Source: Anadara kagoshimensis
Lineage: Eukaryota; Mollusca; Bivalvia; Arcoida; Arcidae
Length of the DNA: 64,000 bases
Assembly: GCA_021292105.1 (NCBI GenBank)
Contig: CM037861.1
Span: forward strand, 50,866,920 to 50,930,919
Reading direction: 5' to 3'
The notes below the pieces were generated by a model. It worked only from the letters and a program-made list of their open reading frames with translations. It was not told the origin of the DNA and did no database searches. Positions 1-64,000 of this stretch are shown here, one piece after another. The stretch's first letter is position 1; every line of letters begins with the position of its first letter. The position numbers and the translations under genes were made by a program.

Positions 1-95
1 AATTTTGGTTTCATAATTTTGGTCCAAGCACTACTGATGAGGAATTTTATTCCGAACACGGCCGTCTAGTGCTGTAAAAATTAAAACTGGTATAA
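1..95 (+). repeat. Hammerhead-bearing repeat, copy 1 (cut by window edge)
   Basis: This is the right end of the ~230-bp family described at 6325-6555. Hammerhead-like positions are 27-73: stem I arm AGCACTA 27-33, CTGATGA 34-40, stem II 41-53 and the return arm TAGTGCT 67-73. The conserved GAAAC reads GAACAC, so self-cleavage is unlikely. Confidence 0.8.
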
Positions 96-214
96 TATGT
101 AATTAAGTAGTTTAAGTAACATGTGATGCACGTGTCTGAATGAAAGTTCTAATTTGCATAGGTAGATTGACAGGTGCATTACACAGTGTAGTAGAAATAA
201 TAAATTAATAAATA

Positions 215-584
215 TACTGTCAAAACTGTCTATAAAGACCACACAAGAGAACCAGCAATTTAAGTGGCGTTTATCGACAGGCGATCTTTACATACAGGTT
301 CAAATAAAATGAATAAAGAACAATTAGGATACATTTCTACTGGCGTTTATAAGCAGGTGGTCCTTATATAGAGGTGGCCTTTTAGGCAGTTTGGATTGTA
401 CAGTCAAACCTGTCTATAAAAACCATCCAAGGGAACCAGCAATTTAAGTCGCCTTTATGGACAGGCGACCTTTACATACAGGTTCAAATAAAATGAATAA
501 AGAACAATTGGGGTAAAATTCTACTGGCGTTTATAAGCAGGTGGTCCTTATACAGAGGTGGCCTTTTAGGCAGGTTGGATTGTA
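215..584 (+). mobile_element. Two head-to-tail TA-flanked TIR elements (MITE-like)
   Basis: Two ~186-bp units (215-400 and 399-584) sit head to tail and share one TA. Each starts like TACAGTCAAACCTGT and ends with its imperfect complement, and neither holds an ORF. Other copies are at 6625-6809, 55141-55317 and 62302-62429. The TA flanks and short inverted ends suggest a non-autonomous element moved by a Tc1/mariner-type transposase; that assignment is inferred. Confidence 0.75.
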
Positions 585-585
585 T

Positions 586-1111
586 TAGCAGATAACATGT
601 CAATATGTATGGCCAGATACTACTTTTTTTCAAATGTAGCAGATGTGTAATATGGCGGCCTATCTTAATTGAGCATTAGATCCACCATAAGTAAATATTA
701 GCAATAAGATAAAGGTACTTTACGATAGCCAATGCATGCACACTACATATAGTGCCGCGAGTTTGACCTTGTCATTTGACCTTTAATTTGAATATGCAAC
801 CAGCCATATCCACTGTGTAATTTAGGGGTTATATAAAGTTTATATATAAGGATAGACGATAGCAATACTGGGTAACGGGTGTTTATGGTAATAAAACATG
901 CTGTCTTACCTAAATCACACAATTTGTAAGCCTAATGTCATTCAAATTAAAGGTCAAATAACCATGTCAAACTTGACGCATCATACCAAATGTTGTGACT
1001 GAAAAAAACCCTACAGATTTACTTGGCAACAGCCGACACGACCAAGAGCACAACACAATACAAATTAGAGATAATAAACACACAAGGAAGAAAAACACGT
1101 CTTAAGGTTAT
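586..1111. other. No gene seen
   Basis: This is AT-rich sequence with no supported ORF. A short inverted similarity (phrases around 765-800 and 940-975, each including a TTTGAC/GTCAAA segment) hints at a decayed foldback, but I cannot place its ends. Confidence 0.4.
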
Positions 1112-1904
1112 AAATTCCCCGACTTTGGACGGAATCGGGTGTAAATGTCCAGCAGTGTGGTTATAGAACGTATTATAAGAGGACCTCAACTATACAACGT
1201 CAGATAAAGCCATTATTTTTTTTTTTAAAAAGTTTTATGGTCGTCATCACAGTATTTGTTTATCGCTATGAAATGCTTCATCTTTTAAATTTTTTTAAGT
1301 ACAACGATGTTTTTAAAACAGTTTCGTCTATTATTTTTTAATGGGTAAACTTGTATTATTGATAAGGGCCAATTTGTTAACCCAAACGAAGCTTTCAAAA
1401 ACTTGTTTTAATCTTGCAGAATTTTTTGTTCAAATTTTTAAACATATGCATGTATTTTATGTCTAAAATGTTTGTGGACAGGAAAGGAATTGGTATAGTA
1501 AGGTGCTCAAGAGGCTTGTACGCGTTGTTTGCTTTGCTTTACATGGTAATGGAATCTACAGAATTTTAAACACCATATATAGGCAAACCAATGGTATATT
1601 ATTTCAAAGTTTTATCAAATAAATAATAACTTTAAAATCAGTAGGACTAGTATTTCGTCTGTCCACCTTTGTTCCGAAACATTTCCTTGATGGTTGCAGG
1701 CATGCTTTCATAAATACTTTCTGTCCATACTACCATTCAAATCGTACTGATTTCCAATGTCTTGGCTCGTTTATAGTGCATCAACATATGAACATATACT
1801 TTCCCACCGATATAATCTAGGCGACATATCATAGTTAAGTAGCTTTACCTGTTTGTTTTACCTGTCATAGTTGAAATAGACTTATGACACTGATCATTAT
1901 TTTG

Positions 1905-2130
1905 TTGAAAACTATACTATTTTCCAAATTTCCCGCTAGATAAAATCAATAACTAAGGTATACTCCCTACTACAAACTATTTCTAAGCTAAATTTGGTTC
2001 AATATATTTTGGTCCTTTGGATATTATTTCAACATCTTGAACAACTTTTAGTTTCAAGCACTACTGATGAGGAATTGTATTCCGAAACGTCCGTCCAGTG
2101 TTGTAAAAATACAACTGGTATAATATGTTA
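1905..2130 (+). repeat. Hammerhead-bearing repeat, copy 2
   Basis: Full-length family member lying inside the Tc1-like relic of duplication unit A. Its ribozyme is at 2057-2102. Confidence 0.85.
2057..2102 (+). ncRNA. Hammerhead ribozyme (type I, minimal), core kept
   Basis: Parts seen: stem I arm AGCACTA 2057-2063, CTGATGA 2064-2070, stem II GGAA/TTCC with a 5-nt loop 2071-2083, GAAAC 2084-2088, tetraloop GTCC, cleavage triplet GTC 2093-2095, return arm CAGTGTT 2096-2102. Stem III is two base pairs, as in ribozymes reported from Penelope-like elements and retrozymes. Stem I has one mismatch next to the core and one G-U pair, which may weaken activity. Confidence 0.75.
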
Positions 2131-2708
2131 TCATTAAAAAATACTAAACATTCACTCAATACACCAATGTCATTAACAACGTGTTTGGTAGTTTTGTCTT
2201 TTCAGTGTTCCTGTCACCTTTTTTAACATTTCTGACCCGTACTATGTTATAACTCCCGAACTAAACTTGAGTTCTTTTATTTTGGTCTGTATAAGTTTTT
2301 GTATTTTTTGTGTAATTATGGCGGGGAATGTTTTTCTAAGACTATTTGTTAGATTAACAATGATTCTTATGGAATAGAACCTCTTTCTATAATGTCACCT
2401 TTTTTTAAATGAGCCCTTGCCTACTGTAGTCTTTTCTGTTTGTTTATTGTCACGGGTGTTTTCACTTATCTTTAGTGCAAATTTCTTCTAATTGTCTCTC
2501 TTTCAACCCTTCTTCCAACTCTATCTGTTTTACTAACTAGGTCAGTGTTTGTTACATATCCTTTTTTTATTATTACTCTTCTTATAACCTGTATTTCTGT
2601 CAACATCCTTGGAGGTCTTGCTCCTGTTTCTCTGTCATTTGATAGGGTTTCCCAGGTTTTCTGCATGGGACCTCTGCAAACTTCCGCATTTAAATGTTTC
2701 ATTAGTGT

Positions 2709-2866
2709 TGAATCACACTAAAGCAAATTAAAAACATTGAAACTGACAAGTTAGGTTAGACACGTGAACTTCCACCAGGGAAGTGAGGCCGGGTGCTCCG
2801 GAAGGGTAAGCACCTCCTATTTAGCAAGCTACACCCGCCACGTGTGTAATATAAATTGAGCAAAAA
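2709..2866 (-). mobile_element. PLE 3' tail, antisense, in duplication unit A
   Basis: Matches the complement of the non-coding 3' end of the PLE at 18985-19190. The terminal GTTTGTTTTTGATTA end is missing. It forms the right edge of the duplicated unit. Confidence 0.85.
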
Positions 2867-3659
2867 AATTCCCCGGCTTTGGACGGACACGGGTGTAAAT
2901 GTCCAGCAATGTGGTTATAGTACGTATTATAAGAGGACCTCAACTATTCAAAGTTACATAAAGCCAGTATTTTTAAAAAAAAAGTTTTATGGTCGTCATC
3001 GCAGTATTTGTTTATCGCTATGAATTGCCTCATCTTTCAAATTTTTTAAGTACAACGGTTTTTGTAAAACAGTTTTGTCTATTATTTTTTAATTGGTAAA
3101 CTTGTGTTATTGATAAGGGGCAATTTGTTAACCCGAACGAAGCTTTCAATAACTTGTTTTAATTTTGCAGAATTTTTTGTTCAAATTTTTAAACATATGC
3201 ATGTATTTTATGTCTAAAATGTTTGTGGACAAATTACAGGAAAGGAATTGGTATAGTAAGGTGCTCAAGACGCTTGTACGCGTTGTTTGTTTTGCTTTAC
3301 GTGATAATGGAATCTACAGAATTTTAAACACCATATCTAGACAAAACAATGGTTGATTACTTCAAAGTTTTATTAAATAAATGTTAACTTTAAAATCAGT
3401 AGGACTAGTATTTCGTCTGTCCACCTTTGTTCTGAAACATTTCCTTGATGGTTGCAGGCATGCTTTCATAAATACTTTCTGTCCATACTACCATTCAAAT
3501 CGTACTGATTTCCAATGTCTTGGCTCGTTTATAGTGCATCAACATATGAACATATACTTTCCCACCGATATAATCTAGGCGACATATCATAGTTAAGTAG
3601 CTTTACCTGTTTGTTTTACCTGTCATAGTTGAAATAGACTTATGACACTGATCATTATT

Positions 3660-3885
3660 TTGTTGAACACTATACTATTTTCCAAATTTCCCGCTAGTTA
3701 AAATCAATAACTAAGGTATACTCCCTACTACAAACTATTTCTAAGCTAAATTTGGTTCAATATATTTTGGTCCTTTGGATATTATTTCAACATCTTGAAC
3801 AACTTTTAGTTTCAAGCACTACTGATGAGGAATTGTATTCCGAAACGTCCGTCCAGTGTTGTAAAATTAAAACTGGTATAAAATG
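3660..3885 (+). repeat. Hammerhead-bearing repeat, copy 3
   Basis: Duplicate of copy 2, carried by the tandem duplication. Its ribozyme is at 3815-3860. Confidence 0.85.
3815..3860 (+). ncRNA. Hammerhead ribozyme, core kept (duplicate)
   Basis: Same parts as 2057-2102: AGCACTA 3815-3821, CTGATGA 3822-3828, GAAAC 3842-3846, GTC 3851-3853, return arm 3854-3860. The distance from the copy 2 cleavage site is about 1,758 nt. Confidence 0.75.
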
Positions 3886-4468
3886 TAATCATTAAAAATA
3901 CTAAAGAAACATTCACTCAATACACCAATGTCATTAACAACGTGTTTGGTAGTTTTGTCTTTTCAGTGTTCCTGTCACCTTTTGTAATATTTCTGACCCG
4001 TACGGTGTTATAACTCCCGAACTAAACTTGAGCTCTTTTATTTTGGTCTGTATAAGTTTTTGTATTTTTTTGTGTAATTATGGCGGGGAATGTTTTTCTA
4101 AGACTATTTGTTAGATTAACAATGATTCTTATGAAATAGAACCTCTTTCTATAATGTCACCTTTTTTTAAATGAGCCCTTGCCTACTGTAGTCTTTTCTT
4201 TTTGTTTATTGTCACGGGTGTTTTCACTTATCTTTAGTGCAAATTTCTTCTAATTGTCTCTCTTTCAACCCTTCTACCAACTCTATCTGTTTTACTAACT
4301 AGGTCAGTGTTTGTTACATATCCTTTTTTATTATTACTCTTCTTATAACCTGTATTTCTGTCAACATCCTTGGACGTCTTGCCCCTGTTTCTCTGTCATT
4401 TGATAGAGTTTCCCAGGTTTTCTGCATGGGACCTCTGCAAACTTCCGCATTTAAATGTTTCATTAGTG

Positions 4469-4652
4469 TCGAATCACACTAAAGCAAATTAAAAACTTTG
4501 AAACTGACAAGTTAGGTTAGACACGTGAACTTCCACCAGGGAAGTGAGGCCGGGTGCTCCGGAAGGGTAAGCACCTCCTATTTAGCCAGCTACACCCGTC
4601 ACGTGTGTAATATAAATTGAGCAAAAGGAACATAGAACTATGGGAAAATGTA
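4469..4652 (-). mobile_element. PLE 3' tail, antisense, in duplication unit B
   Basis: As 2709-2866 but running about 25 bp further into the PLE end (up to the GAACTATGGG phrase), which suggests unit B keeps the original right-hand junction. Confidence 0.85.
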
Positions 4653-5213
4653 AAGACTTTGAACTCAAGCCAAAAAGGTAACATATCCAGTATGATAGGA
4701 GATGTTCATCTAATCGGTCACCATGGATCATCAAAATACCTGAGTGCGATTAGTATCTTTATCACTTATATGGGAAATAATTTACTATAATACATTTTCA
4801 AAAAGAAATGATATTGAATAAACAGTCATTATTGAATAAAATATAGAATAGATACGATTAGCGAGTGGCATGACACCTATCTTTAACATAACGACCTTAA
4901 CACAAACGATTTAACAAAAAACAAATATCCCGCCTCCTCCTGCTCATCATCATTATCAAAGTCGGTTTTCGATGATTTAAATAAATACAAATACTATTTT
5001 GGTATTCATATATATTGTATTTGCGTGAACATCGGCTATTTACCTTTAACACAAATGTTTTTTATTTTACCCTTTTTGAATCTTATAGAAACACAAGTTT
5101 TTGTTTCAACCCACAAAAAACAATACATACAGTTTAATATTCAGATCACATACAAGATTGACGGTCATTTTGTGGTTTAGTTTTACTTTACAAGTTATCA
5201 CCAAAAGCAAATC

Positions 5214-6180
5214 TGTCCATATTCGAATTACAATCCCTAAAAAGCAAAACGGAAAAAACTTTGAAAACTGGCAAACCAAATAAAATACGTGGACTTCAAC
5301 CAGGGAGGTGAGTCCAGGCGCCCAGGAAGGGAAGTAATCCTGTCTAGTAGCTACATCCGTCCCGTCTGAAATCGAAATTGGAAATAAAATAACTAAACCA
5401 ATAGGACGTGAAATATGTGGATTTCAACCAGGGAGGTGAGTCCAGGTGCCCAGGAAGGGACAGTACTCCTGTCTAGTAGCTACATCCGTCACGTCTGAAA
5501 TCGAAATTGGGAATAAAATAACTAAACCAATAGGACGTGAAATATGTGGACTTTAACCAGGGAGGTGAGTCCAGGTGCCCAGGAAGGGACAGTGCTCCTG
5601 TCTAGTAGCTACATCCGTCCCGTCTGAAATCGAAATTGGGAATAAAATAACTAAACCAATAGGACGTGAAATATGTGGACTTTAACCAGGGAGGTGAGTC
5701 CAGGTGCCCAGGAAGGGACAGTGCTCCTGTCTAGTAGCTACATCTGCAACGTCTGAAATTGAAATTGGGAATAAAATAACTAAACCAATAGGACGTGAAA
5801 TATGTGGACTTTAACCAGGGAGGTGAGTCCAGGTGCCCAGGAAGGGACAGTGCTCCTGTCTAGTAGCTACATCCGTCACGTCTGAAATCGAAATTGGGAA
5901 TAAAATAACTAAACCAATAGGACGTGAAATATGTGGACTTCAACCAGGGAGGTGAGTCCAGGTGCCCAGGAAGGGACAGTACTCCTGTCTAGTAGCTACA
6001 TCCGTCACGTCTGAAATCGAAATTGGGAATAAAATAACTGAACCAATAGGACGTGAAATACATGGACTTCAACCAGGGAGGTGAGTCCAGGTGCCCAGGA
6101 AGGGACAGTGCTCCTGTCTAGTAGCTACATCTGCAACGTCTGAAATCGAAATTGGGAATAAAATAACATGAAGCAATAGG
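5214..6180 (-). repeat. 129-bp satellite (7 units) grown from a PLE tail
   Basis: A normal antisense PLE tail starts at 5214. From 5286 its core (CCAGGGAGGTGAG and following) repeats seven times. The phrase GGGAGGTGAG starts at 5303, 5431, 5560, 5689, 5818, 5947 and 6076, so the period is 128-129 bp. Each unit corresponds to the PLE 3' non-coding region plus a spacer reading AAATAACTAAACCAATAGGA. Units are about 95% alike, so the array is young relative to the dispersed tails. Confidence 0.9.
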
Positions 6181-6324
6181 ACGTTTGATATATATATCAA
6201 AAACTTTGAATACTTATCAAAATATTGCGAGGAGTGGAGTGGTGAGTGCATTTATGTTTAAAATGATAATGGATACATGTGCAATTCAAATGATAAGGTA
6301 CTATTCAGATTAATAGATAAAATG

Positions 6325-6555
6325 TATAATTTGCATTTCCTACCAGTTTTAATTTAACAGCACTAGACAGCCGTTTCGGAATACAATTCCTCATCAGTAG
6401 TGCTTGGACCAAAAATGTGAAACAAAATTGTTTTTAAAGATGTTGAAAAGATGCCCAAAGGACCAAAATGTATTTAACTAAATTTAGCAAAGGAAATACT
6501 TTGCATGAGGGAGTATACCACAGTTTGGAGCAATTTAAGATTTAGCCAATAGTAT
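6325..6555 (-). repeat. Hammerhead-bearing repeat, copy 4 (best copy)
   Basis: Read on the minus strand, the family runs: AT-rich start, CCTCATGCAAAGTATTTCC-like block, GGTCCTTTGG block, TTTTGGTCCAAGCAC, ribozyme, then a tail ACTGGTATAATATGTAAT-like. There is no ORF. About 14 copies occur in the window, in both orientations. The compact non-coding body with one ribozyme per unit resembles animal retrozymes or the terminal repeats of Penelope-like elements. Confidence 0.85.
6359..6404 (-). ncRNA. Hammerhead ribozyme (type I, minimal), all core positions kept
   Basis: On the minus strand: stem I arm AGCACTA (6404-6398), CTGATGA (6397-6391), stem II GGAA-TTGTA-TTCC (6390-6378), GAAAC (6377-6373), loop GGCT, GTC (6368-6366), return arm TAGTGCT (6365-6359). 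Stem I is a perfect 7-bp helix and every conserved core base is present. Cleavage would follow the C at 6366. The two-base-pair stem III is known to work poorly in monomers and better in dimers, so activity in this genomic context is uncertain. Confidence 0.85.
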
Positions 6556-6624
6556 AATAGAAAATAAGTTAAAGTAATAGCAGTAACATTGTTACAGTAA
6601 CAGGTAGATTTACAAAGGAAGATG

Positions 6625-6809
6625 TACAGTCCAACTTGCCTTAAAGGTCATCTCTATATAAGGGTCACCTGCTTATAAGGGCCTGTAGAATTATATCCCA
6701 ATTGTTCTTTTTTCATTTTATTTGAAATTGTATATAAAGGCACCATTTGCCCATAAATGCCACTTTTATTGGTTCCCTTGGGTGGCCTTTATATACAGGT
6801 TTGACTGTA
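6625..6809 (-). mobile_element. TA-flanked TIR element (MITE-like), minus copy
   Basis: 185 bp, inverted relative to 215-584. It begins TACAGTCCAACTTGC and ends GGTTTGACTGTA. Non-coding. Confidence 0.75.
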
Positions 6810-8539
6810 TATTTGCAACAATACATTCTACTTATGTGCATTGAACTTTCACTTAAATTTATGAACTAAGTGGCGATAAAATATTTTACACCAGGGGTAA
6901 TAACTGTAAAACATCGACAAAAATGAAAAGCGTTTCAGTAATAGGGGAATATAAAACAAGAAACAGATTTTCAGTAATGTGCATAAAACCTTCATTTAAA
7001 TCTTTAAATTTTACAACTTTCAAAATGTTAAGTTTTATGGGGAAAGTTGTAGTTGGTAGTGGGAGTCAATGACCTTGTACTTAAAAATGTTGCGAAAATA
7101 ATCATGACTTTAATCGCTGTTTAACTTTCAAATGCATATACATTCATGGTAATATTTTTTAAATAAGACGCATATAAACTATGAATCTGTTAAATGTTCT
7201 AATTTTAATAACATCCATCTTGGATGCATGATCGAGCTGTCCTAATCCCAAAAATAATGCATTTTTTTATTACAACTTCCAAATGCATATACCTATACTC
7301 TTTATGGACCCGAACCATAGCTAAAAATGTAAATCAAGTAGCCTTCTAGCTGCGCGCTTTGATTGGAACTTTTAATTAGTCGGTCATGAAATTTTCAATG
7401 AACTAAAGTACATTTCATATAACAGCTAGACGCTCCTAGACGGCTTTGGAAGGTCAGCAGCATTGTGCGCGAAAATATAAAAATAATTTGTATTCTCCTG
7501 CAAACAAAATAGAATCAATCATTTTTCGTGCACAGGAACTATTGCTTAACAGTTGGAATTATTTTCACCTAAGTGGATCTAACTTCTTTGTAAAAGTAAC
7601 CATATCAACAGATTTTTTAGAATATTACCATCAACGTACTAGTAAATAGATCCATTAAACTAGCTGTAATGACCTATAGGTTGGTATTGTGCATCACTTT
7701 TTCTTGAAATTTCTTCTACATGTAAATGACGTATATTTGGAAGTTGAAATTCAACTGACAAATTCAACGGATTATCCGTTTATGACGGATTTGTACCTTA
7801 AAATGGATAAACAGACTGATAAATTAAAAAGGTCAAATTAGATGGATATTTCCCATTTTGAATTAAAAGAACTAAAATTCGGAATTTTTGTATGGAAATT
7901 GTACCAAAATCAAACATTTAACGATAAAAAAGTACCTAAAATGACAACCTTGCACACTAAAATGTACCGATCTGGACAAATAAATAAATTTCATTGGTCA
8001 GCCCTTTTACTATCTTCACATGTGGTCCTCTTTATTTTAGCAACAGTAACTATAATGAATAAGAATGGTTAAATTCAGAATAAGAAGGAAATACAAATAA
8101 TCATTTTGAGTAACCCTCATTAATAAGCCATTCACACAGATTTTTTTAATTCACCAATGCAAATTTCTCTGTTTGCAAACAATTCTCTGTGTATACTAAC
8201 AGCATGTCGACCTAGATATTTACACTGGGGCGTGCATTTTGTTAATGTGGTTTTAGTTTTTTTCAAGGACCCCTTGTATTCATAAAGCTGAAACTTTGGA
8301 ACTGGTAGTTCCAGTGGTAGGTAGATAATGACAAGAATCTGTGTGAACTCCGAAGACTGTAGTCATTAAAGGCTTGGAGCAAACAAAGTTTGGATACGCA
8401 TGGTTCGTTGATTAACTTTAACCACTGCACCAGTGGATTGTTAATACTGACATGCAATCACGGGGATGTATTTTAGGTAATGGGTAATTTGGTGAACTGT
8501 GACAAAGAGAAGAGTGGTATACCAAGAAAAACTTATCCA
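6810..8539. other. No gene seen
   Basis: AT-rich sequence. ORFs at 7446-7649, 7842-8072 and 8263-8457 have no recognisable domain. Short phrases recur (AAATGCATATAC near 7130 and 7270). Confidence 0.4.
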
Positions 8540-8605
8540 TTTTGAGCACCAGACCTCATTTCCCTGGTGGAAGCTCGAAATGGACCAAATTCTTGCTTTG
8601 AATTG
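8540..8605 (+). mobile_element. PLE 3' tail scrap, sense
   Basis: Only the GAGCACC...CTTCCCTGGTGGAAG-like core of the PLE end is recognisable. Confidence 0.65.
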
Positions 8606-9303
8606 TCTTCATTGTTTTACCTACTTGAAACATGTGCTGAGTTGGTATGATAAAACGATACTTTGTCTCATTTGATAGCTTTTTATTTAAACATTTTTGT
8701 TGCTTGACAATATTCTTGAAGATCATGTGCATTTTCAAAATATAATTAGATTAAATATGTATGCGTTTTATAAGACATGCTATCATACGGTTGAAATTAC
8801 ATTGAATTTCCATTGCGTTTTCAATACGTCTTTCTTACGATGCCCTAAAAGTATTATTTCCATTAGTAGAAATGTTTCTGTGCATTTTGTCGGCTTTCAT
8901 TTCTGTTAAATGGCAAACGCATTTTACATTTTTCCATTATCAACGTATTCACACCGTTAAGATGAAAATAAAATTGGCTAATAATTTATATTATTTAAAA
9001 TCTGATATTTTGCACAAAAAGTGATTGCTGACAGATCTGCTGTTTCTGATATGGAACAAATAAAACGCTGAATCTCCTTTTAACACCTTCTGAGAACAAA
9101 ACATTATAGTGTTATTACGCTACAAAACCAATCCTGGTTTTTGCTACATGTCATTTCCAAATGTTGTTAATGGTTGTTTGAAAATGATATGCCCCATTTC
9201 AGGTTTAAATATGTGATACCGATAATTTAGTTCAGAACGATATGATTTTAGTGCTGCCAAATTAAAGCACCTTTATTTCAACTATTAACATAAAATCATA
9301 CGC
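8606..9303. other. No gene seen
   Basis: AT-rich; overlapping short ORFs on both strands (8556-8738, 8697-8909) look like chance. Confidence 0.4.
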
Positions 9304-9415
9304 CGGTCTAAATCACAATTCTAAATGCAAAGTAAAAACTTTGTAAACTGACACGTGAGCTTCAATCAGGGAAGCGACAAAGAGAAGGTTATACACCCGT
9401 TACGCGTGAAATTCG
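9304..9415 (-). mobile_element. PLE 3' tail, antisense, decayed
   Basis: AATCACAATTCTAAATGC, AAAACTTTGTAAACTGAC and AGGGAAGCGA match the PLE end. An internal stretch is lost. Confidence 0.75.
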
Positions 9416-10680
9416 TATACATTCTTCGGTATATTACATTCTTATCTTCAAATTGAAATTGCTAAGCTAAATTGCTCGTAATTGCTATTGCATAAAAGAA
9501 ATATATGCCAAGAAAAAAATCTTGAGCAAAGGGCTGCAAACATTTTTTCTGTCCGAATTTTAAACTTTTTCGTAGTAGGTTAAAAATCAAGATCCTTGTT
9601 TTAGGAACAAACGTTAAAAGCCATGGATAGCTTTGTTTTAGGAACACACTTCCGAGGTCCACATAATTTTATTTCCGAATTTTGGATAAAAAGTTTATTT
9701 TCTTGTTTGCGGAACAATGTTGAAAACAATAATATCAATGTTTTCTGGAAAAAAGAAAAATACTTCCGATTGCCCCAGGTACGTAGTAAGTAAATGTAGG
9801 GTTTTAAGTACAAAAAATTCGGAACTTGTTTAAAATTTAATTGAGTTTTGATTTCATTACGAGAAAATAATTATTCTTGATTCTAGTATTAAGAGGAAAA
9901 AACAATTAGCCGTAATTAACTGTACAATTATCAGAAACCGTCAGTACAATGACATCGATCGCTTTGTTACGCCCAAGTACGTCTCTGTGTAAAATTTAAT
10001 TAGAACTGAACGAAACGATTCCAAATCCCTATGGGCAGTTTGTTTACACAGTAATGGATTTTCTCGGATTTTCAGGATTGAAATGAATACGATACATATA
10101 CATTAAACACACACCATTGTATAAGCATGCGCATCTGATTTAATTCAAATGTAGCATAAAAACGACTGACCTTAATTTCATCTGAAGGAACTTATACAGT
10201 AGAGTAATATGCTGTAACTACTGCTACAAAGCTATTTGGTTAGTTTCTTCCTTGAAGCTCGGTTCATGATGACCATACTTCAGCGTAGTATGTATCGATT
10301 TTTGTCATTCAAAATGGACGCGTTATTTAGATAATGCTACTGATGGATTCCGCTGACGCTTCTCTTTCCAATAAGGAGCCATTTACACGTTTCATTGGTA
10401 AAGCAAGCATACGATGAAAATGACCATTTAGTGGTTATGGTCCATAGTTTACACTTCTATATGTCAAAGCACATATCTTTCCAGTAACAGGATTCTACTG
10501 GGATGATCTAAAAGGTTAAAGCAATAATACAGATTTTGAAAGAAAAGAAATTCAATAAGGAAACGAAACGAAGGATTTTTATGGCAGTTTTGAACTTCAT
10601 TAGGCTACAGAATATACTGTAACCGTAACCGATTTAAACTTTAGGCTAATTGTCTCAAAGCAGACGATTTCCGGCGGCGA
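9416..10680. promoter_or_regulatory. Upstream region of the CACNG-like gene, no clear signals
   Basis: This lies just upstream of exon 1, so the promoter and 5' UTR are probably within its last few hundred bases. I see no convincing TATA box, CpG-rich patch or upstream splice structure. A degenerate repeat with TTAGGAACA phrases covers about 9590-9720. Confidence 0.3.
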
Positions 10681-10856
10681 ATGGAAGGAAGAGAGCATCA
10701 CCCTCTAATCTCCTCATACATGTCTGATTTTTCATTACCGCTCATGATACAACCAAAGGTCTGGGATAACAAGAAGTTTTTACTACAAAGTGCATGCTTG
10801 AGTTTCTTCTTGGCGTCGTGTCCAGAGGCCATTCTGGGGCCGTATTGTTTTATAAG

Positions 10857-11046
10857 ATGGACTGTTGTAACAGGAAGCGGGTATTAATGATAATGACCAG
10901 TGCATGTGCTTGTGCAGCGTTTGGATTACTTTCAATCGCAGTTGCGACCGATTATTGGCTTTTTACAAAAGACCGTCAAGATATCGGAAACAATGTTACA
11001 CATAAATATTATTGGTCTGGATTATGGCGAAAATGTATAGTAGACG
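10857..11046 (+). CDS. CACNG: Calcium-channel gamma / TARP subunit, exon 1
   Basis: This exon encodes the start of a four-pass membrane protein of the claudin fold that, in the TARP branch, is an auxiliary subunit of AMPA-type glutamate receptors or calcium channels. Sixty-three codons plus one base are seen. A short basic N terminus (MDCCNRKR) is followed by TM1 at residues 9-30, the family hallmark TDYWLF (31-36), an N-glycosylation site N46-V-T, and the claudin signature GLW (55-57) with C60. The ATG at 10857 was chosen because it has A at -3 and G at +4 and gives the usual 8-residue lead before TM1. An in-frame ATG at 10794 has a weak context and would add an atypical leader. The donor GTAAGT starts at 11047, phase 1. 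From memory it resembles gamma-5/gamma-7 more than stargazin; the subtype is unsure. Confidence 0.93.
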
Positions 11047-11060
11047 GTAAGTAATATTTT

Positions 11061-12589
11061 AATTACCAACCAAGGGAGGGGGTTAAAGGGGTTAAAGCAA
11101 TAAAAATTTAGACAATAACGTCAAAAATGGTAATTTATTAACATTCACGTGTGCTCGCGTAAATGCAACCGACCCACCCACCCGCTTGCTCTATGATACA
11201 CACACACATACACGCATCGCCTCTATCTCTAATATATTATGTAAACCTCTTTCTACTTTCATGCGGTACTACCTACTTCAAAAAACAATAAGTATATATT
11301 TATATATATAAATAATCAGTATGTCTATCTATACGGCTTCGCTTTTAATGTGACCCTTTTATGGAGCGCTCGCTATCAGTGAAGTTGTATAATTAAGGTT
11401 CATCAAAAACAATTATTATCAATGGCGAATGCTTTAGTCTGTGCTATTACAACAGTAGCCATGATGCCGGCAAACCACCAATATTATATTGAAGCCAGAT
11501 AAGGCTGTACTTATTATAACGGGGAATCATACCTAGTATTGATCCCAAATCTTATAAAAGCTTGCCAATGGAATTAAAATTCTTCAGACAAAGAAAACTT
11601 AAATCTGAGGTTAGCTTCTGATTGGTAATTTAGAAGACATTGAAATCATTCAGAATAAAATGTCATGTATAATCCTTCTGAATAATTAGATTTACTGTCA
11701 CAAACACACGCAATTGACACGATGTATACTGGCATCCGTGTTAAACTTCGTATACCCAATTATATGAAAAATGACTAGAACATTTATGGAAGGAAAAATA
11801 TTTGTCAATATAATCTTTCTTGAAAAATATTTGTCGATACAATTTTCCAGTTTTGATGAAAACAAATGATTTTTTGTCTAAATATCAATACATTATTATA
11901 CCATAAATTTTAAGATGATAAAATCATTTAGAAGTACAATATATATATATATTGTGTATTCCATTCTTTGTAGTGGGCATTGAGTTGTAATGATATATGA
12001 CAGAAAATTCAATTGTTCATATGTATCAAAATATTAATCCCAATCAAATCCGATTTTAACCTAGAAAAATACTTGCAATAGTGATGGTTGAGACTCCGCA
12101 CCAATACTATGACCAAATCTCTGATCATTAACCCCAGTGTCCATCCTAATCGGGAGTTTTATAATCACTGACCCCAATATGTGTTTCTGTCATTAACTTA
12201 TGTAAAGACCTTGATTGCGCATTGATTGTTGCCAAGTACATGTTCTTCATTTAGAAATTTATTTCGTCAATTGAAGAGAGTATTTTACCAATGTTTTACA
12301 CTTATACATAAATAAAAGCAAATACCTTAAACAGTGGTAATCAGAGACTTGGTGTTCCTACCGTAAGCATAAAAGTTAGACATTTGCTAATATCTTCATA
12401 TGCATGTCATAAAAATATAAAGATAAGTATATGACATATGGGATTTCAAAGCGCATTCAGGCATACGGTCTCTTAGAAGTTGCAAGTTTCGGTTCTATTC
12501 AGATAAACCTACTAAGGTGTCTATACATAAAAGTAGCTGGTAATAGTACTAAACCACAGTAGGGTACATACCATAAACTTATAGATCTA
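11061..12589. other. Intronic, no element recognised
   Basis: AT-rich, with a short CA-rich patch near 11196-11212 and a (TA)n patch at 11941-11952. Nothing else stands out. Confidence 0.4.
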
Positions 12590-13300
12590 TGGTCCAATCA
12601 CAATTCTAAAAGAATGTAAAAAAAACTTGCCAATTTAGTTTAACACATTAAACAGGAAGCAAGGTCTCCAGAAGCATATACCCCCTGTCATAGTTGAGAG
12701 TGAAAGGAATATAGAATTGTGAGGCGTCGCATATATCCAAAACAATTTATTACAGGGACATCAAGCTTATCAGCACTATTGTGATAATAGCCAAAAAACG
12801 TTTGAGAGCCCTGACTTGCAATATCACAGAGTCAGGACTTTATATGTGTGCTGGTTGATTAATTGTATAACTTATTAATTGTAAAATAAGTACACCACAG
12901 GCAGGATGAGAAGGTAAATTGCTGCATAGAGAAGGAAAGTTGACGATAGAAAAATTGAAATAACCATGTTTGTCATTTAACGTCAAATAAAGCCTTTCGT
13001 GGTTGACATTTAGGTATAAGTCCAAATGTGACATTTAGGTATAAGTCCAAATGTGAACTTTATTACCTCCTCAACTGGATTAAATGACATTCACATATTC
13101 TCACAAATTACGATTATTAAGAGTTAGAATGTCATCTAAACATCTGTGTGTGAAGTTGATTGATTTGGCGACATTCTTCTCTCCATATTTTTCAACGTTT
13201 TGCATAAATTATGCTTCATAAGAATAAAGAAACAAATCAGCAAGAAATGATGCACAGGTTGTGCCCATTGCTATACACATCGCTTGTTAAGGAAATTTTA
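12590..13300 (-). pseudogene. 5'-truncated PLE copy, antisense, with RT remains
   Basis: Besides the 3' tail (12590-12720) this copy keeps coding remains. The minus strand at 13034-12840 reads SHLDLYLNVNHERLYLTL and NFSIVNFPSLCSNLPSHPA, matching the region after the YIDD motif in the main copy. At 13300-13150 a decayed motif-B block (GTT/NCA..LADLFLYSYE) and CLDD in place of YIDD can be made out. It is decayed throughout. It shows that the dispersed tails come from PLE copies of differing length. Confidence 0.8.
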
Positions 13301-13803
13301 TTACCAAACATAACTAAAATGTTTGCACTCCGTATGGGCTTTAAAAAATAACTAGAATAGTTCTTGAGCACTTGGTTCCAGTTTCACAATCATTCCTTAA
13401 CTAAGATTTTCATTAACTTAAATCATACAAATTTGAAATCTTAATAATAATTTTTGGAATTGCTCAGATCTTTAAGAATTTAAGTTGTAATTTTGAATGC
13501 AACTTAATGCTTATAACATCTGCATTTAGTTTCGTCGTTCCAACAGAAATTGTCAACCTTTGCGTAATTCAAGTGAAGGAAACTCTTAGTTAAGTAATGA
13601 ATGTGACATTAGTACCAGATATTAATGTCTTGCCTTGCCGTTTTTGTGAAAGAATGACACATTAATAAGTAGACCTTTAGACCTTTTTTAATTTTAAAAA
13701 AGAGACAGCGGTATTAAATGAAGAAAAATAAAACGTATTGGTTGATTTATAGTTTTACACAAGATTAAGTATTAGAACCAAGGTATTTAGAAAATAACAA
13801 ACA
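13301..13803. other. No element recognised
   Basis: AT-rich intronic sequence; the boundary with the older part of the PLE copy on the left is fuzzy. Confidence 0.35.
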
Positions 13804-14030
13804 TACTAATCCGTGTCCAAATCACAATCAAGAAGCAAAGTGAAAACTAACAAGTTAGGTTAAACACGTGAACTTCCACCAGGGAAGTGAGGCCGGGTGA
13901 TTCTTTGTTAAGCTAGCTACACACACCGCGTGTGTAATCAAAATTGAGTGAAAGAACGTCAAATACACCAAAAGCAATCATGGACACAGAAACATCAAAC
14001 TTATCAAGAATTTTTAAGAATCCACATTTG
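13804..14030 (-). mobile_element. PLE 3' tail, antisense
   Basis: It covers the PLE 3' non-coding region and the last codons of its ORF. The block between GGCCGGGTG and GCTAGCTACAC is shortened. Confidence 0.85.
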
Positions 14031-14665
14031 CGTGATGTCAGATGTAGAATAGACTTTATCTGAATAAAACTTAAGACCATCTTTTACAACTGTCAAAATT
14101 AGTGTAAGAGTTACTTATGATGATTTAGTAGTATTTAGAATCCACATTTGGAGAACAGATGTAGAATTGGCTTTATCTCAATTAGATTTCAACCATCTTC
14201 GATGACTGTTAAAAGTTGTGTTGAATTGTTGATAATGATTTGGTATTACATTTAGAGGAACCTGCGATATTTCCATGTATGGATATTTATAAAGCTAAAG
14301 ATTCCAATACAAGTAAAGACAGTCAAGCTGTGCCACTTTTAAATGGATACTTAAAGTCTTAATAACTTTCCTGGTGGAAAAATGATCTTATTTTCTATCT
14401 TTGGCAAAATAAATTCTGGTTTACATAAAATTCTTCAATTTCCAATACAAACCATATATAATCTTATCTGAACTACAACTCATAAAGATGTAGCTGTACT
14501 CCGTATCAAATAACACCAATAATCCAAAATCGGGTACCTGTATATAATTTAGCTGAATTTTATTTCAATGTTGTTATACGTATGTTATGGATATTTTATC
14601 TAAACAATGGAGAATAACTGTAATTGTTTTACAGTAGAAATCGCATTCGTTTTAGTTCATATAAA

Positions 14666-14800
14666 ACATACTAATCCATGTCCTAATCACAATTCAACTT
14701 TGAAACTGACAAATTAGGTTAAATACGTAATTTACCCACTCCCACCAGGGAGGTGAGGCCGGGTGCTCCGTAAGGGTAAGCACCTCCTGTTTATATAATG
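14666..14800 (-). mobile_element. PLE 3' tail, antisense
   Basis: It starts ACATACTAATCCATGTCC and ends at CACCTCCTGTTTA. 14031-14665 before it holds only AT-rich sequence, with a repeated phrase TTTAGAATCCACATTTG (near 14021 and 14135). Confidence 0.85.
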
Positions 14801-15354
14801 TCTTTTAAGAATAATATGTTGATGGCCTTGATGATTTAAGTAATTAAATTTAAGATTTCAATTCATACAGTTGCTGGCTCTAACAAAATATTTGTTATCA
14901 CAATAAACTATCGACTAATTTCATTTCCGTGTACTTTATTGGTGCTAGTTACGCATTTTTATTTGAAATCTCTTACAATGACATTAAATACTTTACACAT
15001 TTTACATGTCACGTATTTTAGTGTATCTTTGCGATGCTTAAATATTACGCTTCAAAATATTCTACAGCAATGAACTATCTTACTACCCGCATAACACAAC
15101 ATTTGTAACAAGAGATTTGATATTATAGTGCCCGTATATTGCAGATATGTACAAGCAGGCTAGGCATCAGGATAAAAGAGTTACATGGTACTATAACATT
15201 TTATAGCAATTAAAATCAGATATACAATGAGTCAACTTATAAAATGAACAAAAATGTTTTATGTTATGTGTACAATACATCGAAGGATGCCTAAATATCA
15301 CGGTAAAAGTATGATGCATTTTGTATTATCAATACATCGGAGTTGACGCCTGGA
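14801..15354. other. No element recognised
   Basis: AT-rich intronic sequence with no supported ORF. Confidence 0.4.
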
Positions 15355-15550
15355 TTAGTTATTTTCAATATACAATTGTCTAAATTTGCTGCTGGTTAAA
15401 ATCTTAAATTCCTCAAAAAACTAAAGTATAATCCCTCATGCAAAGTATTTCATTTGCTAAAATTTATTTTAGTCCTTTAGGTATCTTTTCAACATCTTGA
15501 ACAAATTTGTTTCACAATTTTGGTCCAAGCACTACTGATGAGGAATTGTT
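15355..15550 (+). repeat. Hammerhead-bearing repeat, copy 5, cut inside the ribozyme
   Basis: The body is well kept. The ribozyme starts at AGCACTA 15528, CTGATGA follows, and the match ends within stem II (~15550). 15551-15700 then holds AATAAA signals and unrelated sequence. Confidence 0.8.
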
Positions 15551-16080
15551 GTACGTGCAACTGTTATGTTTTATTGTGTGAAATAAAGATTCATCGACTC
15601 TATTAGATTTATTTAGTAGCTGCAGTTATGTGTATTACGTGCCATCCAGGTTAACAGTGAAGCTGTTGCGAAATAAAAATATTCTGTGAACAATTTTCGT
15701 GTTTATGGTTTTTGATATTAAAACTGTAGCAAAAATATTATTAACTTCTTTGGAATTTTGAAATAGAACATAGATTCGTTACTGAAAATACGTAGTTGGA
15801 AAAAAACCAAAGAACACAAAGAATACGGAACAATACGAGCTAAAGAAACAACCAAGACAGGAAAAAAAACGAACACCGTTTTTATTACTATAGAATTCTC
15901 TAATTTACACGGACACGAAATATGCAAATGGAGTGAAACCGGTCCATAGTGGGCCTTCAACCACACCATTTATTTCCCTAACGGTAGGCCATAAATTTAC
16001 ACATTGAAAATTAGTTATGAGCCTTTCAATATTAAACATATGAACAAACAACCTCTACATGTATATGATTTACAAAACAA

Positions 16081-16102
16081 GAGAGAGAGAGAAAGAGAGA
16101 GA
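16081..16102. repeat. (GA)n microsatellite
   Basis: An imperfect GA run that fills short ORFs on both strands; not coding. Confidence 0.8.
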
Positions 16103-16146
16103 ATGCAAGCCAATCAAGCTGTAAAGCGACCTTGCTGCACACATCA

Positions 16147-16255
16147 CCAAAAACAAACATACAAATCTCTGTCCGAACCACAATCCAAAAGCAAAGTAAA
16201 AACTTTGAAACTTGCAAATTAGATTAAACATGTGAACTACAACAGGGGAAGTGGT
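16147..16255 (-). mobile_element. PLE 3' tail, antisense
   Basis: It begins at the element terminus (AAAAACAAACATAC) and ends after AACAGGGGAAGTGG, giving a ~110-bp terminal fragment. An (ATT)n run at 16272-16300 follows. Confidence 0.85.
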
Positions 16256-16262
16256 AAAAAAG

Positions 16263-16293
<31 letters not shown>

Positions 16294-16529
16294 TTATTAA
16301 ATTATTGTTAATTATTGTTACCATCGGGCTCCTAAAATTAGCATTTGTGCTGTTAAAATTTACATATTTTTTGGTTATTTGTTCAGTGTTCATTTTTAAT
16401 TTTTACGGAATTTTTAAATTTAAACTTGTTGTCCTAGACAGCCACCTCTTTGAAACTCTTAAAGAAATATTATTGTAAAACTTGGTTCTACTAGATCAAT
16501 TCTAAGTCAGGAAGTCATCCTCCTTTTTA

Positions 16530-16855
16530 GTATACAGCTCATTCCACAAAGAAATGCCACCCCATAATTTCCATAACGAAACGTCACCTCAATAAAATCA
16601 TATTATGGACTAAAATACAATAACATTTCATTTTTGATTTGATTTAAATACTATCAATTACATTGTTTGAAATCAACAGAATCTAATTTACATCTAGTAT
16701 TTTGTAGAAGCACGTCTTGCTTGAACAGCTTTAACTCGATGATGTAGTGTTTGATACAAATTTTGACGTTCTGATTTCTTGATCTGACACTAGTGTTTTT
16801 AAAAAGTGTGTCAGATCTCTGTTGACGATTTAAGACCTTCAGCTACTTTCTTACA
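16530..16855 (-). mobile_element. Tc1/mariner-like 3' part, inverted copy
   Basis: On the minus strand this matches 19190-19510 over ~320 bp, including a decayed transposase C terminus (NLYQTLHHRVKAVQARRAST) and the downstream untranslated end. With the right-hand copy it forms a long inverted repeat around the Tc1-PLE composite. A 10-bp inverted repeat GATCTGACAC/GTGTCAGATC lies at 16781-16817. Confidence 0.65.
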
Positions 16856-16864
16856 CTAACCCTA

Positions 16865-17246
16865 AACAACAAAAATGATTAAGGGTTAGACGTCAAAATT
16901 ACGAATACTTCCAAAGTTCTTGTACGCAATTCAAAGTGAAAATTCTTCCTACAGTTCATGTTTGGGGAAGTATGTCATATATTTGATAGGTGAAATAAAG
17001 AGGGTTACTGACACCTTAAATAGTGCACGCTACCAAATAAATTTAAAAAAAACGTTTTACATATTTTGTATGAATGTTTAGTTTCCCTAGAAAAACAATC
17101 TATCTTTCAGCAAACATTGCTCCTGCTCATGCATCGGAATCGACTTAACAGTTTCTTGAAGCAATGAACATTTTTATCATTGACTGGTGCGGAATTCTCT
17201 TGATACGAGGCTAATTGAAAATTTGTGGGACTTCCTTATTGCAGTG
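16865..17246 (+). pseudogene. Tc1/mariner-like transposase, left part, cut by the PLE
   Basis: Decayed plus-strand reading with Tc1 landmarks in order: VHVWGSMSY (family: V-M-V-W-G), an FQQ..AP/AH region near 17108-17140, and LIENLWDFL near 17210-17240 (family: D-L-N-P-I-E-N-L-W-D). It stops where PLE sequence begins, and the transposase C terminus resumes at about 19200. I infer that the PLE inserted into the transposon. Confidence 0.65.
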
Positions 17247-19190
17247 TTTTAACCTTCATAATTTTACTCCACCTACCTGCTCTTGTTCGTCTTCTTCCTA
17301 TATTTATGGACCGGCTGAACATGTAATAACTGGTGATCTCAATATAATCGAGAACACCAAATTAAGATCTTTACTTTCAAAAGGTCCTAAATATAGAGAA
17401 GCTCAACCTTTTACTTGGGGACATAATTTCAGACTTGTCATGGATTCCGTTGAAGAGTACGCCAGACGTTGGGCTAAATTAGAAGTTGTTGAGCTTGATA
17501 CCTTATCCGACTGAATAAAGGTTGTGAGATCTTTCGTTAAAACTAGGATTGCCAAACTTAAAGGGTCTATGAGTACTAAACCGTCTTCAGTACTCAAAGA
17601 TCCAGAAATCAAGGCAATTCTAACAGACATACACAACAAATATGTTGTTGTTCCAGCTGATAAGGCTTCCAACAACATTATTCTCGTTTGTAAGAGATTC
17701 TACCTTGAATGTCTTATTAAGGAGCTTGGTTTAGATAGTATATCAAATAACCCTGCATATACTAGAACTAATTTTACCAAAGATGAAGTTCTTTCCAACC
17801 ATAGGGGAGTTCTCGAGTCTTTCGGTATCAATCTTAAAGAGGAAGATCTTGATCTTCCTTACTTGTATTGGATTCCTAAACTCCATAAAAATCCATACAA
17901 GGAAAGATATATAGCAGGCTCATCTAAATGTACTACTAAATCATTATCGGTAACTCTAACACAAATTTTGACAATCGTCAAAGATGGTCTTCAGTCTTAT
18001 TCAGAAAAAGTATATTCTACATCTGGAATCAACCAAATGTGGATTCTCAAAAATTCTAAAGAATTACTTGAACATCTTGCTTCTAATACTTTATCTCATG
18101 TAAAAAGTATAAAAACATTTGATTTTTCTACACTTTACACCACAATCCCTCATTCTAAATTGAAAGAACGTCTTAAAGAAATTATTCACTTCTCTTTCTT
18201 CTACAAAAACGGTAAGCCAAGATACAAATATATGGTGCTGAACAGGGATTCTGGTTATTTTGTCAAGCACCATACGGATTCCAAACAAAAATATACTGAA
18301 GATACCATCAACAAAATGTTGGAGGTTTTGATAGATAACATATTTGTTGTGTTTGGTAATATAGTTTTTCAGCAAACAATCGGTATACAAATGGGTACAA
18401 ACTGTGCAACATTGCTTGCTGATTTGTTTCTTTATTCTTACGAAGCAGAATTTATGCAGAACCTTATTAAATCTGGAGAGAAAACTCTCGCCAAATCATT
18501 CAACTCAGCATACAGATATATAGATGACGTTCTGTCTCTTAACAATCCTAAACTTGGAGACTATGTAAATGTCATCTATCCTAGTGAGCTTGAAATAAAA
18601 AGACACGACTGATTCCTCAAGTTCTGCTTCATAATTAGACTTATACTTATAGAATTATGACGCACAGGAAAGGCTACATTTGAAACTTTATGACAAACGT
18701 GATGACTTCAATTTTTCTATTGTCAATTTTCCTTTTTTATGCAGCAATATACCTGCTTATGGTGTATTTGTTTCCCAACTAATACGCTATGGTAGAGCTT
18801 GTTCCCACTACGGGGACTTTGTACAACGAAGTAGGCTGCTTGCAAATAAATTGTTGACTCAGGGATATTGCAAGCCTAGGCTTATCAAAGCCCTCAAAAA
18901 GTTTTATGGCCGTCATCACAGTATTGTTGATAAGTCTGATGTCTCTGTGTCCAGGATTGCCTTGGATATATTTGACGTCTCATAGTTCCATGTTCCTTTC
19001 ACACAATTTTGATTACACACGTGGCGGGTATAGCTAGCTAAACAGGGGGTGCTTACCCTTCCGGAGCACCCGACCTCACTTCCCTGGTGGAAGTTCACGT
19101 GTCTAACCTAACTTGTCAGTTCCAAAGTTTTTACTTTGCTTCTGGATTGTGATTCGGAAATGGATTAGTATGTTTGTTTTTGATTATAAA
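17247..19190 (+). mobile_element. Penelope-like retroelement (PLE), longest copy, 5'-truncated
   Basis: PLEs encode a telomerase-related reverse transcriptase. Visible in order are PTCSCSSSSYIYGP near 17270; the pre-RT region with PADKASNN (17653-17676); the finger motif YWIPKLHKNPYKERYIAGSS (about 17866-17925); motif A FDFSTLYTTIP (18118-18150); motif B GTNCATLLADLFLYSYE (from 18392); motif C YIDD (18517-18528); and the C terminus from 18680 ending FYGRHHSIVDKSDVSVSRIA. The 3' non-coding region runs 18986-19190 and ends GTTTGTTTTTGATTA. No GIY-YIG endonuclease is seen; the 5' end is missing, so an N-terminal one cannot be excluded (the Naiad branch has it there). The reading frame is broken, with about two or three interruptions. 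This copy defines the tail seen about 40 times in the window. Confidence 0.9.
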
Positions 19191-19510
19191 AGAAAGTAGT
19201 GGGAGATGGTCTGAAATCGTCAACAGTGCTTTGGCATCTGTTTAAAAGAACTATTAATAGTATTAGATCAAGAAATCAAGAAATGTCAAAATTTGTACCG
19301 ATTACTACCTCATCGTGTTAGAACTGTTATTCAAGCAATAAGTGCTTCTACAAATACTAGCTGTAAATTAGCATGTGTTGATACCAAACAATGCCACTTA
19401 TTTTAAGTAAATGAAATGCATTTGCATTTTGTCCGTATAATTATTGTATTAGGGAAGACGTTGCTTTATGGAAATAAATGGGGTGATGTTTCTTTGTGTA
19501 ACAAGCTGTA
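19191..19510 (+). pseudogene. Tc1/mariner-like transposase C terminus and 3' end, right part
   Basis: It resumes after the PLE. NLYRLLPHRVRTVIQAISAS (19288-19350 region) fits the family ending (S-M-P-R-R-V-x-A-V-I-x-A). The downstream ~130 bp, to CAAGCTG near 19506, match the inverted copy at 16530-16855. Confidence 0.65.
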
Positions 19511-19974
19511 TATTTTTGACACTGAGAGGAGCATAAAAATGACTTGCAAAAACAAGTTCAACTTTACATTTCAGAAAACTTCTAGACTGTTATCCAAAGG
19601 AATCCATTATCACAAAATGACATTTGATATTTTTAAATACATTGTACTTTAAAATTCTGCTAAACCATTCGGTGTTGTTACTTTTCCTCCCATTTCATCA
19701 ATTGGGGTGGATGATGCCAGGGTTGGGTCCCTCGGTTCACCATACTTACAAGCAGGGCACCACATCCCTAATTTGTAAGATTAGAAATTGAATTTCATTA
19801 ATTCACAAATTTGTCTGTTCAACTTCAAAAGTTATATAAATGTGTACTATAATTAATTTGGCTTGGCTTTTCCTTTTAATTTTGGAGGGGAAATAACTGT
19901 GGAAAAAAGTGGCTCAACTAGCTTTAGATATGATGGTATATGCTCTATCTCTATTCTTAGTTACAACTATATAA

Positions 19975-20225
19975 AAATACTATTGTCTACATTTGCTGCA
20001 AGTTGAAATATGATGATTATCAAAAACTAAGATACACTCATTCATGCAAAGTATTTCACTAACTAAATTTGGTTAAATAAATTTTGGTCTTTTGGACACT
20101 TTTTTAACCCTTTGAAAAAAAGTGTGGTTTCACAATTTTGGTCCAAGCAAACTGATAAGAAATTGTATTACGAAACAACCGTCTAGTGCTATAAAATTAA
20201 CACTGGTATAATATGTAATAACAAT
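19975..20225 (+). repeat. Hammerhead-bearing repeat, copy 6
   Basis: The body is recognisable. The ribozyme at 20145-20190 keeps GAAAC and the return arm TAGTGCT, but CTGATGA reads CTGATAA and stem I's first arm is damaged. Confidence 0.8.
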
Positions 20226-20374
20226 TTCAGATATATAGAAACAATGACTTAATATAATGCTGTTACCTTTCATCAATTTATCTAAGAGAAAATCTTGCGT
20301 CTTTTTCTTATGATAATTTTGTTTAAAAACCTTATCATTTATGTCAAGTAAACTTATCATCTATCTAGCTAAAC

Positions 20375-20487
20375 CGGCCTCACTTCCCTGGTGGAAGTTC
20401 ACGTGTCTAACCTGTCAGTTCCAAAGTTTTTACTATGCTTCTGGATTGTTATTAGGATATAGATTAGTATGTTTGTTTTTGATTATG
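20375..20487 (+). mobile_element. PLE 3' tail, sense
   Basis: It runs from CGGCCTCACTTCCC to the terminus GTTTGTTTTTGATTA; ~110-bp terminal fragment. Confidence 0.85.
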
Positions 20488-20645
20488 ACAAGTAAATGGC
20501 ATTATGGTTAAAGGTACCTATATAACCTTCAGTCCTGGTAGGCTCTTTCTTTTACACTGACTGGTAACCCAGAGAGACACAAGGACGGGACCATGACGGA
20601 GGTGGGTGGTTCGTGATTACTATCCCCTCTAAATCTAATATTTAA

Positions 20646-20917
20646 TCAAAATCACACATACTAATTCATGTCCAAATCACAATCCAGAAGCAAATTAAAA
20701 ACTTTGAAAATGACTGGTAAATCACGTGAACCTCCACCAGGGAAGTAAGGCCAGGTGCTGCGGAAGGATAAGCACCTCCTGTTTAGCTAGCTACACACGC
20801 CACGTGTGTAATCAAAATTGTGTAAAAGAAACATGGAACTATGACACGTCAAATTTATCCAGGGCAATCCTGGACACAGAGACATCAAACTTATCAACAA
20901 TACTGTGATGTCATATA
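20646..20917 (-). mobile_element. PLE 3' tail, antisense
   Basis: Well-kept tail with the end of the PLE ORF; the plus-strand ORF at 20726-20908 is a shadow of it. It faces the sense tail at 20375-20487 end to end. Confidence 0.88.
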
Positions 20918-21884
20918 TTTAACTTATATTTTTGCCAATAACAATTATAAAAAAATCAAAAGATACGTTTTCTGCATATTTTGTTGATGACATAACATGT
21001 AGGCGTTGTTGGCTCATTGTTTGGTAAAACATCATTACTCTACTCTACTCTATTATGTTTACATCATTGCTCCAAATATTTGATATTCTGTTCGTATTCT
21101 GAGAATGCTTTGTTTAACACCAATACATAAGCAATAAATAAAAACATATATACATAAACTGTCATGATACAGTGACCGTATGGTTAGTATTGATATAAAG
21201 TCATCGTATAAACACAGACATTACGACTGCAGCCGGAATGAGGTCTGTCCATTGTTAATCAATTTATAGTGACCGCATAAAAAGAAATAAAAACAAGCTT
21301 ATTGACGGTTAGAATGACATTGTGAACAGAGAAATAAGGTCAGAAACAGAATAAAGAATGTCTTAACTCTGTTGTATGTCATCTTAACGTAAACGCAATT
21401 ACAATAGATCAGTTGGTCAAAGACTTAAATACACCATACAGTACAGACATGTCGAAGTTAAAAAACTAAGCCAACGAAATATTATCGAATCGACAGGTTA
21501 TCTCGGCCTCTCGTTAGCAATAACTCGATAGCTTTAAGGCTGTTGTTATATATCTCTCGGCAGCTTTTTGGTTACCAGCTATCCATCTCTCGACATTAGA
21601 GCTGGGGCGCTTTTCGTTATTTCAGTGTTCAACTTTCGACCGGCCTGTACTATACTTTACGTATGGGCATATACAACTATGGATAAGTGAATGGTTACCA
21701 GTAATAGCAGTTGGACTTTGGAAATATTTTACTGACTGTCGATAACAAAAGTGATGTCATATTTTACATATGGGCCTAAAGCATTGAAACTCTGCCAACT
21801 TTCTTATGACAACGAGTATACGAAAATGTGTCACAGTAAATGGAACACATTAAAAATATCAATTAACATTGGGGTTTTTAATTT
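20918..21884. other. No element recognised
   Basis: Mixed intronic sequence, somewhat less AT-rich near 21470-21620. No supported ORF. Confidence 0.4.
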
Positions 21885-22407
21885 GAAACTACATTTGAAG
21901 CTGTAAGACAAACGTGATGACTTGAATTTTTTCTATTGTCAACTCTCTTTTTCTATGCTGCAATATATCTGATTCTCCTGCGTATGATATACTTGTTTTA
22001 CAATCCATACGCTTTGGTAGAGTTTATTCCCACTACGGGAAGTTGTCACAACTAAGCAAGTTGCTTACAAATAAATTTTTGACGCAATCATACTGCAGTG
22101 TAAGACTTTTCTAAGCCATCAAAAGTTTTATGACCGTCATCACAATATTGTTAATATCTCTATATAAAAATTTACCTTAGATATATATGATGTCCTATAG
22201 TTCCATGTTCTATTCATTCTAAATTTTGATAACGCACATGGCGAGTGTAGCTAGCTAAACAGGAGATGCGTATCCTTCCGGAGCACCCGGCTTCACTTCT
22301 ATGGTTGAAAATTCAAGTGTTAAAACTAGTTTGCCTGTTTTCAAGATTTTTAATTTGCTTTGGGATTGTGATTTGGAGACGGATTGGTATCTTTGTTTTT
22401 ATTAATA
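21885..22407 (+). mobile_element. PLE fragment, sense, with C-terminal coding remains
   Basis: It starts in the coding region matching the KLYDKRDDFNF segment, runs through the C terminus and non-coding end, and stops at TTTGTTTTTATTAA. Coding remains are decayed. Confidence 0.85.
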
Positions 22408-22418
22408 CATTTTGGTAT

Positions 22419-22543
22419 TCCGGAGAACCCGGCCTCACTTCACTGGTGGAAGTTCAGGTGTTTAACTTAAATTTGTCAGTTGTAAAAAATTTTACTTTCG
22501 GATGGTAATTTAGACATGTATTGGCATGTTTGTTTTTCATTTT
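22419..22543 (+). mobile_element. PLE 3' tail, sense
   Basis: A second terminal fragment 12 bp after the previous one, same orientation, giving a tail-to-tail tandem of two truncated ends. Confidence 0.82.
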
Positions 22544-22619
22544 CACATTCGTCTTTTGCTACCAGTAAACTAGTACTTGAATATGTATGCAAGTTAAGTT
22601 AAAACCAAGGATGTCTTGG

Positions 22620-22860
22620 TGTTATATGTTACATGTTATACCAGTACTAGAGAACCGTTTGTGAATACAATTCCTCGTCTGTAGTGTTTGGACCAAAATT
22701 GTGAAAATCAAAATCTATTTCCAGATTTGAAAAGATACCCAAAATGACAAACTATATCTTACCAAACTTGGCCAAGGAAATAATATGCATGAGGGAGTAT
22801 ACCTTAGTTTTAAAGGAATTTAATATTTTAACTAGCAGCAAATTGTCTGTAACTTTCGGT
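22620..22860 (-). repeat. Hammerhead-bearing repeat, copy 7
   Basis: Ribozyme remains at 22642-22689 (minus). Both stem I arms and the core are altered; the body CATGAGGGAGTATACC is clear. Confidence 0.78.
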
Positions 22861-23235
22861 AGCCTCGGTATTATATGACCTTGACGTTAGTAATGGTACC
22901 TGTTTTTTATATACCTTGGGGTTCACATGATTAAAAAATTTTGCATTTGACCATCAGTTATTTACATGTGTATATTTCTGTAACTTTCGGTAGCCTCGGT
23001 GTTATATAACCTTAACGTTAGTAATGCCACGTGTTCTTTTATACACCTTGGCGTTCACATTTTAAAATATTTTGCATATTACCATCAGTTACATTTGTAT
23101 TTACATGTGATTATGTCTGTAGCCTCGGTGTTATATAGCCTTGACGTTAGCAATGAAACCTTTGTCTGTTCCTTCAGACGTGTTTTATGGGATAGACATT
23201 GTCCGACTTTTCGATCAATATATCTGTACTTGTGT
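22850..23235 (+). repeat. ~130-bp tandem repeat, three units
   Basis: The phrase GTAGCCTCGG starts near 22859, 22990 and 23119. Units share TTATAT..CCTTGACGTTAGTAATG. A small ORF (22999-23244) is a reading of the array. Confidence 0.8.
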
Positions 23236-23329
23236 CACAGCTGATAAACCGGCTTGTCCTCAAACAAAAATTAATGTCCTGCAAGTAAGCAACGCTAAAT
23301 GAAAGTGTGGTTTATGGCTATTAGCTTAG

Positions 23330-23578
23330 CTTTACAAAAGGCCTTTGAACAGTTTTATCACCGTCATCATAATATTGTTTTTAAGAATGATGTCTATATC
23401 AAAAAAAAATCCTAGGTATATTTGACATCCCATAGGTCCATGGTTACACTTTCGAAACACCTTGCCTAAATTTCCTGGTGGAAGTTCATGTGTTTAAATA
23501 AGTTTGCTAATTTTTACAGTTATAACTTTGCTTTTGTGATTGCGATTTGGACATTTACCGGTATGTTTTATGGTTGAT
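23330..23578 (+). mobile_element. PLE 3' fragment, sense, decayed
   Basis: CAGTTTTATCACCGTCATCA (ORF end) and CCTGGTGGAAGTTCATGTG identify it; parts of the middle are lost. Confidence 0.8.
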
Positions 23579-23761
23579 TGATTCATTGATACTTATCATA
23601 AGGATTTGCAAATAAGTAAAACAAGTTTACGGATTGTAGTTGTGTCTCTACAAAATTACTTTAACCACACCACTAGGTACCATTTTCCCATTATATATTA
23701 CATATTTTGCCAGTTCAAATTTGCGAACTTTATTAATAGTAGTCTCAATATATCAAAATAA

Positions 23762-23920
23762 AACAATAAAACTTACTTATCCATGTCCGAAGCAAGATCC
23801 AGAAACAAGTAAAAATTTTGAATCTGACAAATAAGTTAAACACCCAAGCTTCCGCCAGAAAAGTGAGCCCGGGTGGTCTGGAAGGGTAAGCACCTCCTGT
23901 TTATCTAGCTACACCCGCCA
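23762..23920 (-). mobile_element. PLE 3' tail, antisense
   Basis: From the terminus to GCTACACCCGCCA. Confidence 0.83.
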
Positions 23921-25014
23921 TATATCTTAGTCCTTATTACGTTCGTTGCTTTGGCTATTGCGTAGTTCATTTTTTCAACAGCAAATATCTAAAGTTTATT
24001 GTGAAGCGACTAACAAAAATCAGTGATTTGTCTGTATTCCCTGGTAACAGGATTACTATGGTCACGAATATGTTGGATACTAAAGTGTTTTGCCTTCTCT
24101 TGATACGGGATTTCTTATCAGTAATAACTCCCAAAGGCTTTGATAATATTCTCTGAATCCAATACCCTAGATGCATTAAAGCTCTATATGTAAATAATTA
24201 TAAAACTGGAACTTGGTAGTATTGATTTTTGATTAAAACATTGGAATAACATTTAAATTGACACGCAATACTATAATAAAACTGAAGCAATATCGGTGTG
24301 TATGCTAGCACGAATTTTGACGGACAAATACGACCAAACGCATTGTACAATTACTCTGCTGATCATCATAGTCCTAGAGATCATTAGCTAAAATCAGGGT
24401 GACTGAGGCCAAAATAAATGAAGGTTGATTCCTGTTGGATAATTGTTTAGTTATATGTTTTAATAACACAGACGACTGTTTTGGCACTCCATTCATTAGA
24501 AACAGAGGTTAAAAAAAGTCGACCAGACGTTTGAAGATTAAAAATCACATCACAATAGAGTTCAGAATAAATGGAAAATATAAGCGAAAGTAGACAGAAA
24601 TGTTGTACATCAGATTGATTAAGGGAATAATTTGTGTCTGTGGTGATTTTTATTGACGGTTAAGTGCACATGTACGTCCGTAAATATGGTCGGACCCACA
24701 AGATTTATTACTTACTAGGCATAATTTTGTACCACATTTTAAGTTGTATATCCACAATAATACCAACACACTTATAAAAACATTTTTATTTATGTTGTAT
24801 TTTTGGGTTTTACAGTTTTGCCACAAATCATGATAAAATAATTTCCGATGGGGTAGATAATATTGATTTTTTCAATCATTTTTCCGTATTTCAGATTTCA
24901 CCATTTTTCAAAATTTCAGATGATTAATTATATGCTGACAATATTTATATAACATTAGTATCAATAATACAAACCCGTCTTCTGGCTGATTAGAATGAAA
25001 AGTCATTAAATTAC
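23921..25014. other. No element recognised
   Basis: AT-rich intronic sequence; the minus ORF at 23967-24176 has no recognisable domain. Confidence 0.4.
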
Positions 25015-25250
25015 ATAATATACGGTTTTAATTTTATAGCAATAGACGACCGTATCGGAATACAATTCCTCTTCAGAAGTGCTTGGACCAAAATTGTGAA
25101 ACAAATTTTTTTCAAAAAGTTGAAAAGATACCCAAAGAACCAAAAGAAATTTACCAAATTTATCTTAAGAAATTACTTTGCATGAAGGAGTATACTTTAG
25201 GTTTTTTGGAATTTCATATTTTAACTAGCAGCAAATTTGGACAAATGTAT
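25015..25250 (-). repeat. Hammerhead-bearing repeat, copy 8
   Basis: Ribozyme remains at 25038-25083 (minus). CTGATGA reads CTGAAGA and GAAAC reads GATAC. The plus ORF 25083-25292 merely reads through the body. Confidence 0.8.
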
Positions 25251-26974
25251 ATTTCTGACAATATGCACATTAATTGTCCATTGAGTTTGTGATATCATCG
25301 GGGAAACATCCAACAGCAGAACAAACAGCTTTAAAAAGCCTCTGCATTTAGAATAAGAAGTTTCTGAAAATGTTGGATGAATAGAACCAAGTTAATGACT
25401 TAAAAGGTTGAGATGTCCAGTATGAATGGGGAGCTCATCAGACTTCCACATTGTCAATGCACAAGTAAAACGTAAAATAGTTTAATGATTTGTTCATGGA
25501 CTAATGTATATGTTTGTGTTTCATTAAATAATCTACTAAAAGAATGCAAAATACCTCCTCAAAATTTATCTTACCTTATTTATTCATTATATTCACATTT
25601 TCAAAAAAATCCATAAAATGGAATTGATTTTATCGGCATTATTTGGTGTTTTACGGTGCTTTTATTGTAAGCATAACACACGTATTACATAATAGACAGA
25701 AAGGTAAAGGTTATATAAATGAAGAGTATCATCTTGTACTTGAGAACCTGAGACTACTGATGTTCCCAGACAGATGTGTCTACATCTAATATGATTCTAA
25801 ACGGTCGTGAGTGTCATATCTATTATTCAGAATCCTTTATAACCAAGTTTAGTGCTAGAAAGCTTTGTTGATGGTTTATTCTCATGGAGTCTGTTAAATG
25901 AATGCGTTGGCCTTGATTCCTTCAGTTTTGTCTCCTTGAATGTTTTGACTATCGCCAATTTGCATGTCATTTAGTTATAAAAATCTTACATTTTGAAAAT
26001 AAATTAAAAGTTTTTGTTTTACTCTGTCAAGTTACGGTCAGTTTCCAATTACCAACACCTTCGTCTTGAATACAGAGAATCATAAGCAAAGTTGCTCGTG
26101 TTCGCATTGTCGCTTTTTTGTTTAAGGCAAAGCGGGAGCAGAAATCGAACCATAGATCTATCCACAGCATTTGCAGCTTGGTGACTCTAAAAATAACGAC
26201 ATGTTAAAACAATCATACATTTTAAAAAGACAATCAAGTTTAAGTTTTATTGATATAAGTTGATATGATGTTCCCAGTTGCTTCACCCCCGCAAACAAAG
26301 TTTGGGAGTACATAGGGATCAGCCTGGATTCTGGCCGTCCAAATATCACTCCATATTACCCATGTCTATCAAACTTGACACAAATGTACACATACATGAG
26401 GCAATGTATCGCATACCAAATTCAGTGTCAGTCTAACCGTTGGATCAGGGGGAAACTGTTCAAGTTTACCTAGGTAATATTGGAAACCAAAACTATATGT
26501 GACTAATTACTCTACTTTTATTAAGTAGTTAATTTATTGTTTGGTTTTTTAATTTAATTTCCCAGCAAAAAAGGAATTGACTTATTTTTGTAAAGTTAAA
26601 GGCAATTTTGTTTGAAAAATCAATTATGCTTACATATTATGTAATTAATCATGTGCTTTTTATCAGAATTCAGAGGCACACATGAAATCTATTTTGTCAT
26701 TATAGTCATCAGAAATATTAAGACGGAAAATGCTTTATGAATCTTCAAAGATATGTTTTCCATTAAACACAGTAATGAAGTTGTATATCCCTTGGTACCA
26801 AAGTTTTACATTGAAGCTTGTGTAGTCGATCAATATATTGTCAACTTGTTCAAGTATATTTTGTGTACTCTGGAAAGTCAAATACATTATACTGATGGTG
26901 ACATGGCGTTTTCAGTAGCACTGGGACGTAAAACCCCATTTAACCCAGTTATTCCATAACTATATACCAGGGGA
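25251..26974. other. No element recognised
   Basis: Intronic AT-rich sequence. ORFs at 26158-26349 (minus) and 26753-26959 (plus) show no known domain. Confidence 0.4.
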
Positions 26975-27505
26975 CATCAGAATTGTATTACTCCGTGTTT
27001 TACTACTTCCGTATTGTATACCCGTATGCGTTCCACTCTCAATGGTGTAGATCAGAATATATTCCACTCTCCATGCTGTAGACCCAATTATACTATCACG
27101 TGTTCCACTCTTCGCAGTGTAGATCAGAATATACCCGCATGTGTTCCACTCTCCATAGTGTAGATCAGAATATACCCGCTTATATTTCACTTTACATAGT
27201 GTAGATCACAATATGTGTGTTCCACTTTCCATGGTGTAGATCAGAATATCAACACGCGTTCCACTTTCCATAGTTTAGATCAGTATATAAACGCATGTGT
27301 TCAACTGTCCATAGTGTAGATCAGAATATACCCGCATGCGTTCCACTCTCTATAGTGTAGAACAGAATTTAAACGCATGTGTTCCACTCTCCATAATGTA
27401 GATCGGAATTTACTCGCATGTGTTCTACTCTCAGTGTTGTAGATCAGAATATACCCGCATGTGTTCCACTTTCCATAGTGTAGATCAGAATATATCCGCA
27501 TGTGT
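26975..27505. repeat. 41-bp minisatellite, about 13 units
   Basis: The unit contains GTGTTCCACTCTCCATAGTG and TAGATCAGAATATACCCGC. The phrase TGTA(G)A recurs at 27315, 27356, 27397, 27438 and 27479, a 41-bp period. 41 is not a multiple of 3, so the ORFs it opens on both strands are not conserved proteins. Confidence 0.9.
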
Positions 27506-28024
27506 TAAAGTGTTAAGAAAAAATAACCGAGGTCAAAGGACACGGTTTCGCGATGCTGTTATTCAGTGCAATGATAAAAAACCCAACCGTGGTTACTTTG
27601 TCTTATTTATTACACTAATGTGTATTGATCTAAATATTTCTTTGTTCTTTGTTAACATCATCATAACTATATTTCATCCTCTTATTTCACGTTGCTTCAT
27701 GTTCAGTGAAGTGAAGTAAGTGAGTGAGTTATTGTTTGAAGCCGCATCAACTTTATTTGCGTCTATCTGCACACTGGAAATAATGTTTAACATGTTATAC
27801 TAAATAGGTCGTTATATTACTAATGAGATCCATTCATGGTTCGCTATTGTATTAGTCAAGTGTCTTCTTATGTCTCCAATGATTCGCTCATTTTCTTTGT
27901 GTGTATAGATTTTGAAGATGATAATGGCTTTACTATGAAAGATCTCTACATGTCCATTATCACCGACAAGTATTGATAAACCAGGGCATGTAGATTGAAT
28001 TACCCTGGGATTTGACAATATCAA

Positions 28025-28190
28025 AATATCAAAGATTTCTGACACATATGTACAGCCCAGATACACAAACAAAAGCTCCAGCTAGAAGCAATACATCGTA
28101 GTATTTTATGACCCCGCATATGCTTACTCATCTAATTATTTCCAGTTGAACGTCCTTGTGGCTGTTATCTTATTCATATATACATAAAGA
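28025..28190 (+). repeat. Dispersed ~160-bp duplicate, copy a
   Basis: It matches 29355-29520, starting ATTTCTGA(C/T)ACAT and including CAGATACACAAACAAA and TATTTTATGACCCC. Family unknown. Confidence 0.75.
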
Positions 28191-28504
28191 GATTCATTAT
28201 AAAGCCATAACCTAAAGTATTTAGGTTGCAGGACAACTCATACACTATCCAGACAACTCGTTCCCATGCGTTTTATATCAAGACAACGTGCTTAGGAAAA
28301 CTATTTAGTAAAATTAAGTTTTATTTATAATTATTTTTTAAATTTCTTTTTCAAAACTGACTATGTATTAATTTTTACATTTAAACACACATAAACATCG
28401 AAGTTTACAGTTGTCCTCCATGTATGGAAAATATTAGAAGTATGTGCATTTTCTTGATTGATAAAAAATTATTTGTAGGCGAGATAGGTAATTTTCTAGT
28501 AATG

Positions 28505-28735
28505 CTTTATAATTACATATTATACCAGTTTCAATTTTACAGCACTAGACGGCCGTTTCGGGATACAATCCTCATCAGTAGTGCTTGGACCAAAATTATG
28601 AAACCAAAATTATTTTGAAGATGTTGAAAAGCTACCCAAAGGACCAAAATATATTTTACCAAATTAAGCTAAGGAAATACTTTGCATGAGGGAGTATACC
28701 TTAGTGTTTGAGAAATTTCAACTTTGAAATAGTTA
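28505..28735 (-). repeat. Hammerhead-bearing repeat, copy 9
   Basis: Well-kept body and ribozyme; see 28541-28585. Confidence 0.85.
28541..28585 (-). ncRNA. Hammerhead ribozyme, core kept
   Basis: Minus strand: AGCACTA (28585-28579), CTGATGA (28578-28572), a shortened stem II, GAAAC (28559-28555), loop GGCC, GTC (28550-28548), TAGTGCT (28547-28541). Stem I and the catalytic core are perfect. Stem II is one base shorter on one side than in the 6359-6404 copy. Confidence 0.8.
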
Positions 28736-29283
28736 ATAAAATTAATTTAAAAATACAAAATGGTTTAAATGTTAATTTTATTAGATTAAGAAGAAATTCG
28801 TTAATCTTCTTCAATTGTTTTCGTTGGTACTTGTTGTCTTTTGGCACAAAATGTATTGGTTACAAGTAACCTTGATGATGTTCCCTTGACTATTCAGATG
28901 TTTTACGTGTAGCGATCAAACAGGAACTACCGTGATAAAAAGCGAATACTATATAGGGATAATTCAAAAAAGAACTGATCAAGTATTTTGTAAAACATAA
29001 TTTTTTCAACGCTGTACATGCCATAGAGAACCCATACCTATGTAGTAAAAGGTTTTTACTCAGACACGAGTATTGATCATGGAAAAGTTCCTCCGAATAA
29101 ACTTGATTGGCACTGGATACTATTTTGACATTAGTTTTCGTATGAGTCCACACTCTAAGAACTTTAACGCAATAAAACCATTAGTACTATCTCGTGTCTA
29201 TCCAGAGTTGAGATTATAGTAGTCAGTGGTTTCTGTATACGTTTATCTCGATTTTCATGTTTCACTCGTTGCTTGCTTTTCTC

Positions 29284-29357
29284 GAGGAGGTGCTAACCAT
29301 TCCGGACCACCGGACCACACTTTCCTAATGAGTGAAAGATCACATTATTACTAAATT
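29284..29357 (+). mobile_element. PLE 3' tail scrap, sense
   Basis: GAGGAGGTGCTAACC and CGGACCAC resemble the tail; it is truncated where the dispersed duplicate copy b starts. Confidence 0.6.
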
Positions 29358-29520
29358 TGTCAAGGATTTCTGATACATGTGTACAGCGCAGATACACAAA
29401 CAAACGTACCAGCTAGAAGACTTAGTATTTTATGACCCCACATATGATTACTCGTCTTATCATTTCTAGTTGTATCCTCCTTGTGATTGTAATGCTATAT
29501 CTTTATTATTGAGATTAAGT
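29355..29520 (+). repeat. Dispersed ~160-bp duplicate, copy b
   Basis: Second copy of 28025-28190, about 1.33 kb away in the same orientation. Confidence 0.75.
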
Positions 29521-29739
29521 ATCTAGTCACATTCAAGTCTATTCTGATGTTTTGTATGTACAGCAGAACAGGATGGTATAATGAAATACGAAAAACTATA
29601 AATTAAATTATATAACTATAAATTATAGATCACAGATTATTTATCTTCTGATCTAATGTAAAACTATGTAATCATTGAAATCAAATATGTGTTTATTTTT
29701 AAAATCTGTTTGATTTTGTTGTTCTCATTCTTGGTTTTA

Positions 29740-29990
29740 TTGACTGTTCCCTAATGACAGATTTTCAGCTAGTTTCATTGGCTGTACCCGAAATGATTTA
29801 CTTGACTGTTAACTATAGATGTTTCTCAGCTGATTTCTTAGACTGTTTCCTATTGAATGTTTCTCGGCTGTTTTTATTGACTGTTTCCTAGTGGCATGTA
29901 CTCAGCTGGTTTCAATGAGTGTTCCATAGTTTGTTTTACTTAGCTTGTTCCATCAGCTGTTCGCTAGGGATTGTTTCTAAGCTACAATTT
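29740..29990 (+). repeat. Degenerate ~50-bp tandem repeat
   Basis: Units alternate CTCAGCTG/GGTTTC and GACTGTTTCCTA-like phrases, about five copies, strongly diverged. Confidence 0.65.
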
Positions 29991-30654
29991 TATTCCAAAC
30001 AACTATTTAAACTGGGGAAAGAAACAATGTAAAAACTATTGCGTTTTTCCTGATAAAAATAAACTAGTTTTGCTTTCAGTAACGGGAATCCTTAGTAAAA
30101 CGAAGATGGACAACTGCGTGATCAGGAAAGATAAGACACCTTTCTACAAAATGGTTTCATCCAGTCTGATCATTCATTTTTGTGAGATTTTCGTCCTTCA
30201 CAACAAATTACCTTTACACAAACAGACCTATTCCCAAACCACAAACCTATTTTATGATTTAGGTCTTTTAAACAATAGTTAGATGAATATTGATCCACGT
30301 GTCATCATGTTTTATGGTTTCTATGACAGTTTGAAATTGCATTCACATAGCTCCGCCCACAAATTTATTCATATCAATCATTTCAATGTTTTAACAGATT
30401 ATTAGTATTAAAATTGTTGATACAATATCAAATTTAATGTTACAAATCGATTAATTATTTTTTTCGATTTCTTTTGAGAATTTTCTGCAGATATCTCTTT
30501 TTCTGGAAAACATTAATGCAGCACTTTCATCCATATTAATCATTTAAGTGATAAACTGGAGTGTGGAAACCACAGATGTAATATCAAATTTAAATGTATT
30601 AATTATTTTTATGCAATGTAATTTTTAACCCTTTTAAAAGGGGAGTAATTTTTA
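29991..30654. other. No gene supported
   Basis: A plus ORF of 103 codons at 29971-30282 starts in the array above and has no recognised domain. Low-complexity AT sequence follows. Confidence 0.4.
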
Positions 30655-31160
30655 AATCAAAACAAACATACCTATTCATGTTCAAATTTAAAAGGAAAGT
30701 TTAGAATTTTGAAAAGTGGTAAATTAAGATACCACGTGAACTTCCATCGAGGAAGTGAGGTCGGGTGCTCTTAAAGGTAAGCGTTTCTTGTTTACCTAAC
30801 TACACCCTCTACGTGTGCAATCAAAATTGAGAACGAAAGTAACAATGAACTATCGGACGTCAAATATATCCATGGTAATTTTGAATACAGAGACATCATA
30901 CTTATCAACAATACCGTGATGAGGACATTAATACTTTTTAGGGCCTTGATAGGCCTAGACTTGTAATATCCGTGCGTCAATAATTTTTAAGCATCTTGCT
31001 TTGTTTCCTAAAGTCCCTGTAGTGGAACAAGCTGTATTGTGAAACAAATATACCATATGCAAGAGAAGCAGGTATATTACTGTATAAAAAAGGAAAGTTG
31101 GCAATATAAAAATTGAAGTCATCATATTTGTCTTACAGCTTCAAATGTAGGCTTTTGTTG
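30655..31160 (-). mobile_element. PLE fragment, antisense, ~500 bp
   Basis: It runs from the terminus back through the ORF end (complement of TTTTATGGCCGTCATCAC is partly lost) to the KLYDKRDDFNF segment near 31120. It ends close to where the fragment at 21885 begins in the element. Confidence 0.85.
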
Positions 31161-32269
31161 GGTGTCAAAAATGAGATATAATTTAATAATATAAATATAA
31201 GTAGATATGTAGGGATAATTCACAAACGGTGGCGTGTTTGTATTTTTGTTATTTGTCCTGACAAAAGTGTCAAATAGAAAGATATGCTACTTTTGACTGT
31301 TTATCAGATAAATATATACCAAAATAACACATCAAAAAAGTGTTTTTGTATTCGTATTTATTTAATAAAACATAGATACACAAGGTGCACATAAAAATAA
31401 GTAATAATTTGAAAATATTGTTTACCCTTTGAAATTATTACAAAATACCTAGAATTTGTAAGTTTATAGTAAAACCATGATGTATGTGAAACCATGATAT
31501 TTCCTTTTGTATGATTTTGTCTTTGATAACTGTTTTTAATCTAAATTAGTTATTTCGCAGTATTTACAAACGTTTGATGTTACTTGATATTAGACGGTAT
31601 TAATTCCTAGATAGGAATATCGTGATTCAAGATGTACACTAAACACAGGAAATTAAAATGTTCTTCTTATTTTATTGTAATTACCTTGCGATTGAAATAT
31701 GATTTTATTAATGCTTGATTGTACAAACGTATTAAAGTTTTGTATTGGCAAACAACATTGACCTACCCGTTTGACCTCTCATTAGGTATATTCAGGTATA
31801 TTCATATACTGCATAAGAATAAATATTATCGGTAGGAAATTTTCGCGGTTTCATCCATCTAAATTATTTTACGGTTAGAAATGTTCAGTTCCGACTGTAG
31901 GAAAACCAAGGGAAAAAATTCGCGGAGAAGATATATTCACGGTACAAGTGTCACCATGTAATTCGCTAATATTTCTTCTTCGCGAATGTTTCTTCTTATA
32001 CATTAAGTAGAATCATCCACCCAATATACATGCGTAGTGTTAGTATTCACAATAAATTATAATGTATACTCAATACATATGGTTATTGTTCTCAGTATGC
32101 AGATGGTCCATGTGCATAAATGTACTCATAAATAATATATTAATTAAAGGTCAAGCGGACAGGTTAACGTTGTTTGCCTATATAAGTTATTGTCTAGTAT
32201 AAGCCACGAAAACACTGCGTATAGGATATCACAAACTCAGTTGGCAATAATTGTGTATTATTGTCAGAA
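31161..32269. other. No gene seen
   Basis: AT-rich. 31830-32010 holds several TTCGCG phrases, perhaps an old repeat I cannot name. Confidence 0.4.
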
Positions 32270-32520
32270 AAATACCATTGTCGAAATTTGCTGCTAGTAT
32301 AAAAATTGAAATTTCTTCAAAAACTAAGGTATACTCCCTCATGCAAAGTGTTCCCTTAGCTAAATTTGTTAAACTACATCTTGGTCCTTTTGTAATCTTT
32401 TTAGCATCTTAAAAAAAGTTTTGGTTTCATAATTTTGTTCTAAGCACTATTGATGAGGAATTGTATTCTTAATGACCGCCCAGTGCTGCAATAGTGAAAA
32501 AGGTATAATATGTAATAAAC
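32270..32520 (+). repeat. Hammerhead-bearing repeat, copy 10
   Basis: Full body; ribozyme remains at 32442-32487 with a damaged GAAAC region. Confidence 0.8.
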
Positions 32521-32559
32521 TTAATCGTTCAAAGTATTGTCTTAAATGTGAAATACCTT

Positions 32560-32700
32560 TTGACCCTTCTATTTTTCACATTTTTACATCTTTTTCAAAT
32601 TTTTGAATTTTTTACAATTTTGGTCTGAGCACTAATAATGATGAATTTTATTCCGAAAAGCCCGTTTATTACTGCAAAATTAAAACAAGTGAAGTAATAA
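32560..32700 (+). repeat. Hammerhead-bearing repeat, copy 11 (right half)
   Basis: Ribozyme remains at 32628-32675, same orientation as copy 10 and ~186 bp from it. The core is altered (TAATGATGA, GAAAAG). Confidence 0.72.
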
Positions 32701-32820
32701 TACAAGAACATAACGCATGGATAGCTAAAGCAAAATGCGATAAGGAAATAATAATTATTTTATTTGACGATTTCCACTTAAAGTTCATGTTAAATTATTG
32801 TATAGCAAAACCTCTAGTAT

Positions 32821-32984
32821 AATCAAAAACAAACATTCTAATCCATATCCGAATCACAATCCAGAAGCAAAGTAAAAACTTTGGAACTGACAAGTCAGGT
32901 AAGACACGTGAACTTCCACCAAGGAAGTGAGGCCGCGTGCTCCTGAAGAGAAAGCACCACCTGGTTACCTAGCTACACCTGCAT
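32821..32984 (-). mobile_element. PLE 3' tail, antisense
   Basis: Terminal fragment from AATCAAAAACAAAC to CTACACCTGC. Confidence 0.87.
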
Positions 32985-34155
32985 TTACGAAAACACTACG
33001 CATATGATAAAGAACATAATGCATAGGTAACTCAAGCAATGTGCCAATAAGAGCAGTCATTATTACATTTGACAATGGCGAGTTACGTTCATGTTAAATC
33101 ATCGTCTAGTACAGATTAAGCAAATGCTACATTTTACATACAAGAAGAAGAAAATACGCGAAATGACAGAAGTTATTACCTCATTCCATAATCAGAAATA
33201 CCAATGCATTTTATGTGAAACCGGATGCTGGTATTGATAAAAGGAAGGAGGATACAGTAAAGCTTATATTGTGTCAAATGTTATTTTTATACACTACCTA
33301 TAACCAATATTACTACTAAGTATAAATTCCCACGGACCCTGAATACTTTATTGTATGGCATATGTAAAAATTAGAAAAAAAAATTATGTCAAAGTTCTCA
33401 ATTTTTGCACATGCCATCTGGGAGTATATCTCCATTACCAGCCAATGACACTAGATAGACATAGATTTAGTTCTTGAAGGTTATGCGATAAATCGTCCGT
33501 GGAGATTTTAATATTCCTAGATGTCCTCAAATTCATTCAGATGTATGCAGATTTCATTGTGTGCCGATACCAATAAATAAACTAAAACAATATAGTTGTG
33601 TTCGAATGACGGCTATTTGCAGGAGTGCTTAAAATTATGCGTAAATAAATAGAATTTATTTGTGCAATTTAGATGTAGACGAAAATAAAATATCTATATG
33701 CAAAATGGGGTAATTTTGTATAATTCAAACCATCCTACTTATTGTTGGAACAATAACAAATACACATATGACATCTTTAATATAAAAGTATAACAATGGT
33801 TGTTTATTATAGTTACAACAGATTTTTGAACCAATTTACGATCACGAAATACCAGTGGTAATGACTGTTTGTTATTATAAATTAAACAATCCTGGTAGTT
33901 AATTATGCAATCAACGAATAATATTCACTAAAATCGTCATGGTTGAATAAATATCGGGGAGAGTTTCATTTGTACCCTCCATTAAAATTTTAATTTCGAC
34001 TAAATAAGCCTAAAAATGACGAAATCAAACAATTTTGAACATTTCTGTTAAAAAAATTTAAAAAATTACATAAAATTTAATAGGTGGGGGTACAAAAGGT
34101 ACTCTTACCTAAATATCACCGTATTCGAAGACTCTTTTGGTGATGTTTACTATGG
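32985..34155. other. No element recognised
   Basis: AT-rich intronic sequence without a supported ORF. Confidence 0.4.
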
Positions 34156-34800
34156 TTTTTATCTTCTGTGATTTATTATTCCTTACTTATATGCATGTAT
34201 ATTTTGAGTTTGGGTACATTGTAGGATTCACTGTACCCGAACTGTTCACTTTACTTTTTGATTCGTCATCCACATTTCTTTATACTTGCTTAATTCATAT
34301 TCACTTTCCATGCTCCAAGTCTAAAACTAGTATATACTCATTTTATAGGAGCACCCGACTTCATTTCTCTGGTTGATGTTCACGTGTCTAACCTGACGTG
34401 TCAGTTCCAAAGTGTTATACTTTGCTTCTTGATTGTGACTCGGACATGGATTAGTATGTTTCTTTCTGATTACTAGGGGTTTATATCTTCTGCAATTCCT
34501 TACTTATATGCATGTATATTTTGAGTTTGGGTACACTGTAGGCTTCACTGTGCCCGAACTGTTCACTTTCCGTTTTGATTCGTCATTCACATTTCTTTAT
34601 ACTTGCTTAATTCATATTCATTATCCAAGCTCGAAGTCACTAGTATATACTCATTTTATAGGAGGTGCTTGCCCTTCAGGAGCACCCGGTCTCACTTCCC
34701 TCGTGGAAGTTCACGTCTCTAACCTAACTTGTCAGTTTCTACTTTGTTTTTGGATTGTGATTTATACATGGATTAGTATGTTTGTTTTTTATTTATAGTG
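34156..34800 (+). repeat. ~325-bp tandem duplication carrying a PLE tail in each unit
   Basis: Units ~34160-34480 and ~34482-34800 share TTATATGCATGTATATTTTG, a TGCCCGAACTGTTCACTTT-like block and a sense PLE tail (34345-34475 and 34660-34790). The two ORFs (34137-34376, 34508-34798) are parallel readings of the two units, not genes. Confidence 0.85.
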
Positions 34801-34934
34801 ATAACCGAACTTGACTGTAGTGATTGTTTCTATAATTATCTTTTATCTATATCACTATCATACGTCAAGCGTAAATTTAACTAAAGATTTACTCTAAGAT
34901 CACATGTTTAAGCAGTTTATTACTCTTTCGGTGT

Positions 34935-35042
34935 ATCACCTTTCTGGCGGAAGTTCAAGTGTTTAACTTAATTGTCAGTTTTCAAAGTTTTTACTTCGCT
35001 TTTGGGATTGTGATTTTACATGCAGCAGTATGTTTGTTTACT
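34935..35042 (+). mobile_element. PLE 3' tail, sense
   Basis: TTTCTGGCGGAAGTTCAAGT through to the terminus. This is the third tail in the same orientation within 700 bp. Confidence 0.8.
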
Positions 35043-36049
35043 TTATGCAATCCGCAGATGAACTTATTTAACTATTCTAAGAAAGATGGTAGGATTTGTA
35101 TAATATTTATTGACCGTTTTTCTCATAGATAATACGTCTTTATAATTGGTCATTAGAGTATTTTCAAGCTGTACAGGTCATGCGAATAGAGTTTTTTCAG
35201 GAATAAAACAGTAAGGCTGTAGACTATTTTGTGGTTTTATTTAGTTGAAGCCAGATTAACACCAAAATCAATGACTATTCGAAAGGTTTTAATTCGGTTG
35301 CCTTCAATGATCTTAGAAACAAAATATATAAATTACTCTGTGAAGTTAAACAGAAACATGTGTCCAGCGCTATATATACAAACATAATTGTTGCTAAATT
35401 GATAAAACAGTTTTTAACATGTCATAATCAGCGTACCATGTGTACCTTTACAAAACAATTGTACGGATCTCTTACTTCTATTGGCTATGTGAAAACACGA
35501 GTTTTCTTTACATTTTATTCCATTGAAAATTTTTTAAGTAATAGATTTCATTAATTTATAAAAACGTCATGGAGCAAAAGATAACAAGTCTTAATTTATT
35601 CAAAAATAACCATCTAGAGAAAGTGGGATTATATTCACTGGGACACACATTTTCACTTTGAACAAAAACATACAATAGGGAAATGCATCCATAATGATTT
35701 AATTTGGAACATCAAGGGTATAAGCTAGCTTAGTTTAAAATTCCAACACAATTTGGGTCCCTTATGTATATACATATAGACGAACTTAATTATCCTCAAA
35801 TATTATTTAAGATGATTTACTCAAAGCATTTGCATTTACACACTCCTTTGTATGTACAAGTGATTGTAGATTAGTACTATCTTTTATTGACATGCATTGA
35901 TTGAAGTTCAGAGTAAACAACAGAGTCATTACCTTCCATTGCTGAAGGAACATTAGTTTTAATCAGCAAATGTTAATATAAAATAAATGTCTTCATACAC
36001 AGCAATAGTGTCTTGTATTACTCTTCAGTACATCATTACAGATAATTAA
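35043..36049. other. No gene supported
   Basis: Intronic; the plus ORF at 35360-35554 has no recognised domain. Confidence 0.4.
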
Positions 36050-36560
36050 CATATAGTTTACGTTAGGGCATACACTTTTCCTATACAAGTTCGTGTTAGG
36101 ACATGCACTATTCCGATATAAGTTCACGTTAGGACATGCACTTTTTCCTACACAAGTTCACGTTAGAACATCCACTTTTTCCTACACAAGTTTACGTTAG
36201 GACATACACTTTTCCTTTACACGTTCACGTTAGGACATGCACTTTTTCCTATACACGTTCACGTTAGAACATACACTTTTCCTTTACACGTTCACGTTAG
36301 GGCATACACTTTTCCTATACAAGTTCACGTTAGGACAAGCACTATTCCTGTACAAGTTCACGTTAGGACATGCCCTTTTCCAATACAAGTTCACGGTAGG
36401 ACATGTTCCTTTTCCTATACAAGTTCACGTTATGAATGTACTTTTTCCTATACAAGCAATTGCTTATACACAATTAATGTCTTCATACACAACAATAGTG
36501 TCTTCATACACAACAATAGTGTCTTCAGTACAAGTTCACGATAGAACATGGACTTTCCCT
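36050..36560. repeat. 33-34-bp minisatellite, about 14 units
   Basis: Unit phrase TTCACGTTAGGACATGCACT plus TTTCCTATACAAG; starts near 36123, 36157, 36190 and 36224. Near 36465-36530 it is interrupted by three copies of a GTCTTCATACACAACAATA phrase. The 142-codon ORF at 36237-36665 (FTLGHTLFLYK-type repeats) is a by-product of the array. Confidence 0.9.
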
Positions 36561-37190
36561 ATACAAATTCGCGTAAGCACATTTTCTATTTTTACTACTT
36601 TTTACCAAATTCGTACATTGAATCAAGTGTCACCAACACAAAACTCAAGAAATATGGTGGTGTAAGTGGCGTTTAACCCTTCCCGTGCAAGGGAGCGTGT
36701 AGTTATTCGTATCTTTGTCTCGATTGTCTAATTCGAATCGTGTGTTAGTTCTAGAATTTGATCAGCGAACAATTGTATCGTGTGCATTAATCAATACTTA
36801 ATATTGAAAATTAAGTTAAAGACGTTAATATGTAAAATCAGAAAAATGTTTTTATAATAGATTTGATTTGTCTGCACTCGAACTATGTGTTATTGATATT
36901 TTTGAAACTTTCACTGAGCTTTTTGGTTAAGCATCAGTGTCTTCAAACAATAGGACCACGGTTGACGCCGTAATAAATCTACTATGCATTTAAAATGAAA
37001 TAAGGTGTGAACAGCACTATGTAGATTGGTCTTGTATTTTGTGTGATTTCTAATTGTTCATACATTCTCTTAACACATTGGTGATATCACAAGAGAGAAT
37101 GGATATCATAATGTTTATTTATTATTTAAAAAAAGAACTTCTCACATTATCAAATTATTTAAAAAAAAGCTTTCATGTTTGGCACATGCA
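36561..37190. other. No element recognised
   Basis: Intronic, no supported ORF. Confidence 0.4.
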
Positions 37191-37503
37191 TCAATCAAAA
37201 ACAAACATACCAATACATGTCCAAACCACAATACAGAAGTAAAGTAACACCTTTTTAAGCTGGTAAATTAGGCTAAATACGTTTACTATCACCAGGGAAT
37301 GACAACGGCTGCCATTGAAGAAGAGTAAGCACCTCCTGCTAGCTAGCTGTGTTAAAACAATTGTGCATGAATTAAACATGGAACTACGGGACGTCAACTA
37401 TTTTAAGTGTAAGTTTGGATACAGAGACATTATACTTATTAACAATATTGTGATGACGGCTATTAAACTTTTTAGGGCCTTGATAAGCCTAGGCCTGCAA
37501 TAT
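37191..37503 (-). mobile_element. PLE fragment, antisense, ~310 bp
   Basis: Terminus, 3' non-coding region and last ~50 codons of the ORF (complement of the LIKAL..FYGRHH block near 37440-37490). Confidence 0.87.
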
Positions 37504-38849
37504 TAAAAATTAAAAAAGAAACATTTTGGTAATATAAGCATCGCTTGCTGTTAGTAACAGCATTTAATATTAATACCTCGTCGCTGTGGGGTTCGAATTC
37601 CACTTTGGCGGCAGTATCAATAGAAGAGTTAAATCAATGTTATATTTAAGCATAATTAGATACTACAATATGAGAGTAAATTAAGTAAATTCAAAGTCTC
37701 TGATAAAAGTATACTTTTAGTTGGATAAATTTGAATATAGACTTATGAAAGAATGGTCTTCTAATATTGGTGTATATTTCTATCATTTCCTAAATTCATA
37801 GATGGACAAGTCATGTTACATACGCCATAATTACATAAAACGTTTTATCCAGTATAGGTATTTTTATGTATCGTCATTCAACATATATTTTGTGCGGATT
37901 TTAAATCACATACATTTTGGTAGAGCCCACCTCTAATTTAATGGTAAATTTTCAGGTTATTACTTATAATGGTCAGTGCTTTATATTTATGTCCATCTCA
38001 GGCAAATGGCCTAACATTGGTTTATAGGTTTTTGAGAACAACCACGAAAGGCAATTATAAGCAGACGAGAGTGGTCGATAACAGCATCAGCAGCGGCACG
38101 CATTTCTGAGTTCTTAGACAGTAGACACGATATACTCAACTACAACCTAATAATCAGAGAATATACTAGTCTGTAGCTAATAGCGCTGAAATTGATCAGG
38201 AAAATTAGTCTGTTTGCCGCTAATAACCATTAGATTTTCGTTTTTCATTTGAACATTCCATTGCGTTTTTATTGATTTCTGTCCATTTATTAAATTAATT
38301 AATTAAGTTCTGAGCTGTGTAATTACATCACGGCTTCCAGTGTATAAATTTTAAGGTATAAAATTCAATTTTACACGAACCTTTTGAGTATGTTTTAACA
38401 CTCCAGTTTTTAATGAAATTTTAACACATATTTATAAAAAATATTAATAATATTGAAATCGTAAAAATTTTGAGACATGTACATGTTATGTTACCGACAT
38501 TGATTGAACCATAGACAATAAAAACAGAAATGTTTTAAAGAATTGTAGAATTTTATTAGATTTTTACTGCTTTTGTAGCCTATAATTTGTTAAAGTATAT
38601 TTACTTCCTCGGTTTTACAACATCTCTAGGTAATGGGAAATGTTGTATATGTAAATTGATATAGTGTTTCACATAATAATAATGTGTGGTACCGTGTATT
38701 TGCTATAAGACATACATCATTTGATGCTGTTCCAAATATCTCTATTTCATACATAATCATTACTTTATTCAGTGGGTTTAATACATCAATCTTTATGAGC
38801 CATATTCTCATATTTGTACATCATAGAGAATTTAAATATTACTGATTAT
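37504..38849. other. No element recognised
   Basis: AT-rich intronic sequence. A GGTTCGAATTCC phrase at about 37590 looks like a polymerase III B box, but no tRNA fold or A box accompanies it. Confidence 0.35.
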
Positions 38850-39175
38850 AGTTTTTATCACAAATTATTGTACGTTACTGATAGAGAGTTGTACAATATT
38901 AATATAGCTAAAAGTTGTAGGTGGATAACCTCTTTATTCTTTTGATGACAAACTATACTAATATCTTACGTTCCTGTAAAAAACTGTACTATATTAATAT
39001 CTAAAAGTTGTAGGCAGAGAATCACTTTATACTTTTGATCACAAACTGTACTAATACCTTACCTTGCTTGGAGAGATCATCACTCTTTATGTGACAGATT
39101 CTCATATTTGTACGTCTAGATACTAAAATTATTACTCTTTATAATTTTGATCACAAACTGAACCAATATCTAACA
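38850..39175. repeat. Degenerate ~110-bp tandem repeat
   Basis: Units share ATCACAAACTGTACTAATA and AAAAGTTGTAGG phrases. A further scrap lies near 39330-39370, after the hammerhead repeat at 39170. Confidence 0.65.
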
Positions 39176-39320
39176 GGTATATTTTGGTCGTTTAAGTATC
39201 TTTTTAAGATCTTGAAAAAAAATTTGTTTAACAAATTTGGACCCAGCACTACTGGTGAGGAATTGTATTCCGAAATGGCCGTCTAGTGTTGTAAAATCAA
39301 AGCTGGTATAATATGCAATT
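39170..39320 (+). repeat. Hammerhead-bearing repeat, copy 12
   Basis: Ribozyme at 39245-39290: stem I, stem II and GTC kept, but CTGATGA reads CTGGTGA and GAAAC reads GAAAT. It sits inside the degenerate array. Confidence 0.8.
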
Positions 39321-39764
39321 ACGTTACTAGAATTACTGTGCAGAATTAATATAGCTGAAAGTTGTAGCTAGTCATGCTTTCACTGTACATAACACTCACA
39401 TTAAAACTATTACGCTAGTTATTGACGTTGACATGTCTGAAGAAGCTTCTTTTGCATTACATTCATGATTTGGCATTTGATCTTAACAATTTATATGGAA
39501 TGTCTGTCGATTGACTTTTTTCCAGATAACCAACTGGCTTGGTTTAGCATCAGTATTTCTCTGCTTTATTTTCATATCAATCATATAGTATTGGACAAAC
39601 TATTCAATTTGTGGCCTTCATGATGAATTTGATGCTCTTACTCAGAAACGGACTGATTTTGATCAAACACAAACAGAACAGTCGAAATTCAATTAATTAT
39701 TACCGAGTGAAATCCGAAGCTTTTGTCATATATATACCTGCTTATGGTGTACATATTTTAATAT

Positions 39765-39915
39765 TTGTTTCAATTACATAGTTTACCAGTCTAAATTTCA
39801 ATGCACTAGACGGTCGTTTCGGAATACAATTTCTCATAAGTAGTGCATGGACCAAACTTATGAAACCGAAACGTTTTCCAATGTGTTGAAAAGAAATCAA
39901 AGGACCAAAATGCAC
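39765..39915 (-). repeat. Hammerhead-bearing repeat, copy 13, abutting a PLE fragment
   Basis: Ribozyme at 39802-39847 (minus): GAAAC, GTC and both stem I arms kept, CTGATGA reads CTTATGA. The body stops abruptly at ~39915, where sense PLE sequence starts. Confidence 0.8.
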
Positions 39916-40264
39916 AGTAGTGTTTATTCTCACTACAGGAACTTTATACCACGAAGCAAGCTGCTAAGAAATAATATTGACGCAAGGATATTGGAAGCAT
40001 AGGCTTATCAGAGCTCTCACATGTTTATATGGCCGTCATCATGTTGATATGTATGATGTCTCTGTATCCATAATTACCTCATATTTGACATCCTACAGTC
40101 AAATGTTCCTTTCACTCCCAATTTTGATTACACGCATGGCTAGCCTCAAAGAGTTGTTACCTATCCTTCTGGATCACTTCCTTGGTGGAAAGTTCTTATT
40201 GTAATTTGCCATTTTCAAAGTGTGACTTTGGTTTGGACATGGATAGGTATGTTTGTTTTTGATA
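39916..40264 (+). mobile_element. PLE fragment, sense, ~350 bp
   Basis: It starts in the CSHYGDF region and includes a C-terminal block reading LIRALTCLYGRHH, then the decayed tail and terminus TGTTTGTTTTTGATA. The ORF at 39977-40204 is this fragment. Confidence 0.87.
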
Positions 40265-41197
40265 GACAGGAGATATCGTTTTTTTTTTGTAAAGATGACT
40301 TTTATTATCTCTCCCGTCTTTTCTATTATAAAACCACGGTCCTTATTTTATGAAAATTGATAATAATTACTTGTTGTAAATACATATTTTTAAAATAGTT
40401 TTTATTTAATGGGATCATCATAATTATTAAAACCATTAAGGATTTCCACCATTGGTTCATATGTTGGAAATAATTGGCGAACGATACTTCAACGAGACTG
40501 GAATATCAGATGAATATAAACTGCAACGTTTAAAAATGAATCACTGGTTACAAATTGATATGAATTTTACAACTACGATCCCATTGAACCGTGTGAAAAT
40601 TGCGTTCTTGCAACAAGTAGTGTTTGAGTATTGTAATTTTCAAATTTTGGAACAAAACAGGGGTATCCAAAAAAAGACTTTACTAAATTAATGTTACGCT
40701 TTTTGAAATTAAAGTTCCTTAATATGTATTTTAACAATCATTCATTAAAAATGAAAATGAATTATCTTTGTTCAAAAATCATAAAACACCATTACAAATC
40801 ATCAAAAACTACATGCATTATATCGTGATCTAACTCGGGGATAAGGATAAAAAATATTTAAACAGGGAATTGTGTTTTTTGAAGAACGTTTTCCAAATAT
40901 TGGTAAAAATGAAAAAAAATTAAAAAAGTCGTACATTAACATACCCTAACGGAAAAATATAAAAGAAATACTGAATCAGGAAAATGTGATTTTTAAAGAA
41001 TACTTTCCAAATATTGGTAAAATCGAATGAAAAATATAAAATGTTGAAAATCGTTATACATTACACCCTATAAAAAGTAGTGTGTTTTCTTAATAAATAA
41101 AGGGAGTTTGACCGTCTTATGAAAATGCATCCTTATAATGCAAAAGTCACATTTGTTAATTGTGTCAGTCACATTGAAGGTAAAATAATTTAAAAAC
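40265..41197. other. No gene supported
   Basis: A plus ORF of 79 codons at 40452-40691 (hydrophilic, no known domain) is the only candidate. 40860-41050 has two diverged copies of a TTTCCAAATATTGGTAAAA phrase. Confidence 0.4.
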
Positions 41198-41500
41198 CTA
41201 AATCAAGCCAAACTTTGAAACTGACAAATTAAGTAATTTCATAGGCTTCCACCAGGAAAGCGAGGTTGGGTGCTTCGGAAAGCATCTTCTGTTTAGCTAG
41301 CTACTCCTGCCACGTGTGTAATCAAACTTGAGATTGAAAGGAACATGAAACTGAATGCACGTCAAATATATCCAGGGTAATTTTGGATACAGAGACAAAA
41401 TAATGACGGTCATAAAACGTTCAGAGGTCTTGATAAACCTAGGCTAGCCATATCACTGCGTCGTCAATTTATTTGTAAGCACTTTGATTCGTTGTATAGA
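41198..41500 (-). mobile_element. PLE fragment, antisense, ~300 bp
   Basis: Tail plus ORF end; an internal stretch near the GACAAAATAATGACGG junction is missing. Confidence 0.85.
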
Positions 41501-41699
41501 GTATATCAAACTAATTATGACTCGTTTATATATATCTTACATATGTCAATATATGGTTAATTTAGTTATGCTTAATTCGAGTCAAAAGTGGATGCATACC
41601 ATTATAGTAAGACTGTTATGCCACGGTATTAGATAAACGAATTAATTTTTGTTTACATTTTCATTTTCATAAAAACAGTATAGATCTTAATAGTTAGTA

Positions 41700-42295
41700 T
41701 ATAATTGAAAACAAATCTACCAATCCATGTCCAAATCACAACCCCAAAACAAAGAAAACAAACCTGCTAATTCTTGTCCAAATCACAACCTCAAAACAAA
41801 GAAAACAAACCTACCAATCCATGTCCAAATCACAACCCCAAAACAAAGTAAAAACAAACCTACCAATCCATGTCCAAATAACAACCCCAAACCAAATTAA
41901 AAACAAACCTACCAATCCCTGCCCAAACCACAATCCAAAAACAAAGTCAAAACAAACCTACCAATCCCTGCCCAAACCACAATCCCAAAACAAAGTAAAA
42001 ACAAACCTACCAATCCATGTCCAAATCACAACCCCAAAACAAAGTAAAAACAAACCTACCAATCCATGTCCAAATAACAACCCCAAACCAAATTAAAAAC
42101 AAACCTACCAATCCCTGCCCAAACCACAATCCCAAAACAAAGTAAAAACAAACCTACCAATCCCTGCCCAAACCACAATCCCAAAACAAAGTAAAAACAA
42201 ACCTACCAATCCCTGCCCAAACCACAATCCCAAAACAAAGTAAAAACAAACCTACCAATCCCTGCCCAAACCACAATCCCAAAACCAATTAAAAA
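41700..42295 (-). repeat. 49-bp satellite (about 12 units) grown from the PLE terminus
   Basis: The unit is the complement of the last ~49 bp of the PLE (AAAACAAACCTACCAATCC and CCAAATCACAACCCCAAAAC). CAATCC starts at 41864, 41913, 41962, 42011, 42060, 42109, 42158, 42207 and 42256, a 49-bp period. A larger two-unit pattern is visible: the ATGTCC and CTGCCC variants alternate in blocks. The ORF at 41821-42096 is a reading of the array. Confidence 0.92.
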
Positions 42296-42400
42296 CTACA
42301 AAAAAGAGGCAAATTAAGTAAACACTTGAACTTCCACCAGGGACGTAAGACCGTGTGCTCCGGAAGGGTAAACATCTCCTGTTTACTAGTTACATCCGTC
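42296..42400 (-). mobile_element. PLE 3' tail continuing from the 49-bp array
   Basis: After the array the normal tail resumes (ACTTCCACCAGGGACGTAAG, GCTCCGGAAGGGTAAAC), showing that the array is an internal expansion of one PLE end. Confidence 0.87.
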
Positions 42401-42409
42401 AAGTGTTTA

Positions 42410-42690
42410 ATCAAAAACAAACACTAATCCATGTCCAAATCACAATCAAGAAGCAAAGTAAAAACTTTAATCAAATTTGAGAATGAATGTAGCATGCAAT
42501 TATGTGACGTCAATTATATCCAGGGTTAATTTGGATACAAAAAACATCATACTTATCAATATTGTGATGGCGGCTAAAAAGCTTTTTGTGGGTCTTAATT
42601 AGTCTTGACTTGAAATATCACAGAGTCAACACTTTATTTGTAAGCAGCTTGCTTCATTGTATAAAGTCGCCGTACTGGGAACAACCTCTA
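42410..42690 (-). mobile_element. PLE fragment, antisense, starting at its terminus
   Basis: A second PLE end follows directly, lacking the middle of the 3' non-coding region, and runs to the GGGAACAA coding phrase. At 42690 it switches to sense orientation. Confidence 0.87.
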
Positions 42691-42806
42691 AGCCTCACTT
42701 CCCTGGTGGAAGTCCACGTGTCTAATCTGACTTTTTAGTTCCAAAGTTTTTACTTTGCTTCTGGATTGTGATTCGGTCATGGATTAGTATGTTTGTTTTT
42801 GATTCA
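42691..42806 (+). mobile_element. PLE 3' tail, sense, at an inverted junction
   Basis: AGCCTCACTTCCCTGGTGG to GTTTGTTTTTGATT. Both outer ends of the 42410-42806 pair are PLE termini pointing outward. Confidence 0.88.
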
Positions 42807-43649
42807 CAGAAATACATTCTCTACAAGATAAAAGAACTTAAATGGTTGATTTCTTAAGTCAAAATAATGCAAATTATATACAAATGTCTTCAGCTTGATA
42901 AGTAAATGTTTTGTGATTATTTAATCTTTCTACAAAAAAAGAAAAGAAAAAAGGTCTCGTCGTATTTGGAGCGTTCTGAATGTTATAAATGTATGTGTAT
43001 AATATATTGACCTTAAGAAGGAAATTATTGAACTGGTCTGTCGTCTCTGTCTATATGATTGTGGTCAGTATTACACCATATTAATCAACCACTCAAATCT
43101 TAAATGTAGAATAATGTGCTCTGAGACACAATTTGATAATAGTAAAAAAGTAATGTTACGATATCTGTTCTGAAAAATTTTGTAAATACAGTGTCCTTTT
43201 TCCCTAACATTTTAAAAAATAATAATAAAATTACAGAATGATTTATGATGGAGAGATTTCCGCGTTATCTGAACACCCATAACAAACGAGTTACATAATT
43301 ATGAACTACATTTAAATGAATTTAAGAAATTAACCTATAAACGACTTGCCTTATTATGTTCCCAGTTTCATAAGCAAATATTGTATTATATGTTATCTAA
43401 AAGAGGACATTTTACGATGCAACGTAATAATGCAGCTTGATGCTGCATATCTGAAGAATCATTATGATCCTGTAATCTAACTAATGCACATTGAGTAAAA
43501 CATATATAAAATTTTGTCTTTGATGTGGTAAAAGTGTTTTACGAGGGTATTGTGTTTTGTGTTTCATGCTGATCGATATCTCACGATAGATTTAGAGAAT
43601 TCATTCATCAGAACAAATCTTTTTATATTGATTTTCCTTAAAACTCTTT
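42807..43649. other. No element recognised
   Basis: AT-rich intronic sequence. Confidence 0.4.
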
Positions 43650-43813
43650 ATGTAATGTTATTCAACCGATACATACGGTGCCCGATTAGGACCAAGATTT
43701 GAATTATCGCACCGTCGCTCCAGCAACCTGATGATGTAATGTTATTCAACCGATACATACGGTGCCCGATTAGGACCAAGTTTTGAATTATCGCACCGTC
43801 GCTCCAGCAACCT
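43650..43813. repeat. 84-bp duplication with an internal inverted repeat
   Basis: Two units (from 43651 and 43735) are nearly identical. Each holds ACGGTGC ... GCACCGT about 27 nt apart, able to form a 7-bp hairpin. GC content is well above the surroundings. Confidence 0.85.
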
Positions 43814-44175
43814 AAAGGTGAGAGAGAGAAGAGTCGAAAACGCGATGGCGAAGTTGCGAAAGTATATATTTGTTATTTCGATGAAGTTTTCAAATTTTAA
43901 CAAGGCAAGAGGCAAGATGCATATCGCTTTGGAGAAATATGTTAAGTTTTTTAATTCGTGTACTCTAAAGTGTACTCAATTCAAATAGAAACAGGCATAT
44001 ACATAACCTTAGTTTTGATTTTACAAACATTTTACGACCTTTTTCTGTTTTAACTTTGTTGCTGGTTATTTTTGGTGGTTCTTGCAAGGATTTTATGTTT
44101 CCATGGATGTGAGTATAATTAGCATTGTATTACGGCTGTTAGCTGCTTTCCTATGATTTATTGCTTTAGTTTTGT

Positions 44176-44484
44176 CTACATCCAAGTGCATTTCTTTCCC
44201 TCAAAACATTGAAAGTTATTTGTCGAAGCAAACAAACCGGATGAGCGTGGTTTTGGTTTCTTGATCTGGATCTTACAAGACTTTCGGTTTACATTTGTAA
44301 ACTTTCCTTGGCAATGCTCGTAGAACTCACCACCGTGGTATCTATATTCCTCTGATTTGTCTGATGTGCTTGTTATAAATACGATATAACATATTCTTCT
44401 TCGAAACAAAGATTCGCCATTCAACCATATACAGGTTGAGACAGTTTCGTTAGATCTTGTTGTTTCAAAATGATTTTTGGACAT
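44176..44484 (-). CDS. Unrecognised ORF, 102 codons
   Basis: It is polar and Cys/Lys-rich towards its C terminus (KSCKI, KKPKPRSSG), with no signal peptide or domain I know. Its first ~25 codons lie in the tandem duplication 44410-44670. It lacks an obvious promoter or splice context and is intronic on the opposite strand. It could be an exon of a nested gene, a decayed element or chance. Confidence 0.2.
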   Translation of the reverse strand: MSKNHFETTRSNETVSTCIWLNGESLFRRRICYIVFITSTSDKSEEYRYHGGEFYEHCQGKFTNVNRKSCKIQIKKPKPRSSGLFASTNNFQCFEGKKCTWM

Positions 44485-44670
44485 TGGTTGTTAAATATGT
44501 GGAATGGTTGCGGGCCCTCTAATAATACTATAACCACAAAAACAAAAATACACCATTCAACCATATACAGGTTGAGATAGTTTTGTAAGCCTGATTGTTT
44601 TAAAATGATTGACATTGGTTGTTAAATATGTGGGATGGTTGCGGTCATCTAATAATACTATAACCACAAC
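44410..44670. repeat. ~135-bp tandem duplication
   Basis: CCATTCAACCATATACAGG starts near 44417 and 44553; both units end TAATACTATAACCACAA. Confidence 0.85.
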
Positions 44671-44848
44671 GTAATAGTTATAACTAATTTCGTCCAAATG
44701 CGGAATTTCAGAATCTATGTCGCAATTGTGTTCTTGACAATTCTTTCTTGTCTTTTTTCCGTTTCTTTAATTTATTTGTGTCTCATGTTCTTAGTTGCGT
44801 TTACTGTTGCCAAACACTCTATTTCAGATACAAATTTCTTCTCATTTG

Positions 44849-44972
44849 AAGCATCCGGTCTCACTTCCCTGGTGGAAGTTTACGTGTCTAACCTGACTTG
44901 TCAGTCCCAAAGTCTTACTTTGCTTTTGGATTGTGATTCGGATATGGATTAGTATGTTTGCTTTTGATTGTT
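44849..44972 (+). mobile_element. PLE 3' tail, sense
   Basis: From GAAGCATCCGGTCTCAC to the terminus; the ORF at 44698-44952 runs into it by chance. Confidence 0.88.
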
Positions 44973-46264
44973 ACTCAAATCGATAGACAGTCGTACGGTG
45001 CCAATGTGTTTCATTCCATAGATAAATAAAAGATTATTTTACATTGGTTAAGTTTGAAACAGACTATTTGACTTCCATATGTCATTTGTACATAACCATT
45101 AACCAACTTAATAGTTTTCTGAACTTGCGCAAGGACATATTATTGGCTGGACCTAAATGACTTGGAGCTCTGTTGAATGTGACAGATTGGCCGACTAACC
45201 TTCTTACTAGTCAATTGTATGAATAGTATTTAATGATTGGCTGCTTGGAGGTTCTGATTTATGTAACAGACTATCTGATTGGCCACTGCGGTATTGGTAA
45301 CAATTATCAATCACAATATTATATTGTCTGTTGTGAGATTTATTTGTATCGTTCCAGAAAATTAAATAAGAATCACAATGATTTAGTTATTCTGGCACAA
45401 CACACTGTGTGACTTACTGCTAGCGCAATAAACATTCTACTAAATAAAATTACATCTAGTGTAAACTTAATAGAGATATTTTTATTTATTCAGTAGATGT
45501 CTTTCAATGATTTGACCAATTTTTTTCAATATATCGTTAAAGAAGGGATGTATTGTAGAAGTATGTAATGCCTGTCTACTCGCAGGAAATGTCTCCGCAA
45601 GGCATTTAAATCACGGCTTGCAATGAGGCCAAAATTAGAAAGCTAGTTTGATATAGTGTCTAAAATAAGCTGTGTAATCAGCGCAATCATTAAGATATTC
45701 TATTTTTGTAGCAGTTTCGTTGTAGGAGTATTCCTGACCTGAAGGTTATTACGCAAATACTGCCCATAAAAGAACCGACCTACGCAATCATCGGATCTAG
45801 CGATCAATAAAGTAACATTATAATGGAGTCTCGCTTTAAATGCTAGCAGAGGCAGTGGAAAGTCTTCACAGGTTTTTATACACAAATTGGATTCCTTATA
45901 TAGATTCCAGTATTTAAACTGAAATATTACATAAAAATTTGCTGTTTGGTGCGAAAATATTTTTCTCTTGAAACAGTTTATCTCTAATTGCTTTCATTTG
46001 TCTGGTTTAATAAATCTTAATGCGCAGATTAATTTTTTAAGTCACTAGAGAAAGGGCTTGATTTATTTCAAAGAATAAATGAAGACAGGGAATCCAGTTA
46101 GAGCATAGATTATGTAACCCGCATTTTACGATGAATGGACAACAGTTTACATTAACTGAAAAACTACAACCTATATATTTGATCTGCATCTATCAGACAT
46201 GACGTAATGCACGTATGTCCCTATTTTAGGCCATTAGAAAATGGCATGCTTTTTTGTTTAAAAT
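44973..46264. other. No element recognised
   Basis: AT-rich intronic sequence; the minus ORF at 45700-45885 has no known domain. Confidence 0.4.
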
Positions 46265-46400
46265 GGTCATAAATACATTTTGGTCCATCTATTTCTTAAA
46301 AAAATTAAATTTTCACATTTTTGGTCCGAGCACTACTGATGAGCAATTTTATTACAAAACGACCTCTTGTGCTGCAAAAGTATAAACAGTTTTAGCATTA
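46265..46400 (+). repeat. Hammerhead-bearing repeat, copy 14
   Basis: Ribozyme remains at 46329-46373: CTGATGA kept, stem II broken and GAAAC changed to AAAAC. The oldest-looking copy. Confidence 0.75.
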
Positions 46401-46645
46401 ATCACACTGCGGAATGGACTATCATATGTTCAAGTTTAGAAGCACTTTCACTTGCAAGGTCACGCATTAAACTTGACGTCTGTGTTTAGAGTTAAAGTTG
46501 TGCTTGCTTTGTTCTCTTTTGCTGACTTTAACGCATTGGAAATAAAACTTGTAAACAACAATTAAAATTGCAATTTTCATTTCGTTCAATCAAACACCGC
46601 CAGACCCTTTTATTGTGTTACTTATTTTATGCATGGAGGATTAAT

Positions 46646-47192
46646 AAAAAACAAACATACCAATCAATGTCCAAACCAAAACTCCAAAGCAAAGTAAAAC
46701 AAACTTTGAAGCTGGCTAATTAGGTTAAACACGCGAGCTTCCACAAGGAAAATTATGCCGAGTGATCCGGAAGGATAAGCACCTCTGTTTAGCTAGTTAC
46801 AACCGCCATGTGCGTAATCAAAATTAGAAATGAAATGAACAATGAACTATGAGATGTCAAATATACAAACATTCGGGTCATTTTGAATACATAGACATCA
46901 TACTTATCAACAATATTGTGATGACGGCCATAAAACTTTTGAGTGCCTTAATAAGCTTAGGCATGCAATATCCCAGTGTCAACAATTTATCTGTGAGCGG
47001 TTTGTTTCGTTGTATAAAGTTCCCGTAGTGGGAACAAATTCTACCATAGCTTATTAATTATAAAACAAATACATCATAAGCAGAAGCAGAAATATTTCTG
47101 CATAGAAAAGGGAAGTTGACAATAGAAAATTTGAAGTCATCAGGTTTGCCATACAGCTTCAAATATAACCTTTTGTTTGCGTCATAATTGAG
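46646..47192 (-). mobile_element. PLE fragment, antisense, ~550 bp
   Basis: Terminus, non-coding region and ~110 decayed codons up to the KLYDKRDDFNF segment. Confidence 0.87.
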
Positions 47193-47341
47193 GTATAACT
47201 CAATAATTCAAACTATTTCGCGGATCATTATTAAATCACATGAAATTATTCTTATTTGATCAGCATCATCTTTTTATCGCAAAAAATATTTAATTTATGA
47301 AGCCCACGTTAACGATTAGCAGGTTGTTCATTGATATATGT

Positions 47342-47342
<1 letters not shown>

Positions 47343-47376
<34 letters not shown>
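47343..47376. repeat. Poly(T) tract, 34 nt
   Basis: Uninterrupted T run. It may be an assembly-sensitive homopolymer or an old reverse-orientation poly(A) tail; no element is seen beside it. Confidence 0.85.
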
Positions 47377-47379
<3 letters not shown>

Positions 47380-47729
47380 TTTTCAATTTTTTTCTTAATC
47401 TTTCTGTTGTTCTTTCTAAGGATTTTAAGGCACATGTATAGTTTACGCCAAAATAGTTATTTGAATTTGGTAAAAAGGATTGTTAGAATTGTTGCAATTT
47501 TTTATAACATCTAACGCTGTATTTACAGTGTGTTCCATTGTACCTCTTGACAGCTCGGTAACATCTACTATCAAGATTGGAATAAGAAAACAATACCACC
47601 AAAATTTTTTATTCGCGTTTATTTGATTTTTATGAAACTCACTGTCACAATTCACAGTGACTCTGACAATAGAATTTTCCATTCCAAATAAGATATTCAG
47701 AGAACTTCTTTAATGTCGAATGCTTCAGT

Positions 47730-48014
47730 TTGATAAAAAGAGATTGGTCAGTGGATGACTTGCTTAGAGAAAGACAAATCCTCCATCACAATATGAAATG
47801 TAAAGGGGAAAAGTTCTTAAGTAAGCAATATAAAGCTAACAAATATTATTTTGTACAAATGAAAAAATTCGATCCTTTAACCCTGAACCCTTTTAACAAC
47901 CTACGACTCACGCTGTCCTTGTACCGGTATCAGACATTATCAGTGCGTGATTACGATACAGCATCGACTGGTAAAGATGAAATATTGGATAAAGATGGAT
48001 ATACTTCGCGTTGA
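47730..48014 (+). CDS. Unrecognised ORF, 94 codons
   Basis: Hydrophilic, Lys/Tyr-rich, no known domain. It lies in an interval (47377-48370) without repeats I can name. It could be a decayed element or chance; I do not propose a function. Confidence 0.2.
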   Translation: MIKRDWSVDDLLRERQILHHNMKCKGEKFLSKQYKANKYYFVQMKKFDPLTLNPFNNLRLTLSLYRYQTLSVRDYDTASTGKDEILDKDGYTSR

Positions 48015-48377
48015 TTTAAACACTTAAACTTCTCCAAGTCCCTAACTCTACGCAAATTAAGGGGAAATGATATATATTCGCTTTTAATATGAAGGTATTA
48101 AACTGATGAATTTGTTTTACGATAAATTTACAAGAGTAAGTCGTTCATGCGCTTCATATAACAGTCCTCGATATACCGCTCATAAAATAAGATTAATCTT
48201 GAATTAAGTAGAAATGGGATGTGTATTCTGTTCTACTTGGCCGAGACCATACGAATCAATAGTGGTAACATTTCGCTGTGTTATGTGCGTTATTGAAATT
48301 GTTTGTACACGAAAATCATTTTATCTTGTATCTTATTAGGATGTTACATAGACATATATATAACTTACAGATAACAC

Positions 48378-48379
<2 letters not shown>

Positions 48380-48421
<42 letters not shown>
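48380..48421. repeat. (AAAT)n microsatellite
   Basis: About ten tetranucleotide units. Confidence 0.9.
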
Positions 48422-48483
48422 GCAATGGTAAATAAATATTTTTTCTTCTGTCTTTAAGAGAATTGCTGTTTTCAAATGGATTA

Positions 48484-48652
48484 AAATCAAACGAAAACAC
48501 ACCTTTTCATATTTAAATTACAATCCCAAAAGCAAAAAAAAAAAAAAAAAATTTTGAAAATTGGCAAATTTAGTTAAACACGTGAACTTTCATCATCAGG
48601 AAGTGATTTCGGATGATCCAAAAGGGTAAACACTATCTGTTTAGCTAGTTAA
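48484..48652 (-). mobile_element. PLE 3' tail, antisense, with an A-run expansion
   Basis: The element's AGCAAAGTAAAAACTTTG segment is replaced by a run of about 18 A (48533-48550); the rest of the tail is typical. Confidence 0.85.
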
Positions 48653-48876
48653 ACTGAATAACTGAGTGTTTAAGAAATCAAGAGCAAAAGAGTATCATAT
48701 TCATTGGAGGCAATGGCTTTTCTTCTTAATGCGTTATCCAGTGGTATATTTAAATGCTAACAAAACCAGATTTTGCTTTTTTATTAGCGTATTTTAAATA
48801 TTCACCATGCGCCTTTGATTAGTTGCAAAGATAGTTAGATTAGTTATTAACATGAAAACACGAGCTTTATAGACGT

Positions 48877-48880
<4 letters not shown>

Positions 48881-48922
<42 letters not shown>
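48881..48922. repeat. (AG)21 microsatellite
   Basis: Perfect AG run. Confidence 0.95.
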
Positions 48923-48924
<2 letters not shown>

Positions 48925-49305
48925 GTAATATAGTTATTTAGACCTTAGTCTAGTTGTAATCCTGTTTTAAATGGCTGTTTATTGATTGTTAAAACGTTCA
49001 TATAAACTCCCAAACAAAATTACCACGACATCACACATACGTCCAACTCAACTAAACTGTATCACGCACTCTCTTAATTTATTTAAACAGACGCTTTTAT
49101 CGGTAAATTCAAATTATACTAACGGTGTGGTGTCAATAACCTGCTTCGAATACTGTTTAATTTCAAAGTGTACCGTCGTCACATAGGGATTTACCATCCA
49201 ATATTAGCATATCTTCCTTTGTGTTGCTTAACGTATACCGCTACAAAGACTACAGGGAAGAGGGACCAATAAAATAAATAATACAGACAACAACAACAAT
49301 AATAA

Positions 49306-49307
<2 letters not shown>

Positions 49308-49338
<31 letters not shown>
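49308..49338. repeat. (AAT)n microsatellite
   Basis: About ten units; opens a Leu-rich minus-strand ORF that is not a gene. Confidence 0.9.
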
Positions 49339-49339
<1 letters not shown>

Positions 49340-49440
49340 TTAAAAAGTATTTTGAATAATTCAAATTTGGCAAAAAAGGAGATGAACCAAATCTGAATTC
49401 CTCACCTCAACTATCCTCTTCGTAATCGTTATCACATAGG

Positions 49441-49689
49441 TCAGAATATGTCTACATCTTGGTCTGTCATTGCCTGCCATCTTTCCGGGTGCCCAACTGC
49501 TCCAGCCCAATTGTGATTGTTCTTGATAGGTAGTCCTCCTCCATGTTTTCTTTGGTCAGCCAACTTTCCTCTTTCCTCCTGCATGCATGCCACGTCAGTG
49601 CTTTTGTATATATTTTGGTGTTGTTCTTTCTTAGTACGTGACCAGTCCATTGCCATTTCCTGTGTTCCATTTCCTGAAGCTAAGAACAA
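49441..49689 (-). pseudogene. LINE (non-LTR) reverse-transcriptase C-terminal fragment
   Basis: Two overlapping minus-strand frames read the usual ending of many LINE ORF2 proteins: KWQWTGHVLRKNNTKIYTKAL (in part) followed by W...RKEESWLTKENMEEDYL, equivalent to the W-x-GHVLR ... AL-W ... GRPK-x-TWRR pattern. A second frame then gives ERWQAM, equivalent to R-x-x-W-R-A. One frameshift separates the two parts, and everything upstream is lost. It is a short 3' fragment of unknown clade. Confidence 0.7.
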
Positions 49690-49779
49690 TTATGAAAACT
49701 AAAAAAGGTACTAATTGTAACACGCAGAAAGTAGCAGATCAATTGAAGAGCAATTTGTATAGCAATCATTAATACGCTA

Positions 49780-50885
49780 TGATACAAACTTGCGAAAAAT
49801 CGGCATAAAACAAACAAAAACACATAGTGAGACTACAGATCGCGAGTGTTAACGGAGACCGAAAGTAAAACCTAAATGATGCGATTGGCCTCATTCAATC
49901 TCACTTATTACAAAATAAGCACATGGTCTGATTACTGGTTGAGATTTTTAATGATCACTGAACATAATGGCAAAATGCTGTGAAAGCTCTTTCCATATTA
50001 CGTTAAAACACATACACGCGAAACAATACATATATAACAAACGATGACACATACTGAGACTGCAGATCGCGATTGTTGACGAGAACAGAATATTTCGGTA
50101 AAATGACGTGGTTAAGCTCTTGCAATCTTACTAAATACAATAAAAAGCACACTTTGACTACATATTTATTTATTTTGACTACAATTTCTGACGGGCATCG
50201 AATTCAGTGGCAAAGTGCTGAAGCTTTTCCATTGTACTTAATATAATATAAACACATGCTGTGGTTACTGATCGAGATTTTCGATGATGATGTGTAGGTT
50301 CTTTCCATCTTACGCTATAATACAAATGTGCGAAAAATACATTTATAACAACCAAAAACACACAATGAGACTACAGATAGCAAATGTTGACAGACACCGA
50401 ACATAAATGCAAAATGGTGCAGTTGGGCTCTTTCAGTCAAAAACAATCCATATCCAAATCACAATCCCAAAGAAAAGTTAAAAATTGAAAACTGACAGAC
50501 ACGTGAACTTTTACCATGCAAGTGAGGTCTAGTGCTCCGGAAGGGTAAGCATCTCCTTTTTAGCTAGCTACATCCGTCATGTGTATAATAAAAAATTAGC
50601 CTGAATGAACGGAGCATGGAGCTATGGGACTCCAAATATATTCACGGAAATACTGGACACAGAGACATCATATTTGTCAACAATATTGTAATGACGGTCA
50701 TAAAACTTTTTGTGGTCCTTGATATTCTGACTTAATACAATATAAACACGTATTGTGATTACACATTACAATGTTTGATGATTACCGAACATAATGACAA
50801 AATGGTGTGTTTAAGTTCTTTCCATCTTAATAAATTAAAACAAACAACACATTCTGAGACAACAGATACATATATCAGTCTGGTA
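49780..50885. repeat. Degenerate long-period tandem array, split by a PLE fragment
   Basis: Recurring phrases are CACAATGAGACTACAGAT, GTTGACG, CGAACATAATGCAAAATG and GCTCTTTCCATCTTA, each several times at roughly 120-270 bp spacing. The array resumes after the PLE fragment at 50437-50732. Confidence 0.7.
50437..50732 (-). mobile_element. PLE fragment, antisense, inside the array
   Basis: It runs from near the terminus (GTCAAAAACAATCCATATCC) to the LIKAL-like coding block, and sits inside an otherwise continuous degenerate array, so it arrived after the array formed. Confidence 0.85.
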
Positions 50886-51303
50886 CGTATAAGTCATTCT
50901 AGTACACACTCACTATATACCATCGTTTTTAAAGCCTATTTTATTATTGGTCTGCGCTACAATATATATTCAAATTAAGCATCTGAGTACAAGAACACTT
51001 GAAGTATTTAATTCAGCAGGCTGAACACTAATTAGTCTTACAAACACATAGTAAAATGCCTTAAATCATTAAATTAACAGGTTGTTTGGTTTCCCAGGAA
51101 ATCAAACGACGCAGTTACCGTTACAATAGCAACATGGTAAAACATAAATACAAATTAATCTGTAAATTCCTTACTTGAGCTGGGTTTGTTTGAATAAAGA
51201 AACAGTATCAATTTGAAATGTATTTTTTCGAATGTATCAATACGATATGTGCGGAATTGTTTGAACGTTTGCAAAGAACACTTTAGACAACATATGAACA
51301 TTA

Positions 51304-51395
51304 CCAAAAAAAGTTAAACGCACGAGCTTCCACCAGGGAAGTTGGGTTTTGTGCGCAGGCAGGGTAAGAACTTCCTGTTTACCCACCATAATTTT
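51304..51395 (-). mobile_element. PLE 3' tail scrap, antisense
   Basis: AGCTTCCACCAGGGAAGTTG and AACTTCCTGTTTACC; the terminus is lost. Confidence 0.75.
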
Positions 51396-51817
51396 GTCTA
51401 ATAAAAAATCAAATATATTATAACTGGTTAAATTTAGTGTCGATACATTTCAAATATTTTTTCAAAATGTTCCAAGTTTGAAATGAGACACCGGTAAAAA
51501 CGGGCGGAAGATAGGTTTCACAGATCGATATTATGATAGAAGATAGATAAATGGTTTGCCTGTTGTTTTGGTCATTTTAATGTTGTTTTTGAATCAACCC
51601 ACTAATGATACTTGGCATATTGAAGCTTATCGAGACAGCTAGCTGCCATTATAACAATACCGATTTTATAGCTTTCATTAATGTCAATTTAGGGTGAATA
51701 TTAGACATGAGATGTTAGAGTTTACCATAAATAAAATAATTCTACTGCTTGGTAAATAAAGTGGAAAATACTGAACAGGACTATCCTATGTCCGAGTTAA
51801 AATACAGCTATTTCCTG

Positions 51818-51885
51818 TTTTATCCGGTTTCTTAATTTGTCAGTTTTCAAAATTTTTGTTTGGACATGGACTAGGTTTATGTCTG
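51818..51885 (+). mobile_element. PLE terminal scrap, sense
   Basis: AATTTGTCAGTTTTCAAAAT and GGACATGGACTAGG match the last ~70 bp with internal losses. Confidence 0.6.
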
Positions 51886-52313
51886 ATTTAATGTTAATGG
51901 CTACTTATTAAGAACTATTAAATCAATTAAATAATTAGATTGCATAATTTAATAATTCTATCTGTTAATTATACAAATACCAGAATTGACACCTACCGTA
52001 TTACAAAGTTTTCTGTTTATAATAAGCTTTGCTTGGGCCTTGCAGGAAGGGGGATGATCTAATCGCTTGTACTTACTGCTTTTCTTTAATTAATAATTAG
52101 CGAAAATACTCTTGATTTTTTGTGTCGAATTAAAATTAGACCTTGCATTAACTTTTAAAATTTTAAAATGCTTCACTGTCGACATATAAAATTTTTGTAA
52201 CAACAGAAATGAGAAACCAGTAAAATTATTTTTTATGAAAGGAGCGAGGTGATGTAAAATAGATCTGGAGTGCAATGGATAAAATATTAGCATAGAAAGT
52301 TGACTTCTGAAAC

Positions 52314-52434
52314 TGGACCGGCTTGCACAAAGCTTAATCAAAGTTAATTTTTAATTAAACCATGATTCGCACAACGCTAAATAGTTTGTTTAATTAATGG
52401 ATAACTTTAATTAAGCTTTGTGCAACCCGGTCCA
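52314..52434. mobile_element. 121-bp foldback element
   Basis: It begins TGGACCGG and ends CCGGTCCA. The arms (TTGCACAAAGCTTAAT and its complement, continuing to AAGTTA) pair for about 35 bp with few mismatches. It is AT-rich inside, with no ORF. The form is that of a MITE; the family is unknown. Confidence 0.82.
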
Positions 52435-52621
52435 GGTTTTATAGAAATCAATGTTTTGAGCAATAAGTCAGTCAAACACTATAGAGGCGTCATAAGAAAA
52501 CAAAACTCGGACAATAGTTACATTTTGTATGATATAGAAGGACAGATACGTGTCGAGTGATGACAACACTATTTATCAAATTCTGGTTTGATTGGATGAT
52601 TTTTCTTTTTTAATGGAAAGA

Positions 52622-52745
52622 ATAAAAAACAATTACACCAGCCGATGTACAAATCATAGTACAAAAACCTTTGAAAACTGGCAAAAGTTAAACACTTGAC
52701 CTTCCACCAGGCAAGTAGGACCGGGTGCTCCGGAAGAGTAAGCAC
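52622..52745 (-). mobile_element. PLE 3' tail, antisense, at an inverted junction
   Basis: From near the terminus to GGAAGAGTAAGCAC, where it meets a sense copy with no spacer. Confidence 0.85.
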
Positions 52746-52977
52746 TATGTCTCTGTGTCCAGGATTGCCCTGGATATATTTGACGTCCCATAGTTTCATA
52801 ATTTTGATTACACACGTGGCAGGTTAAGCTAGCTAAACAGGGGGTACTTACCCTTCCGGAGCACCCGGCATCACTTCCCTGGTGAAAGTTCACGTGTCTA
52901 ACCTGACTTCTCAGTTCCAACGTTTTTACTTTGCTTCTAGATTGTGATTCGGACATGAATTAGTATGTTTGTTTTTA
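52746..52977 (+). mobile_element. PLE 3' fragment, sense
   Basis: It begins in the last codons (VSVSRIALDIFDVP) and runs to GTTTGTTTTTATTA. With 52622-52745 it forms a head-to-head pair with both termini outward. Confidence 0.88.
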
Positions 52978-53585
52978 TTACTATCATCTTGCTACTGGAA
53001 GTTAAGACTTTGGTACACTAGAGTGAAGGAAAAACTATAAGAACCAAATTCCAATTCCACTTGTTTAAATAATATCTCTGAGTTTACACATATACTTCAG
53101 AAGTAAATGAGAAACGTCAAACTTGTATAAAATATGGAAGATTTTTGTTTGTGTTAGCGGATATTATAGATGTGATCAGTGAATCGCGGATTTTTATATT
53201 ATTAATATAATGATTTATTATATTGTTTAAGTCGACATTTACTCCTTACAGACAAGCCGGTATAGCCGTCAGTCTATTAATTACACTCACAGACGACTCT
53301 ATCTAAAGAAAATGGTCTTGTAAGGAAACTCTCTACATGTCGCTGGTCGATGTATTGGTTTTAATCATGAGAAAAGATCATTTTATATACGTTCTAGATT
53401 GAAGGTTGTAATTCATCGTGATGCTAAACAAGTATTTCGACTTTAGTACATGTTGTCTACCTATCAATTTACATAACGAAAAATGAAATTAACCTACTTA
53501 GCAATTTGATTTAATATTGGTTTGTCTGTTGTCTTCTATATACAATCCTTTGCAGTACCACTTGGCTGGTCAACAGCTAGACTGG

Positions 53586-53725
53586 AGGTAGTTGCCCTTC
53601 CGTAGCACCCAGCCTCACTTACCAAGTGGTAGTTAACGCATTTAACTAAATGTGTTAGTTTTCAAAGTTTTAACATTGTTGATGGATTGTGATGTGAACA
53701 TGGCCTGGTATGTTTTTGATTGGCT
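53586..53725 (+). mobile_element. PLE 3' tail, sense, decayed
   Basis: GCCCTTCCGTAGCACCCAG and CCTCACTTACC match; terminus TATGTTTTTGATTG. Confidence 0.82.
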
Positions 53726-55140
53726 GAGTTTCCAGTGCTTTTGAAGTCAATATATGCTTGTCTACAGTTTTGCCTTTAGCTGAAGACGTTTGTATATGAT
53801 TGTCATTATTTTGACTGAAGCAATCAACCATTGTCATCATGTAGAGAATACAAGGATGCTACTGCAATCATAAGATTAATCATTTTGAAATAAAATGTAT
53901 AACATACGGATAAAGCAGGCATGCAAATATGAATTGCGATAACTTTGTACCTAATTATATAAGACATCTGTTAGGCTTCCATGTTCTTTCTTGGTAGTTG
54001 GAATCTGAGGATCATCACAACCTAAACCATGAGCAGCAAAAGCAACCAAAACACGGACAGCCTACAAAACTTATTAACTCGTCTTAGGTATAAGGGACAT
54101 CGGATCAAACGATCAAGTTTCTTTTCCCTATGACATAAAGAATGGGCCAAGATAAATTTAGGATGAAACCGATAGCTTTGATTAAGGATTCAAAAGTTTT
54201 GAAAATTGAAAAAATGGAAATTATAAAAACATGTTTCTAGCATGGAAGCGTGTTTGGTTTAGCACTTATTAGCGCATAAAGTAAAGTGGACCCAATTTTC
54301 AATTCCCAATTCGACATTGCATTTTCCCAGTGCAAGATCATTAACCATAGGTTATTCCGTTTTTTTATCACACGGGGGCTTAAATGATAATAAAAATATT
54401 ACTATAGCTCCCTTGTTTTCGATAAACACGTGATATTTTTTACTATATAACATACTTATAGATAAGTTGTACAAATGTACAATATTGTGTAGCTTAGTTC
54501 TCAACATGTAGATCAACAAAAATTAACAGATATTATACGTAATTATTAACTAGGGATTTCGTCCCTACTATTTCACATGATAGGCCAACAGAATAATAAT
54601 AAAGAACTTGTTTTATTCAAAACACTCATCCCAGGGAACAAATAAACACACAACCTTTAGTCTTAAATTTCATTAGACTCTTGGAAGTGTTCTTCGTGGA
54701 AATATAATGCTTTCTGAAAGAAAATAAATAATGGTGATATTAACTAAAAATCAATAATACTCGCGCTTTACTTTTAAATGCAGTTTGTTGGGTGGTATGC
54801 GTGTAGTTAGTTAATGTAGATACATATAGTATATATAATATTGAATCTCTTGGACTTAAGTTTTCACGCAGCCTAACACGCAATCTCGAACATACAAGAA
54901 CATCCATTATCCGATCTTGGCTACATTGGCTTTTACCAAATACATGTTTTTCAGATAAAACTACATTCTTCAACACATTATAAAAATGCTTTTATTTCAT
55001 GTTTATTTTTTGTTTGTTCAATTTTTGATGAAACAAATAATAAGCTTATTTTTAAATGTGTAAGTGTGCGTGATCACACATAATGTGGACAACAACTGGT
55101 TGTCAACGTGGGATGTTAAGAATTAAATCAGGCAATAAAC
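53726..55140. other. No element recognised
   Basis: AT-rich intronic sequence; the minus ORF at 54740-54976 has no known domain. Confidence 0.4.
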
Positions 55141-55317
55141 TACAGTCGAACCTGTCTATAAAGGATACCCAAGGGAACCAGTGAATGTGGCCTTCATTGA
55201 CAGGTGGTCATTATATAGAGGTTAAAATAACATGAATATGAAGCACATTTTACTGGTCTTTATCTAAGAGCAGGAGATCCTTATATAGAGGTGGTCTTTA
55301 AGGGAAGCTTGACTGTA
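55141..55317 (+). mobile_element. TA-flanked TIR element (MITE-like)
   Basis: 177 bp, TACAGTCGAACCTGTC at the left and CTTGACTGTA at the right; same family as 215-584. Confidence 0.78.
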
Positions 55318-55438
55318 TTAGAATAAGGCCATTGGACGTTATTTAACCATTATAATTGGTACAAGGCTTGAGTCTTATAACAAGTTGTCCCAACATGACT
55401 TTATAGTGTAGCTTGGTTTTTTATTATTATTTCTTTGG

Positions 55439-55442
55439 TTTT

Positions 55443-55464
<22 letters not shown>
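55439..55464. repeat. Poly(T) tract then (GT)n
   Basis: 26 T followed by five GT units. Confidence 0.9.
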
Positions 55465-55474
<10 letters not shown>

Positions 55475-55929
55475 TCATGATTACTCTGGCCACTTCCAAA
55501 TACATCTTTGTCATTTAGACTTTCCAATGAATAATTTCACTCGAATTGGTTGTAAATGCGTTTTTGATTCTCTGGTTCAGAACAATGATGTATGCTATTG
55601 TTTTCCTATAGTGATGCGTTAAAGATTTGTCATGAATCTAACTCAGAATTATTAAATAATTCATTCTAACACAGCACATTAAAAGACTGGCATGTTCGTC
55701 TTTAAGTAGCTGTATTCATAAGACGAAATTGATGATTATTGAAAACATGGAGTCAATTGTTTGATGTGATATAACGCATTCAAAGAAGTCACGTGTCACT
55801 CTCTTTTGCCATTAATCATAACAAAATCAAATTAGCATGCGTCAGAACAGCTTCAGTTTTATTCCAAATTACGTAAAATTTCTTGATAGAGGAAATGCAC
55901 GTTAAGTGGGCTAATAAATCAAATCGACT

Positions 55930-56550
55930 TAAAGCTGTAATCGAGTGAATGTAGTGTTTAAAAGAAAATAAGTAAGAATTATAGAAGATTAGCAAATATG
56001 GTGAGGGAAGGAAAGTCCCAGTCGAAATTATATCGTCTTATATCGAGTTGTCACCAGCTATAAGTGGGCTCGGCTGAAATCTGTAATCGAGTAATTATAG
56101 TGTTTATAGGGAAATGAGTAAGAATTATAGAAGATTAGTAAATATGGTGAGGGAAGGAAAGTCCCAGTCCAAATTTTATCGTCTTGTATCGAGATGTCAC
56201 CAGTTATAAGTGGGATCGGCTGAAATCTGTAATCAGAGAATGTGGTGTTTATAAGGAAATAAGTAAAAATTATAGAAGATTGGGTAATATGTTGAGGGAA
56301 GGAAAGAGGGAGGTAGTAGTCCCGAGACTTCATATCGAGACTTCACCAGCTATAAGTGGGTTAATAAAATTTGATCGGCTTAAATCTATGATCGAATGAG
56401 TATAGTGTTTAATGTTATAAGAGAATTAATATCATCGTAGTTAAGTAAATAGTGCTAAAGAAGAAAAAAGAGGGAGGTAGGGACTTCAGTCAAAAAATTA
56501 ATTTATCGTCTTATATCGAGACCTCACCAACTTTAAGCAAAATTACAGAA
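55930..56550. repeat. ~146-160-bp tandem repeat, four units
   Basis: GAAATCTGTAATCGAG-like phrases start near 55935, 56080, 56227 and 56380; units share TAAGAATTATAGAAGATTAG and GAGGGAAGGAAAG. ORFs at 56058-56333 (minus) and 56184-56399 (plus) are readings of the array. Confidence 0.82.
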
Positions 56551-57224
56551 ATGCATACTCAGAGAATGCGTCGAACGGAACAGTCTGCAAATCTATTTTA
56601 TCAAGCGATGTAACAAAATTAAAAAAAACACCTTTTACTGTATATTGTTGCATACCGGAAACGGATATGTCAAAACGTTTTGGTAAAACATAAAACAGTA
56701 GAATGTTAAAGTATTATTAACACTGACTTTTTAAATTATTAATTATTAATTGACAACAAAAATCATCAAAATATATCAGCAGTTTGTCTATTTTTGTATG
56801 TTTTACATAGATCTTCCTTATATGGTAAAAAAATAATTTAATGACAAAACTAAAATCCACCAATGGCATCGAATTTCCAATTTACGGAAGTAAAATTTTC
56901 ATGTTGATCCTTTATCTTGCTTGTTTCTAATATTAGTTTGTAACATTATTTAATAATACTGGGGATATTTCATACTGTGAAAAAATGAGGATCGGTGACG
57001 GATCTATCGCAATAGGAACCAGATGGGTCCATATTGTCATTTCTATGTATCGGCGGTACTTAATTTGGTATATTTGCTACAATATGGTCCAAAGTGTACT
57101 GACCAGTCAAAATTCGACATTCCAGTTTTATTAGAGCTGGCTTTATCAGTATCAGTCAATACGACATTTTCAATAAAGCAGTTCTATGTGATTTGAGATC
57201 TAGTCTTGATATATATTGTTGGGT

Positions 57225-57490
57225 AATTATACCCCCCGCTTAAAACGAGGGGGGTATATAATGATAGGGGTGTCCGTCCGTGTGTCCGTCCTTTCGTCTT
57301 TCTGTTACACCTTAGGGTACCTATCTCTTATCCGCAACTCCTCCTAAACCCTTCAATGGATTTTCATGAAACTTTCACACAATCTTTGTGATATAATGTA
57401 GATGTGCACCTCCTATTTAAAAATTTGATCCGATGGATTTTTGGGAGCGGGGGTATTTTTTGTGAGCTTGTGGCTCACAGTTTTTCTAGT
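57225..57490 (+). repeat. Interspersed repeat with a terminal C6/G6 hairpin
   Basis: It starts with the hairpin ATACCCCCC (57229-57237) / GGGGGGTAT (57249-57257), then a GTGTCCGTCCGTGTGTCCGT block, TTCAATGGATTTTCATGAAA, and ends TGTGAGCTTGTGGCTCACAG, itself a small inverted repeat. It is more GC-rich than its surroundings. From memory, similar blocks are common in marine invertebrate genomes; the class is unknown. Confidence 0.65.
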
Positions 57491-57791
57491 AATAGTTCTA
57501 AACTCGTGAAAAAACAACCGCTACATTGCGACATGTAATTACATAAAATTAAAATAAAAGATAGGAAAAACTTGATAAAATCTTACACGTGGTGGTTTAA
57601 GTGACAACATAATGTAAAAGTGTTAAACTGGTTAATATAAGAGTTTTACTCTTGTTCCAGGATCCTTATTTGTTAAATTGTTTCATTATGTTATTGATTT
57701 GATTTTCAAATAAATATTGTTTAAACTAAAAGTGTTAACATGGTATAACAAAAAAGTATCAACACAAAACGTCGTAAATGGAAGTTATATA

Positions 57792-58135
57792 GAGAACCTG
57801 CTAAATGTGTTACCTCAGCCTAATGACTGAGATATCTCAACAGAAATAGAGAACCTGCTAAATGTGTTACCTCAGCCTAATGACTGAGATATCTCAACAG
57901 AAATAGAGAACCTGCTAAATGTGTTACCTCAGCCTAATGACTGAGATATCTCAACAGAAATAGAGAACCTGCTAAATGTGTTACCTCAGCCTAATGACTG
58001 AGATATCTCAACAGAAATAGAGAACCTGCTAAATGTGTTACCTCAGCCTAATGACTGAGATATCTCAACAGAGATAGAGAACCTGCTAAATGTGTTACCT
58101 CAGCCCAATGACTGAGGTATCTAAACAGAGATAGA
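57792..58135. repeat. 57-bp tandem repeat, six units
   Basis: GAGAACCTGC starts at 57792, 57849, 57906, 57963, 58020 and 58077. The first four units look identical and the last two differ slightly. Each carries CTCAGCCTAATGACTGAG, a hairpin with 5-bp arms. Confidence 0.95.
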
Positions 58136-58307
58136 TGAGATATTATTTTTCAAAGTTTGGTTTGAAAAAAAAAACTACTGGATATCATTCTGTAATTTGA
58201 TACAGTGTCCTTCAAGATTTATAAGTTTTAAAATCAGTGATTTTAGTATGCCTTTAATGTGTCTTGTTTTCTTGTTTCTTGGTTCTATTGACTATTGTAA
58301 TGTACAT

Positions 58308-58342
58308 AATAATATTAATATTAATAATAATAATAATAATAA
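58308..58342. repeat. (AAT)n microsatellite
   Basis: It encodes the Asn run in a chance ORF (58197-58475). Confidence 0.9.
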
Positions 58343-58629
58343 TTTATTGCTCAAACACAATTTACATAATTGGTTAAGACAATATAAAATATTTAACAAA
58401 ACAAACATTATACAAATTTACAAATATGTTGTTTTCAGCAACAGGTTAGTTATAAACAATTATATTCTTTATTGAGGGACTTTAATTATCCGAACATCCA
58501 ATATGCATCAAGTAGAATATTATTTTTTATTTTATATCAAAATAATTTCTTTTGTAACTCCTTCGTTTGAGATTTTTTGACATCACAGTGGTTTCATACT
58601 TCGTAATATCTTCATCCTATGTTCAACAC

Positions 58630-59041
58630 CACGGTAGTTCATACCACGTATAGCCCTCGTCCTTCTTTCACACCTTTGATAGTTTTATCCCACGTATAGT
58701 CCTCGTCCTTTTTTGACACCATGATAGTTTTATCACATGTATAGCCCTCGTCCTTCTTTGACACCGTGATAGTTTATCCCAAAGATAGTTTTATCCCACG
58801 TATAGCCCTCGTCCTTAATTCGAAACAATGATAGTTTTATCCCACGTATAGCCCTTCTCCTTCTTTGACACCATGATAGTTTTATTCTGCGTATAGCCCC
58901 CGTCCTTCTTTGACACCATGATAGTTTTATCCCACATATACCCCTTGTCCTTCATTCGACACAATGATAGTTTTATCCGACATATAGCCTTCGCCCTTCA
59001 TTCGACACCAAGATAGTTTTATCCAACGTATAGCCCTCGTA
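58630..59041. repeat. 45-46-bp minisatellite, about nine units
   Basis: Unit phrase GATAGTTTTATCCCACGTAT plus AGCCCTCGTCCTTC; TAGTTTTAT starts at 58680, 58725, 58832, 58877, 58922, 58968 and 59014. Confidence 0.9.
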
Positions 59042-59687
59042 TGTTACTTCAATCAGCAATAAACTATACATGTATTAAACATTTTATTTTTGAACCAAAA
59101 TCGTTACAGAATGACATGAAATCTACAACATCTCGTAATCTTTAAAGCTAAATCTTGTACCAGTTAGAATTAAATACCATCTAGCAATCAAACTGAAATT
59201 GCTGACAACTTCAAAACGGAAATTTTTTCTCTAATACTGACAGTACGCATGGATATCAGACGGTTTTGTAAATTAAAATACAACACTTTTAGAGCCGAAA
59301 AAATCCGATAATTGCCTTCTAGTGAAATAAACGATATATTGGCATGCCAGTATTGAAATAAATGGGTACAGATCGTGACTTGAATTGTTCCATGTACACA
59401 TAGATTTTATATGGGTACAGAACGTGTCTGGAATTTTTTTACATCTATAAGGGTACAGATATGTGTATATTTTATGCGCATCATATCTTATAAATCATCA
59501 ACTTAAGATGTATAAATGTTTGTTCAATTGTTTATTGCAGATTTTATCCCTATACTAAGCATAAAAATCAATTTTCTGTTTGATTGTTATTTTTCCAGAT
59601 TTCCAACAGTACATACACGTATTTCGATTACATGTTGCACTTTTAATTTAAATGACATTATGGCTAAATACTGAAACAAAAACAAAA

Positions 59688-59816
59688 AAGTATATACAAT
59701 TAACCATTGAACTGTCTAGAAATTGCTTTAACTTCTATTCCCGTGCAAAGCAAACTGAATAAACTGGCACTACAGACGCCATTTCTAGACAGTTCAATGG
59801 TTAATTGTATATACTT
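59688..59816. mobile_element. 129-bp element with perfect 36-bp inverted repeats
   Basis: Left arm 59688-59723 (AAGTATATACAATTAACC...) and right arm 59781-59816 are exact complements, separated by a 57-nt non-complementary loop. Perfect pairing in an otherwise decayed intron points to a recent insertion or a constrained hairpin. No ORF belongs to it. Confidence 0.85.
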
Positions 59817-60736
59817 ATATTTATATTTTGCAATTTTTAAAAATCTTGTTTTTGTTTTTGAATCCTGAAATGAATTTAAAACACTGTCGTGTACGACATA
59901 CAATTCCAATTACTGGAACAGCCAATCAATAACGTCACGGCTATAGGCGTAAGCGAGAGATGATTGACGTCACATTAGCAAATGTAATTATAGTCCTATA
60001 ACAACAGAGTTAAATACAATCAAACATCATAAATATATAAATTTGTAAATAAACAACCAATCGTTGACAGTCTGTAATTAATATATAGCATAAAGTGATG
60101 GTCAGTTTCTGACCTACACACTTTGGATATAATTCTTCCTTTCCCCTTATTTTACCACTATGTGTAGTTGGACAATGACATCAACACATCAAATAATATG
60201 CAAAGTACTTGATTCAAACAGGGTTGGATTAAAACTATATTGACTTTGAAAAAAAATCAGAACATCCCATGCTATACTATATTAGTTTTAATATCTTAAC
60301 ATAGTACCTGTGTACTGTTATACCATATTGGAGTAGTTCATTAGTTTGCTGGTTAAGTTTTCTGGTGTTTCAATTAACCGAACTTAAATACAGATACCAC
60401 GCCTGTGGCAATTTGTTGTCATACAACAAACGCAAATTTTAGCAATCTCACATGCTTGTTCTAGATGTGTTTAAAATACTAGTTGAATGTAAGAAACTGA
60501 CTCTATTTCTACGAAAATTCATGCGTCTATACCTTAAATATAAGTCAATAGGAGTTAATGGAATTGTGTTTAATGCTTCAATTAAGAACAATTCATTCAA
60601 TCGAAACAGTCATTTATGTTGTTTTTAAAAGTACATAAAAACATCAGTTAAGTTAACTGATATTATGTATTATATGATAAACATAAATACCCATATTTTT
60701 AATGTTTGGCTTTTAATTTTTGGTTTTTAATTACAG
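59817..60736. other. Last part of intron 1, no element recognised
   Basis: AT-rich. It ends in a pyrimidine-rich stretch and ACAG acceptor at 60736. Confidence 0.45.
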
Positions 60737-60829
60737 GTAAATATCCAACTACTATGGATTGTACATATATTCAATATTTTACTGTTGATGATGAGAGAGA
60801 TGGTATTCCACAAACAGATGCTATTTTAT
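60737..60829 (+). CDS. CACNG: Calcium-channel gamma / TARP subunit, exon 2
   Basis: 93 nt, phase 1 at both sides. Joined to exon 1 it gives G64-KYPTTMDC, supplying the second loop cysteine (C72) of the claudin signature, then an acidic extracellular stretch (VDDERDG) to residue 94. The acceptor is ATTACAG and the donor GTAAGT at 60830. Vertebrate family members have a short second exon coding the same part of the loop, which supports the call. This exon has no long ORF of its own and was found by joining the reading frame across the introns. Confidence 0.9.
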
Positions 60830-61074
60830 GTAAGTAACACTTTATAGAACAATTTAAGCCTATAATACAAAGAGTGTCATATTTCACCATACCATTTAAC
60901 TTACAGAGATTGGCATATTTTAGTTGTCGTGTATATTATTTTTTAACCAATTTCCTTGGTTCTTCAAACAAAAGGCTATGAATTCAAGATTATGCTATCA
61001 AAAGCTCACTATTTGTGTGTGTGGTTTTTATAAATGAACATCTAGTGAACAGGCTAAATATTCATATTATTACA

Positions 61075-61176
61075 AACGTGGCGAGTGTAACTAGCTAAAC
61101 GGGAGGTGCGTACCCTACCAGAGCACCTGATCTCACTTCCCTAGTGGAAGTTGACGTTGACTAAGTTTGCCAGGTA
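61075..61176 (+). mobile_element. PLE 3' tail scrap, sense, in intron 2
   Basis: ACGTGGCGAGTGTAACTAGC to GTGGAAGTTGACG; the terminus is lost. Confidence 0.8.
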
Positions 61177-62301
61177 GATTGTGTAAATGGTCATAAAATA
61201 TTCAAAATGTACATACAAATCTACAAACCCTAGAGTAAGCAAAACAACAAGAGACATCTTATATTAATCGAAACTGTAAATGGCGGGGGTGGACAAGGAT
61301 GAATGATATAGGAAAATATGAAAAGAACGTCTCGGAGCAAACAGTAAAAAATGTGCCTGTTTGCTTCAACACTCGTCACGCTGATGTTGATATTTATGAA
61401 TCATGAAGGGTCTTGCTTTATTGTTGACATTAAAGCCTGTTTCTTGTTTAATGCATGTTATATTTTATTGGTAATCGATATCTCCCATTGTCTTTTAAAG
61501 TGCAGAGAGTGTAAATGTTACGAACCGAACAATAAATATTGAGGTTTTTAATGATACAACAATAAACAGAAGTAACTCTATGATTCATCAACACAAACTT
61601 GATAGTAAAAGCGTTTGTTTTAATTGATATGTCAGGCAAGCAATATAATTGTCAATATTTATGATGGAAGTATAATTCATAAACTCGAACGTACAGATCG
61701 CACTATCAAACTTGGTAAGGTCAGTAACGAACCCGGATGTAGACTGAATTAACTATGGTATACGGTTAATGTTTGTAGCTTGTTTATTTATTTATTTTGG
61801 TAAAATAAATATTGATCATTTCTGTTAAAAAAGTTAGTTAATGACCTTTTTGCTGGTATATAAGATGAAAAAATTAAGAAAGAATATAGGCTACATTACT
61901 ATCTGTAGAAGATAGACTGGACATCATTTGCCATTATATCGGTAAATGTTTGTGTGTGTGAAAAAGAAAAACGTTTTTCTTTGGGGGGGGGGGGGGGGTT
62001 GGGTTGGGTTAAGATTTATTTTTTTGTGTTTAAAATGACCATTAGTAATTTCTTTAAAAATATTGGAAGACCATAAATGCTGTTATGTATGTTTTACTGT
62101 TGCCGAGTATATTTTTCAGATAACTTTCATTTTATATAAAATAAGAAAAATTTATTGTGAACAATTCCATATCATATATTTTCACTATTCAAGTCAAAAC
62201 AAGATAATGTTTCTGACTTGCCACCGTGAATTCTTCGCGTATATTATTACCATCGAATCTGCCTTAAAAACCACCTCTACACAAGAGTTGCTTGCTTTTA
62301 A
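61177..62301. other. Intron 2, otherwise unremarkable
   Basis: It contains a G16 run at 61983-61998 followed by TTGGGTTGGGTT. ORFs at 61351-61542 and 62063-62311 have no known domain. Confidence 0.45.
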
Positions 62302-62429
62302 AGGCCGGTAAAATTATATTGCAATTGCTCTTTATTCATGTTATTTAAACTTGCATATTAGGGCCACCTGGCCATAAAACCACGCTTATTACATCTCCTA
62401 TGTGACAAATATACACAGGTTTGACTGTA
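62302..62429 (-). mobile_element. TA-flanked TIR element, partial
   Basis: It keeps the GGTTTGACTGTA end and the middle; the other terminus has been lost. Confidence 0.65.
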
Positions 62430-62863
62430 CTATAACCACACTCGTAGGGAGTTTATACAGTGATCAAAATGCACTTTTGATTTTCTTGTTTGCTTTTTTG
62501 TTTGTTTGTTTTTGGCTTTTGATTGCTGTTGCCAAAGACAAATTTTCAGCTTCAAATTATTTTCTTCCTATTTACGTATTTCGTCAAACTGCAGAAAGCA
62601 ATGTTATAAGCTTGAAGCGATCTTACGTGTACATTCCCAGATATCTTAAAAATTAACAAAACAAATGAAGATTTCATTTTTTCTAGATTTCGGTTAAGGA
62701 AATCTAAGTTGATTAAAGAATGATTTTGACACCAGAGAAATGGATAAAAAAGTAAAAAAGTAAATTTAAGTTGAAAAATATGTACTTGTCCTTGGTAATA
62801 GCCAAACTTATGCCTGATAAAAAAGAATGGTGTAAATAATTGTTATTTGTATTTTATTTACAG

Positions 62864-63004
62864 TAACCATGAGAAGATCTACTTGGTTTCCGTTAACAAG
62901 TCTGCTGATTTTATTAATAGCCACAGTTATATGTTTTGTTGGACATTGCAATTCTAGAAGAAAAAACCTTACATTCGTGTGTGGGATATTATTTGTTTTA
63001 GCTG
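62864..63004 (+). CDS. CACNG: Calcium-channel gamma / TARP subunit, exon 3
   Basis: 141 nt (47 codons), phase 1 at both sides; from memory this is the usual size of the third exon in the family. It encodes residues 95-141: MRRSTWFP, TM2 at about 102-120, the short cytoplasmic turn GHCNSRRKN, and the start of TM3 (LTFVCGILFVLAG). The turn and TM3 start resemble gamma-5/7 (GHIRP.RTILAFVSGIFFILSG). The acceptor is ATTTACAG ending 62863 and the donor GTAAGT at 63005. The rest (TM3 end, TM4, cytoplasmic tail) must lie beyond the window; its PDZ-binding or phosphorylation motifs cannot be judged. Confidence 0.93.
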
Positions 63005-63051
63005 GTAAGTGTGCAAAATTTGGGACTAAAACGAGCAATTGGTGTTATACG

Positions 63052-63184
63052 TAACAGTCCCAAAACACAGTGAAAACTTCGAAAACTGGTAAATTAAGTT
63101 ACACACTTCCACCAGGCCCAGGGAAGTGTCGGAGTCCGGGTGATCTGGAAGGGTAAGCATTTCCTACCCACCTACATCTGCACG
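63052..63184 (-). mobile_element. PLE 3' tail, antisense, 48 bp past exon 3
   Basis: AAACTGGTAAATTAAGTTAC and AGTCCGGGTGATCTGGAAGG. A short CCAGGCCCAGGG duplication lies in its core. 63185-63915 holds nothing else recognised. Confidence 0.83.
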
Positions 63185-63916
63185 CAAAACATAAAAATCA
63201 GTACAGAAGCAGAGACATATCAATATGAAAGGAAAGCTGATTTTCAGGAACTCATTTAGACTTACAAAAAAAGCGATGCTGATTGAGAGAGTTTCACTTA
63301 CAAAAATACACATTATCAGTCATTTAAAATATTTTATGGCGTAAGCATTGATTAGACTCACAGTGATGCATCTTATCAATGATCTGTAATTTTTTAAAAA
63401 TGTTAAAATATCGATATGTACATTTACTTATCTTCACGGCTTGTCAGGAGCCAAGACTTTAGCTATACACATGTTCACACAATGACATACAGTCAGCCAG
63501 TTGTCGATATGTTCGTGTGTTAAAACAACAGATAGCTAATGGATGATCCATCGACTGTGTGATCCTACATGACTTAAGCTTTCCCAGGGACATATAATAA
63601 ATAAGCACACTTTAAATTAACTTTGACTCGTTTTATTTTTCTTTCTTTGTTATTACCGATCAGTCGTTGAACATTAGAGCTTTATGATTTTCGCGTTATG
63701 TTTAATTTAGCAAAATGTTTCTTTTGGGTTAAAAGTCAAGCTTTTGGGATTTCATTCATCAGGAAAAGTTCAAGGTATCGGATCACATGGATAAATAGAC
63801 GTATACAACCATAGATTACCATCTCTGTCAACAAACAGAAACAAAACATAATCAATATATTTTAAGAAATGTTTATAATTGAATTTGCATTTTATAAATT
63901 AATGAAATGTAATACA

Positions 63917-63950
63917 TAAATAAATAAATAAAAAAATAAAAATAAAAAAC
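63917..63950. repeat. (AAAT)n-like A-rich microsatellite
   Basis: Interrupted AAAT/AAAAT units. Confidence 0.85.
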
Positions 63951-64000
63951 CAACTTAAAACGAAAACTGAAATTGAGAACATTTGAAATCTGAAATAGTT

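Follow-up and report, generated by a model that had tools for sequence, protein, structure and literature searches.

The 64-kb window (the whole stretch of Anadara kagoshimensis DNA that we analysed, 64,000 nucleotides) contains 14 copies of one repeat family, retrieved by nhmmer with the copy at 6300-6600 as query (E 6.8e-82 to 2.1e-9), together with 34 stretches (11.2 kb) derived from a Penelope-like element (PLE). A preliminary description made from the sequence alone had proposed a dispersed hammerhead-type repeat in about 14 copies, and all 14 places that it named proved to belong to this single family. They represent at most 13 independent insertions, since the copies at 2057 and 3815 share a tandem duplication of ~1.76 kb. 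This duplication (window ~1911-4645) carries in each of its copies one repeat and one PLE fragment, with 98% identity over a 300-bp stretch. The copies of the repeat, classified below as a retrozyme, and a copy of the PLE are the following:

1..104, plus strand: retrozyme copy at the window edge, continuing upstream in locus L064; 95% identity with a natural unit over 218 nt
1911..2138, plus strand: retrozyme copy; core intact, stem III loop GTCC, first stem I pair lost
3669..3896, plus strand: retrozyme copy, duplicate of 1911..2138 in the ~1.76-kb tandem duplication
6324..6543, minus strand: retrozyme copy at the centre of this study; 5'-truncated monomer, from unit position 201 round to 82, with the fixed 3' end at ~6324
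6359..6404, minus strand: type I hammerhead within the preceding copy, sequence-predicted; stem I 6398-6404/6359-6365, CTGATGA 6391-6397, then stem II, GAAA and a 2-bp stem III with a GGCT loop; the predicted cleavage site falls between 6366 and 6365
15367..15555, plus strand: retrozyme copy; similarity ends within the hammerhead
17238..19186, plus strand: 5'-truncated copy of a permuted-domain PLE, with the RT in two frames and the 3' UTR; median identity of ~97% to 29 other loci
19973..20219, plus strand: retrozyme copy; core decayed
22622..22844, minus strand: retrozyme copy; core decayed
25006..25337, minus strand: older retrozyme copy, almost full length; decayed module at 25278-25337
28506..28728, minus strand: young retrozyme copy with 94% identity to a natural unit; the core is intact and stem II shifted
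32223..32516, plus strand: retrozyme copy; core decayed
32513..32698, plus strand: retrozyme copy adjoining the preceding one; decayed
39153..39320, plus strand: retrozyme copy; core altered (CTGGTGA, GAAAT)
39767..39938, minus strand: retrozyme copy; core decayed
46241..46398, plus strand: retrozyme copy; decayed

All copies in the window are shorter than one unit, the best preserved being that at 28506-28728 and the one at the window edge. The core CTGATGA..GAAAC..GTC is exact in four of the 14 (pattern search: 2064-2095 and 3822-3853 on the plus strand, 6366-6397 and 28548-28578 on the minus strand), against 0.01 expected, and the other ten are without it. A strict descriptor, consisting of the core plus stem I of at least 5 bp, stem II of at least 4 bp and stem III of at least 2 bp, was matched among the window copies only by 6359-6404 on the minus strand and in none of 200 shuffles of the window. 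The hammerhead at 28541-28585 (minus strand) had been rated nearly as good; its core is indeed exact, but the rating was generous because its stem II is shifted (GGAT/ATCC plus an extra C, by eye).

A genome search with the window copy as query gave 4,618 candidates, of which 40 were scored (51 matches) and the best 30 were taken as loci. In the tandem copies among these best 30 loci, the unit measured 337-340 bp and contained one predicted hammerhead, and a single array (L023) had six cores; the repeat occurs both dispersed and in tandem. The body of ~230 bp given in the preliminary description was that of a 5'-truncated copy. Its non-coding character held: the longest ATG frame in a natural retrozyme dimer (L003) has 30 aa, and a repeat with no longer frame in the dimer does not encode the RT with GIY-YIG that distinguishes a PLE. 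The unit is also AT-rich (GC 0.344, in one locus, L003). A type I hammerhead core (here sequence-predicted), a tandem unit of 150-450 bp, absence of coding capacity and low GC are the hallmarks of retrozymes and are all present. On these characters, the repeat is very probably an animal non-LTR retrozyme, representing a new family of a known kind. According to the accessible text of PMC7229834, on which we rely for this source throughout, the Mytilus galloprovincialis family likewise has one type I hammerhead in each small, AT-rich, non-coding unit, animal non-LTR retrozymes share the dispersed and tandem arrangement and the thousands of copies, and the mussel hammerhead is equally without most loop-loop contacts. 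The mussel units, compared by their description, are somewhat different in length (~350-390 bp versus 337-340 bp here). The fixed insertion end and the module shared with a PLE that we report below are not described for animal retrozymes in that text.

The predicted hammerhead is minimal, with a 7-bp stem I without internal loop, a 5-bp stem II with a 3-nt loop and a 2-bp stem III. Its exact core occurs 8,160 times genome-wide (one match for the reversed control) and is present in 42 of 76 distinct copies of the hammerhead region (window plus the first 64 loci). The stem III loop of these 42 copies is GGCC in 35, GGCT in four, GTCC in two and GGGC in one; most therefore carry the self-complementary ACGGCCGU in stem III. 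Two strands are predicted to pair through ACGGCCGU, with a cofolding energy of -36.7 kcal/mol, and a single strand alone reaches -13.4 kcal/mol in a non-hammerhead fold and -8.9 kcal/mol in the hammerhead fold. These modelled energies suggest that the hammerhead probably acts as a dimer via a stem III formed by ACGGCCGU, in line with the axolotl hammerheads of PMC7229834. The newt and axolotl hammerhead satellites described there also have a very short stem III with a self-complementary loop and work best as dimers; they differ from the present repeat in their unit, and in that the present stem I lacks an internal loop with which loop 1-2 contacts could form. Four older retrozyme copies (L073, L077, L082 and L083) have GACC as stem III loop and the young majority the self-complementary GGCC, as if dimer pairing had recently improved.

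Two checks had been proposed for the hammerhead. The Rfam model RF00163 (Hammerhead_1) gave no match above its gathering score in the window, a result that is uninformative because intact tandem copies were missed as well and no control genome gave any match. The expectation that the core would be more conserved than its flanks was weakly borne out over the 76 copies (core columns 0.931, outside 0.911).

To describe the insertions, we removed four loci that duplicate others (L006, L007, L011 and L020) from the 30 and dropped stretches shorter than 150 nt (e.g., 111 nt in L004), which left 27 insertions, 26 of them scorable as one runs off its locus. In all 26 the 3' end lies at unit 76-82; as cleavage is predicted after unit 40, the distance to the cleavage site is 36-42 nt in the 3' direction. 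The 27 5' ends vary widely, between unit 5 and unit 204. As best matches to a 301-bp query, these loci are biased in their lengths and 5' ends; such sampling by similarity does not explain the fixed 3' end. Ten of the 26 insertions are longer than one unit. None has its 3' end at the predicted cleavage site and, from their coordinates, all 26 span it, so that the template was either circular or not cleaved. In L018 the 5' end falls at unit 40, next to the cleavage site, as would be expected of run-off on cleaved RNA; this single case may be due to chance. Read-through junctions across the insertion end number 2,551 genome-wide (up to two mismatches), with none for the reversed control. By eye, no poly-A or microsatellite tail was apparent at the insertion ends shown. 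Neither was there a TSD signal among the 26 insertions: the longest terminal match averaged 3.6 versus 3.2 for mismatched flanks, and matches of at least 6 nt were found in three of 26 insertions versus 3.9% for mismatched flanks; TSDs of animal non-LTR retrozymes, when present, are reported to exceed 4 bp. Such an anatomy is consistent with reverse transcription that starts at a fixed point on RNA that is circular or consists of uncleaved multimers.

The RT that moves the retrozyme may come from the family of the PLE copy at 17238..19186. The first look at this family gave 19,898 candidates, 112 of which were scored; the best 30, taken as loci, had median identities of 96.8-98.9%. Its natural open frame of 991 aa contains a GIY-YIG domain at 127-216 (22.5 bits, E 1.5e-4, below the Pfam cut-off of 22.6), N-terminal to the RT (RVT_1, 738-841; 23 bits, E 7.3e-5, below the Pfam cut-off of 29.6). 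We take this to be the permuted order of the Chlamys/Naiad PLEs, which share the N-terminal GIY-YIG before the RT; the retrozyme, in contrast, encodes nothing. A PDB search with a piece of the PLE RT gave no meaningful match (best E 0.022). GTATGTTTGTTTT is present in all 30 PLE copies, followed by TGAT (28-30 of 30 copies at each position) and then by divergence. The exact hammerhead core was absent from the 30 PLE loci and three upstream stretches, and the repeat is therefore not a piece of the PLE. The five matches of a looser core over 45 PLE-related loci all lack GAAAC and are positioned outside the PLE span; together with the lack of an exact core, this ruled out a hammerhead belonging to the dominant PLE. 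Within the window, 28 of the 34 PLE stretches reach within ~40 nt of the PLE 3' end. Two tandem arrays derive from such 3' ends, one of seven 129-bp units (5216-6193), directly beside the retrozyme at 6324-6543, and the other of twelve 49-bp units (41708-42296).

The first match between the retrozyme and the PLE 5' end was weak (E 0.001-0.005; 1e-5 in a smaller comparison). It was examined where PLE copies lie head to tail. In L065 and L067 the PLE 5' start follows directly after a PLE 3' end, and the PLE tandem junction aligned with the L023 retrozyme unit without gaps, with 40 of 54 positions identical; counted from the insertion end, the alignment runs from +7 to +61 in either element. The alignment scores 26, a value that none of 5,000 shuffles reached (mean 9.7, maximum 18), and the insertion end is separated from TCTCTGCT by 18 nt in retrozyme and PLE alike. 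The young permuted-domain PLE has this 54-nt module at its 5' end; in the retrozyme it lies beyond the insertion end. The module comprises three helices, P1 (8-12/56-60), P2 (15-20/45-50) and P3 (30-32/37-39), which consensus folding recovers without their being named and in which 98% of cells are paired, against 31.1-50.5% in slid versions. At the pairs 11-57, 16-49 and 32-37 both partners differ between retrozyme and PLE, and all seven stem changes between the PLE and the majority retrozyme retain pairing; as the PLE rows are near-identical, this is one deep comparison with three compensatory events, not nine. No shuffle out of 500 equalled the paired percentage, the covariation score or the count of doubly changed cells. 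Three pairs with both partners changed were, in contrast, reached by 82 shuffles, and as many pair types by 446. Folded as single sequences, the PLE (z -3.0), older retrozyme (z -2.0) and young retrozyme (z -1.6) modules adopted the same shape, with weak thermodynamic support for the young retrozyme module alone; a fourth, non-hammerhead piece, an unplanned control, had z 0.04.

Genome-wide, the module pattern had 3,643 matches with up to two mismatches, and its reversed control none. A second pattern, designed so as not to match C at position 32 or A at 33, had 87. The 13 places examined among these comprised one PLE mini-array (L084), one module-only array (L072) and 11 older retrozymes, four of which (L075, L076, L079 and L080) start in or near the module. 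The 18-nt spacing is kept in six of the seven older retrozymes that reach past the insertion end, having been lost by a deletion in L082, and is also found in a further older copy, L069. Most older copies have A32 and T37 like the PLE, a likeness that the second pattern itself favoured; L077 and L081 have no standard pair at 32-37, and several have G16, forming with T49 a G.U pair between the G-C of the PLE and the A-U of young copies. A covariance model of the module produced 47 matches in 69 sources (E up to 5), falling in retrozymes or PLE ends; of the 11 unclear ones, ten adjoin retrozymes and one a PLE end. The matches include the older copy at 25006..25337 (minus strand; 25278-25337, 27.4 bits), the only window copy in which the model found the module, and a chance-level one in L029 (E 2.3). 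Viral contigs had no relatives of the module pattern or of the PLE RT. The register of the module to the insertion end is common to both elements, and we infer that the module is an RNA recognized by the RT. We found no report of a module shared by retrozyme and PLE in the literature searched, most subscription papers lying outside its reach.

The PLE head-to-tail junction occurs 183 times in the genome (up to two mismatches), and 72 of the 100 junction places listed fall in eight clusters, commonly 103-126 bp apart. Eight arrays of this kind (L070, C2:10909 kb; L071, C1:40869 kb; L084, C5:20183 kb; L086, C4:1357 kb; L087, C4:52466 kb; L088, C5:59583 kb; L089, C10:19777 kb; L090, C11:2871 kb) consist of tandem units of ~103-126 bp that contain only the PLE 3' end and the 5' module and whose breakpoints differ from array to array. 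Only the first 20 nt were imposed by the search pattern, and in the units examined the PLE 3' end runs into PLE 5' sequence that extends to between +60 and +79; deletions therefore stopped outside the module. The 3' part retained measures 39-54 nt in seven arrays and ~39 nt, by eye, in L089 (indel). These mini-units are apparently minimal PLE derivatives without hammerhead. Part of the C4 array is without +21 to +38 (L085), and a ~55-bp tandem array of the retrozyme module alone, with neither 3' end nor hammerhead (L072, C13:2562680-2563180), is without the 3' strand of P1, so that some arrays change or grow at the DNA level.

The match of the module in the same register suggests which enzyme copies the retrozyme. 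PLEs are a strong candidate partner of animal retrozymes according to PMC7229834, and a 2020 review (PMC7761336, as far as its accessible text goes) noted in metazoan retrozyme repeats no conserved motif from which an autonomous partner could be deduced. From the sequence comparisons, we consider it likely that the present retrozyme is mobilized by this PLE lineage through the module. Tandem copies would be transcribed, the hammerhead, probably dimeric via the self-complementary ACGGCCGU stem III, would cut the RNA into units, and a host ligase would close these into circles. The PLE protein would bind the three-helix RNA module and initiate on a nicked target at a fixed internal point, a few nt 5' of the module and 36-42 nt 3' of the cleavage site, reverse-transcribing anything from part of the circle to several rounds of it and leaving 5'-variable, 3'-fixed and often multimeric insertions. 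This whole account, in which a non-LTR retrozyme is copied by a PLE protein from a fixed point beside the module, seems hardly less likely than the partnership itself. If true, it would explain why these repeats occur as multimers with variable 5' ends, and also the retention of the hammerhead although none of the 26 insertions has its 3' end at the cleavage site. The earlier idea of a retrozyme-like passenger of the local PLE is thus strengthened by the shared 54-nt structured module and its equal register to the insertion end, while its unit length did not stand, and the ribozyme is not part of the PLE here (no exact core in 30 PLE loci and three upstream stretches).

The layout of the retrozyme (hammerhead, 36-42 nt, putative initiation point, module) is like that of the Poseidon element PAc, a PLE of Anolis (PMC11167929, as far as its accessible text goes), which in vitro initiates inside its RNA and not at the 3' end. 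As here, initiation is internal and 3' of the hammerhead, and the minimum RNA required extends 3' of the initiation point. PAc differs in being autonomous, with a C-terminal endonuclease and a hammerhead at the start of its ORF; in the present system it is the passenger that carries the hammerhead, none having been found in the PLE. The novelty lies in evidence on the enzyme that copies the retrozyme and on the point from which it starts; candidate partner, defined RNA module and defined start point all come from one genome.

Among other explanations, the one that fares best, itself unlikely, accepts the retrozyme and sees in the module a DNA promoter or host-factor binding site, with a different RT in charge of mobilization. 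The module does sit where a downstream promoter of the PLE 5' end could lie, but helices kept through paired changes point to RNA and not duplex DNA, and a promoter does not account for the equal distance from module to insertion end in both elements; many LINE-type partners, moreover, would leave the poly-A or microsatellite tail that we did not see by eye. It is quite improbable that the repeat is what 5' truncation left of another PLE family, namely its pLTR end with the hammerhead. Minimal hammerheads are indeed reported in PLE pLTRs (accessible text of PMC7229834 and PMC7761336), and the succession of hammerhead, initiation site and required RNA resembles that of PAc in the available part of PMC11167929. 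However, the tandem units are closed at 337-340 bp without a coding region (longest ATG frame, 30 aa), and the one PLE family surveyed, the dominant one, showed no exact core in its 30 loci. A satellite that spread as DNA, by unequal exchange or through DNA circles, and whose ribozyme is functionless could explain the tandem arrays and the DNA-level changes in some related mini-arrays; it is very hard to reconcile with insertions that in 26 of 26 cases share one 3' end while varying at the 5' end, many of them single and dispersed, and with 8,160 exact cores. Just as implausible is a coding relic, in which the retrozyme would descend from the PLE 5' reading frame, open through the module, and the similarity would be functionless, as by eye only ~2 of a dozen differing codons are silent, the retrozyme has a stop, and the seven stem changes from PLE to majority retrozyme all keep pairing.

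Extending the preferred reading, copying of the retrozyme by the PLE protein, beyond this genome, we lean, with less assurance, towards a general role of permuted-domain PLEs in mobilizing animal retrozymes via the three-helix module. The arrays would then result from rolling-circle target-primed reverse transcription, the minimal mobile unit would be the module plus ~40-55 nt of 3' end, and the hammerhead would be the retrozyme's own circle-maker.

Elsewhere in the window, positions 59699-59805 form a long near-perfect hairpin, with a weak match to mir-5984 on both strands (39 bits, cut-off 95), which is probably a small inverted-repeat element.
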